The translations under genes were made by a program, and so were the position numbers. From Bacteroidota bacterium (GTDB lineage Bacteria > Bacteroidota > Ignavibacteria > Kryptoniales > JAKASW01): DNA of 41,946 nt. This document shows positions 1-41,946 of the stretch, one piece after another (the first letter of the stretch is position 1; each line of letters starts with the position of its first letter). The DNA lies in the NCBI GenBank assembly GCA_023381615.1, contig JAMCQL010000030.1:1-41946 (forward strand). Direction: 5' to 3'. Under the pieces are notes generated by a model. It had not been told where the DNA came from. It did no database searches and saw only the letters and a program-made list of their open reading frames with translations.

Positions 1-186
1 CCCGAGGCATTTCTTTTCTTCCGCAAAAACATACTCTAACTTATCTCTCGGGACACCCATCTTCCATCCATTTCCCTTTAAATCAATCCGGTTTCAATGC
101 CCCCGCATTCGCGTGAGGAAAACAGGAAATGAACGTTGATACATCGAGTTACGTCTAATTTCACATAAAACGAAAGGAGATTCTCC
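1..186. other. Gene-free left edge and 5' leader
   Basis: I see no coding region here that I can support. The last part carries the ribosome binding site (GAAAGGAGA near 171-180) of the GTG-started lipoprotein gene at 187. No hairpin or promoter stands out clearly. Confidence 0.5.
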
Positions 187-1038
187 GTGCGAACATTGAA
201 GTATATTCCATTCTTGATAGTGGTCGCTTCCGTGACATTTCACGGTTGTACCAGCATGCTTCTTGTAAAAAGCGATTGGAGCAACAACCAGATAGTTGTT
301 AATGGGAAAGATAACGACTGGGACGACAGCATGTTCTACATTCCCGATACACAATTGACTGCCGGCGTACGAAATGACAGCAATTATATGTACATAATAT
401 TGAAGAGCACAAATCGTCAGCAAGCATCTCAAATTCTTGGGCTGGGTTTGACAGTCTGGTTTGATCCAAGCGGCGGAACGGGCAAAGACTTCGGCATTCA
501 TTTCCCCCTGGGTCGAACTGAATTTCGAGAATTCAAACCGCAGACGGAACAGAACCAGGGAGAGAATCAGGGGTTTGTCGAAAAGACCCCTAACGAATTG
601 GAAATCATAGGAGTCAACAAAAACGGCCCGGTCAGGCTCAGCATCGCGGACGCAAAAGGGGTCGAGCTGCAACTCCATCGAGGCGAGAACTCGCTGGTTT
701 ATGAAATGAGGATTCCACTGCACCACTCTCCCGACCACCTGTACGCGATCGGCGCCAAAGGAGTGCAGGTCGGAATAGGGTTTGAGGGTGGTAAATTTGA
801 GCGGCCATCAGGCGGAAGAGAAGGCGGCTTCAGACGCGGCGAAGGGAGAGGTGGAATGCCGGGAGGCATGGGTGGAGACGGTGATGGCGGGATGGAAGGC
901 GGCGAAGGAAACCGAAGAGAAGGAGAACGAGGCCGAATCTCCGGTGAAAAAAAGGGAGTCGAGCCTCCGAAGCAGATTGACTTCTGGCTGAAGGCTACAT
1001 TAGCCAAAGAACCTCAATCTGCAAGTACGCAGCAGTAA
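187..1038 (+). CDS. Exported lipoprotein, CBM9/DOMON-like N-terminal part, Gly/Arg-rich tail
   Basis: The 283-residue protein has a lipoprotein signal (hydrophobic residues 6-20, lipobox FHGC with Cys21), so it should be lipid-anchored in the cell envelope. Residues about 30-200 begin with a 'VNGKDNDW' segment and later 'LTVWFDPSGG'. This resembles the carbohydrate-binding family 9/DOMON-like sandwich of sugar- or heme-binding exported proteins; I infer that from pattern only. Residues about 203-260 are low complexity, dominated by Gly, Arg, Glu and Met (runs such as GGMPGGMGGDGDGG). The start is GTG, chosen because AAAGGAGA lies just upstream and the signal peptide begins there. The gene stands alone, before an unrelated toxin-antitoxin pair. 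Exported and lipidated is likely; the ligand is unknown. Confidence 0.8.
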   Translation: MRTLKYIPFLIVVASVTFHGCTSMLLVKSDWSNNQIVVNGKDNDWDDSMFYIPDTQLTAGVRNDSNYMYIILKSTNRQQASQILGLGLTVWFDPSGGTGKDFGIHFPLGRTEFREFKPQTEQNQGENQGFVEKTPNELEIIGVNKNGPVRLSIADAKGVELQLHRGENSLVYEMRIPLHHSPDHLYAIGAKGVQVGIGFEGGKFERPSGGREGGFRRGEGRGGMPGGMGGDGDGGMEGGEGNRREGERGRISGEKKGVEPPKQIDFWLKATLAKEPQSASTQQ

Positions 1039-1468
1039 AAATCATTCGGGATGGGAAATGCTTACCGCGATATTCCTATCCCGAACCAATCCACACGATG
1101 TGGAAGCGGACAAATCATAACAAATCTAAACCGTCCGATCTTTATTTTTCTAACGATCTGTAGAAATTTGTTCGTCTCCATACAATCCGTCAGATATTTT
1201 TTGTGAAAAATAAATTCCCCAACTGCAACGCCAGTCAATTGGAAAGTAGGCATGAGAATCTAAGTAAGATGGCTCTTCTCCCAAACGAGTGGGTGAAAAA
1301 AGCGAGTTGCGGTCATGTCTTGAGCTTCGAGGAGCGACATGTAAAACCTCAGATAGGCAGCCTGCTTGTCAGCTTTTTTGGAAGACAGGCGTTATTTTTA
1401 TGTCGTACACCCTCGCCGCCGGGGGTTATTGCAATTATAGTTTTATTGTTTGTAAATTATTCTATACC
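1039..1468. other. Intergenic stretch without recognised content
   Basis: Short frames occur here (for example 1203-1472 plus), but none has a ribosome binding site or a recognisable domain. An in-frame extension of the following MNT gene back to 1289 also looks non-coding. I see no repeat or strong hairpin. Confidence 0.4.
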
Positions 1469-1780
1469 ATGATATCGAAGGAGAAAATATCAAGGATAGT
1501 ATCCGCAATTGTGCAACAATGCTCACCGCAGCAGATAATTCTCTTCGGTTCTCATGCCTGCGGCAAGCCGACTGAAGATAGCGACATCGACTTGTTTGTT
1601 GTGGCGAACATTCCGGGGCTTGCTTCGGAGCGAATACGAACCGTGCGGCGCGCAATCAAAGAAAATGTGCCGGTCGATGTTGTCGTCAGGACGCCGGAGG
1701 AAGTCGAACGTGCATTGCGGGGACGAGATTGGTTCGTGAAGGAGGTTTTCGAAAAAGGAAAAGTCCTGTATGCACGCTGA
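1469..1780 (+). CDS. mntA: MNT-type nucleotidyltransferase antitoxin of an MNT/HEPN pair
   Basis: The 103-residue protein has the minimal nucleotidyltransferase signature GS-x10-DxD (GSHACGKPTEDSDID, residues 27-41) and a third acidic position in 'VDVVVRT' near residue 70. In characterised MNT/HEPN systems the MNT protein AMPylates the HEPN partner and neutralises it. The ATG at 1469 is preferred over the frame opening at 1289 because residues 1-15 then form the usual first helix and the upstream codons read as noise. The gene overlaps the downstream HEPN gene by 11 nt, which implies translational coupling. The family and pairing are clear; whether this pair is an active toxin-antitoxin system or a defence module is inference. 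Confidence 0.88.
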   Translation: MISKEKISRIVSAIVQQCSPQQIILFGSHACGKPTEDSDIDLFVVANIPGLASERIRTVRRAIKENVPVDVVVRTPEEVERALRGRDWFVKEVFEKGKVLYAR

Positions 1781-2165
1781 TGCCGAGGCATGGATTGCCA
1801 AAGCCGAGGGGGACTATATGGGTACCCTAGCCTTAGTGAAGAAACGAAGCGGGAAGGTGTCTCACTTAACCTGTTTTGCCGCGCAGCAATGCGCGGAGAA
1901 ATATCTGAAGGCCTTTCTGGTGGAGCATAATGTTCCTTTTTCAAAGACTCACGATTTGACAAAAGACTTGCTCCCTCGCTGCTTGAAAATAAAAAATGAA
2001 TTTTCAATTCTCTTCCCGCAACTGGAATTGCTTGACCCGTACGCAGTTGAGTTCCGGTATCCAGGGGATGTTGTTACGCATGGTGAGGCGGTTAAGGCGG
2101 CAAAGATTGTCAGGAAGTTCGTCCGCGAAAAACTTGACTTGGAAAGACAACGGCGCTTGCTGTAA
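1770..2165 (+). CDS. hepT: HEPN-domain protein, probable toxin partner of the MNT gene
   Basis: The 131-residue, mostly helical protein carries the HEPN family pattern 'CFAAQQCAEKYLKAFLV' (residues 35-51) followed by 'KTHDL' and a C-terminal 'RYPGD'. HEPN proteins are often metal-independent RNases used in toxin-antitoxin, abortive-infection and CRISPR systems. The classical R-x4-6-H nuclease motif is not present; the nearest match is R-x7-H in RYPGDVVTH (residues about 96-104). This sequence therefore belongs to the HEPN branch common in MNT pairs, whose catalytic status is less certain. It starts inside the end of the MNT gene (ATGCACGCTGA overlap), so the two form one unit. A perfect hairpin follows the stop. 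Confidence 0.85.
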   Translation: MHADAEAWIAKAEGDYMGTLALVKKRSGKVSHLTCFAAQQCAEKYLKAFLVEHNVPFSKTHDLTKDLLPRCLKIKNEFSILFPQLELLDPYAVEFRYPGDVVTHGEAVKAAKIVRKFVREKLDLERQRRLL

Positions 2166-2180
2166 TTGGATCGGTGATTG

Positions 2181-2198
2181 TCCCGACCTTTGTCGGGA
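2181..2198. repeat. Short palindrome TCCCGAC-CTTT-GTCGGGA
   Basis: A perfect 7-bp stem with a 4-nt loop sits 16 nt after the HEPN stop. No T-run follows, so it is a poor intrinsic terminator. The same TCCCG(A/C)C...G(T/G)CGGGA core recurs at 11383-11400 and 20197-20213, suggesting a dispersed palindromic element. Confidence 0.6.
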
Positions 2199-2348
2199 TG
2201 TTACAGACATGTTCAATAGGTCACCTTTGACTTCCTTCCGGCAGATATAACCATCGGTTTCACGACACCATAATCCCCTATCTCGCTCGAAAAACTTCTT
2301 GATAATACATTTCTGTTTGCTTTATTCGCATAGATTGTTATTTTCAAC

Positions 2349-2460
2349 ATGAGGGACGAATGAGAGAAGAAAACCTTGAAAGACCTGCCGAAGATAAAAG
2401 GCGTTCATTGAGAGGTTATTACAGATGACAGACATAGAACAAGCACGGCTAAAACAATGA
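2349..2460 (+). promoter_or_regulatory. Chain of tiny ORFs with ATGA overlaps upstream of the phosphatase
   Basis: Three small frames run head to tail: 2349-2363 (4 codons), 2360-2428 (22 codons, preceded by GAGGG) and 2425-2460 (11 codons, MTDIEQARLKQ, preceded by AGAGG with 9-nt spacing). Each stop overlaps the next start as ATGA, and the last overlaps the phosphatase ATG at 2457. The phosphatase has no ribosome binding site of its own, so its translation may depend on termination of the 11-codon frame. The overlaps are read directly; the coupling role is inference. Confidence 0.45.
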
Positions 2461-4175
2461 GCCCTTCTGCCTTTGAAAGGCTCAGGTTAAATATCCTGCT
2501 GGAAAATATCGAAGACGAACAGTTTGAGGCCATTAGACCGAGACTTCAGGAGCGGCATTACATTGCAGGCGAAGTAATCCTCGAAGACGAAAACGAAGGA
2601 AGTGAACTTCATCTCATTTTAGAAGGCCGCGTCAAAGTAACAAGACACACCAGATTCGGAGACGAGCACAGAATTGCCCTTCTCCACACCGGCGATTTCT
2701 TTGGCGAGCTGTCCATGATCGACGGACGCCCGCGCTCGGGGAGAGCAACTGCCGTCGATGACAGCGTGACTTACGTTCTTGGAAAGCGCGACTTCGATTG
2801 GCTGCTGCAAGAAAGCCACCCGTTTGCGCTGAGACTCCTCCTCGTCATTTCCATCAGGTTGAGATCGCAGAATGACCACTTCATTCAGGAACTCGAACGA
2901 AGTACGCGCCACCTTGTTACGGATGTGAGACGGTTGGAGCGCGTTATCGAAGCATCAAAAGTAATCAACTCGGCTCTTGATCTCGACGAGCTTCTGAAAG
3001 TAATTCTCGACATCGCCTTAAAAATTGTGGACGGAGAAAACGGCACCGTCTATCTCGTGGACGAAAAGAAAAACGAACTCTGGTCGAAGGTCCTCGAAGC
3101 ATCTAAGCCCGTGAACATACGTCTCCCGATCGGCAAAGGCGTCGCCGGATACGTCGCGGCAACCGGCGACACTCTAAACATACCGGACGCATACTTGGAC
3201 GCACGCTTCAATCCTGCGGTAGATAAGAGAACAGGATACCATACGAAAACGATCCTTTGTATGCCGATGAAAAACAAAGACGGTAAAATTATCGGTGTAT
3301 TCCAGCTTCTCAACAAACGAGATGGAGTATTCACTTCTGAAGACGAGAACGCCATAAACGCATTGTCTATCCATGCGGCGATCGCAATCGAGAAAGCACG
3401 GCTCTACGCCGAAGAGCGAGACAAGATTGCACTTGAAAAAGAACTTTCCGCGGCACACACAGTCCAAATGAGACTCCTGCCGAAGGAAGTTCCGTCCGAA
3501 GGATCTTGCGGACAGGTTGATGGATATGAATTCGCGGCGCGCTCGATTCCCGCCAAAACGGTTGCCGGAGATCTATACGATTTCAATTTTCTCGATGATG
3601 GAAGTTTGTCATTTTCACTCGGGGATGTTTCCGGAAAAGGTCTGCCCGCGGCGCTTTTAATGGCGAATGTTCAGGCGACTTTCAGAGCTTACTCAAGGTT
3701 GAACTCGTCCGCAAAGAATTGCGTCAGGCAATCCAACGACTTGCTCTTCAGATCCACCAGCCCCGAGAAGTTCGTTACACTCTTCTACGGAGTCCTGGAC
3801 ATAAAAAAGAATGTACTCCGCTGCACGAACGCCGGTCACGAAAATCCACTCTTCTTCCGAAAAGGCCAGAAGACGATCCGTCTGAAAGTAGGCGGCGTTC
3901 CGCTGGGCGTTGTTGACCACTTCCCTTACGAAGAAGAAAGAGTTCAGTTCAATGCCGGAGATGTGCTGATAGTTTACTCAGACGGCATTCAGGACGCCGT
4001 TAATTCAAAGGGCGCGAGATTTGGCGAGGATCAAATCGAAACGATAGCAAAAGACTGTTTGAATTTTTCAGCGGAGAAAATCGCAGAAGAAATCTTCGCC
4101 GCCGTGAACGAGCACGTTGCGGACACTCCTCAGTTCGACGATATGACGCTGCTGATTATAAAACGGAAGAGCTGA
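2457..4175 (+). CDS. Cyclic-nucleotide-binding/GAF/PP2C-type serine phosphatase (RsbU/SpoIIE family)
   Basis: The 572-residue cytoplasmic signalling protein has three modules. Residues about 15-130 are a cNMP-binding domain ('EGRVKVTR', 'GDFFGELSMIDGRPRSGRA' phosphate-binding cassette). Residues about 160-315 are a GAF domain. Residues about 345-570 are a PP2C/SpoIIE phosphatase with metal-binding aspartates in 'AGDLYDF', 'LGDVSGKG', 'YSDGIQD' and 'FDDMTL'. Such proteins dephosphorylate anti-sigma antagonist proteins in partner-switching pathways. No antagonist or anti-sigma gene is adjacent, so the target is unknown. A palindrome-derived segment lies in the linker at 3494-3513 (see findings). 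The ATG has no Shine-Dalgarno and overlaps a tiny upstream frame. Confidence 0.93.
   Translation: MSPSAFERLRLNILLENIEDEQFEAIRPRLQERHYIAGEVILEDENEGSELHLILEGRVKVTRHTRFGDEHRIALLHTGDFFGELSMIDGRPRSGRATAVDDSVTYVLGKRDFDWLLQESHPFALRLLLVISIRLRSQNDHFIQELERSTRHLVTDVRRLERVIEASKVINSALDLDELLKVILDIALKIVDGENGTVYLVDEKKNELWSKVLEASKPVNIRLPIGKGVAGYVAATGDTLNIPDAYLDARFNPAVDKRTGYHTKTILCMPMKNKDGKIIGVFQLLNKRDGVFTSEDENAINALSIHAAIAIEKARLYAEERDKIALEKELSAAHTVQMRLLPKEVPSEGSCGQVDGYEFAARSIPAKTVAGDLYDFNFLDDGSLSFSLGDVSGKGLPAALLMANVQATFRAYSRLNSSAKNCVRQSNDLLFRSTSPEKFVTLFYGVLDIKKNVLRCTNAGHENPLFFRKGQKTIRLKVGGVPLGVVDHFPYEEERVQFNAGDVLIVYSDGIQDAVNSKGARFGEDQIETIAKDCLNFSAEKIAEEIFAAVNEHVADTPQFDDMTLLIIKRKS
3494..3513. repeat. Palindromic repeat inside the phosphatase linker
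   Basis: GTCCGAAGGATCTTGCGGAC is an inverted repeat (GTCCG...CGGAC) nearly identical to the sequence at 9985-10002 (GTCCGAAGGATCCTGCGGA). It encodes part of SEGSCGQ between the GAF and PP2C domains, where homologous linkers usually read directly from 'LLPKEVP' to 'GYEFAARS'. Confidence 0.55.
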
Positions 4176-4182
4176 ATCTTTC

Positions 4183-4206
4183 ATTCACACGAGAGAACGT
4201 GTGAAT
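4183..4206 (+). terminator. Weak hairpin after the phosphatase gene
   Basis: A perfect 9-bp stem (ATTCACACG / CGTGTGAAT) with a 6-nt loop begins 7 nt after the stop codon. It is followed by AAATTGATTT rather than a clean T-run, so termination is only probable. Confidence 0.4.
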
Positions 4207-4329
4207 AAATTGATTTCGTGGTTACTGAAGCCATTATAACAACGAAAATTCGGGGGAAAATCAGAGTGCCCGATAATTTTTTCACACGTTCAGACACGCA
4301 GGGGGTAAAAGCTAAGGGTATGGAATCAT

Positions 4330-4367
4330 AAAAAAGTCCCGCCCCGCCGGAGAGGCGGGGACGGGAC
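4330..4367 (-). terminator. Strong intrinsic terminator of the susC-susD unit
   Basis: Read on the minus strand, a GC-rich stem (GTCCCG-CCCCGCC arm against GGCGGGG-A-CGGGAC, one bulged base) is followed directly by TTTTTT. It lies about 50 nt after the susD stop. The TCCCG...CGGGA ends resemble the dispersed palindromes elsewhere in the window. Confidence 0.8.
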
Positions 4368-4417
4368 ATTGCTGGCTGCGAGATCTGGATCCCGCGGCAT
4401 CAAGAATCGCCAACAAC

Positions 4418-5830
4418 CTAAGGCGTATTCACCGTAGTTGGCTTGAAGAGATCAGATGTAATTTGCGCCGGCGTATTAGGATTAGCGTTTATCTCGTTCG
4501 TTGGGTAAAAGAAACGCTGAGGGAATTGAGTGCCAATTGTAGGTGTCAACTTAACTGTCGCACCTGTCGAATCCTGATACTGAATCTGGTAGTTGATTCG
4601 CCGCACGAGATTGAATACCTCAATCTGATGCATCAAGGAGAGGTACTCTTCGTTCAGAATAGTCTGAAGCAGGTTGGTGGCGCCCGTCACGGCAGAATCA
4701 GAAGCGGCATAAGGCTGGGATTTGTCACCAAACACATTGTCATTATACTGGCGAGCATTATTGAGTTCAGTAATAGCGCTACTCGTATTTCCGAGACGCG
4801 CGTATGCCTCTGCCATCAGAAGGTGTGTCTCAGAAGCCCTCATGATCGGATAAGGCGATGTTGCAGAGTAAGCTCCTTCGGCGGCAGTGTTAAGACCCTT
4901 GCCGTTTGATGTAAAATAGTAAGCAACCCGACCGCTGTCGTTTGTCTTTCCATCTCGGGCCAACGCTTTCATCATCGGCACCGCAAAATTCTTGCTGGCA
5001 CTCATGTATCCACTCCGGTCATAAACCATAAATGAGTACCAGAGGTTCATATCTCCATTGTATGTTCCGTTCGATTTGTTATGCAAGAACATAAAGTCCT
5101 GTGAACCACTCAAAGCAAGTATTCCTTGTTGAGCTTGCGTTATAACCTGATTCAAGATGGCGGCGCTATAGCCACTCTGTCGTGCAACGTGCATGTAATA
5201 CCGAGCTTTCGCAGTATGAGCAGCGGCAAGCCAGATACTGGGATTCCCCTTAGAAGAAAAGATATCAGCGGGAAGTGTTGACTTGTTTGCTGATAGCAAT
5301 GCTATTCCGCTATCCAATGCCGCTTGCACTTCGTTATACACATCGAGCTGCGCATCGAACTTCGGGGTGAGGGTGAGATTAGGTTGCGCAGCTTGCGAAT
5401 ATGGAACAGAGCCCCAAAGCGCAGTTACGGTTCCCATCTGAATTCCCTCGAGAATCTTTGCCGCGCCTACAAGATTGGGCTGGCCTGCTGCAGCCGCCTC
5501 ACTCTCGGTGAGGCGGAGATTCATCAACGCGTTTGAGTACGCAGTTCCCCAGTCGTTAGTATAATCCTGCGCGGACGTGTTGTAAGTATAGTAGCCACTG
5601 AACTGTCTGTCCGAACCTGTTACTTGCTGCGCCCACATACTCGCCATCTGAGCCGGGAAACCTTCCATGAATTCGTCGAACGCACCTTCTGCACCGGTGA
5701 AAAGCTGAGTGGGAGGCGAACTGGAAGGAGCAAGCGGATTCACGGCATAACCCTTTGTAAAGGATTTGCAACCTCCAATAACAGCCGCAAGAAACAAGGC
5801 TGCCAAGGCATATCTACTAATATTTTTCAT
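4418..5830 (-). CDS. susD: SusD/RagB-family nutrient-binding outer-membrane lipoprotein
   Basis: The 470-residue protein has a lipoprotein signal peptide (MKNISRYALAALFLAAVIGGC, Cys21) and the helical, TPR-like make-up of the SusD-like_2 subfamily. It contains 'MRASETHLLMAEAYARLGN' near residue 330, the conserved SusD helix pair. SusD proteins cap the SusC channel at the cell surface and capture oligosaccharides, peptides or other large nutrients. The ATG follows AAAAGGAGCAG. It starts 17 nt after the SusC stop and is followed by a strong terminator, so the two genes form a complete two-gene operon. No glycosidase, sigma/anti-sigma or hybrid regulator is adjacent, so the substrate cannot be read from context. 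Confidence 0.95.
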   Translation of the reverse strand: MKNISRYALAALFLAAVIGGCKSFTKGYAVNPLAPSSSPPTQLFTGAEGAFDEFMEGFPAQMASMWAQQVTGSDRQFSGYYTYNTSAQDYTNDWGTAYSNALMNLRLTESEAAAAGQPNLVGAAKILEGIQMGTVTALWGSVPYSQAAQPNLTLTPKFDAQLDVYNEVQAALDSGIALLSANKSTLPADIFSSKGNPSIWLAAAHTAKARYYMHVARQSGYSAAILNQVITQAQQGILALSGSQDFMFLHNKSNGTYNGDMNLWYSFMVYDRSGYMSASKNFAVPMMKALARDGKTNDSGRVAYYFTSNGKGLNTAAEGAYSATSPYPIMRASETHLLMAEAYARLGNTSSAITELNNARQYNDNVFGDKSQPYAASDSAVTGATNLLQTILNEEYLSLMHQIEVFNLVRRINYQIQYQDSTGATVKLTPTIGTQFPQRFFYPTNEINANPNTPAQITSDLFKPTTVNTP

Positions 5831-5847
5831 TTACTGCTCCTTTTCGC

Positions 5848-8800
5848 TTAATAATTTATCTGCAGTGAGAGAATCCATGTCTTGACACTCGGGTTGTTGA
5901 AGTAATCAAGACCTTGCCCATTCGACGGACCTGTCAAATTGGTTTCCGGATCCACACCAGTGTACTTCGTCCAGAGAGCAAGATTTCTACCTATTAAGGT
6001 AAATTGCACGCTCTCAATTCCAATAGAACTTAACGGGAGCAAATATGACAAAGATAATTCTCTCAGCCTAACGTAGCTGCCATCTTCAATGAATTGCTCC
6101 GCTGGTCCGGTGAAACCTGATCCGGGCCCATCGTAGAAATAAGATTCATCAACAATGACTGGTCCACCGCCAAAATCCTGTACATAACCACGGAAAGAAT
6201 AGGTGCCATCGCTGTTCTTACGAAATGCAGCGCTGGCCGGCATTTTTGCTATACCCCAATCATCTCCGTTCGCCATCTGTGCAACAGTAAAACCGTCGAA
6301 ATTTTTCAGAGTAGTGGCTTGAGTTGCACTGATGGTAGTCCACCAGTTTTGATAACCGGCTTTCCCAAAGTAGGATAGGGCGCCCTTGGTTCCGTTCCAG
6401 ACTTGTCCTCCCTGCTTAATATCAAACTGGACATTGAGTGTGAATCTCTGGAACCTAAATGTATTGATGATCCCCGCTCGCCATTTCGGGTTCGGGTCGC
6501 CTATCACTCCTGGAGTGGCGGAAAGTTGCGGGAAACCACTTGGGTCGAGTACGAGCTTTCCGCTGGCGTCTCTCTCCCAACGGCTTCCATATAGCACACC
6601 CACGGGCTGATTGAGAATAGCATCCGAACTCGGGTCTGTGAAACCATTGAGGAATACCTGTTTGACACCGGACAAATTGGTGACCTTATTCCTATTTTGT
6701 GACCAGTTAGCATTGGTTGACCATGCAAACTGCCCAACGCTGAGCCATTCAATAGTCGTATGAAGCTCTGTTCCGTAGTTTTCCAGTGTAGCTGCGTTCT
6801 TCACTACATTTGTAAAGCCTGAGGATGGCGCCACATCAAGGCTCAGAACAGCGCTTGTGGTCTTATCAAAATACTGAGTAGCGCCCAAAGACAATCTGTC
6901 ACCAAAGAATCTCAGATCGATACCAAATTCGGTTTCGCTGGTCATCTCAGGACTTAGAGCAGCATTGCCCATTCGGTTTGAAATCAGCGCACCGCCGTAG
7001 TAGTATTGCAGCCCTATAGCCGGACCCCAGCCGTTTCCAATAATGGGATTAGGAATATAATACGTCAAGGTTGAGTAGACGGGCGGTTGGTTGGCTGCCG
7101 TTCCGATGGCGGCTCTCAACTTTCCATACGTCAATAGCGAATTACCCTGGAAAACAGGAAGCTTTGTAAACTCCCAAGCTACGCTTGCTGAGGGATAGAA
7201 GTAAAGCCCAGCCGTGCTCGGACCGTAAGTAGAAGAGCTCTCGTCTCTTCCAGCAAAGCTAAAGAACAACTGCTGGTAAAGGGACAGATCCAATTCTCCA
7301 TACATTGCGGCATTTCTAGTGGTGACCTTGCTCTCGTTAGGAACATAGGTGAAGGCATTGCCCAGCGAGGGTGGTGCGTTGGGTATGGCAAACGTTGTCC
7401 CTTGCGCACCGACTAAATTGGACTGCAGTTGGTCAATGTGAAATCCCATGAGCAGAGAAGTTCCAAAATCAGAGCTAAAATCGTGTTGAGCGCGAGCCTG
7501 AAGATCGGAATTCACTTGATATTGAGAAAGAGAATTGTCTGTAAACTGCCCTTTCGGTTGAGAAGCATCACCATAGGAAAGGAGGTAAGTACTCCGGTTC
7601 GTAAAGTAGTCAACACCTGCACGGTAGGTAAAGTCGAGCCAATCAACCGGATCATAAGAAATATCGGCAGAGCCTATAATCCTGTCTGTTGACAACTGGC
7701 TGGGGTTATTATATACCGTGAAGAAAGGATTATCGTAGCCTGCCCCTCTCAACGGAGACCCTTCTCCATTTCTGTAGGTTCTTTGCATATTTGGAGACAC
7801 AATGCCGGTCGGTGAGACATAATTGACTGTGTAAGGCAGATTGTTAAAGTCAGCCGGCGTTCGGTAGGCGCCAAGCAAAAGACCGGATAGATTCGAACCT
7901 TGCTGCGTACGATCAGTGGAACTGTTGATGTACGACACATTAACATGCGTCGCTATGTTGTCAGCGTATGCTCTGCTGACATTAGCATTGATGGATGTCC
8001 TTCCAAAATTCTGATTGGCAAGGACGATTCCGTTCTGGCCAAGCCTATCGACATCGAGATAGAAGCTGCCCGACTGGTCTCCGCCACTTACAGTCACGCC
8101 GTATTCCTGAGAAACCGGAGAGTGAAAGAGTTCTCCTGCATGATCATACACTGTTTTGGAATTCTTTTGAAGTATTGTTGCGTACGGATAATTCGATCTT
8201 GATAATGAATCCGGGCCGCCAGTTCTGTCAGCTATTCTGTCTCCCCAACTAGTACTCATATTGAAAATATAAGCTCCATTGCCACCTTGTCCGAAACTTG
8301 TCTGCAGTGGGAATTCTCGAAGGAGATTGTCATACTGAAGGCTAGTCCTGACTGAAATATTAACTTTCCTATTCGGAGTAAACGATCCCGTCTTCGTCGT
8401 TATAACAATGACGCCGTTTGCAGCCCTCGAACCCCAAATAGCGGCAGCAGAGGGACCTTTGTAAATTTCGACCGACTGAATGTCCTGCGGATTGATGTCA
8501 TTCAGAGTAGAAATAGCTGACACGTTGCCAACATTACCTGTACCGATGGATGTACTAAAGATGGGCATGCCATCCAAGACTATCAGTGGCTGGTTATTGT
8601 TCTGCAGACTGCGAACACCTCTTAGGATAATCCTTGTAGCAGCGCCGGGGTCACCGCTGCTTTCAGTGGTATAAACTCCGGGAGCCTTCCCAGCTAAGTC
8701 GGTAATCACATCGTGTGCACCTGACAGGACAAGAGACTGGCCTGCCACAGTCGAAACCGCAGTTCCCAACTTCTCCCGGGACGTTTGAGTGCCGATGGCA

Positions 8801-9150
8801 GTGACTACCACGGGGTTTGTTGTGAGGCTGCTTGGAAGTAAATCAAAATCAACAGTAGCTGTCTCTCCTTCCTTTACGGAGACAGTCTTGGTTTCGCTCT
8901 GATAGCCAATGTACCGCGCCACTATCTTATAAGAGCCAGCCGGGACCTTCTCAACGGTAAAGTTTCCGTTGATGTCTGTTGCGGCTCCATGAGCGGTTTT
9001 CTCGAGAACGACAGTTGCTCCGGGCAATGCATCGCCCGTTTGCTTGTCAGTGATCTTTCCTTTGATGTTACCGGTTTGCGCTTGCGATGATGCGGCCAAG
9101 AATGATAGAACGCCCAACGCGAGCAGTGAAGCAATTAGCAATTTTCTCAT
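5848..9150 (-). CDS. susC: SusC/RagA-family TonB-linked outer-membrane transporter
   Basis: The 1100-residue protein begins with a signal peptide (MRKLLIASLLALGVLSFLAAS...SQA). It continues with a carboxypeptidase-regulatory-like domain ('GNIKGKITDKQTGDALPGATV', residues about 27-110), a TonB-plug domain (about 115-240, 'GVRSLQNNNQPLIVLDGMPI') and a long beta-barrel. The C-terminus ends in aromatic 'QINY', as expected for barrel insertion. It should import a large nutrient using TonB energy with its SusD partner. The start is fixed by an ideal AAGGAGG seven bases upstream. There is no N-terminal signalling (STN) domain, so cognate sigma/anti-sigma control is not indicated. Two copies of TAACTC..TTCGACAAAAA (plus-strand sense), 22 bp apart, lie upstream. 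Confidence 0.97.
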   Translation of the reverse strand: MRKLLIASLLALGVLSFLAASSQAQTGNIKGKITDKQTGDALPGATVVLEKTAHGAATDINGNFTVEKVPAGSYKIVARYIGYQSETKTVSVKEGETATVDFDLLPSSLTTNPVVVTAIGTQTSREKLGTAVSTVAGQSLVLSGAHDVITDLAGKAPGVYTTESSGDPGAATRIILRGVRSLQNNNQPLIVLDGMPIFSTSIGTGNVGNVSAISTLNDINPQDIQSVEIYKGPSAAAIWGSRAANGVIVITTKTGSFTPNRKVNISVRTSLQYDNLLREFPLQTSFGQGGNGAYIFNMSTSWGDRIADRTGGPDSLSRSNYPYATILQKNSKTVYDHAGELFHSPVSQEYGVTVSGGDQSGSFYLDVDRLGQNGIVLANQNFGRTSINANVSRAYADNIATHVNVSYINSSTDRTQQGSNLSGLLLGAYRTPADFNNLPYTVNYVSPTGIVSPNMQRTYRNGEGSPLRGAGYDNPFFTVYNNPSQLSTDRIIGSADISYDPVDWLDFTYRAGVDYFTNRSTYLLSYGDASQPKGQFTDNSLSQYQVNSDLQARAQHDFSSDFGTSLLMGFHIDQLQSNLVGAQGTTFAIPNAPPSLGNAFTYVPNESKVTTRNAAMYGELDLSLYQQLFFSFAGRDESSSTYGPSTAGLYFYPSASVAWEFTKLPVFQGNSLLTYGKLRAAIGTAANQPPVYSTLTYYIPNPIIGNGWGPAIGLQYYYGGALISNRMGNAALSPEMTSETEFGIDLRFFGDRLSLGATQYFDKTTSAVLSLDVAPSSGFTNVVKNAATLENYGTELHTTIEWLSVGQFAWSTNANWSQNRNKVTNLSGVKQVFLNGFTDPSSDAILNQPVGVLYGSRWERDASGKLVLDPSGFPQLSATPGVIGDPNPKWRAGIINTFRFQRFTLNVQFDIKQGGQVWNGTKGALSYFGKAGYQNWWTTISATQATTLKNFDGFTVAQMANGDDWGIAKMPASAAFRKNSDGTYSFRGYVQDFGGGPVIVDESYFYDGPGSGFTGPAEQFIEDGSYVRLRELSLSYLLPLSSIGIESVQFTLIGRNLALWTKYTGVDPETNLTGPSNGQGLDYFNNPSVKTWILSLQINY

Positions 9151-9214
9151 CGATTTGCCTCCTTGATGTTGGTTGATCTTTTGCTTCGTCTAACTTACTT
9201 ATTGCCAATGTTTA

Positions 9215-9258
9215 TAACTCTAAATTCGACAAAAATCAGTTAACTCTTCGACAAAAAA
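9215..9258 (-). promoter_or_regulatory. Tandem direct repeats upstream of susC
   Basis: On the minus strand TTTTTGTCGAA(nnn)AGAGTTA occurs twice (plus-strand cores TTCGACAAAAA at 9225-9235 and 9247-9257), with a 22-bp period and about 75-110 bp upstream of the susC start. The two-helical-turn spacing fits a regulator site or duplicated promoter element. I cannot assign a -10/-35 pair with confidence. Confidence 0.4.
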
Positions 9259-9641
9259 GCGAATATACTTTCTTCGGGATACTTAGCCGTTCTAAGGTTA
9301 CGAGAACTAATTGCAAACGGACACGACCTCTGAGGTGGGCACACTTCGTAAGGTATACATAATGCTCTTGGATAATCCAATATGCACTTCACCTCCTTGA
9401 CCATTTTATGATGCTTTGCCAGTTACTCTATCAACAGAATCAGCCACTCAAAGTAATTCCATAAATTATTTATGGAGCCTCCTTAATTTAGCGGATTATC
9501 TTTTCCTTGTCAAGCGTAATTTCAAAGAATATTAATACGCGGGACAAGGTCGCTTGCGCCCACATACATTGCGGCTCCAGCCGAAATCGAAAAAGTTGTA
9601 CATGTTCCGCGACGGGACGCCACGGCAGATGAAAATGCGGC
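9259..9641. other. Intergenic stretch upstream of susC
   Basis: This stretch is AT-rich and has no supportable coding region. A plus frame at 9554-9784 lacks a ribosome binding site, has no domain and runs through the inverted repeat that follows, so I treat it as noise. Confidence 0.4.
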
Positions 9642-9707
9642 AGGTGACCGTCACTTTTATTTCAGATTGTCAGTGCATTGTAATATTGACACAAGTGACG
9701 GTCACCT
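9642..9707. repeat. 66-bp inverted-repeat element (GGTGACCGTCAC type)
   Basis: AGGTGACCGTCACTT (9642-9656) and AAGTGACGGTCACCT (9693-9707) form a perfect 15-bp inverted repeat around a 36-bp AT-rich centre. I recall this GGTGACCGTCAC palindrome as a dispersed element in many bacterial genomes. A link to REP-associated transposases is possible but not shown here. It abuts the broken end of the ZIP-transporter remnant. Confidence 0.65.
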
Positions 9708-9784
9708 TCACATTAACCTTGACAAGGTTGAATAAGGCTGGAGTGCCCTGTGGCAGAAAATTTGGCATTTTCAAGGGAGCATAA

Positions 9785-10030
9785 GCCGTTATCTTCGGAT
9801 CGGCGGAGCCAAGCAAGACGGTCAAAAGCGCCCCGACCGATGTTGCCAATCCGAGTCCCACCGAGGAAAGCAGCGCAAGTGTCCTCGTCTTCTTTACGGC
9901 GAAAGTGAAGGAAGCGATGGTAAGCCCTTCGGGAAGTTTGTGCAAAAGCACCGCGACAAAAATCAGGAAGCCGACATAAAAATTGTCCGAAGGATCCTGC
10001 GGAAAAGTGAGTAGAAAATTACGGAGAAGG
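9785..10030 (-). pseudogene. Remnant of a ZIP-family metal transporter
   Basis: An open minus-strand stretch encodes about 80 residues containing 'FLIFVAVLLHKLPEGLTIASF', the membrane-embedded HxxPEG metal-binding signature of ZIP (zinc/iron permease) proteins, followed by one further membrane segment ('ALLSSVGLGLATSVGALLTVLLG'). The first three and last three or so of the usual eight helices are absent. Upstream the frame runs into the end of the CAAX-protease gene; downstream it becomes meaningless through the inverted repeat at 9642-9707. I call it a gene fragment, not a functional small protein. A CCGAAGGATCC repeat lies at its 5' end (encoding PQDPSDN). Confidence 0.7.
9985..10002. repeat. 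Palindromic repeat GTCCGAAGGATCCTGCGG
   Basis: This copy differs by one base from the phosphatase-linker copy at 3494-3511. A related CCGAAGGATCC lies about 100 bp away at 10090-10100, and another (opposite strand) at 11418-11428. Confidence 0.6.
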
Positions 10031-11146
10031 TCACTTCGCCTCGCTTTCACTTCCGACGCCGATGCGCTCTTTGATTGCGGCATAGTCATCCGAAGGATCC
10101 TTTGGATAAGCCGGCTTGATCCGCTTTTCTAAAATGAAATATAAAATTGCGGCGACCATTACGACGGTTGTCCCGACCCCCGCTTCCGGCCCGTATCGTC
10201 CGCCTGTTAACCAATCGGGGCCGAAATCAGTTGGGATGAAAATAGTTCGGTTAGTCAAAAGTCCGCTCACAGGCAGAGAGAGAAAAAAGCTCTGGACAAG
10301 ATTCCACGCGAAGTGCATTCCAAATGGGAAGTAAAGCGTTCTTGTTTTCAAATAAGCGATGCTGAGCCACACTCCCGCGAGGATCGTGTTCACAGTCGAG
10401 AAAACACTCGCGTTGGGATTCATGAAGTGCAACAGCCCGAAAACAGCCGCCATCACAATCGTTGCGCCAATAGATCCCATTCCCTCCAATAGTGCCTGAT
10501 ACGGATAACCGCGGAAAAGCAGTTCTTCGCCCATCGCGAAGTAACCAAAGAACAAGAAGCTCAGAGCAAAATTTCTGAGCAATAAAACGAGATTAAGGTT
10601 GGGCCTCAGCCCTAACCTTATCGCACCGACCACAAGTTCAACTCCGCCGACCAGCCCGATCATTACCGCACCGATCAGAAATCCCAGGAGTATTTCTTTC
10701 ACAATTTTTCCGTGATAAGGAAATCCCACAGAAGTCAATCTGCGCTTGTCCACAAATTTCAACATTAAGAAAGTTGCCAAAAGCACGTCGATATAGAACA
10801 GGAAGAAAAACGACTGCGGCGGAACAACGCGTGTCAATTGAGCAACTACTGCTGACAAATAATAGAGGACAACGACAGTAACCAAGAAGAGAATTACACG
10901 CCATCCGCTTCTTAGATAGTGCTGCGGATCGAGAAGCAAATTATTTTTCGCCGCGAGCTCATCCGGAAGTCTCTTCATCACAAGCACGACGATGACTCCG
11001 AAGATTCCTAAAGCCAAACCCATTATAAACCAGTTTCCCTGGTCTCTTCCCTTCGAGCGCGCGATGAATGCCGAGAGAGCAGCACAAAAGACCTCGTAAA
11101 AAACTACGAGATACCAGTATTCAGAAATAAAATTAGAAACATTCAT
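10031..11146 (-). CDS. CPBP (CAAX/Abi) family intramembrane metalloprotease
   Basis: From the ATG at 11146 the protein has 371 residues and about eight to nine membrane helices. The CPBP signatures are present in order: EELLFRG (EExxxR), then 'FGLLHFMN' (FxxxH), then 'FGMHFAWNLVQS' (HxxxN). These residues form the metal-dependent active site in the membrane. The family includes prenyl-protein endopeptidases and bacteriocin-immunity or maturation proteases; the substrate here is unknown. The frame stays open to 11227, but the extra 27 residues derive from repeat DNA and the ATG at 11146 has GGGAGC seven bases upstream. The C-terminal tail 'YPKDPSDDYAAI' includes codons from a CCGAAGGATCC repeat. 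No partner gene is obvious. Confidence 0.88.
   Translation of the reverse strand: MNVSNFISEYWYLVVFYEVFCAALSAFIARSKGRDQGNWFIMGLALGIFGVIVVLVMKRLPDELAAKNNLLLDPQHYLRSGWRVILFLVTVVVLYYLSAVVAQLTRVVPPQSFFFLFYIDVLLATFLMLKFVDKRRLTSVGFPYHGKIVKEILLGFLIGAVMIGLVGGVELVVGAIRLGLRPNLNLVLLLRNFALSFLFFGYFAMGEELLFRGYPYQALLEGMGSIGATIVMAAVFGLLHFMNPNASVFSTVNTILAGVWLSIAYLKTRTLYFPFGMHFAWNLVQSFFLSLPVSGLLTNRTIFIPTDFGPDWLTGGRYGPEAGVGTTVVMVAAILYFILEKRIKPAYPKDPSDDYAAIKERIGVGSESEAK
10090..10100. repeat. CCGAAGGATCC repeat in the CAAX-protease tail
   Basis: This is the third member of the CCGAAGGATCC set, 101 bp from the copy starting at 9987. It encodes KDPSD near the C-terminus, outside the conserved membrane core. Confidence 0.5.
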
Positions 11147-11155
11147 AAATAGCTC

Positions 11156-11305
11156 CCTCAGTATCTCTGTGTCTCCCGTGGTTAAATTCAAACACTGAGA
11201 CACCAAGACACGGAGAAATGAAATCACCCTTCGTCCCCCTTTGCAAAAGGGGGATTGAGGGGGATTTCTCTGTGCCTCCGTGCCTCTTGTGGTTCAATAC
11301 AGAAA
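11156..11305. repeat. Composite intergenic repeat, copy A (minus orientation)
   Basis: It consists of a CTCTGTGTCTCCCGTGG...GACACCAAGACACGGAG flank, a central C5T3-GCA-A3G5 hairpin (11235-11253) and a second CTCTGTGCCTCCGTGCC flank. Read on the minus strand, the centre GAAATCCCCCTCAATCCCCC...GATTTC aligns closely with the plus-strand copy B at 22416-22463, and the flanks match in order. No ORF is encoded. Repeats of this sort are widespread in intergenic DNA of many bacterial phyla; their function is unknown to me. Confidence 0.75.
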
Positions 11306-11355
11306 CCGTTTATTTCTCATGTTTTCCAGCCCTCTGCACTGCCTATATATAAATT

Positions 11356-11661
11356 TCAATCTCGTTTTTCTTCTCCACAGGATCCCGACTGCAGTCGGGA
11401 CTGGTGGCTTTTGTCGGGATCCTTCGGACTGCTCAAGATGCGCTTTGCCTCTTCGAGTATCTCTTCTTGTTTGCAGTGTTCATCTTCCTGTTCACGATAC
11501 TCGCGATAAATAGCCAAACCGCCAGGCACCCAAATTGTCACCGGAATCGCAATAAAAACCACTTTCGCCGCAACCGGAGCGGCGCTGTTGAGCAAAATAT
11601 AGAATGACACCGCCATGAAAATTAGAGGCGCAAACCAGACAAGAAAAATCATGCGGCTCAT
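11356..11661 (-). CDS. Small two-helix membrane protein with repeat-derived tail
   Basis: The 101-residue protein has two hydrophobic segments (residues about 3-25 and 31-50) and a charged helical region ('YREYREQEDEHCKQEEILEEAKRI', split about residues 53-76). No family is recognised. The last 25 residues ('SSPKDPDK...GSCGEEKRD') are encoded by palindromic repeat DNA at 11383-11430, so the ancestral C-terminus was probably near residue 76. The gene starts 6 nt after the HIT-hydrolase stop on the same strand and is likely cotranscribed with it. Confidence 0.6.
   Translation of the reverse strand: MSRMIFLVWFAPLIFMAVSFYILLNSAAPVAAKVVFIAIPVTIWVPGGLAIYREYREQEDEHCKQEEILEEAKRILSSPKDPDKSHQSRLQSGSCGEEKRD
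11383..11430. repeat. Palindromic repeat block (TCCCGACTGCAGTCGGGA plus GGGATCCTTCGGAC)
   Basis: A perfect 18-bp palindrome (11383-11400) is followed by GTCGGGATCCTTCGGAC, the reverse complement of the CCGAAGGATCC family. It lies within the 3' end of the small membrane protein gene and supplies its last codons. Confidence 0.65.
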
Positions 11662-11667
11662 TTTTCA

Positions 11668-12012
11668 TCATCCCGGCGGCCATTTCATTTGTCTTCCGCC
11701 AAGCAAATGCAGATGGATGTGCCCGACAGTTTGTCCGCCGTCAGAGCGCACGTTCCAAACGAGCCTGAATCCGCTGTCCGAAAGAGAAACCTTTTTCGCA
11801 ACTTCGACTGCGGTTGAGACAATCTTCGAAATCAACGCGGAGCCTTCCGCGCCGTCAAGTTCCATCAGACTCGGGATATGCTTTCTCGGAATGATAAGGA
11901 TGTGCGTCGGCGCAATCGGGTGGACATCGCGAATTGCGAAAATGTCATCGTTCTGAAAGACGAAATTAGCGGAAGCCTTCCCTTCAGATATTTTACAAAA
12001 TATGCAGTCCAC
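11668..12012 (-). CDS. HIT-family nucleotide hydrolase (HINT-like)
   Basis: The 114-residue protein is of normal HINT length, opening with 'CIFCKISEG' (zinc-type CxxC) and carrying the histidine-triad HxHxHxx as HIHLHLLGG (residues about 97-105), where the central His attacks the substrate phosphate. HINT enzymes split nucleoside phosphoramidates and acyl-AMPs in the cytoplasm. The start is GTG (GTGGACTGC), and no clear Shine-Dalgarno is visible. It heads a pair with the small membrane protein downstream. Family assignment is firm; the physiological substrate is not known. Confidence 0.93.
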   Translation of the reverse strand: MDCIFCKISEGKASANFVFQNDDIFAIRDVHPIAPTHILIIPRKHIPSLMELDGAEGSALISKIVSTAVEVAKKVSLSDSGFRLVWNVRSDGGQTVGHIHLHLLGGRQMKWPPG

Positions 12013-12034
12013 TTTGGTAATTCTTAATTATGAA

Positions 12035-12400
12035 TTATGAATTGTTAATTGACTTTGTATTATTCTGCGATGTCTTAACAATAGACGTTAGAATTCTTAT
12101 GATTTCCTCAACACCTTCTATGTACTTCTTGTAGTCTCCTTTTATCATCTGACTCTCTTGAAGCAACCGCAGCCAATATTTCGTTTCTCTCGCTTCTTTC
12201 GAAGCAATTGACATCTTCGTTATGAAGTCCTTTCGTGTCTGTGCAACAGTCGATTCTTCCACATTTGCTCCGATGCTCGTCCCGCTTCTCAAGAGTTGCT
12301 TTGAAATAACAGTTTCGCGCCGCTCCTGCAAGTATTTGTACAACTCGATCATGCTCAACGAAAATGCAAAAGCCTTCTCAACAATAACGTTCGCCTTCAT
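12035..12400 (-). CDS. Four-helix-bundle protein (23S rRNA intervening-sequence family)
   Basis: This all-helical 121-residue protein has the typical motifs 'QLLRSGTSIGANVEES' (residues about 40-55), 'DFITKMSIASKEARETKYWLRLL' and 'GDYKKYIEGVEEI'. Members are found as ORFs inside 23S rRNA intervening sequences and as solitary genes scattered in FCB genomes; the molecular role is unsettled. Both flanks are strikingly AT-rich with repeated AATT words (12016-12052 and 12401-12434), unlike neighbouring genes, which suggests the gene moved here as a small unit. Confidence 0.85.
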   Translation of the reverse strand: MKANVIVEKAFAFSLSMIELYKYLQERRETVISKQLLRSGTSIGANVEESTVAQTRKDFITKMSIASKEARETKYWLRLLQESQMIKGDYKKYIEGVEEIIRILTSIVKTSQNNTKSINNS

Positions 12401-12435
12401 TTAAAATTCAACATTCGTAATTCAGAATTCTTCAT

Positions 12436-13557
12436 CTAGCTCTCAGGTTGAAACTTTCCTACTTCTTCGACAACAGCATCGACAATTTCTTCTTCTTTCA
12501 CTCGCCGAATAACTTCGCCTTTCCTGTATAAAATGCCGACGCCCTTGCCGCACGCAACTCCTATATCCGCTTCGCTCGCCTCGCCGGGACCATTCACAAC
12601 GCATCCGAGTATCGCAATCTTAACCGGCTTCTTCACTCCAGACAGACGTTCTTCAAGCTGCTGCGTTATTGAAAAAAGATCTACTTCAAGTCTGCCGCAA
12701 GTCGGACAGGCTATGATTTCTATGTTTCTCGTTGCCAGTCCGAGCGAGCGCAAAATCTCTTTGCCGACTTCCACTTCTTTCACCGGATCGTCAGTCAGGG
12801 AAACTCTTATCGTGTCACCAATTCCTTCCGCGAGCAGCGTTCCAATTCCAATCGAAGACTTTATAGTTCCAACTCGTGTCGGTCCAGCCTCGGTCACGCC
12901 AAGGTGCAAAGGATAATCCGTCCGCTGCGCGATCAGTCTGTACGCTTCAATCATCAATCTGACATCCGTAGATTTCACGGAGATGATCACGTCGTGAAAA
13001 TCATTTTCTTCGCAAATGCCAGCATGCCGCATCGCGCTTTCATAAAGCGCTTCGGCCGTTGGGTAACCGTGCTTCTCCAAAATATCTTTCTCGAGCGAGC
13101 CGGAATTGACACCGATTCGAATCGGCACTCCTCTCTCCTTCGCGAGACTTAAGACCTGGCGGATTCTGTCGACGCTTCCAATGTTGCCGGGATTGAGTCT
13201 CACTTTCGCAACTCCGCCTTCAAGAGCTTTCAAGGCAAAGACGTGGTTGAAATGGATATCTGCCACAACCGGTATCGGCGACCGCTTCACAATTTCTCCG
13301 ATTGCGGCGGCAGCTTCTTTATCGTTTACGGTAACTCGGACAATATCGCATCCGGCTTCGGCGGCTTCCAAAATCTGTTTGACTGTCGCATCGACATCCG
13401 ATGTCTTCGTCTTTGTCATCGTCTGGACGGAAATCGGCGATCCTCCGCCGACAGGAACACTCCCGATAAACACCTTGCGCGACTTCCGCGGCGGATACTT
13501 TACTTCACGAACGCTGATACTGTCAGTTCTGTCTGAAATGACCGGTAGGTCTATCAT
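12436..13557 (-). CDS. ispG: 4-hydroxy-3-methylbut-2-en-1-yl diphosphate synthase (IspG/GcpE)
   Basis: The 373-residue protein is of normal bacterial IspG length. An N-terminal TIM-barrel ('PISVQTMTKTKTSDVDATV', 'RLNPGNIG') is followed by the 4Fe-4S domain with cysteines in 'CPTCGR' and 'LGCVVNGPGEA', the latter including the conserved Glu. The enzyme reductively opens MEcPP to HMBPP in the non-mevalonate isoprenoid pathway. The start at 13557 agrees with the family, though the Shine-Dalgarno is weak. Neighbours (four-helix protein, rhomboid protease) are not functionally linked, and no other MEP-pathway gene is in the window. Confidence 0.97.
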   Translation of the reverse strand: MIDLPVISDRTDSISVREVKYPPRKSRKVFIGSVPVGGGSPISVQTMTKTKTSDVDATVKQILEAAEAGCDIVRVTVNDKEAAAAIGEIVKRSPIPVVADIHFNHVFALKALEGGVAKVRLNPGNIGSVDRIRQVLSLAKERGVPIRIGVNSGSLEKDILEKHGYPTAEALYESAMRHAGICEENDFHDVIISVKSTDVRLMIEAYRLIAQRTDYPLHLGVTEAGPTRVGTIKSSIGIGTLLAEGIGDTIRVSLTDDPVKEVEVGKEILRSLGLATRNIEIIACPTCGRLEVDLFSITQQLEERLSGVKKPVKIAILGCVVNGPGEASEADIGVACGKGVGILYRKGEVIRRVKEEEIVDAVVEEVGKFQPES

Positions 13558-13610
13558 CTATTGGTATTGGACAATTTGGGTTAATCATGCAAATCTTGAT
13601 GAATCCTGAT

Positions 13611-14525
13611 CTAATTTAGCTTTTTACTCGCATTGAACAAAATCTTTTTCTCCTCGTCCGTCAATGAATCGTAACCCGAAGCGCTTATCTTGTCGAGTAT
13701 CTCGTCAAGTTTATCCTGATTCACATTGTGATCTTCAAGTCTATCATTCTTTATTTCTTTGAAATGGACATCGGTAACTACTTTCTTGTTGCTGTAAGTC
13801 CTCCTCGATAAAATACTGCTCTGAACGTTTTCTTTACTCCTCCTGAAAAAATCGGAAATCCGGTCAAACGCGGGAATCGATCTGCGGTACATCATGAGAT
13901 AGACAAACCCAACAAGCGCCCCGCCAAGGTGAGCGAAGTGTGCAACACCGTTCTGTGTCCCTGTTACGCCGTAGAACAATTCAATCCCAATGAAAATCGC
14001 GACTAAATATTTCGCCTTGATCGGGAAAAGGAAATAGAGAAATACGGGAGCGTCGGGAAAGAGCATCCCGAATGCGAGCAAGATTCCATATATCGCACCG
14101 GACGCGCCAATTGTCGGAGCGGGCGTCGTGAAAAGCGGCGTCAAATATAAATTCGAGAGTCCCGCGCCAATCCCGCAGAGGAAATAGTACGTCAGGAATC
14201 GTCGTGTTCCCCAGACGTTTTCCAACTCAACTCCGAAGAACCAAAGGGCAAGCATATTGAAGAGAATATGAAAAAAGCCGCCGTGGATAAACATGTAAGT
14301 GACAAGCTGCCAGACCATGAAGCCTTGTCCCAGCGGATTAAGCGCAAAGAGTGCGAGGAAAACATTGTACAGAGAAATATTGCCGATGCGTAAGCCGAGC
14401 TGCAAGAAAAGCTCGAATAAGAAAATCCCGACATTCGCGACGAGAAGGAATTTCATCCCCTTCGGGAAAAATCTGAAACGGGATGGAGGCGTGTAATAAC
14501 CGGAATAGTTCGTGTAATAACTCAT
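13611..14525 (-). CDS. Rhomboid-family intramembrane serine protease with C-terminal extension
   Basis: The 304-residue protein has six membrane helices. The HxxxHxxxN site is 'HGGFFHILFN' (near residue 81), the catalytic serine is in GASGAIYG (near residue 143) and the catalytic histidine in 'VAHFAHLGG' (near residue 199). The cytosolic tail (residues about 245-304) holds the 'DEILDKISASGYDSLTDEEK' unit typical of Bacteroidota rhomboids (DUF6576-like). It should cut single-pass membrane proteins; the substrate is unknown. The ATG at 14525 has GGTGAAGG upstream. Confidence 0.94.
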   Translation of the reverse strand: MSYYTNYSGYYTPPSRFRFFPKGMKFLLVANVGIFLFELFLQLGLRIGNISLYNVFLALFALNPLGQGFMVWQLVTYMFIHGGFFHILFNMLALWFFGVELENVWGTRRFLTYYFLCGIGAGLSNLYLTPLFTTPAPTIGASGAIYGILLAFGMLFPDAPVFLYFLFPIKAKYLVAIFIGIELFYGVTGTQNGVAHFAHLGGALVGFVYLMMYRRSIPAFDRISDFFRRSKENVQSSILSRRTYSNKKVVTDVHFKEIKNDRLEDHNVNQDKLDEILDKISASGYDSLTDEEKKILFNASKKLN

Positions 14526-14595
14526 AAATCCTTCACCTTATTGAACAAAGTCTAACCTCCATCCGTTTCCCGAATGGGTCCTCCGGACAAGTTAC

Positions 14596-15825
14596 TCACT
14601 TATTGTCGAGTGCTGCAACACCGGGGAGAGTTTTTCCTTCAAGAAATTCAAGCGATGCTCCGCCGCCTGTCGAGACGTGCGATACTTTGCTTTCCAAACC
14701 GAATTTCGCGATTGCCGCCGCAGAATCTCCGCCGCCGACAATCGTCGATGCACCACGTTTTGTTGCGTCGACCAGAGCTTCGGCAACGGCTTTCGTTCCG
14801 GCTTCGAAATTTGTCATTTCAAAAACACCCATCGGTCCGTTCCACACAACGGTCTTCGACTTTAATATTTCATCGCGGAAGAGATCGATGCTTTCTGGGC
14901 CAATGTCCATGCCGACCCAGCCCTGCGGAATCGCGTCCACACTGACAACTTTCTTTGCCGCAGTGTTTTCAAATTTCTCGGCGACCATGCAATCGACAGG
15001 CAAAAGCAGCTTCGCGCCGCCTCTGCTTACGGAGCCTTCGGCCGACTTCGCTTTTTCGAGAAGTCCTTTCGCAAGATCAACTTTATCTTCCTCGAGTATT
15101 GAATTGCCGATTTCTTTTCCCATCGCTTTGAGAAATGTAAACATCATTCCGCCGCCGATGATCAACGCATCCACTTTCCCAAGAAGATTATTGATGACGT
15201 CAATCTTGCCGGAGATTTTTGCGCCGCCGATGATTGCGACATACGGACGATTCGGATTGCCGACTGCCTGCGAGAGATAGCGCAGTTCCTTTTCCATCAG
15301 GTAACCGGCAACGGCGGGTTTCAGGAAGCGGGTTACGCCTTCAGTCGAAGCATGGGCGCGATGAGCGCTGCCGAACGCATCATTAACATAAACTTCTCCA
15401 AGCGACGCGAGCTGTTTGGCAAAGTTCTCGTCGTCGGCTTCTTCTTCGGCGTGGAAGCGCAAGTTCTCGAGCAGGACGACTTCGCCCGGCTTCGCCGAAG
15501 CAACAACTCTCCTGGTCTCTTCTCCGACGCAGTCAGGAGCCATAATGACTTTGAGAGACAAAAGCTCGCCAAGCCGTTTTGCAACAGGTGCAAGAGAAAA
15601 TTCGGGTTTCGGCTTTCCCTTCGGTCTTCCAAGATGGCTCATCAAAATCGGCGTGCCGCCATCTTTCAAAATCTTCTTGATGGTCGGAAGCGATTCTACA
15701 ATTCGGTTGTCGTCCGTGATGTTTTTGTTCTCGTCGAGCGGGACGTTGAAGTCAACCCTGACAAGGACCTTCTTACCCTTTACACTTACATCATCGATAG
15801 TTTTTTTGCTGAAAGTCGTATTCAT
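14596..15825 (-). CDS. pgk: Phosphoglycerate kinase
   Basis: From the ATG at 15825 the protein is 409 residues. It has the N-terminal substrate motif '[13 protein letters not shown]', basic 'SHLGRPKG', the hinge region and the C-terminal nucleotide site 'GGGDSAAAI' with '[15 protein letters not shown]'. It transfers phosphate from 1,3-bisphosphoglycerate to ADP in glycolysis. The frame opens at 15858, but the ATG at 15825 is preferred: GGAG lies seven bases upstream and it avoids overlap with the preceding gene's stop at 15830. pgk is last in a unit gap - two exported proteins - pgk, so the usual direct gap-pgk adjacency is interrupted. Confidence 0.97.
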
Positions 15826-15829
15826 TTTT

Positions 15830-16570
15830 TCACTCCAGACTAAAGTCTGATTGTTCAATAACGATTTTGATTAACCCGATCTTTACAAAAAGGAACTTCG
15901 GAATCGTCTGTATCTCGCTCCTGAGAAGTATAGGAATTCCATTCCCGATAAATGCAAAATCCGTAAAAGTTTTCACCTCAGCTTTTCCGCGCTTCGTGTT
16001 CATCGTAAAATCGTGAAATGTGCGCACAGGCAAAAGCATCTGATGATCTATCCAAATTTCGCCATCGCCTTCCGCGTCGACAGAATCACCTTCGGCATCC
16101 AGCTCGAATTTTATCAGATAGCAGTTTCTTCCCGACATATTCGCCGAATCCGAAATTACTTGCGCGGAAAATTTCGTTTTCCTGTCTGCCAGCGAAAGCG
16201 GCATATTCCAAGGAAAAGCCGAATCAAAAATTCTTAGCGTTGGCTTGTTTAGTCGGCGGGACGCTTCCCTACCCATCATTTTTGCGAATGTTGAATCGGA
16301 AGCCAATGGTGTTCCGACTATTTCGTTCTTAACGTCCTTGCCATCTTTTATAGTAACCCTGTAATTTGATGCGGCCTCCGACTTCTTCCCGAAAATATCT
16401 GAGGTGACATTTACAGTTGCCTTAAGCGTCCCGCTGAGCTTGTCCGCCTCTTGCTCCAATAGTTTAACTTTATCTTCCGAGCTTTGAAGTATCGACGCCG
16501 CTGACAGCGACTGCGAATGGACCTCAAATCCGACAAGACTCAAGAACACGAAGGCAACAATTTTTCTCAT
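15830..16570 (-). CDS. Exported LolA-like protein, paired with the upstream gene
   Basis: The 246-residue protein has a cleavable signal peptide ([20 protein letters not shown]). The rest is mostly beta ('[24 protein letters not shown]', then '[20 protein letters not shown]'). This matches the pattern of LolA/LolB-like 'outer membrane lipoprotein-sorting' folds, in which a half-barrel carries a lipid chain in the periplasm; that is inferred from pattern only. Its ATG overlaps the stop of the upstream LolA-like gene (ATGA), and it ends 4 nt before pgk, so all are likely translated together. Confidence 0.7.
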
Positions 16571-17250
16571 ATCTTTTTCAGATCCTCGTTCTTAATAGTC
16601 ACGACCGCGACTTCACCTTTCAAAAAAAGAAAACGGGCGTAAACCTGCATCACAATTTTGTCCGGAAAATACATTTCGGATTCCTGATCGTAAACGACAT
16701 CTATGTTGTCCTTAAACTCTACGCCGAGCGGCAGCCCCGTGATATGCTCTTCAATGTGAACTGGAGTGTAATTGTAGGCATTTACGGACGCTGTAACAGT
16801 GCTCAGTGGATCGCCCATGTCCGAGGCTTTGGCAAAACTAAAATTAATCCCATAACATCCGTTGCAGGTCGGCTTATCGAATTCACATGAGGCGAGGACT
16901 TTCTTTCCGTCCGAAAAGTATTCCGACAAAAAGAACATCCTGTCGAACGCATCATAACCGCCACCGAATCGGTCACCATTCGGTACGGTGCTGTATATGA
17001 GCTGTCGCTCGAACTTCCCATGTCGAACGGTGATCCTAAAAACGAGACTGTCCCTGTCGCCCTTCGTTGATCTCATTTCCATCTTTTGTATGAATTGGAT
17101 GTCCACATGCTTCAGGCTACTGTCGATCTCCGCAGCGCGGGCTTTGCATTTTTCATAAACCTCACGTGCACTATTTGTGCTTGAGCCATGATTTAAATTG
17201 AATGCGAAAACTAATGCGGCGATAAGAAAGATGTTCAATCTACCCTTCAA
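16567..17250 (-). CDS. Exported beta-rich protein, LolA-like
   Basis: The 227-residue protein has a signal peptide (residues 1-22, hydrophobic FLIAALVFAF) and a beta-rich body with 'VHIEEHITGLPLGVEFKDNIDVVYDQESEMYFPDKIVMQVYARF' spread over residues about 165-210. This resembles the 'sign of hydrolysed lipid carrier' fold of LolA-like proteins. Two internal cysteines in 'CEFDKPTCNGCYGINF' may form a disulfide. I do not recognise a named family. It overlaps the next gene by 4 nt and follows a strong hairpin after gap. Confidence 0.65.
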   Translation of the reverse strand: MKGRLNIFLIAALVFAFNLNHGSSTNSAREVYEKCKARAAEIDSSLKHVDIQFIQKMEMRSTKGDRDSLVFRITVRHGKFERQLIYSTVPNGDRFGGGYDAFDRMFFLSEYFSDGKKVLASCEFDKPTCNGCYGINFSFAKASDMGDPLSTVTASVNAYNYTPVHIEEHITGLPLGVEFKDNIDVVYDQESEMYFPDKIVMQVYARFLFLKGEVAVVTIKNEDLKKI

Positions 17251-17258
17251 AAGAATAG

Positions 17259-17292
17259 CGTCCGTCCCGAAAAATTACTTTCGGGACGGACG
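17259..17292 (-). terminator. 14-bp perfect hairpin between gap and the exported genes
   Basis: CGTCCGTCCCGAAA pairs perfectly with TTTCGGGACGGACG around a 6-nt loop, 15 nt after the gap stop. On the minus strand CTATTCTTTT follows, a poor T-run, so it may be a partial terminator or an mRNA-processing element that lowers expression of the genes downstream of gap. Confidence 0.6.
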
Positions 17293-17306
17293 GGCAGTAT
17301 TCGAGA

Positions 17307-18359
<1,053 letters not shown>

Positions 18360-18431
18360 CTATAATATGCAATTTCACTATGTTTGAAAGGTTGCATCTG
18401 TAAAATAACGTTAATAGATTGGACTGTATGC

Positions 18432-18465
18432 ACTGTGTTTGCAACCCTTGTTGGTTAAACACAGT
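18432..18465 (+). promoter_or_regulatory. Inverted repeat in the leader of the T9SS-secreted protein
   Basis: ACTGTGTTT (18432-18440) and AAACACAGT (18457-18465) form a perfect 9-bp stem. Inside it AACC and GGTT can continue the helix. It lies about 25 nt before AAGGAGGG and 40 nt before the ATG, in the divergent region with gap. It could be an operator or an mRNA leader structure. Confidence 0.4.
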
Positions 18466-18504
18466 ACGCGGGTAAACTATTAAAACAAAAAGGAGGGAAG
18501 TAGT

Positions 18505-20013
18505 ATGAAACGATTCTACCAGTTTCTTTTTGTAGGGGTATTTGTGTGGGCAGCCAACTCAAACGCACAGATCAACATCACCTCTACCACGCCGGCAAAC
18601 AACAGCACAAACATTCCTCTAAAAACCACAATCAGCATCACTTTCAGCGCCGCGCTGGACACAAGCATTCACGTTGATGAGAAAGAATTGCCGATGCTCA
18701 TACTCACCAATGTCGACAGTGTCGACTCAGTAACATGGAGCAATGGCCTCAAGACATTGAATGCTTTTGCCGTTCTAGAACCTAATACATCATATACAAT
18801 AGGTATCGTATCCGCGGTTGGACAGGGTGGTCTCAAGTTGCCAAGTCCATACATTTTCAACTTTACAACCGGCACTCAATTCCCGCCCTACAGTGTCAGC
18901 GGTGTGGTCAGCAGCGGAACGACAGGTGTTTCACCAGACGGTGCTATTGTCGGATTGAGCACGATGCCAATTTTTGGACACGAAGGTACACCGCCTTTTG
19001 TTTCACTGGCAGTTACTAATGCGTCTGGCAACTTTAGCCTTCCTCATGTCGCTAACGGCACATATTATCCAGTAGCCGCAAAAGATGTTGACGGAGATGG
19101 ACAAATTGATCCGATGAAGGGAGGAGATGTGGTTGCATTTGGAGACTCAATTGTTGTGAATAATGCCAATGTGGGCGGCGTATCCTTAACATGGTTCACT
19201 GTCAAGTGGATCTCTTCCGTAGAAGCAATTCAAATTGCTGATAGTCTGACGAAGCAATTGCCCACTGACAAAAAAATACGTCTTGTTGGTGCCAATAATG
19301 CTGATACGACTGGACATTCCATCGGGTGGTATATCTTTTACACCAGCGATAGTGCAAAGGCCGGCTACGAAGTTAGCGCAAGCTCGTTCGGCGGCATTTT
19401 TCCAATGGACAGCTCGATGTATTATTGGGCAACAAGGCTGATGGCTTTCGGCCCGGATACGGCGGCGAGTGCCGACAGTTTTGTTACTAAACTGGAAAAC
19501 GCGGGGGGAAGAGATTTCCGCCAGAAGAACACAGCAAGTGGAGATTCTGTCACGCTGCAGCTATCGCTCGGTCAGCTGAAGCACACACAATTCGGGGATA
19601 TCGCACCAGACACGGGACTTTACTGGGGCGCTGAATATCTTGCTTCGAATCCTGCAAGGATGCCCAGCATTATTAGGTTCATCGGTGATTTCAAGACTGG
19701 AAACATACTTGTCGTGACAGGCGTTAGCGAAAAACCACCAGCGACTGCTAAGAACTACGAGCTTTATCAAAATTATCCGAATCCGTTTAACCCAGTTACA
19801 ATAATCTCATTCTCAGTGCCGCAGAAGGTTCATGTCAGCTTGAAAGTATATAACGTGTTGGGGCAGGAGGTGGCGATCCTTTTTGATGGCATCGCTGAGT
19901 CAGGCAGACATGAGTTCCGGTTTGACGGGAGCAGACTTTCGTCGGGGATATACTTCTATAAGATGCAGGCAAATGATTTCATGCTTGTAAGAAAGATGCT
20001 TCTGCTGAAATAG
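18505..20013 (+). CDS. T9SS-exported protein with Ig-like (Big_5) domain
   Basis: The 502-residue protein starts with a signal peptide (cleavage near NSNAQ, residues 19-23). Residues about 24-122 form a Big_5/SbsA Ig-like domain ('STTPANNSTNIPLKTTISIT'). Residues about 130-215 resemble a CnaB-like fold containing 'DVDGDGQID', a calcium-type loop. A middle region of unknown fold follows, then a T9SS C-terminal sorting domain (about 418-502) with 'YQNYPNPFNPVTIISF' and 'SSGIYFYKMQ'. It should be secreted or surface-attached through the Por machinery. A strong AAAGGAGGG site fixes the start, and an intrinsic terminator follows, so it is monocistronic. The biochemical role is unknown. Confidence 0.9.
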   Translation: MKRFYQFLFVGVFVWAANSNAQINITSTTPANNSTNIPLKTTISITFSAALDTSIHVDEKELPMLILTNVDSVDSVTWSNGLKTLNAFAVLEPNTSYTIGIVSAVGQGGLKLPSPYIFNFTTGTQFPPYSVSGVVSSGTTGVSPDGAIVGLSTMPIFGHEGTPPFVSLAVTNASGNFSLPHVANGTYYPVAAKDVDGDGQIDPMKGGDVVAFGDSIVVNNANVGGVSLTWFTVKWISSVEAIQIADSLTKQLPTDKKIRLVGANNADTTGHSIGWYIFYTSDSAKAGYEVSASSFGGIFPMDSSMYYWATRLMAFGPDTAASADSFVTKLENAGGRDFRQKNTASGDSVTLQLSLGQLKHTQFGDIAPDTGLYWGAEYLASNPARMPSIIRFIGDFKTGNILVVTGVSEKPPATAKNYELYQNYPNPFNPVTIISFSVPQKVHVSLKVYNVLGQEVAILFDGIAESGRHEFRFDGSRLSSGIYFYKMQANDFMLVRKMLLLK

Positions 20014-20086
20014 TGCCAAATGTCCTAATAGTAAGTAGTATCATTTGATACTAACCATAAACGACGGCCGAAGAAATTACTCAAGC

Positions 20087-20122
20087 AAAGCCCGAGGAAC
20101 ATCCAACTCCTTGGGCTTTTTT
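20087..20122 (+). terminator. Intrinsic terminator
   Basis: A 12-bp stem (AAAGCCCGAGGA / TCCTTGGGCTTT, one G-T pair) with a 9-nt loop is followed by TTT. It lies about 75 nt after the stop of the T9SS-exported protein. Confidence 0.85.
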
Positions 20123-20196
20123 CTGTATTTGAAGCATGTGTTTGCGCAATGTCAAATATTGTATGTAAAATTCCGTTACGAACCGCCGCCGGGGCG

Positions 20197-20213
20197 CTCC
20201 CGCCTTTGGCGGG
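20197..20213. repeat. Short palindrome TCCCGCC-TTT-GGCGGGA
   Basis: A perfect 7-bp stem with a TTT loop, of the same build as 2181-2198. It is intergenic and has no T-run, so it is probably a dispersed palindromic repeat, not a terminator. Confidence 0.55.
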
Positions 20214-20315
20214 ACAAGCTTGCCGACTGCACAATTTACCAATTGTGTCTATTCTCAATCCTCGTTGAATTTCGGGCTAATCAAGTCTATATTTTAGAAA
20301 AACGAGGCGTGTTCC

Positions 20316-20609
20316 ATGAAAGAGATTGAATTCATCAGGAAAAACAAAACCCAGTTCCTGGATTACTTTCGAACCAAGTTCCCGACATTCCATCTTTCCA
20401 ATATTTTTTACCGCGATCTGCGGTATGCGCTGAAATATTATCTCCACTCCAACGGTTTTAATTTGTCCGACGCGGAACTTGAGAACGCCGCAAACGTGTT
20501 AACCAAAGAGATGGTTTCCGATGGAGTCTTCAAACCTGTGTCGGCCGGTGTGTGGACTTTAAACTATCCGGATTTCCGCACGAAGACACCCGGGAAGCCA
20601 GTTCTTTAA
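20316..20609 (+). CDS. Small hypothetical protein
   Basis: The 97-residue soluble protein has no signal peptide. It contains 'FYRDLRYALKYYLHSNGFNLSDAELENAANVLTKEM' (split, residues about 28-66), which looks like a helical bundle, and a short beta-like C-terminus ('GVWTLNYPDF'). I do not recognise the family. A GAGGCG lies about 8 nt upstream. It is 43 nt upstream of the Fe-S scaffold gene on the same strand and could be cotranscribed with it. Confidence 0.65.
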   Translation: MKEIEFIRKNKTQFLDYFRTKFPTFHLSNIFYRDLRYALKYYLHSNGFNLSDAELENAANVLTKEMVSDGVFKPVSAGVWTLNYPDFRTKTPGKPVL

Positions 20610-20652
20610 TTTAGAGTTTCTATTTACAAATAAATTCCGAGGAGGAGAGAAA

Positions 20653-21006
20653 ATGGCTGAGGTTGAAACGGCCCAAGGCGATATTAACATTTCAGATAGA
20701 GCCGCAAAGGAAATAAAGAAAGTGATGTCGGAGAATAAAATACCCGAGACCTTCGGCTTGAGAATGGGAGTCAAAGGCGGAGGATGCAGCGGATTCTCCT
20801 ATGTTCTCGGCTTTGATGAGAAGGCGAAGGAGACAGACAAGGTCATCGACTCGAACGGCGTAAAAGTTTACGTCGACGAAAAAAGTCTTCCTTACCTGAT
20901 GGGAATTATTCTCGACTATCAAGATGGCTTGAGCGGAAAAGGATTTACTTTCGAAAATCCGAATGCCACACGGACTTGCGGCTGCGGCAATTCGTTCAGC
21001 GCTTGA
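20653..21006 (+). CDS. erpA: Iron-sulfur cluster insertion/A-type carrier protein (IscA/ErpA/SufA)
   Basis: The 117-residue protein has the HesB/IscA fold and the three conserved cysteines: one in 'GGGCSGFSY' (near residue 47) and the CGCG pair in 'TRTCGCGNSF' at the C-terminus. A-type carriers bind Fe-S clusters and hand them to apo-proteins in the cytoplasm. The start follows GAGGAGAG. No other isc or suf gene is close; the next gene encodes superoxide dismutase, consistent with oxidative-stress protection but not proof of an operon, because a 280-bp repeat-bearing gap separates them. The subfamily name (ErpA, SufA or IscA) is uncertain. Confidence 0.93.
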   Translation: MAEVETAQGDINISDRAAKEIKKVMSENKIPETFGLRMGVKGGGCSGFSYVLGFDEKAKETDKVIDSNGVKVYVDEKSLPYLMGIILDYQDGLSGKGFTFENPNATRTCGCGNSFSA

Positions 21007-21103
21007 GATTTTCCCGGGAAACAAGTGAATATTTTATTGATAATAGCATACGGACCACACACCTGTGTGCCGAAACACTTCGGTGTGCAGGCACAGATGA
21101 TAC

Positions 21104-21186
21104 GGATTTCCACGGATCAGATTACGTTTTTTCTGACCCGTGTGAATCTGCGTCATTCGTGTCATCCGTGGTCTATTTTGGCAGGC
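21104..21186. repeat. Dispersed intergenic repeat of the ATCCGTG/CACGGAT type
   Basis: The gap between erpA and sod contains TCCACGGATCAGATTACG, then CCCGTGTGAATCTGCGTC and GTGTCATCCGTGGTC. I know such 'CACGGATxAxACGGAT ... ATCCGTGTxATCCGTGG' strings as widespread non-coding repeats in unrelated bacteria. No gene is supported here. Confidence 0.55.
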
Positions 21187-21288
21187 GAAGCCGAGGAAGC
21201 GGGATGATGAGCGACTTTCAGGTCCCACGCAATGACGCCAAAGAGGAAATTGAAATATTTATCTCATTAAAAAAGAAAGGAAACGAAA

Positions 21289-21879
21289 ATGACATACCAA
21301 CCTAAGAATTACGCCCACTTGATAGGAATGGATGGTTTCTCCAAGCAGTTGCTTGAAAACCACTTTACACTTTATCAAGGTTATGTAACAAACACTAATA
21401 AGCTCGCCGACATCCTGTCACAGATGCTGAAGGATGGAAAGACCGGGACACCTGAATATGCCGAATTGAAAAGACGTTTCGGCTGGGAATTCAACGGCAT
21501 GAGACTCCACGAATATTATTTCGACAACTTAGGCGGCAAGGAACCTCTCGGAAACAAGACAGCACTCCACGCGGCAATCGAAAAACAGTTTGGAAGTTAC
21601 GCCAGCTGGGAAGCCGACTTCAAAGCGACCGGCAGCATGAGGGGAATCGGCTGGACGGTTCTTTATTTCGACAACACCAACGGAACTCTGTACAACGAGT
21701 GGATCAACGAACACGACATGGGACACTTAGCCGGCTGCACGCCTATCCTTGTGTTGGACGTATTTGAACATGCATTTATGATTGACTACGGTTTAAAAAG
21801 AGCCGACTACATTGCTGCATTTATGAAGAACATAAATTGGAAAGTCGCAGCAGAGAGGTATGACAAGGCTCAACACTAA
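21289..21879 (+). CDS. sodB: Superoxide dismutase, Fe/Mn family
   Basis: The 196-residue protein has the four metal ligands His25 ('ENHFTLYQGY'), His74 ('LHEYYFDNLGG'), Asp157 and His161 ('DVFEHAFMIDYG'). It converts superoxide to oxygen and hydrogen peroxide. The sequence is of the divergent branch with 'HEYYFDN' and 'DVFEHAF' in place of the classical 'DVWEHAYY'. Phe159 replaces the usual Trp next to the ligand pair, so the metal (Fe, Mn or cambialistic) cannot be assigned by inspection. There is no signal peptide. An AAAGGAAA site precedes the ATG. The Met/His-rich exported protein follows after 16 nt, suggesting an operon. Confidence 0.95.
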   Translation: MTYQPKNYAHLIGMDGFSKQLLENHFTLYQGYVTNTNKLADILSQMLKDGKTGTPEYAELKRRFGWEFNGMRLHEYYFDNLGGKEPLGNKTALHAAIEKQFGSYASWEADFKATGSMRGIGWTVLYFDNTNGTLYNEWINEHDMGHLAGCTPILVLDVFEHAFMIDYGLKRADYIAAFMKNINWKVAAERYDKAQH

Positions 21880-21895
21880 AACAAAGGAGGAGAAG

Positions 21896-22312
21896 ATGAG
21901 GAAAATAAAAATCGCTGCGTTCGTCATCGCAGCGGTGTTCGCCGGTGCGACCATGACTTATGCCCAGCAGATGAAAGATATGAAAGGCATGCACGGCATG
22001 AACATGAGTCAACATGCCAAAATGACGACGATAAAGGGAGAAGTCGTTGACTTGGCGTGCTACCTCACAAAGGGCGAGCACGGCGCAAAACACGAGGAAT
22101 GCGCCCAGATGTGTATCAACAGCGGATTACCAGTCGGTATTCTTGACAAGGATGGTCATGTTTACCTGGCAATTACCGCTAATCACAAGCCTGCGAATTC
22201 GCTTCTTGTCCAGTACGCAGCAAAGGAAGTTGAAGTGACGGGTACTGTTGACAAGAGAGGCGGAATGGATGTTGTCGCAGTTGACAAAATTGAGCCTCTA
22301 AACAGCAAATAG
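21896..22312 (+). CDS. Exported Met/His-rich protein, probable metal binding
   Basis: From the ATG at 21896 (AAAGGAGG upstream) the protein has 138 residues. A signal peptide (cleavage near TYAQQ, residues 20-24) is followed by 'MKDMKGMHGMNMSQH', a Met/His run of the kind that binds copper or silver. The folded part holds 'GEVVDLACYLTKGEHGAKHEECAQMC' with three cysteines and two to three histidines, then an OB-like C-terminus ('EVEVTGTVDKRGGMDVVAV'). I know the core as a small exported family without an agreed function. It sits 16 nt after sod and is closed by an intrinsic terminator, so the pair forms an oxidative-stress/metal unit by inference. Confidence 0.8.
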   Translation: MRKIKIAAFVIAAVFAGATMTYAQQMKDMKGMHGMNMSQHAKMTTIKGEVVDLACYLTKGEHGAKHEECAQMCINSGLPVGILDKDGHVYLAITANHKPANSLLVQYAAKEVEVTGTVDKRGGMDVVAVDKIEPLNSK

Positions 22313-22338
22313 CATCGCAGCAAAAATATTCAAACGGG

Positions 22339-22366
22339 AAAGGCGATCTCAACAGGTCGCCTTTTT
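22339..22366 (+). terminator. Intrinsic terminator of the sod unit
   Basis: An 8-bp stem AAAGGCGA / TCGCCTTT with a 10-nt loop is followed by a short T-run (five Ts including the stem end), 26 nt after the stop of the Met/His-rich protein. Confidence 0.8.
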
Positions 22367-22396
22367 CGTTTTCTACCGACAGCCTCTTATTGAACT

Positions 22397-22625
22397 TAAC
22401 CACTGGTGGAACGGAGAAATCCCCCTGAATCCCCCTTTGAAAAAGGGGGACAAAGGGGAATTTCTTATTCCAGTGCCTCTCAGCCACAGGCTGATATTCT
22501 CCAAACCTGTCAGTCTGGCTCAAGTGTCACCGTGTTTTGATTAAACGACAAGAGGCGAAGATGCATGGAAAAAGGAAACTTCAGCACTTACTCAGTGTCT
22601 CCGTGTTTGAGTTTAGATTACCAAG
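22397..22625. repeat. Composite intergenic repeat, copy B (plus orientation)
   Basis: The centre GAAATCCCCCTGAATCCCCC (22416-22435) leads into a C5T3-GAA-A3G5 hairpin (22431-22449) and GGGGAATTTC. It matches the minus-strand reading of copy A (11156-11305). The left flank TTGAACTTAACCACTGG and right flank ACTCAGTGTCTCCGTG / TTTGAGTTTA also correspond in order. Copy B is longer because about 75 bp separate its centre from the right flank. Confidence 0.7.
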
Positions 22626-22641
22626 AGAATTCGCTGCCATT

Positions 22642-23364
22642 TCAATAAGCTCCGAGCAGCGATGCGATTTTGATTGCGGCGGTCTCGGACCTCAGGCGGG
22701 CTTTACCAAGCGAGAAACTCTTGAATCCATTTGCCAGCAAAAACTTAATTTCATCTTCCGAAAAACCTCCTTCGGGGCCGATGAGCGCAATAACCGACTT
22801 CTCCTTAGTCAAGAGCGACAGATGACCGTCGACCACTTCTACAGCCTTTTCATGCAACACCATCTTTTCATCATAATTACCACACTGTGTTACGGCATCT
22901 TTCAAATTTCTCGCGACGATTAATTCCGGAAAATAACTCTGCAGCGATTGTTTCACAGCAGACTTAACAACGCCTTGCAGTCTTTCAAGGCGAGGATTTA
23001 CTTTTTCACTCCGCTCGGAATTAAACAGCAAGAATCTCCTCGCGCCAAGCTCGGTGCATTTCTCAAGAGCCGATTCGACTTTCGACATTGGCTTCAACAT
23101 TGCTATCCCGATACAATATTCACGCAAAGACAAATTCAAATCATGATACTCTTCAATTATCTCACAAACCGATTTATCTTTTCCAATCTCGCGAACAGAA
23201 CAGAGACACGTCTTCCCGTTTCCGTTTGTTGCTAAAATTCTTCCGCCGACTCTCACCCGGAGTACACGGGCAAGGTGAAAGTGTTCCTCCTCATCGATGA
23301 CCAAAATACTCTTGCCGTGTTTGTCTAACGATTTGCTTTCGTCTTTGAATATGAACTGTTCCAT
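22642..23364 (-). CDS. rsmE: 16S rRNA (uracil-1498 N3)-methyltransferase
   Basis: The 240-residue protein has an N-terminal PUA-like part ('HFHLARVLRVRVGGRI', residues about 28-43) and a SPOUT methyltransferase domain with the knot signatures 'LIGPEGGFSEDEI' (near residue 193) and 'LGKARLRSETA' (near 217). It methylates N3 of U1498 in 16S rRNA using S-adenosylmethionine. Its ATG shares one base with the stop of the upstream BamA-like gene (TAATG), so they are translationally coupled. Confidence 0.95.
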   Translation of the reverse strand: MEQFIFKDESKSLDKHGKSILVIDEEEHFHLARVLRVRVGGRILATNGNGKTCLCSVREIGKDKSVCEIIEEYHDLNLSLREYCIGIAMLKPMSKVESALEKCTELGARRFLLFNSERSEKVNPRLERLQGVVKSAVKQSLQSYFPELIVARNLKDAVTQCGNYDEKMVLHEKAVEVVDGHLSLLTKEKSVIALIGPEGGFSEDEIKFLLANGFKSFSLGKARLRSETAAIKIASLLGAY

Positions 23365-24671
23365 TATATCGTCGCACCGAAGTCAAGTATAAATTGCCAG
23401 CGCTTGTCGCTGCCGCGCGCATAATCGGCTTGGATCACAATATCGTACGGGAGCAGCATGCCTAATCCGGTTCCATAGCCGTAAAGAGCCTGATTAATTT
23501 TCATGTTGAGCTGTTTGTTTGAAGTCTCTCCGATGTCGGCAAAGATACTCCAGTAGATGCCGATCCGATTTGAAATATATTCCCTGAAAGGGAAATCCGG
23601 GAAATCGATCTCGATCTTTTTTATGATTGGAATGTGCAGCTCAAAGTTTGCGCCCAATATACTTTCGCCTTCTGAGATGGTGTTGAACATCCCGCGTATT
23701 CTTTCGTAATAACCGATGAAAACGTGGTCATACGGCGGAATTTGAGGCCCTTCGGCGAGGTCACCGTATATTCTTGCCGCAAAGACAAGCGGGTCTACCA
23801 ACGTAACGTATTGGCGGGCGTCAAAAGAAAATCTAATGAAGTTGACTGCGCTTTCGCCAAGCCCGTCCTTTTCCAGCGAAGCTGCAATATAATTTCCTTG
23901 AGTCGCATAATTGCTGAGGTTCCGCGTGTCGAAACGGTACTCGAGGTTGAGCGATGCGAAAATATCTGTGCCGGTCGGTGAGACTACTGAGGTGGAATAG
24001 TTTGAAGAATTAGCCGCAATATAATTGTACGCCGCGCCGAGAGTCAGAATAGAATAAATACCGAATCTCCTTCCTAATTCGACATACATCGTCCCAAAAT
24101 TGTCATCGAACTCCCCGCTTGAGTATCTTGTGCGCGAGCTAATGTTTCTACCGCGCGAGTAACTTGCTCCGAGTGTCAAAATAAAATTTTTGTTTTTGCC
24201 AATCGTAGGAGTTCTGTAGAACGCGCCGAAAAACGGATCATATCCGAGCGCAAAAAATCCTGACAGCTTCTCGTCCCTTCCCCTGAAATTCATGTGGATT
24301 ATTCCTGCGCCCACGTAAAGTTTTTTCCAGTCTCTGTCGCGCAAGCCGACGACCGGATAAGGCCAGATATACCACCGCTCCTGAACGTATATCAGCAGAT
24401 CGATTCGATTACGAAAAACCGGTTCGACTTGCATCAAGACATTTGTGAAAAGACCGCTGCTGTAAACTCTTTCGCGGGCAAATTCCAGCGCGGTCGTGCT
24501 GACTGTGTCGCCTTCGGAAAAAGGAAGTTCGCGGAGAATCACGTAGGATTTTGTGACCTTGTTCCCTTCGAGGATGATTTTATTGATGACGTAGGTTGAT
24601 GTCGAGTCTTGAGCACGAAGCACAGCCGATACAGCGAGGACAAAAGTGACGGCGGCAATCGCCCGCTGCAT
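23364..24671 (-). CDS. BamA/Omp85-like surface antigen with a single POTRA repeat
   Basis: The 435-residue protein has a signal peptide (residues 1-20), one POTRA-type repeat ('YVINKIILEGNKVTKSYVILREL', about residues 27-100) and a D15/Omp85 beta-barrel ending in 'FILDFGATI'. With one POTRA it is far shorter than BamA (usually about 800 residues) and fits the small patatin/Omp85 or TamA-like group. The role is probably outer-membrane insertion or export of an unknown partner. It follows the sensor kinase by 2 nt and overlaps rsmE, so a unit secG - kinase - barrel - rsmE is likely. Confidence 0.88.
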   Translation of the reverse strand: MQRAIAAVTFVLAVSAVLRAQDSTSTYVINKIILEGNKVTKSYVILRELPFSEGDTVSTTALEFARERVYSSGLFTNVLMQVEPVFRNRIDLLIYVQERWYIWPYPVVGLRDRDWKKLYVGAGIIHMNFRGRDEKLSGFFALGYDPFFGAFYRTPTIGKNKNFILTLGASYSRGRNISSRTRYSSGEFDDNFGTMYVELGRRFGIYSILTLGAAYNYIAANSSNYSTSVVSPTGTDIFASLNLEYRFDTRNLSNYATQGNYIAASLEKDGLGESAVNFIRFSFDARQYVTLVDPLVFAARIYGDLAEGPQIPPYDHVFIGYYERIRGMFNTISEGESILGANFELHIPIIKKIEIDFPDFPFREYISNRIGIYWSIFADIGETSNKQLNMKINQALYGYGTGLGMLLPYDIVIQADYARGSDKRWQFILDFGATI

Positions 24672-24673
24672 GA

Positions 24674-25771
24674 TTACCGTGTGGGAATGTTTAGTGTAAC
24701 CTTTGTTCCGACGTCTTCAGTAGAAGTGATGCTTAATTCACAGTGATTAATTTCAGCAAGATTTTTGGCGATGTACAGACCGAGTCCGGCGCCCTGCTGC
24801 TGCTGCTTATCTTTATTGAATTGGTAGAATTTTTCAAACACTCTCGGCATTTCTTCCTTCGGGAAGCCGATTCCTGTATCCGTTACTTCGACGTGAACAT
24901 ATTCTCCCTCACTACTCGCGCTCAGAGTAACTATCCCGTTCTGGGTAAATTTTATCGCATTTGAAAGAAGCCTGTTTAGGATGTCTCTTATCAATGTTTC
25001 AGATGCCACAACGGGTAACTCACTATCAGCTTTTAATTCGAATTCTAGTTTCTTCTCCGAAGCCGTCGTGGAATATTCCTTCTGCAATGAACTGAGAGAC
25101 TTTGTCAGGTTGAACTGGCGTTTATCCTTATCGTAATATTTTTGAGTTTGGCCGGAATCGATCTGGACGGTTTCGAGAAAGTCGTCGACAAGATTTTTCA
25201 GTCTGCCGCCGCCGTGATGGATCAAGTCCGCAAATTCTTTCAGCTCATTTGTGGTTATCTGCGAGGCGCCGCTACTTATGATCTCAGAGAAACCAATGAT
25301 GTAAGTAAGCGGTGTGTTCAGTTCGTGCGAGAGCGTGGAAAGAATCTGTCCTTTCAGCGTCTCGAATTCGTTTTCCATCGCGCTGCGGAGCGAGGCGGCT
25401 CGTTTCAACTTTCCCCGTACTGTTGTTACAAGTTCGTCTATGTCGATGGGTTTGGTCAGGTAATCATCTGCACCGAGTTCTTTTCCTTCGCGGACGTGTG
25501 CGCGGTCGGCGAGAGCGCTCAAGAAAATGAACGGAATAGACCGAAGCTCCGCAACTCCCTGGACTCTTTCATAGAATTCGAAGCCGCCCATTTCGGGCAT
25601 GTAGATGTCGCTGATGATAAGATCGGGCTTATTACTCCCAAGAAGCTCCAATGCTTCTGCCGCGCTCTTCGCGCTGATCGTACGATACCCCTCATCTTCA
25701 AGAATTGCGGAGAACAACTCCAGATTTGCTTGCTCATCGTCGACAAGCAATATGAGAGCGGATTCAGACAT
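24674..25771 (-). CDS. Hybrid response-regulator/histidine kinase
   Basis: The 365-residue cytoplasmic protein has an N-terminal receiver (acidic Asp11/Asp12, phospho-acceptor Asp55 in 'LIISDIYMPEM', Lys107), a short coiled linker, a HisKA domain (His149 in 'STLSHELNTPLTYIIGF') and a HATPase_c domain ('LLSNAIKFT' N-box, 'VTDTGIGFP' G1, 'GAGLGLYIAKNL' G2). It has no sensor or membrane segment, so it probably receives phosphate or a signal from another kinase. No DNA-binding output regulator is adjacent. It sits between secG and a BamA-like gene with tiny gaps, suggesting an envelope-related role by context only. Confidence 0.94.
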   Translation of the reverse strand: MSESALILLVDDEQANLELFSAILEDEGYRTISAKSAAEALELLGSNKPDLIISDIYMPEMGGFEFYERVQGVAELRSIPFIFLSALADRAHVREGKELGADDYLTKPIDIDELVTTVRGKLKRAASLRSAMENEFETLKGQILSTLSHELNTPLTYIIGFSEIISSGASQITTNELKEFADLIHHGGGRLKNLVDDFLETVQIDSGQTQKYYDKDKRQFNLTKSLSSLQKEYSTTASEKKLEFELKADSELPVVASETLIRDILNRLLSNAIKFTQNGIVTLSASSEGEYVHVEVTDTGIGFPKEEMPRVFEKFYQFNKDKQQQQGAGLGLYIAKNLAEINHCELSITSTEDVGTKVTLNIPTR

Positions 25772-25786
25772 CGCTGAGGAGGACAG

Positions 25787-26137
25787 CTACTTTTGCGGCT
25801 GACTTGGCTGAGACTGAATTGGGACCTGGGGAACCTGTTGTGCCGGCAGGTTTTGGGACCCTTGGGTTTGTAGAAAACTCTTCTGCTCGTTGCTGACTTT
25901 ACTTGGAAGGAAGAACAGATTGATTAAGAACGCAAGACCGATAAAGACCGTGGCGAGTATCGTCGTCATCCTCGTAAGAATATCTGCTGTCTTGCGAACG
26001 CCGAACATGTTGCCAAATCCTGCGCTAGTGCCGCCGAAAGTACCAGCTAAGCCGCCGCCTTTGCTCGATTGCATCAAAACCACCGCCATCAAGAGAATGG
26101 CGATAACAATTTCCAAAACAACTAAAAACGTGTACAA
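25787..26137 (-). CDS. secG: Preprotein translocase subunit SecG
   Basis: The 116-residue protein has two membrane helices (residues about 3-22 and 57-77) and the SecG motif 'VLMQSSKGGGLAGTFGG' between them. It assists SecYE in pushing preproteins across the inner membrane. The C-terminal 35 residues are Gln/Pro/Ser-rich ('PAQQVPQVPIQSQPSQPQK'), a tail that varies among relatives. It is first in a compact unit with the REC-kinase, the BamA-like barrel and rsmE. I looked for the tRNA that often accompanies secG and saw none. Confidence 0.95.
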   Translation of the reverse strand: MYTFLVVLEIVIAILLMAVVLMQSSKGGGLAGTFGGTSAGFGNMFGVRKTADILTRMTTILATVFIGLAFLINLFFLPSKVSNEQKSFLQTQGSQNLPAQQVPQVPIQSQPSQPQK

Positions 26138-26544
26138 CTTTTCACCTCGGTTTTCTATGAAATTTATTTTGTTTCGGGTTGAAATGCAATTGCGAAAACG
26201 TCTCTGTTCATGGTATTATGCACCATCAGTTTACAGAGTTTTCGAGAAGTGCTCTCTATGCGAATTTCGCCAACCGCCTCAATACCTCCGCAATGTCATA
26301 TTTATAACCAAGTCCTTACGCAAACTTCAACGGGAATCATCAAAAAAAAGCCGCAGCTTCAATAAGAAGGTCATGCATTACCTGCTCATAGGTTACAGAC
26401 TCGCCAGACGTACTTTAGTCCCGTAGTTCTATTTCCATCATATCCACGATGCATTCATGTCTTCTTTGCTTCGACTTTCACTTAGATTCAATACGACAGC
26501 TCATCTGTCAGTCAATCTCGACTCCGATATTTCAGCCTGTTCAC
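26138..26544. other. Intergenic stretch without recognised content
   Basis: About 400 bp between the aldo/keto reductase stop and secG. There is no ORF with support, no tRNA and no strong hairpin. The secG promoter should lie at its left end. Confidence 0.4.
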
Positions 26545-27537
26545 TTATTTGCCAGCAAGAATATCATCGATTTTCTTGAGTTCTTCTCCGGTGAATGCTG
26601 CCTTCTCCTGAGCATCTACCGCTTCCTCAATTTGTAGTATTGTACTCGCTCCAATTAGCGCGGAGGTTACTTCTTTGTGTCGTAATACCCAGGCTAAGCT
26701 CATCTGTGCCAATGTCTGCCCTCTGGACTTTGCCATATCATTTAACCTATGCACTTTCGATACAACCTCACTTGTAACTTGCTCTCGCCTTAGAAACCCA
26801 CTCGGTTTTGCTGCACGCGAATTAGCGGGAATCCCGTCCAAATATTTGTCCGTCAGAAGTCCCTGCGCTAAAGGGGAAAATACGATACAACCGATTCCTT
26901 CCTCTCTAAGCACATCGAGTAATCCATCTTCAATCCAGCGGTTGAACATGTTGTATTTTGGTTGATGGATCACGCAGTGCCTTCCCATTGATTTAAGAAT
27001 TCGTTCTGCTTCCTGTGTCTGTTCGGCGGAATAGTTGGAAATCCCCGCATATATTGCCTTCCCGCTACGCACAATATCATCTAACACACCCATTGTTTCT
27101 TCCAATGGCGTCTCAGTGTCCGGTCGATGGTGATAAAAAATGTCGACGTATTCTATCCCCATTCTGCGCAGGCTCTGATCCAAACTCGCAATAAGATACT
27201 TCCGTGAGCCCTTATCACCGTAAGGCCCGGCCCACATTTCATAACCAGCTTTGGATGAAATAATAAGTTCATCACGGTAAGAGGCCAGATCGTGCCGGAG
27301 TATGTACCCCATTGTTTCTTCAGCCGAACCGGGTGGTGGTCCGTAGTTATTGGCCAGATCAAAATGCGTGATCCCAAGGTCAAAAGCCCGGCGAACCATC
27401 GCACGTGAGTTTTCAAGATTATCAATTCCGCCAAAGTTATGCCAGAGCCCTAACGAGATTACGGGTAATTGAAGTCCGCTACGACCGCATCTGTTATATT
27501 TTATCTCGTTGTAGCGGGTTTCATTTGGTATATACAT
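26545..27537 (-). CDS. gpr: Aldo/keto reductase, YghZ/L-glyceraldehyde-3-phosphate reductase type
   Basis: The 330-residue cytoplasmic TIM-barrel follows E. coli YghZ almost motif for motif ('LSLGLWHNFG' equivalent, 'GITHFDLANNYGPPPGSAEE', 'SLDQSLRRMGIEYVDIFY', 'FSPLAQGLLTDKYL'). The catalytic tetrad is Asp60, Tyr65, Lys96 and His137. YghZ reduces L-glyceraldehyde-3-phosphate and methylglyoxal with NADPH. The start follows GGAGGAATGATAA. It is a solitary gene; the flanking gaps show no partner. Confidence 0.94.
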   Translation of the reverse strand: MYIPNETRYNEIKYNRCGRSGLQLPVISLGLWHNFGGIDNLENSRAMVRRAFDLGITHFDLANNYGPPPGSAEETMGYILRHDLASYRDELIISSKAGYEMWAGPYGDKGSRKYLIASLDQSLRRMGIEYVDIFYHHRPDTETPLEETMGVLDDIVRSGKAIYAGISNYSAEQTQEAERILKSMGRHCVIHQPKYNMFNRWIEDGLLDVLREEGIGCIVFSPLAQGLLTDKYLDGIPANSRAAKPSGFLRREQVTSEVVSKVHRLNDMAKSRGQTLAQMSLAWVLRHKEVTSALIGASTILQIEEAVDAQEKAAFTGEELKKIDDILAGK

Positions 27538-27790
27538 TTATCATTCCTCCACAATGCCAAGTTTTAGAAATTCACTATAACCATTACCTAATCAGCATGT
27601 CGCTGAGGAAATTGTCCCGAATGAATCTAAAAGCAACATCTCGAAGAGTCAACTTGAGCAGAGAATTATGAATTGGTTGCAAAGCTTGCTTTCCAAACCT
27701 CCTGTCGTTGCGGATAATGCATTAGTGTCCGCGCGATTCAATCCCTTCTGACAACGACCCCAGTCGCTATCGGCGAGTACAATCGAGTAC
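27538..27790. other. Intergenic stretch
   Basis: No gene is supported. The left edge holds the reductase ribosome binding site (GGAGGAATG on the minus strand). GAGTACAATCGAGTACTC near 27774 is a minor inverted repeat beside the Big_5 lipoprotein stop, without a T-run. Confidence 0.35.
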
Positions 27791-29455
27791 TCAGTAAAGC
27801 TTAATTGCCACTCCTTCTGTCGTCCATCTTGCCCGGACTTTCACAGGCTCACTGTAGACGCCAAACGGTTCCGCGAATTGATAGGGGTAACTCCTTCCGC
27901 TGAAGTAACCCATTCCCGAATCGTGTTGAGCATACGCACGGACAGTGTAATCGCCAGCCAAAATTCCATCGAGTTTAAATTTCCCGTCCTCACCTGCGAA
28001 GGTATAAAATCTCTTTCCGTCAGGCCTCATGGCAACGACAATTATTTTCTTCTTGAGAATTACCGGCGACACTTTCCCTTCAATATCACCAAGCGTTAAA
28101 AAGTCTATGGTTCTGAAATGCCGCGCCACAACCGAATCTTTTAACCCGCCGTTCATCCCTGTCCTGTAATTCAATTTCAACGTATACCATTCCAGTGAAT
28201 TAAGCCCTGTGGCGACAACTTTGAAAATCGTTGCGGACTCACGTTTGACAAATCTAGATACATCATTTCCGCTGCTGTCGTACAGCGAGACTTTTGCTCC
28301 GCCGGAATCCTGATGCATGGTCGGTGAAATGAATTGACAGAACAGCGTGTCGTACATTGTAATCTTCTGAAGAGAATCAGCAAAGTTAAAATAATATGGA
28401 GACAATTGGATCACCGCGCTGTCCGCCTTCATAACCACGGTGTTGTTGTTAGAAGACATTCTGTTCTGCTGCAAATCTTTGACACCGTCTGTCGCGGTTA
28501 CAAGATACTCCCGCTTTAAAGGCAAAGGCGATTGCATTCTTAACACAATCTCATATTTCTCCTTCTCAAGCCGGACGGCAAAATCGACGGGAAAAATCTT
28601 CGAGGTTGCAGAGTCGCGAACCACAAAATCGGAAGCTTTAATTCCTGACGAGTCAATCGGCTCGCTGAATTTCAATACTACCAGGCCATCATTCGCAAGG
28701 TCGGCGCCGTACAACTGAGGCGGCGTCGTGTCTTCAATCGCCGGGATGAAATTGACATCGCTCACTACCTCTACTTCCTTCGAGATTTCGATATCGTGTG
28801 TCGCGGAGGAATAGACATCCATCTGAGGTGCGTAAGTGAAATTTCGCATCTGGTCGTCGAAACAAATCAACCTGTACTTTCCATCAGCAAGTCCCTGCAA
28901 AACATATCTTCCGCTGTCATCCGATTGGGTCACGTACTTCGCAAGATCGGTGAATGGTCTGAGCGTGTCGATATCGCCGGTGATTGGAAATGCCGCGACT
29001 GTATACGGCTGTAACTTCGCCGCGTAAACTCTCCCGCTGACTGATCCTGTATCAATTTGCGCACCCGTCGAGAACACGAGGTTAAAAGATTTTCCCAAAT
29101 AATTGCCTCGCAAGTCCAGCGCCGTCGCGCCGAGAGTCAAAATGTACGTCCGGTCGCTTTGAAGCGGCTTGTGCAAGCTTATATCTAATGTCGTTCCCGA
29201 CCAATCGAAATTCATATCGGAGGCATTGAAAGGTGGGAAGTAAATTGCCGACTCCACACTCCTCTGCGACATGTACTTGTTAAATCGAAGTATGATCTTC
29301 TGCGAATTGAAATTCAACTCTTTCTGTTCAGGGGAAGACAAAATTATCTGTGGAGGAGACGTATCAACTGGACCGCCCGACGGCGGGATTTGTCCCGCGC
29401 ATCCGATGAGGACAAAGATCAAAATGAGATTAAGAAACCGGATTACTTTTGCCAA
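27791..29455 (-). CDS. Big_5 Ig-like domain lipoprotein
   Basis: The 554-residue protein has a lipoprotein signal (MAKVIRFLNLILIFVLIGC, Cys19) followed by the family's typical 'PPSGGPVDTSPPQI' opening. Residues about 35-132 form an Ig-like Big_5 domain and about 138-225 a CnaB-like module ('VSGRVYAAKLQPYTVAAF'). A second Big_5-like part covers about 240-340, and a last beta module sits near 465-554. It should be anchored at the cell surface or periplasm. It lies downstream of ubiX, overlapping it by 13 nt, at the end of the tsaD-led series. Function is unknown; such lipoproteins are common in the Bacteroidota. Confidence 0.88.
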   Translation of the reverse strand: MAKVIRFLNLILIFVLIGCAGQIPPSGGPVDTSPPQIILSSPEQKELNFNSQKIILRFNKYMSQRSVESAIYFPPFNASDMNFDWSGTTLDISLHKPLQSDRTYILTLGATALDLRGNYLGKSFNLVFSTGAQIDTGSVSGRVYAAKLQPYTVAAFPITGDIDTLRPFTDLAKYVTQSDDSGRYVLQGLADGKYRLICFDDQMRNFTYAPQMDVYSSATHDIEISKEVEVVSDVNFIPAIEDTTPPQLYGADLANDGLVVLKFSEPIDSSGIKASDFVVRDSATSKIFPVDFAVRLEKEKYEIVLRMQSPLPLKREYLVTATDGVKDLQQNRMSSNNNTVVMKADSAVIQLSPYYFNFADSLQKITMYDTLFCQFISPTMHQDSGGAKVSLYDSSGNDVSRFVKRESATIFKVVATGLNSLEWYTLKLNYRTGMNGGLKDSVVARHFRTIDFLTLGDIEGKVSPVILKKKIIVVAMRPDGKRFYTFAGEDGKFKLDGILAGDYTVRAYAQHDSGMGYFSGRSYPYQFAEPFGVYSEPVKVRARWTTEGVAIKLY

Positions 29456-30054
29456 GGCTCAAAGAGTTCTGCTTCAATGTTGAAAAGCGCGAGTATTCTT
29501 CCCGCGATGAAGTCTGCAAGTTCTTCTATTGTCGACGGTTTTTGGTAAAAAGCAGGCATTGCCGGCAAGATGTGCGCACCTGCATCTGACGCGGCAAGCA
29601 TATTTTTCAGATGAATCTTGTTGAGAGGAGTTTCGCGCGGAACGAGCACAAGTTTCCTTCCCTCCTTCAGCGTTACATCCGCCGATCGTTCTATCAAACT
29701 TCCGGCGATGCCTTGTGCAACTCCGGCGAGCGTCTTCATGGAACATGGAACGATCACCATCCCGTCTGTCTTGAACGAACCGCTCGAAAGCGACGCCGCC
29801 AGATCTCTATTGCTGTATTTCACGATGGCGCCGTTCAGCACAGCGTCTCCAAATTTTTCCCTGAAACTTTCTATCAGCGACTTGTTCTTCAAAGAGAAAT
29901 CGGTTTCGCTCTCGATCACGTAAGCTCCGTAATCCGAGATAACGAAATGTACTTCAACTCCGTTCACAAGAAGCGCACGCACGGTGTGAAGAGCATAGAT
30001 CGCCCCGCTTGCTCCTGTTATACCAACTATAATTTTCTTCTTGTTCTCAGACAC
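29443..30054 (-). CDS. ubiX: Flavin prenyltransferase UbiX
   Basis: The 203-residue protein has the N-terminal flavin loop 'VGITGASGAIYALHTVRAL', 'VPCSMKTLAGVAQGIAGSLIERSADVTLKEGRK' over residues about 100-132, and 'VPRETPLNKIHLKNMLAASDAGA' (about 137-159). It joins dimethylallyl phosphate to FMN to make the prenylated flavin cofactor of UbiD decarboxylases. No ubiD is in the window. The start is GTG (GTGTCTGAG), inside the last 8 nt of the upstream membrane-protein gene. Confidence 0.95.
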   Translation of the reverse strand: MSENKKKIIVGITGASGAIYALHTVRALLVNGVEVHFVISDYGAYVIESETDFSLKNKSLIESFREKFGDAVLNGAIVKYSNRDLAASLSSGSFKTDGMVIVPCSMKTLAGVAQGIAGSLIERSADVTLKEGRKLVLVPRETPLNKIHLKNMLAASDAGAHILPAMPAFYQKPSTIEELADFIAGRILALFNIEAELFEPWQK

Positions 30055-31483
30055 TAAGTTTCACCCTTTTGTTCACTATTCTTGAAGAAAATAGCTCAAG
30101 AATACCTACTAAGATAAACGCTAAAAGATTCACCATCAAAAGTTTTTCAATCTGTCCGTAAGAAAAATACAGGACCACCGTTACGATGAACGAATATGCC
30201 AGCATGAAAATCAAATTCGCGGTTTCTAAAGCACCGATCCGCGTAAATGGAAGAGAGAAAGGAAATTTCTTTTGCATGATCGAGAACCAGCTTGCGGAAA
30301 CGTGGGTTAGAAAATAAAATGTTATTGCAGTAATCGCAGAAGCCAACAACGAGTTTCGAAATATTAACACAAAGAAAATCGCCACAACCATCGGAATGTG
30401 AATCGTTAACAAAAGCGCTTTCCGGAAACCAAGGACAAACTTGCCTATATTGAAATCACCGTGAGTCTCGATGAGCCACGATGCTTCGTGATCTCTCGAA
30501 CCAAGTAAATTCTGCGACAGGAAATAGTGAACCATTACACCGGCGACAACAAGCGATGCTATGGGCGCGACGAACTCTGCGTCCACAAAACCAGGAAACA
30601 AGTCGAATCTCAAGACCGGTGTCTTTTGCATCGACCAGTAGATGGCAACCATAACCGGAGTCGCCGCAATAGCAATTGTCGAGAGCCGGAAGGAAGAATT
30701 CCGGAAAAGGTTGGATAGAAAGAAAATGAACCCCGCTTCCTCCTCATCGCTGCGGATAAAGACCGCCGTTTTTATCCGCTCAACAATTGACTGAAGATCA
30801 AGGCGAGATGTCGAACTGGACTCGTTAAGTTTCGCAATGAGTTTTTCCGGGAATGGAAACGCCGTAAAAAAGAAAGAAGTTATGAAAAGCGACACAAGAG
30901 AGAACCAAATTAAGCTTGAAAAGTCCGTGATGCCCTTTGCGCCGCTCGACAATTGAAACACAGCTAAAAAAGCTAACGCTAAAAATATTTGCAGAAGCGT
31001 CAAAGAAAGATTTGCGGCTCTCCCCGGCGGAGATGAAACAAAGAAAAGAAGAAGAAAATAGATCGAGACTGAAAAACAAAATGCGGCAAGAGATGCGATC
31101 ACGATTTCACTGAAATAGGCTTCGGCAGTGGACGACAGAAGAAACAGAGGAATCATTACCGAGACTATGACCGCCAAATCAAGCAGGATGACTGAGAGCA
31201 TAGATGTCAGCCTGAAAAGAGCAGTCGGCTGAACAAAGTAAAAATTTTCGGTGTCGCCTCCGCTGAAGAAAAGTCTTCTTGTTTCGACAACCAATGTGAA
31301 TAGTGCGACACCTGCCGACACCAGAGCAAAGCGATAGACTAAATTAATTTCACCCGCATCGCTGGAGGAAAGCGCGAGAAAAATTCCTACCAGGAAATCC
31401 GGCGCAAGAAATTTCAGCGCTCCGCGGAGTCCTTCCCCACCAATTGTCTGTTTCAGCCGAAGTTTGAGAAACGTTAAGATCAT
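30047..31483 (-). CDS. Polytopic membrane protein of unknown function
   Basis: The 478-residue protein has about ten to twelve predicted membrane helices and few charged loops. The first cytoplasmic loop contains 'ETRRLFFSGGDTENFYFVQP', and a central loop (residues about 225-250) is charged. The layout resembles the permease half of ABC-2-type exporters found in this group, but no ATPase gene is adjacent and I see no diagnostic motif. It follows the chorismate mutase-MltG gene by 10 nt and overlaps ubiX, so it is part of the same transcription unit. Confidence 0.7.
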   Translation of the reverse strand: MILTFLKLRLKQTIGGEGLRGALKFLAPDFLVGIFLALSSSDAGEINLVYRFALVSAGVALFTLVVETRRLFFSGGDTENFYFVQPTALFRLTSMLSVILLDLAVIVSVMIPLFLLSSTAEAYFSEIVIASLAAFCFSVSIYFLLLFFVSSPPGRAANLSLTLLQIFLALAFLAVFQLSSGAKGITDFSSLIWFSLVSLFITSFFFTAFPFPEKLIAKLNESSSTSRLDLQSIVERIKTAVFIRSDEEEAGFIFFLSNLFRNSSFRLSTIAIAATPVMVAIYWSMQKTPVLRFDLFPGFVDAEFVAPIASLVVAGVMVHYFLSQNLLGSRDHEASWLIETHGDFNIGKFVLGFRKALLLTIHIPMVVAIFFVLIFRNSLLASAITAITFYFLTHVSASWFSIMQKKFPFSLPFTRIGALETANLIFMLAYSFIVTVVLYFSYGQIEKLLMVNLLAFILVGILELFSSRIVNKRVKLSV

Positions 31484-31493
31484 CCTAAAAGCT

Positions 31494-32843
31494 TCACTCT
31501 CTCATCATCGCTTTTCGGTAAGCCCTTACGGCACGGAGATGTTCGCGGAAAGTTTCGCTGAATCTGTGCCCGCCGGTTCCCGTCGCCACAAAATAGAGAT
31601 AATTCGTCTTTGCCGGATACAGCGCAGCGAGAATAGATTTTCTTCCGGGACTGCAGATCGGTGTCGGCGGCAACCCAATCCGTTCATAAGTGTTGTAAGG
31701 AGATTTTATCCGCAGATCCTTGTAATAAATTCGCTTGTGTTCGCCGAGCGCATATTCGATTGTCGGATCAGCTTCGAGCGGCATCTGTTTCTTCAGCCTG
31801 TTGTAGTAAACACCGGCGATAATTGCTCTTTCCGAGTCGACTTTCGCTTCCGCTTCGACTAACGATGCAATCTTCATTACTTGCGAAACGGAATATCCGA
31901 TCGCCATCGCGCGCGACCTCAAGGAGTCGTTGAAAAACAGTTTGAACTCATCGACCATCCGGCTCAGGATATCATTGACATCCGTGCCGTAGTAAAAGTC
32001 ATAACTCTCCGGGAACAAATATCCTTCTAAATTTATCGAAGGAACGTTCATCGCCGCTGCCATCGAATCGCCGAGCGCTTCGTCCACAAACTGAAGCGAA
32101 TCCACGCCTAATTCACGGTGATAGATCGAAGCGATTTGTCTTACCGTCAGTCCCTCTGGAATCGTCACGGTTACAATCAAATTACTCTTTCCGGAGGCGA
32201 TAAGTTCCATCACGTCGTAATCGGAAAAATGTCCGGTAAAGAGATATTTGCCGGCTCTTATCTTGCGTTCAACCGCAAAAATTCTAGCGGCGATCTTGAA
32301 GGCAAATCTATTGGTTATCAGGTTATCTTTGGCGAGCGACGAATAGACTCTGTCGGCAGTCATGCCGCGCTCGATCGTCAGAATAGTTCCCTTTCCGTGG
32401 GCATTGTGGTACGGCGTGATAAACACGATGAACCATAAAAGGATAAAAGCGGCGACAGCACTCAACAAGAGGAGAGCTAAATTTTTCTTGTCTCGAAGAT
32501 TGATGCCGTTCGACTGCAGCATATCCATCAGGAAAAATTTCCCGAACTTAGAAGGCCGCAGAGAAACGCGACGCTCTTCCGCGCTTTCGCGTTCAAGCCG
32601 CCGAGACTCGTCGATGATTCTTTCGTAAACCCGTTTGACCGCCTCATCAGTGAGCGGTCCGGGATTCTCGCGGCTGACATTCTCAATGACCTGCTTTTCC
32701 CTTTCCGGCGAATAGACATCGAGTCTCTTTTTCTCCTTGATCTTTCCAATATCATCGGCATATTTTGCGCGCCTATTGAGAAGTTTGACGATCCGCTTGT
32801 CGAGCCGATCTATCTTCCTCCTCAGCGATTTCATTTCTTTCAT
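31494..32843 (-). CDS. mltG: Chorismate mutase (AroQ) fused to membrane-anchored MltG transglycosylase
   Basis: One open frame of 449 residues. Residues 7-86 match an AroQ-class chorismate mutase. Aligned to the E. coli P-protein mutase, its Arg11, Arg28, Lys39, Arg51, Glu52 and Ser84 correspond to Arg8, Arg25, Lys36, Arg48, Glu49 and Ser80; Asp48 is replaced by Ser45 and Gln88 by Glu84. A membrane helix spans about 122-142. Residues about 150-449 are a YceG/MltG lytic transglycosylase with 'VTIPEGLTVRQIA', 'LEGYLFPESYDF', catalytic-Glu motif 'ASLVEAEAKVDSER' and 'PLEADPTIEYALG'. The mutase would face the cytoplasm and the cell-wall enzyme the periplasm, a consistent topology. Its ATG overlaps the trpA stop (ATGA). 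Confidence 0.92.
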   Translation of the reverse strand: MKEMKSLRRKIDRLDKRIVKLLNRRAKYADDIGKIKEKKRLDVYSPEREKQVIENVSRENPGPLTDEAVKRVYERIIDESRRLERESAEERRVSLRPSKFGKFFLMDMLQSNGINLRDKKNLALLLLSAVAAFILLWFIVFITPYHNAHGKGTILTIERGMTADRVYSSLAKDNLITNRFAFKIAARIFAVERKIRAGKYLFTGHFSDYDVMELIASGKSNLIVTVTIPEGLTVRQIASIYHRELGVDSLQFVDEALGDSMAAAMNVPSINLEGYLFPESYDFYYGTDVNDILSRMVDEFKLFFNDSLRSRAMAIGYSVSQVMKIASLVEAEAKVDSERAIIAGVYYNRLKKQMPLEADPTIEYALGEHKRIYYKDLRIKSPYNTYERIGLPPTPICSPGRKSILAALYPAKTNYLYFVATGTGGHRFSETFREHLRAVRAYRKAMMRE

Positions 32844-33625
32844 TTGCCAACCGCTGTTCGGAGACTCTTTAGAAATTCGTAAGCAAATTTCGCCTCCTCT
32901 CCTTGAGGCGCCTTCGAAATTTGCTGAAGCAATGCGGAACCGACAACGATCCCGTCGGAATGTTTCGAGATCTCGCTCGCCGCTTCTGGAGTCGAGATAC
33001 CGAATCCAACAACAAAAGGTTTACCGGAATTTTTTCTGACGCGTTTTAAAAAATCAGTCACCTCCCCGCTCACAAGGTTCTGCCTCGCTCCGGTTACTCC
33101 TGTTACGGAAACACAGTAACTGAAATCTGTCGTCGCCTTGCTGATCTCTTCTATTCTATCATTGCTCGATGTCGGCGCGATCAACAAAACAAAACTCAAT
33201 CCGGCATCCTCGACCTCTTTTCGAATATCTGCAGATTCTTCTAAAGAAAGGTCGGGGATGATAACTCCATCAACGCCGGCATCGCTCAATTTCTCCGCAA
33301 AATTCTCCCCGATTCCATTTAGAAATGAATTGATATATCCCATCAGAATTATCGGGAGTTGAGAAGCCGTTCTAAATTTCCGGACGAACTCGAGTATCAA
33401 AGCGGGGGTAACTCCGTTCTCGATGGAAACTTGTGAAGCTCGCTGAATTACAGGCCCGTCGGCAAGCGGATCGCTGAATGGAATTCCCAACTCAACAAAA
33501 TCAACGCCGGCGGCGTCGGCAGATTCCAGAATTTCAAATGTCGATTCGGCTCTCGGAAAACCGGGCATTATGTAAGCGCTGAAAAGTTTCTTGTGTCCAC
33601 CGCCTTTTGCGGATTCGTTTATCAT
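32840..33625 (-). CDS. trpA: Tryptophan synthase alpha subunit
   Basis: From the ATG at 33625 the protein is 261 residues (E. coli 268). It has the catalytic Glu and Asp in 'FVELGIPFSDPLADGP' and the phosphate-binding 'VGFGISTPEAA' and 'DGIVVGSAL'. It cleaves indole-3-glycerol phosphate to indole and glyceraldehyde-3-phosphate. The frame is open to 33706, but those extra codons overlap tsaD and are basic and unconserved. trpB and the rest of the trp genes are absent here; instead trpA sits between tsaD and the chorismate mutase-MltG gene, to which it is joined by a 4-nt overlap. Confidence 0.95.
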   Translation of the reverse strand: MINESAKGGGHKKLFSAYIMPGFPRAESTFEILESADAAGVDFVELGIPFSDPLADGPVIQRASQVSIENGVTPALILEFVRKFRTASQLPIILMGYINSFLNGIGENFAEKLSDAGVDGVIIPDLSLEESADIRKEVEDAGLSFVLLIAPTSSNDRIEEISKATTDFSYCVSVTGVTGARQNLVSGEVTDFLKRVRKNSGKPFVVGFGISTPEAASEISKHSDGIVVGSALLQQISKAPQGEEAKFAYEFLKSLRTAVGK

Positions 33626-33644
33626 TCGATTTATTCTGTTCAAT

Positions 33645-34709
33645 CTAAAAACTCTCTGCCGGAGGCTGATGCGTTCGGCGAGTCGCGTCATCGACCTCAG
33701 GCTCAAATTCGAGGTTTGGGGTTGGCTTCAAAGTAAGGTCGGAGATCATTCCGAATTTTTGATATTTGAAATGCGCGGCGATACCGATCATTGCGGCATT
33801 GTCCGTGCAGTAAAGCGGTCGCGGAAAAAACGTCTTCGCGTTAATCGATTCCGCACGTGCTTGCAAAGTCGTGCGAAGCTCGCGGTTTGCGGCAACGCCG
33901 CCGGCAACCGTGATCGACTTTACAAAGTACTTTTCTGCGGCACGAATCGTCTTTTCGACAAGGACATCAATAACCGCGCGCTGGAAAGACGCACAGATGT
34001 CACGAACAAGTTTTTCATCTTTGATCTCTGAATTGTATTTCAATTCGCGCAGAAGATAAAGGACGCTCGTTTTTATTCCTGAAAAACTAAACTTAAAAGA
34101 ATCTTCGCTCATGAACGAGCGCGGAAACTTAAAAGCATTCGGGTTCCCTTCCTTCGCAAGCTCATCAATGACGGGACCGCCCGGGTAACCGAGTCCGAGA
34201 AGCTTGGCAACTTTATCGAACGCCTCTCCGGCCGCATCGTCGCGCGTTTGACCGAGCAATTCATGCGAGTAAGGTTCTTTAACATGTACCAGCATCGTGT
34301 GTCCGCCGCTGACGATGAGCGCGATGAAAGGAAACTGCGGCTTCTCACCTTCGAGAAAACTCGAATAGAGATGTCCCTCCATGTGATTTATTCCGACGAC
34401 GGGAATACCGCGCGATGCCGCAAACGCCTTAGCAAAACTCAATCCGACAATCAACGAGCCCGCGAGACCCGGCCCGTAAGTTACCGCAACGGAATCAATA
34501 TCGTCTTTTGATATGGAGGACCTTTTCAAAGTCTCTTCTATGACCGGCACGATGAGTTCCATATGAGCGCGCGAGGCAAGCTCGGGAACAACGCCGCCGT
34601 ACTCGCTGTGCACCAGTTGAGATGAAATGACGACGGACTTCAGCATGCCGTCTCGCAAAACTGCAGCGGAGCATTCATCGCACGATGTCTCAATAGCAAG
34701 GAGATTCAT
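33645..34709 (-). CDS. tsaD: tRNA N6-adenosine threonylcarbamoyltransferase
   Basis: The 354-residue protein is of the Kae1/Qri7/TsaD family. It has metal-binding His109 and His113 in 'GINHMEGH', the ASKHA ATPase motifs ('ALIVSGGHTMLV', 'AGGVAANREL') and 'TDNAAMIG' near the C-terminus. It transfers the threonylcarbamoyl group to A37 of ANN-decoding tRNAs, working with TsaB and TsaE, which are not in the window. It is the first gene of the minus-strand series tsaD - trpA - mutase/MltG - membrane protein - ubiX - lipoprotein. The C-terminal tail 'RRTHQPPAESF' looks unconserved. Confidence 0.97.
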   Translation of the reverse strand: MNLLAIETSCDECSAAVLRDGMLKSVVISSQLVHSEYGGVVPELASRAHMELIVPVIEETLKRSSISKDDIDSVAVTYGPGLAGSLIVGLSFAKAFAASRGIPVVGINHMEGHLYSSFLEGEKPQFPFIALIVSGGHTMLVHVKEPYSHELLGQTRDDAAGEAFDKVAKLLGLGYPGGPVIDELAKEGNPNAFKFPRSFMSEDSFKFSFSGIKTSVLYLLRELKYNSEIKDEKLVRDICASFQRAVIDVLVEKTIRAAEKYFVKSITVAGGVAANRELRTTLQARAESINAKTFFPRPLYCTDNAAMIGIAAHFKYQKFGMISDLTLKPTPNLEFEPEVDDATRRTHQPPAESF

Positions 34710-35037
34710 AGATAAATTATAAACTTAACGATAAACATTTCCAAGTTTGAAAACTCATACTTTGATTAAAGCTTATTTTCAAAAGAAGCAAAACAGCGCA
34801 TTTCACCACAGACACAGAGTGGGCGAAGGAAGAAATTGATACCACCTCCGTACATCCGTGTTTTGAATTGAACTTAAAAAGATGCGCAAATCACGTCTCA
34901 AGATTAATAAAAATTTATGTCTGTCAAAATGCCTTTTAAAATTAAACTCACTATCTTAGCCGGTTGTCAAAGCTGTAAACAACCAAGAGTTGTTAAAGAG
35001 CTTCAGAGAAAAAGTACAAACCTAAAGGAGAACAGCT
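34710..35037. other. Divergent intergenic region with degenerate repeat copy C
   Basis: The region separates tsaD (minus) and a small exported protein (plus). At 34804-34875 CACCACAGACACAGAG...CCTCCGTACATCCGTG...TTGAATTGAAC resembles the flanks of the composite repeats at 11 and 22 kb, without the central hairpin. AACAAC-CAAGA-GTTGTT (34979-34995) is a short inverted repeat upstream of the plus gene. Its ribosome binding site is AAAGGAG. Confidence 0.5.
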
Positions 35038-35391
35038 ATGAAGAAATCAACGTTAATCGCCGCGCTTTGCTTTGCATTCGCGATGACAGGAGCCGCATTT
35101 GCCCAGCAGCAATCAACCACCCCGCAAGGCAAAAAGACTCCGGTCGTAAATCAGCGGCAAAAGAACCAACAGACACGAATCATACAAGGAGCAAAGAGCG
35201 GACAGCTTACAAGAAAAGAGACAAGACGACTTGAGCGTCAGCAAGTAAGGATTAAAACGACAAAGCTTGCGGATAAGGCAAACAACGGCGGCAAGCTAAC
35301 ACCGCAAGAAAAGAGACATTTGAACAAGATGCAGAATCATGCAAGCCGACACATTTATCGCGCGAAACATAATTATAAAGTCAGACACTAA
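35038..35391 (+). CDS. Small basic exported protein with two helical repeats
   Basis: The 117-residue protein has a signal peptide (cleavage after 'AAFAQQ'). The mature part is very basic and Gln-rich, with two related units: 'QLTRKETRRLERQQVRI' (residues about 56-72) and 'KLTPQEKRHLNKMQNHASRH' (about 86-105). The units resemble half EF-hands ('GxLTxxExxxLxxxQ') without the acidic calcium ligands (one reads NNGGKLT). I know this repeat from many small exported proteins but not with an assigned role. A terminator closes the gene, so it is monocistronic. Confidence 0.8.
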   Translation: MKKSTLIAALCFAFAMTGAAFAQQQSTTPQGKKTPVVNQRQKNQQTRIIQGAKSGQLTRKETRRLERQQVRIKTTKLADKANNGGKLTPQEKRHLNKMQNHASRHIYRAKHNYKVRH

Positions 35392-35409
35392 GGCAGTTTG
35401 AATTGTAAC

Positions 35410-35440
35410 GGGGGCGGCAACAAATCCGCCCTCTATTTTT
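35410..35440 (+). terminator. Intrinsic terminator of the small exported protein gene
   Basis: An 8-bp stem (GGGGGCGG / CCGCCCTC, one G-T pair) with an 8-nt loop is followed by TATTTTT, 18 nt after the stop. It also sits between two convergent genes. Confidence 0.82.
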
Positions 35441-35447
35441 CCCACCA

Positions 35448-38237
35448 CTATTTGATCAGCACCATTGCTTTCGTCTGTTGAAAAGCACCTGCGGTGAGCC
35501 TGTAAAAATAAACTCCGCTCGAAAGATTTTGCGCGTTAAACACAACAGAATGCTCGCCGGCATCGACTTCTCCATCCAAAAGCAAAGCCACTTCTCTTCC
35601 AAGCGTGTCAAACACGGTCAGTTTTGCTTTCTGTCGAGAAGAAAGCAGGAAGCGAATTGTTGTGCTTGGATTTCCGCCTTGGGCGGATCCGCCTGTAGCG
35701 GAAAATGGATTCGGGAAGTTTTGCTCGAGCTGGCATCCCGATGGGTTCCCCGGATTTTGTTTAACGCTGTCGACCGAAATGGAGTAGGCGCTGTCCGCGC
35801 CGGCGGAAATCTTTACATAAAGAATGCTTGATGAGCCATCGTAATAATATCCCGAGTCATTCGATCTCAGCGAATCGTAAGTCGACCGCTTGGGCAAAAA
35901 AGAATTCTGGAAAACCACGCCGGCAGGTTGATATGAGATTTTGTGAATCTCGCAAATGTAAACGCGGCGAGACGGCTTGCCGTTGTAGTTCCCTACCGAA
36001 GCTCCGATGGAAATTTGCATATTATTCGAGTTACCGGTCGATATTAGTGTCTCTTCAAACGTTGTTGCTGCAAATGCTCCGCTTTGATAGTCCAGAGTTT
36101 TTCCGTCGTCTTCGTAAAGCGTGAAAGTAGACGTTGTATTCGGATCGGGATAAATCGCAAGCATGATTGTGTCGGCAGGGAATTCGCCGGTGTAATTCAT
36201 AACAGGCTGCATCGGGATGATGCTTCCGGCCTTCACAAACAAAGGCACCTCATCAATCGGAGCTTGTACTGTTACGCTCGTTCCACCGGTATAGACCTCG
36301 TCGTTCCAAAAATTTATCCATTTTCCTTGAGGCAGATAAAAAGTCTGGACGGCCTGTCCGGATTGAACGACAGGTGCCACGAGAAAATCATCTCCCCACA
36401 TGTAAGCCGAACTTTCATTGTAGACATTCTGATCACCGGGATATTCTAAGATCAACGGCCTCGAAAGCGGAATCCCGGATGTGTAAGTTTCATGTGCCAT
36501 CGTGTAATTGTATGGGAGAAGCGAATATCGTAGTCGAATAATATTCCTGACAATATTTTCTGTCGCAGGATTAGTTGAATTAAATGCCCACGGTTCAGTT
36601 CCCCCGAGCCCATCGTAGCCGTGTGCTCTCATGACCGGACAGAACGCGCCAAATTCCATCCAGCGAGTATAAAGTTCTGGAGTGGTAGGTTGGTTTCCTG
36701 TGAAGCCGCCAATGTCGGAGTTGTGATAAGCCATTCCCGACATTCCCATATTCAGCAGCATCGGAAGCTGCACGGCAAGTCCGCCGAAAGTTTTTGAAAC
36801 GTCGCCCGACCAAGTGACGACTCCGAATCTTTGAATTCCTGCATACCCGGACCGAGTCAAATTAAACATTCGCTCGTTTGGAAATGATTTGCTGAATCCA
36901 TTGAACAAAGTTTTCGCCCAAAGAAAATCATAAATGTTATGAATTTTCAAATCCGGTCCCATATAAAATTGCATATCGGAATAGTCCCGCTCCGGTTCAC
37001 CAAGGTCAGTCCACAAGCCGGAGACGCCGGTTGAGAAAATCGAATAATACTTGCTCCACCACCAGCTTTGTGCCGCAGGATTCGTTATATCAAGTAAACC
37101 CGCATTGCATCCACAAGACCACCAGTTGGGGAGTATGTAGCTCTGGTTCGATGAATTCTTCGCGAGATACCCGTCTGCGTCCGCAGTAGAAAAATTTATC
37201 GAGGGTTGAACGATGTATGGCTCTGTGATGACGATCGTCTTGAAACCCTGTGAAAGAAAATTCGAAGTGATCTGACTTGGATTAGGCCATGAATTAATGT
37301 TCCATGTCAGGTCGCCCATGTTCTGAAACCAGTACAAGTCGAGAATGATCGCATCGCATGGTATGCTGTCGTTCCGCATTCTCTGAATCATCTGAGTCGC
37401 GTCGGTTACATTCCGATATCCGAACTTGGATTGGATATATCCGTAAGCCCACTTCGGAAGAAGCGGCGCCCTTCCTGTAAGCCAGGTATAATCCGATAAC
37501 ACATCGCTCATTGACAAATCATAGATAAAGTAATACGAAAGTTCGCCGCCGTAGACAGTGTATGTTATTTGATTCGGATTGGAATTTCCAATGTCAAAAT
37601 GTCCCTTATAAGTGTCATCGAAGTACAGACCGTAGTTGTTCGTGGAAATGATAAATGGAATATTGACATTCATTGTTGGAGGCGCCGGCGAGCCGTAGTC
37701 ACCGTGCTGTTCGTTGTAACTGTCGAACGCCTGTCCGCGCAAATCTAAACTCATTCCGCGCTCGCCTGTACCATAGAAATGTTCGTTTGGCTGAATAGAG
37801 AAATTGGCGATTCTTTCCGACTGATAAGAAGACATGCCTCCTAAGATCGGCTCTTCAAGCAGTAATTGGTCGCCAACATTGTAGAATGCCACGCGAAGCG
37901 GGAATTTCTGACAGATGATCCGAAGAGAAGAAGTTGACAGAACAAATGTTGAATCACTATCGGCAACAGAGTAACTAACCAATTGCGTGGTATCCTGGAC
38001 AACAACAAGCGAGGTATCGAAGGTTGTTGACAACGTTGGCAGAAAATCTACTCTCACCAAATTTGGTTTATAAAAGACAAACCGGAGTGCAGAGCTTCCG
38101 GCCTGAACGGTCACCGACTTTCCACTTGTAGAATATGAAGTGAAATCTCCTAAATAAGTCTGAGCGCTTGCAGAAGCCGAAGACAGGAGAAAGAACGACA
38201 GTATTGTGACCAGAAAGGAAAGATATTTCGAATTCAT
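35448..38237 (-). CDS. GH31 family alpha-glycosidase with T9SS sorting domain
   Basis: About 929 residues. A signal peptide (cleaved near ASAQT) precedes a galactose-mutarotase-like N-domain (to about 240) and the GH31 barrel, with nucleophile Asp412 in 'LWTDLGEPE' and acid/base Asp480 in 'VTWSGD' (counted from the GTG one codon upstream). C-terminal beta domains including a DUF5110-like part follow, then a T9SS C-terminal sorting domain. GH31 enzymes remove alpha-linked glucose or xylose from oligosaccharides; this one should be secreted or surface-bound. The T9SS signal is split: 'NFPNPF' and 'NPSTTIRF' are separated by SATGGSAQGG, encoded by a palindromic repeat. GTG at 38240 is an alternative start. 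It follows the GT9-TPR gene by about 20 nt. Confidence 0.94.
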   Translation of the reverse strand: MNSKYLSFLVTILSFFLLSSASASAQTYLGDFTSYSTSGKSVTVQAGSSALRFVFYKPNLVRVDFLPTLSTTFDTSLVVVQDTTQLVSYSVADSDSTFVLSTSSLRIICQKFPLRVAFYNVGDQLLLEEPILGGMSSYQSERIANFSIQPNEHFYGTGERGMSLDLRGQAFDSYNEQHGDYGSPAPPTMNVNIPFIISTNNYGLYFDDTYKGHFDIGNSNPNQITYTVYGGELSYYFIYDLSMSDVLSDYTWLTGRAPLLPKWAYGYIQSKFGYRNVTDATQMIQRMRNDSIPCDAIILDLYWFQNMGDLTWNINSWPNPSQITSNFLSQGFKTIVITEPYIVQPSINFSTADADGYLAKNSSNQSYILPNWWSCGCNAGLLDITNPAAQSWWWSKYYSIFSTGVSGLWTDLGEPERDYSDMQFYMGPDLKIHNIYDFLWAKTLFNGFSKSFPNERMFNLTRSGYAGIQRFGVVTWSGDVSKTFGGLAVQLPMLLNMGMSGMAYHNSDIGGFTGNQPTTPELYTRWMEFGAFCPVMRAHGYDGLGGTEPWAFNSTNPATENIVRNIIRLRYSLLPYNYTMAHETYTSGIPLSRPLILEYPGDQNVYNESSAYMWGDDFLVAPVVQSGQAVQTFYLPQGKWINFWNDEVYTGGTSVTVQAPIDEVPLFVKAGSIIPMQPVMNYTGEFPADTIMLAIYPDPNTTSTFTLYEDDGKTLDYQSGAFAATTFEETLISTGNSNNMQISIGASVGNYNGKPSRRVYICEIHKISYQPAGVVFQNSFLPKRSTYDSLRSNDSGYYYDGSSSILYVKISAGADSAYSISVDSVKQNPGNPSGCQLEQNFPNPFSATGGSAQGGNPSTTIRFLLSSRQKAKLTVFDTLGREVALLLDGEVDAGEHSVVFNAQNLSSGVYFYRLTAGAFQQTKAMVLIK
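35672..35703. repeat. Palindromic repeat inserted in frame in the GH31 sorting signal
   Basis: The block has TTCCGC / GCGGAA ends around the perfect palindrome GGCGGATCCGCC (35682-35693). Thirty bases (35673-35702) encode the 10 extra residues that split the otherwise standard NPFNPSTTIRF motif. Confidence 0.7.
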
Positions 38238-38257
38238 CACGCTTTGTTCCGTTTCAA

Positions 38258-40111
38258 TTATTCCCTGAGCAAAAGCTTTTCCATCAATTGGAGCGCATAC
38301 TCATTCTGAGGATTGATATTCAAGACTTTTTGCAGATCTTTCAGAGCCGCATCGTAGTTACCTTCGTGAGTCTCGACAAGCGCAAGATCAGCAAGCGCAT
38401 CTTCGTGAGCTGAGTTAGCCTCCAAAATTTCATTCAATAAGCTGCGCGCTGCTTCATAATCTTTGTTCATGATGAATCGTTCGGCATCAATGAGCCTACT
38501 TTGCACAGCAAGGTTATTATTGATGAACTGTAAATTAGATAGTGCTGCCTCGTTATTCGGCTCAACTTCAAGAAGCCTTTGCAGGACACCGAGCGCTGAA
38601 TCGTAGCGCTTTTCGATGATCTCGATTACTGCGATGTTGTTCATTGCATTAACGTCAAATGGAACACTCATTATTATATTCCACAGAATCGTCTTCGCTT
38701 CCTCCAGAAGTCCCAATTGCAGTTTCAGTTCTGCTTTGAAATTCAGCAAATCGGGAAATGCGGAATTTTCTTCGACTGCCTTTTCAATGACATTGAGCGC
38801 TTCTTCGGGCTTCCCCTGTTCCCGCAGATCGGTTGCAATCTTCAACGCCAATGAGACTGCCTCAGGTTTCTCCTTCGACTTATAACCGGAGAGTTTCGAT
38901 TCCAGCTCGCTTCCTGAAACTGGGATATGGTCAAAATGCTGCGTGAATTCAACGGGAATTATTTCAACATTCCCGGAAGTCACAAACTTGTCTACCATTT
39001 TCCAGGGGGGCATTGCATCCGCGGGATTCCATTGGGTCTTCGCATGCAAGAAAAGCCGCGGCCTTTCCGAATTCGACCTAAGAGTTTCCTTGACTGCAAA
39101 CTCAACGACTTCGGGCGCAATATCCGTTACGCAATGTGAACGTCCGTATTTACAGATCCAATCGCACCAATAGCATTCGAGCGGCAAGGCGACGAGTGAA
39201 GTGAGCGGCGAGTAAGGCATGAAGCGCCCGAAATGTCCCCCGCCAATTACGATAACATTAGGAACACCGACCGCACAAGCGATGTGGGCGATGCCGGTCT
39301 CCGCGCCAAGAGACAAGCGACATCTTTTTAGAATCGCCGCCGTCTGACGCAAGGTCGTTTTGCCGCTCAAATTTATCGAAGAAACTCCGATGTCGTTGAG
39401 GCAAGACTGATTAAACCCGTAAGCCGCAGTATCGCCGAGAGCAATAACAGAAAAGTTGTTTTCTCTGCAAACTGCCGCGACTGCTTTTCCGTAGTAAGGA
39501 TAAGTCCTGAGATGCGACCGCCCGAAAGCAAAAAGGGCGATAGTCTTTTCCGGCTCTAAATTATTTGCGGCAAACGCTTCATCGGCAAATTTCTCGTCGT
39601 CCTGCGTCGTCCAGACGGTTGCATTCAGATTGGATACGTCAATCCCGATTCCTCTCAGAAAGTCGCGGTACTTCTCCATTTCGGTTTCATAAACACCGCC
39701 TGCCTTGATGAGCTTGGTGAAAGCATGGAGCTTCTTTGCCGCGATATTTGCGGGAATACCGCTCTGATTTTCAAAGGTAACTCTTTCCTTTGCTAAACTG
39801 CCCACCGCAAAAAAGTCCGTTAATTCGTCCCAGGAGAATGTTGTATCGAAAGCTATTTCAAATTTTTCTTCTTGAAGCGTTTGAAGAATATCGTTCCTGT
39901 ATTTCGAATCGAGATATACTCTCATCTTGTCGACGCCGATGACCCTCTCGACGTACGGGCTTGCTTCATAAAGTTCTGAAATGTGCTGCTGGCAAACGAC
40001 AGTGATGCTTGAGCCGGGGAATTTTTCAGCAATGTGAGGAAACATCGAGGCGGCGAGGACGTTATCGCCGATTGCATCCAGTCTAACCCAAAGAATTTTT
40101 TTCGTTTCCAT
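38258..40111 (-). CDS. Glycosyltransferase family 9 protein with C-terminal TPR repeats
   Basis: From the ATG at 40111 the protein is 617 residues. Residues about 1-340 match GT9/ADP-heptose:LPS heptosyltransferases ('ILWVRLDAIGDNVLAASMFP' opening, 'LSLGAETGIAHIACAVGVPNVIVIGG' donor site). Cys-rich 'CYWCDWICKYGRSHC' near 325-340 may bind a metal. Residues about 425-617 hold four to five TPR repeats ending 'GNYDAALKDLQKVLNINPQNEYAL'. It should add a sugar to a cell-surface glycan, with the TPR part binding a partner. An in-frame TTG at 40144 is less likely. It precedes the GH31 gene closely on the same strand. Confidence 0.9.
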   Translation of the reverse strand: METKKILWVRLDAIGDNVLAASMFPHIAEKFPGSSITVVCQQHISELYEASPYVERVIGVDKMRVYLDSKYRNDILQTLQEEKFEIAFDTTFSWDELTDFFAVGSLAKERVTFENQSGIPANIAAKKLHAFTKLIKAGGVYETEMEKYRDFLRGIGIDVSNLNATVWTTQDDEKFADEAFAANNLEPEKTIALFAFGRSHLRTYPYYGKAVAAVCRENNFSVIALGDTAAYGFNQSCLNDIGVSSINLSGKTTLRQTAAILKRCRLSLGAETGIAHIACAVGVPNVIVIGGGHFGRFMPYSPLTSLVALPLECYWCDWICKYGRSHCVTDIAPEVVEFAVKETLRSNSERPRLFLHAKTQWNPADAMPPWKMVDKFVTSGNVEIIPVEFTQHFDHIPVSGSELESKLSGYKSKEKPEAVSLALKIATDLREQGKPEEALNVIEKAVEENSAFPDLLNFKAELKLQLGLLEEAKTILWNIIMSVPFDVNAMNNIAVIEIIEKRYDSALGVLQRLLEVEPNNEAALSNLQFINNNLAVQSRLIDAERFIMNKDYEAARSLLNEILEANSAHEDALADLALVETHEGNYDAALKDLQKVLNINPQNEYALQLMEKLLLRE

Positions 40112-40287
40112 ATAAACTGACAGAAATATATGAAAAGGCGGCAATAAGTTTCATCTGTATTGATGAAAAATATTTTTTCAGCAGAGCTATCTTAATTTGT
40201 TCGGAGCGCAAACTTTTCCACGATCTGAAATGTTAGAAACGTATAGATTCAATTGCGTCCCGATAATAATCTGAGGAGATACGCAAA
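40112..40287. other. Intergenic region upstream of the glycosyltransferase
   Basis: AT-rich. It should hold the promoter of the GT9-TPR/GH31 unit on the minus strand, but I cannot point to clear boxes. GAGGAG at 40273-40278 would serve the doubtful ORF at 40288. Confidence 0.3.
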
Positions 40288-40590
40288 ATGGCGGGTTCGT
40301 TCGGAAAACACCAACGCAATATATTCGACACACTCATCTTTCGTTCGGTCTTTCTCCTGCTTTTTGTTTTGTTTTTCATCGCTGCCCATCCGGCAGAAAC
40401 TGAGAAAGTAGATCATGGCAAGCCGGAGCTCGTCCTCATGTGCGTGTCGGAAGAATTTCACAGTCGAGATACGCTATGCTGTGATCATTCTTGTGGCGGG
40501 GCTAATTGTCTCCTTCGTGAGAGCATACGGGAAGAAGGAGTGGCCATTTTTAAATCTTGCACGCGACTGCGGAAAACGTTTGTCAGCTAA
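40288..40590 (+). CDS. Doubtful small ORF, possibly a frameshifted two-helix membrane protein
   Basis: The 100-codon frame has a good GAGGAG site eight to nine bases upstream and one hydrophobic segment ('SVFLLLFVLFFIAAH', residues 20-34). It then becomes Cys/Ser-rich and unconvincing after about residue 54. A second hydrophobic segment ('IRYAVIILVAGLIVSFVRAY') appears in another plus-strand frame from about 40455. One frameshift could join the two into a two-helix protein. I recognise no family. It may be an eroded cassette gene beside the toxin-antitoxin module. Confidence 0.25.
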   Translation: MAGSFGKHQRNIFDTLIFRSVFLLLFVLFFIAAHPAETEKVDHGKPELVLMCVSEEFHSRDTLCCDHSCGGANCLLRESIREEGVAIFKSCTRLRKTFVS

Positions 40591-40594
40591 AAGT

Positions 40595-40707
40595 CGCGCC
40601 GCTTGCCGCTATAAATGTTGCTTGCCATCCACGGCGCGGCAAAGCGGGATGAAGCGAGTTCCATAACATACAATAACCGAGCGTCTTTTTTGCGGTTGTT
40701 AGGCGAC
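40595..40707. repeat. Palindromic region ending in GTTAGGCGAC, candidate end of an attC site
   Basis: CGCGCCG (40595-40601) / CGGCGCG (40632-40638) and the overlapping CCGCTTGCCGC / GCGGCAAAGCGG arms make the stretch strongly palindromic. It ends with GTTAGGC (40698-40704), which fits the integron core site GTTRRRY. A matching RYYYAAC left end is not clear, so this copy may be degenerate. Confidence 0.4.
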
Positions 40708-40724
40708 GCAGCGCGCAAGAGTGC

Positions 40725-40753
40725 TTGACAATGTCTACTATTTGCAATACCTT
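40725..40753 (+). promoter_or_regulatory. Candidate promoter of the toxin-antitoxin cassette
   Basis: TTGACA (40725-40730), 17 nt, then TACCTT (40748-40753), six bases before the ATG at 40759. The -35 is perfect and the -10 weak. The transcript would be nearly leaderless, consistent with the missing ribosome binding site. Confidence 0.45.
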
Positions 40754-40758
40754 TTCTT

Positions 40759-41043
40759 ATGAAAGTCATTTGGGATAAAGGTAAAGAGGAGAAACTTGTG
40801 CGCGAGCGCAACATCTCTTTGGAAGAGATCGCGGAACTGCTCATGAACAAACAATACCTTGAGATTCTTGAAAATTCACGACATCCAAACCAGATGATTT
40901 TTATTCTGTCTTATAAAGATTACACGCACGCAGTTCCTTTTGTTATAGATGCACAAGGTGCGATTGTTTTGAAAACTGCTTATCCCAGCAGAAAACATCA
41001 TAAACTCTATGGAGGCACTTCCCATGAAGGCAAAGCTCGATAA
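40759..41043 (+). CDS. BrnT-like toxin of a type II toxin-antitoxin pair
   Basis: The 94-residue protein opens with 'MKVIWDKGKEEKLVRERNIS', has 'FEEI'-like 'SLEEIAELL' and ends with 'AYPSRKHHKLYGG'. This is the layout of BrnT-like/DUF4258-like RNase toxins (beta-strand with 'WD', helix, beta-hairpin, 'PSRK' end). The partner gene encoding a ribbon-helix-helix-like protein follows with a 20-nt overlap. In BrnTA-type systems the toxin comes first and cuts RNA to stop growth. There is no Shine-Dalgarno; a promoter with a perfect TTGACA box lies so close that a leaderless start is likely. Confidence 0.78.
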   Translation: MKVIWDKGKEEKLVRERNISLEEIAELLMNKQYLEILENSRHPNQMIFILSYKDYTHAVPFVIDAQGAIVLKTAYPSRKHHKLYGGTSHEGKAR

Positions 41044-41320
41044 ATACGAACAGAAACTTGAAAATGAAGCGGAGCTATTTCGACCCGTTTCAAAGAAGAA
41101 ACGTCTTCAGATTGAGAGAATTCTCGAAAGCGCTCGAAAGACAAAGAATGTGAACATCCGTATTTCGGAGGCTGACTTGGCAAAGTTGAAGCAACGGTCA
41201 TTTGAAGAAGGACTCCCATATCAAACACTCATCGCCAGCGTGCTGCATCGGTTTGTCAATGATAGATTGGTGGATGAAACCACTATTCGTAAATACAACT
41301 TTCTCGTCCAATCGAAATAA
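41024..41320 (+). CDS. CopG/BrnA-like antitoxin
   Basis: From the ATG at 41024 the protein has 98 residues. The charged N-terminal part ('KYEQKLENEAELFRPVSKKK') is followed by a ribbon-helix-helix DNA-binding region 'NVNIRISEADLAKLKQRSFEEG' (split, residues about 46-67) and 'PYQTLIASVLHRFV'. The antitoxin should bind the toxin and repress the shared promoter. The upstream in-frame ATG at 41009 is rejected because GGAGG (41011-41015) sits 8 nt before the ATG at 41024. The gene overlaps the toxin gene by 20 nt. Confidence 0.82.
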   Translation: MKAKLDKYEQKLENEAELFRPVSKKKRLQIERILESARKTKNVNIRISEADLAKLKQRSFEEGLPYQTLIASVLHRFVNDRLVDETTIRKYNFLVQSK

Positions 41321-41348
41321 AGCTTGCTGAACCGCCAACACGCGCTGT

Positions 41349-41534
41349 GTCGCCTAACGTTTGCGGCAACAACGCAGCGGTTTTTGGTGCTCAGAACAAA
41401 GCGCACGGAGCCGCTATCAAAAGACCAATTTACTTGCGGAGGAGTGCGCATATCAAACCGCACCAAAAACCGTTGAGCGACATCTATAATCCTTTTCAAA
41501 TGATGGAGCGCCGTTGTTGTCGCTGTTATGTGCA
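41349..41534. repeat. attC-like imperfect palindrome after the toxin-antitoxin pair
   Basis: GTCGCCTAAC (41349-41358, fits RYYYAAC) is matched by GTTGAGCGAC (41472-41481, fits GTTRRRY), 8 of 10 bases complementary. Just inside, CGGTTTTTGGTGC (41378-41390) pairs perfectly with GCACCAAAAACCG (41460-41472). An outer pair GCGGCAACAACG (41363-41374) / CGTTGTTGTCGC (41512-41523) matches 11 of 12. The 133-bp inner unit is within the size range of integron attC sites. No gene is encoded. Confidence 0.55.
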
Positions 41535-41542
41535 GTTGCCCG

Positions 41543-41946
41543 TCATCTGAGTAAAATTAGCTTCTTGGTTTGTACAAACCGACCTGCCACCAGACGGTAA
41601 AAATACACTCCGCTTGCGACATTGGTTGCATCCCACTGCACTGTATGTTCACCGGGTTGGTCTATCTTGTCGATCAGGGTAATGACTTGCTGTCCAAGCG
41701 TGTTGAACACCTTGAGCAATACCCTTGATTGCTCTGGCAGTTCGTACCGAATCGCTGTGCGGGGATTGAACGGATTTGGGTAGTTTTGCAATAGTTGAAA
41801 GCCTTTTGGCGTAGAAATCCTGCTATTTTCTATGCTCATAGTTGCTGTATCAGCAGCGCCAGCATAAATTGAAATATCATCGACGTACCCAGTAAAATTT
41901 CCTGGTGGAGATATGTTATCGTACGCGACCATGATACGTTTAATCG
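41543..41946 (-). CDS. C-terminal end of a T9SS-exported protein (truncated by the window)
   Basis: The visible 133 codons stay open to the window edge. They contain the end of a beta-sandwich ('GYVDDISIYAG', as in LamG/concanavalin-like domains) and a complete T9SS type A sorting domain ('LLQNYPNPFNPRTAIRYELPE' split over residues, 'GVYFYRLVAG', ending 'KKLILLR'). The protein should be secreted and possibly attached to the surface. The start lies outside. The catalytic or binding part cannot be judged. Confidence 0.9.
   Translation of the reverse strand, partial: IKRIMVAYDNISPPGNFTGYVDDISIYAGAADTATMSIENSRISTPKGFQLLQNYPNPFNPRTAIRYELPEQSRVLLKVFNTLGQQVITLIDKIDQPGEHTVQWDATNVASGVYFYRLVAGRFVQTKKLILLR

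Follow-up and report, generated by a model that had tools for sequence, protein, structure and literature searches.

The question raised by this locus is whether a single gene joins a chorismate mutase (CM) to the cell-wall transglycosylase MltG across a membrane and, if so, what the joined protein does. The stretch of DNA analysed here, called the window throughout, is 41,946 nucleotides long. A sequence-only reading had proposed one uninterrupted frame that runs from an AroQ-type CM domain through a membrane helix into a complete MltG domain. The frame is indeed open over its whole length of 449 amino acids (fused gene aroQ::mltG; Table 1), and a Pfam scan of it found CM_2 at residues 7–84 (84.7 bits, cut-off 27) and YceG at residues 155–440 (288.4 bits, cut-off 32.4), both over cut-off, with no further domain; LysM was not among the matches. 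Thus the first 90 residues hold a clear CM_2 match. In the NCBIfam search the MltG model TIGR00247 reached 265.3 bits against a cut-off of 103.4. Among the CM equivalogs of NCBIfam, CM_P2 fell just below its cut-off (69.0 versus 69.55 bits), and the others were missed by a wide margin, CM_A for example with 61.1 versus 106.35. We therefore class the domain as CM_2 only.

Table 1. Features of the fused gene, its upstream neighbours in the window and the upstream genes of one f22 locus (L121).
Feature	Position	Strand	Evidence
Fused gene aroQ::mltG	31494..32843	-	449 aa, single open frame
AroQ-type chorismate mutase domain, residues 7–84	32592..32825	-	CM_2 84.7 bits; AF2 model
Linker, residues about 88–120	32484..32582	-	charged, little conserved (alignment); dN/dS
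Membrane helix, residues about 121–143	32415..32483	-	hydropathy and AF2 model
MltG (YceG) endolytic transglycosylase domain, residues 155–440	31524..32381	-	YceG and TIGR00247
Codon of Glu332, counterpart of Glu218, the catalytic residue in E. coli MltG	31848..31850	-	alignment to E. coli MltG
ATGA overlap, trpA stop and start of the fusion	32840..32843	-	sequence (TCAT on the forward strand)
trpA, upstream neighbour	32840..33706	-	Trp_syntA 262.4 bits, TIGR00262 225.9 bits; true start maybe inside the frame
tsaD, upstream neighbour in most aroQ-mltG loci	33645..34709	-	TsaD 327.6 bits
Prephenate dehydratase and proline dehydrogenase family genes, upstream of the L121 fusion	L121:3-836 and 908-1807		

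The membrane helix claimed between the two domains is present as well. The best 19 residues have a mean hydropathy of 2.99, and the AF2 full-length model places a helix at residues 119–142, so that the MltG domain is preceded by an N-terminal anchor. The CM half of that model has low confidence (pLDDT about 41–53) and was left unused for the CM. When residues 1–90 were modelled separately with 57 relatives, the result was a three-helix AroQ fold (helices 2–39, 46–58 and 66–89) with a pLDDT of 92.8. Its best match in the PDB is 2d8e with a TM score of 0.91, and 1ecm_A scores 0.87. The overlap of four nucleotides with trpA, also part of the earlier reading, is visible on the minus strand as ATGA.

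To assess how widespread the fusion is, we surveyed 61 genomes, the window's own and 60 relatives, all of which match the query. In the window's genus, eight of 13 genomes carry the uninterrupted fusion and four carry two adjacent genes, and in the remaining one (G008) the match starts at a contig end. The sister family f2 is fused in all seven sampled genomes. Samples of the class (245 genomes), the phylum (395 genomes) and f22, a distant family of the same class (80 genomes), added 21 further fused genomes, all of them in f22, among the matches listed; class and phylum counts refer to listed matches of which a part was fetched as loci, and more fusions are possible. After removal of duplicates there are at least 36 distinct fused genes (eight in f1, seven in f2 and 21 in f22), 15 of them in the window's order, beside at least 56 unfused neighbouring aroQ-mltG pairs. 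Since the uninterrupted fusion is also present in seven further genomes of the genus and in every one of the seven sampled from the sister family, it is not the product of a frameshift or assembly error near codons 86–120. The fusion is widespread rather than unique to the window's genome, and the chain is a new CM fusion architecture, real and recurrent. Though the fused genomes that have names are metagenome-assembled and the window's own genome lies in 86 contigs, a frameshift, assembly error or chimaera can practically be dismissed for the fused group in view of at least 36 distinct fused genes with intact frames, the closest pair of which has an MltG dS of 0.32, with other pairs saturated.

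Next, we analyzed the residues on which catalysis would depend. Alignment to E. coli PheA bore out the claim that six active-site residues are kept: R8 corresponds to Arg11, R25 to Arg28, K36 to Lys39, R48 to Arg51, E49 to Glu52 and S80 to Ser84, and the position of Gln88 is taken by E84. We take these seven residues of E. coli PheA to be its active-site positions. R8, R25, K36, R48 and E49 are kept in all 36 fused genes and S80 in 35, and position 84 holds Glu in 15 of the genes and Gln in the other 21. In the 56 unfused neighbour pairs the first five residues are likewise invariant, and S80 is found in 43. The position of E. coli Asp48 is Ser45 in the window's protein and varies across the family. 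The catalytic Glu of MltG, located by alignment to the E. coli protein, is Glu in all 36 fused and all 56 unfused rows. We estimated dN/dS by the Nei-Gojobori method for the eight closest pairs of fused genes, for which several dS values are saturated. In the six pairs with finite estimates for both domains the ratio was 0.02–0.03 for the CM and 0.03–0.09 for MltG, and over all pairs with an estimable dS the MltG ratio reached 0.10; the linker exceeded both domains in most finite pairs, not in all (0.026 in one). These ratios point to strong purifying selection on the CM domain, which evolves more slowly than MltG.

We then asked whether the fused mutase is the one that the cell uses. Profile searches of the window's genome found one CM_2 domain, the fused one, and one MltG match; CM_1 (AroH-type) had no match in this genome, the one searched for it. 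No CM_2 besides the fused one was found in 14 of 15 fused f1/f2 genomes and in 21 of 21 fused f22 genomes, i.e. in 35 of 36. The exception, G017, has a second CM that shares one frame with a dehydratase. All 15 fused f1/f2 genomes have both a prephenate dehydratase and a prephenate dehydrogenase. In f22 the dehydratase was found in 17 of 21 fused genomes (one match is partial), which makes 32 of 36 overall, and in 16 of these 17 it lies on the same contig and strand, with the fusion about 2.3–2.7 kb downstream of it. A dehydratase match is missing from four fused f22 genomes: G555 and G563, where the fusion lies less than 1 kb from the contig start, G564, whose assembly is 85% complete, and G156, which is 99% complete. 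The fused CM of G156 (L055 / L123) is also the most diverged one, with 45–49 bits and Ser80 changed to Thr; decay or a changed function of this mutase domain is possible.

Because the fused CM is the sole CM_2 found in 35 of 36 fused genomes, loss of catalysis is unlikely, and judged from these sequence data the fused mutase very probably does the housekeeping work of the cell and is not a recruited sensor. The sequence-only reading had left two options, a mutase that is tethered to the membrane and active, or one recruited as a regulatory or ligand-sensing domain. The sequences support the first well and brought nothing positive for the second. That the mutase domain serves MltG as a non-catalytic sensor or scaffold is a very improbable reading: G156 is the single odd case that would suit it, and it is contradicted by the sole-CM pattern with a dehydratase in most genomes, by the retained active-site residues and by a CM dN/dS below that of MltG. 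We therefore rejected the sensor-only reading.

The explanation that we consider likely is a bifunctional membrane-anchored protein, in which the sole cytosolic CM and the sole periplasmic MltG of the cell both keep their own jobs. The cytosolic N-terminal domain would convert chorismate to prephenate as the cell's only chorismate mutase, and the separate prephenate dehydratase and prephenate dehydrogenase would lead from there to Phe and Tyr. A single helix would take the chain across the inner membrane, and the C-terminal domain, the cell's only MltG, would cut nascent glycan strands in the periplasm. The E. coli AroQ-alpha CM consists of two intertwined protomers with two active sites, as the available part of PMC10520331 describes. 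If AroQ-alpha mutases in general work as intertwined dimers, as we assume, dimerisation of the mutase part would probably bring two MltG domains together. Cross-talk beyond the two catalytic jobs would not be needed. As to its origin, the fusion most likely arose by loss of a stop codon between tightly packed neighbours, often in the order tsaD-(trpA)-aroQ-mltG.

The aroQ-mltG neighbourhood is seen well beyond the fused genes. Unfused aroQ-mltG pairs occur in loci of Calditrichota, Chlorobiaceae, Chloroherpetonaceae, Rhodothermales and Ignavibacteria. Counting duplicates, the upstream neighbour tsaD was listed for 46 of 48 fused loci and for 47 of 61 unfused ones; the flanks fetched for Calditrichota and Chlorobiaceae do not contain it, and trpA is present in some loci. 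The trpA overlap in the window is part of this wider conserved string tsaD-(trpA)-aroQ-mltG. In the f22 locus L121 the genes follow each other as dehydratase, proline dehydrogenase, tsaD, fusion and a Big_5 lipoprotein-like gene. In f22, 25 CM_2 matches have an open frame no longer than 160 aa. Of these, 24 adjoin mltG, and the remaining one is partial and comes from G582, where MltG has no match. The CM frame of another f22 genome, G605, is 209 aa long, possibly a cut-off gene, and that of G041 from the class sample is 188 aa long; both lie on a contig other than that of mltG. Where the CM is part of a long frame with another domain, no such linkage to mltG was seen in those genomes.

Many unfused aroQ-mltG pairs overlap or abut. 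Their relative reading frames in the 56 unfused rows were the same in 19 and differed in the two possible ways in 16 and 21. As the same frame is not favoured, selected read-through of the stop codon in unfused pairs was ruled out. In five of the six f6 rows, mltG starts right behind the aroQ stop and in the same frame. Losing that single stop would yield a fusion.

To follow gains and splits of the fusion we built a tree of the joined CM and MltG domains of 92 rows with a quick method; it is a domain tree and not a species tree. The fused or unfused label needs nine changes on this tree, five of which are forced by well-supported branches. A single clade of the 36 fused rows was rejected on the quick tree (p-AU 2.35e-38), and therefore the fusion most simply arose at least twice. 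Gains and losses are not separated by the domain tree alone. With the root on the unfused Calditrichota, the simplest reading of the sequences would be that the fusion was gained once in the window's order and one or more times in f22, and the fusion is most simply derived from the old aroQ-mltG neighbour pair.

A single clade of the four genomes of the window's genus that have separate genes was rejected (p-AU 0.009). One of them, G005, falls among the fused rows on branches of moderate support (92/93 and 81/73), and the tree does not resolve the deepest branches of the genus. Because every sampled genome of the sister family is fused, we read the separate genes in the genus as two splits. 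In three of these genomes the separate mltG has initiation signals of its own, namely AAGGAGA before the ATG in G003 and, in both G009 and G012, an ATGA overlap. The mutase and MltG frames of G005 (L010:1500-1540) join where eight T follow each other, close to a strong AAGGAGA; a genuine split, slippage or an error of sequencing could each account for this junction. Thus there are two apparent secondary splits inside the genus, one of which depends on the doubtful G005 junction. They suggest that physical linkage is not indispensable, and they argue against an obligate link of the mutase to MltG.

A further question is whether the fused frame yields one polypeptide or two. The two activities could be parted after transcription, by internal initiation or proteolysis, to give free MltG or free mutase, and the fusion would then be mostly formal. 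This reading would be in line with an ATG or GTG between CM and helix in 25 of 36 fused genes, and with a linker that in most pairs is under less constraint than either domain, which a cleavage site would permit. However, 11 of the 36 have neither ATG nor GTG between the CM and the start of the helix, and in six of the 36 TTG is missing there as well, so that in these six the start of an anchored free MltG would have to lie within the sequence that encodes the mutase. An internal start between mutase and helix, not possible in these six genes, was therefore rejected as a general rule, though it may occur in others. The window has ATG codons at residues 106 and 108, yet by eye there is no recognisable ribosome-binding site upstream of them, and distinct initiation signals are seen instead where the genes are separate (G003, G009, G012). 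In G002 and G006 an internal ATG stands behind a purine-rich stretch, and some separate MltG may be made in these two genomes. On balance we regard a general parting of the two activities as rather improbable.

A different departure from two independent jobs would be regulatory coupling, in which the dimerisation or ligand state of an active mutase also alters MltG via the helix, linking aromatic supply to glycan-strand length. The proposed ligands are chorismate, prephenate and Phe/Tyr. Several observations are consistent with it. The fusion most simply arose at least twice (one-clade p-AU 2e-38), stand-alone CM matches in f22 adjoin mltG in nearly every case, and the aroQ-mltG pair extends to Calditrichota, Chlorobiaceae and Rhodothermales. 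There is also a precedent, as in Enterococcus faecalis IreK phosphorylates the cytoplasmic segment of MltG, which affects cephalosporin resistance according to the available part of PMC12369325. Finally, pabC abuts mltG in E. coli, and pabC-mltG synteny in Pseudomonas aeruginosa is listed within folate-peptidoglycan connections in the accessible text of PMC11898565. However, the two apparent splits in the window's own genus suggest that the physical link is dispensable; neither the sequence nor the length of the linker is constant; and overlapping or abutting neighbours may fuse by chance. We thus consider coupling unlikely.

In its furthest form, the protein would be a transmembrane metabolic governor: the CM dimer would make prephenate, and its ligand-bound state would set the pairing or the activity of the two MltG domains across the membrane. 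This we hold to be improbable. If it were true, release of nascent glycan strands would follow the supply of aromatic precursors, and the old aroQ-mltG and pabC-mltG neighbourhoods would be the same link in unfused form.

Returning to the bifunctional protein with two independent jobs, we compared it with known fusions of either partner. The earlier reading knew of no described protein of this build, and our searches of open-licence publications, mostly judged by title and the start of the abstract, agree in that no published description of a CM-MltG fusion was found; the build may already stand uncommented in domain-architecture databases. The single publication among them that names chorismate mutase together with MltG or YceG has TyrA as an entry in a table. 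The CM fusions described in the available parts of PMC10520331 and PMC1173090 pair the CM with pathway enzymes. With the AroQ-alpha fusions PheA (CM-PDT), TyrA (CM-PDH) and DAHP synthase-CM the window's protein shares an N-terminal CM_2 domain of about 90 aa and the same active-site residues, and the nearest solved relatives of the fused CM are the CM domains of DAHP synthases (2d8d/2d8e, 5gmu, 5j6f). In contrast to these proteins and to CM-cyclohexadienyl dehydratase (CM-CDT), the partner here is a peptidoglycan enzyme of the periplasm that has no place in the shikimate pathway and is reached via a membrane helix, and unlike in PheA and TyrA the dehydratase and dehydrogenase are separate genes. 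The exported CM-CDT fusions resemble it as rare CM fusions with an extracytoplasmic part, as far as the available part of PMC10520331 describes them. There, however, both domains are exported, the CM is of the AroQ-gamma type, and each of the nine organisms also encodes a CM that is likely intracellular (same part of PMC10520331), whereas the CM studied here is expected to remain in the cytosol, and no other was found.

On the side of MltG, the likeness to the E. coli protein and to Listeria Lmo1499 (4iiw) lies in the membrane helix, the YceG domain and the catalytic Glu. E. coli MltG starts with the membrane helix, whereas here a folded enzyme domain is added on the cytosolic side. Extra sequence on that side is also known from MltG of E. 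faecalis and Streptococcus pneumoniae (available parts of PMC12369325 and PMC8135044). The E. faecalis segment is predicted to be disordered and is phosphorylated by IreK, and the accessible parts of the two papers describe no enzyme domain.

The fusion would link central aromatic metabolism with cell-wall cutting across the membrane, whereas the known CM fusions, as far as the available sources go, join pathway neighbours. The sole known mutase of the cell would thereby become a membrane protein. Its fused, separate-but-adjacent and unlinked versions form a natural experiment on the meaning of the neighbourhood of chorismate enzymes and mltG. For annotators and geneticists it calls for caution: chorismate mutase and MltG may share a single gene here, and therefore its removal would hit Phe/Tyr synthesis and strand termination together.

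The genes around the fusion also show some recurrent features. Directly downstream of it the window encodes a hydrophobic protein of 478 aa (30047-31483, minus strand) that has no Pfam or NCBIfam match, and a similar frame stands behind mltG in G005 and G003 (L010, L013). The gene string continues with a UbiX-family flavin prenyltransferase (29443-30054, minus strand; NCBIfam) and a Big_5 domain protein with a lipoprotein-like start (27791-29455). A gene with a lipoprotein-like start, Cys-Ala-Asn-Gln, is a conserved neighbour behind mltG in several lineages (L121:4223-5911, L123:862-2571, L027:2472-3962), and a domain scan of the one in L121 found Big_5 domains. In E. coli K-12 (L201:1801-3635) pabC and mltG are two bases apart. 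Thus two unrelated enzymes of the chorismate pathway, aroQ here and pabC in E. coli, neighbour mltG in different phyla.
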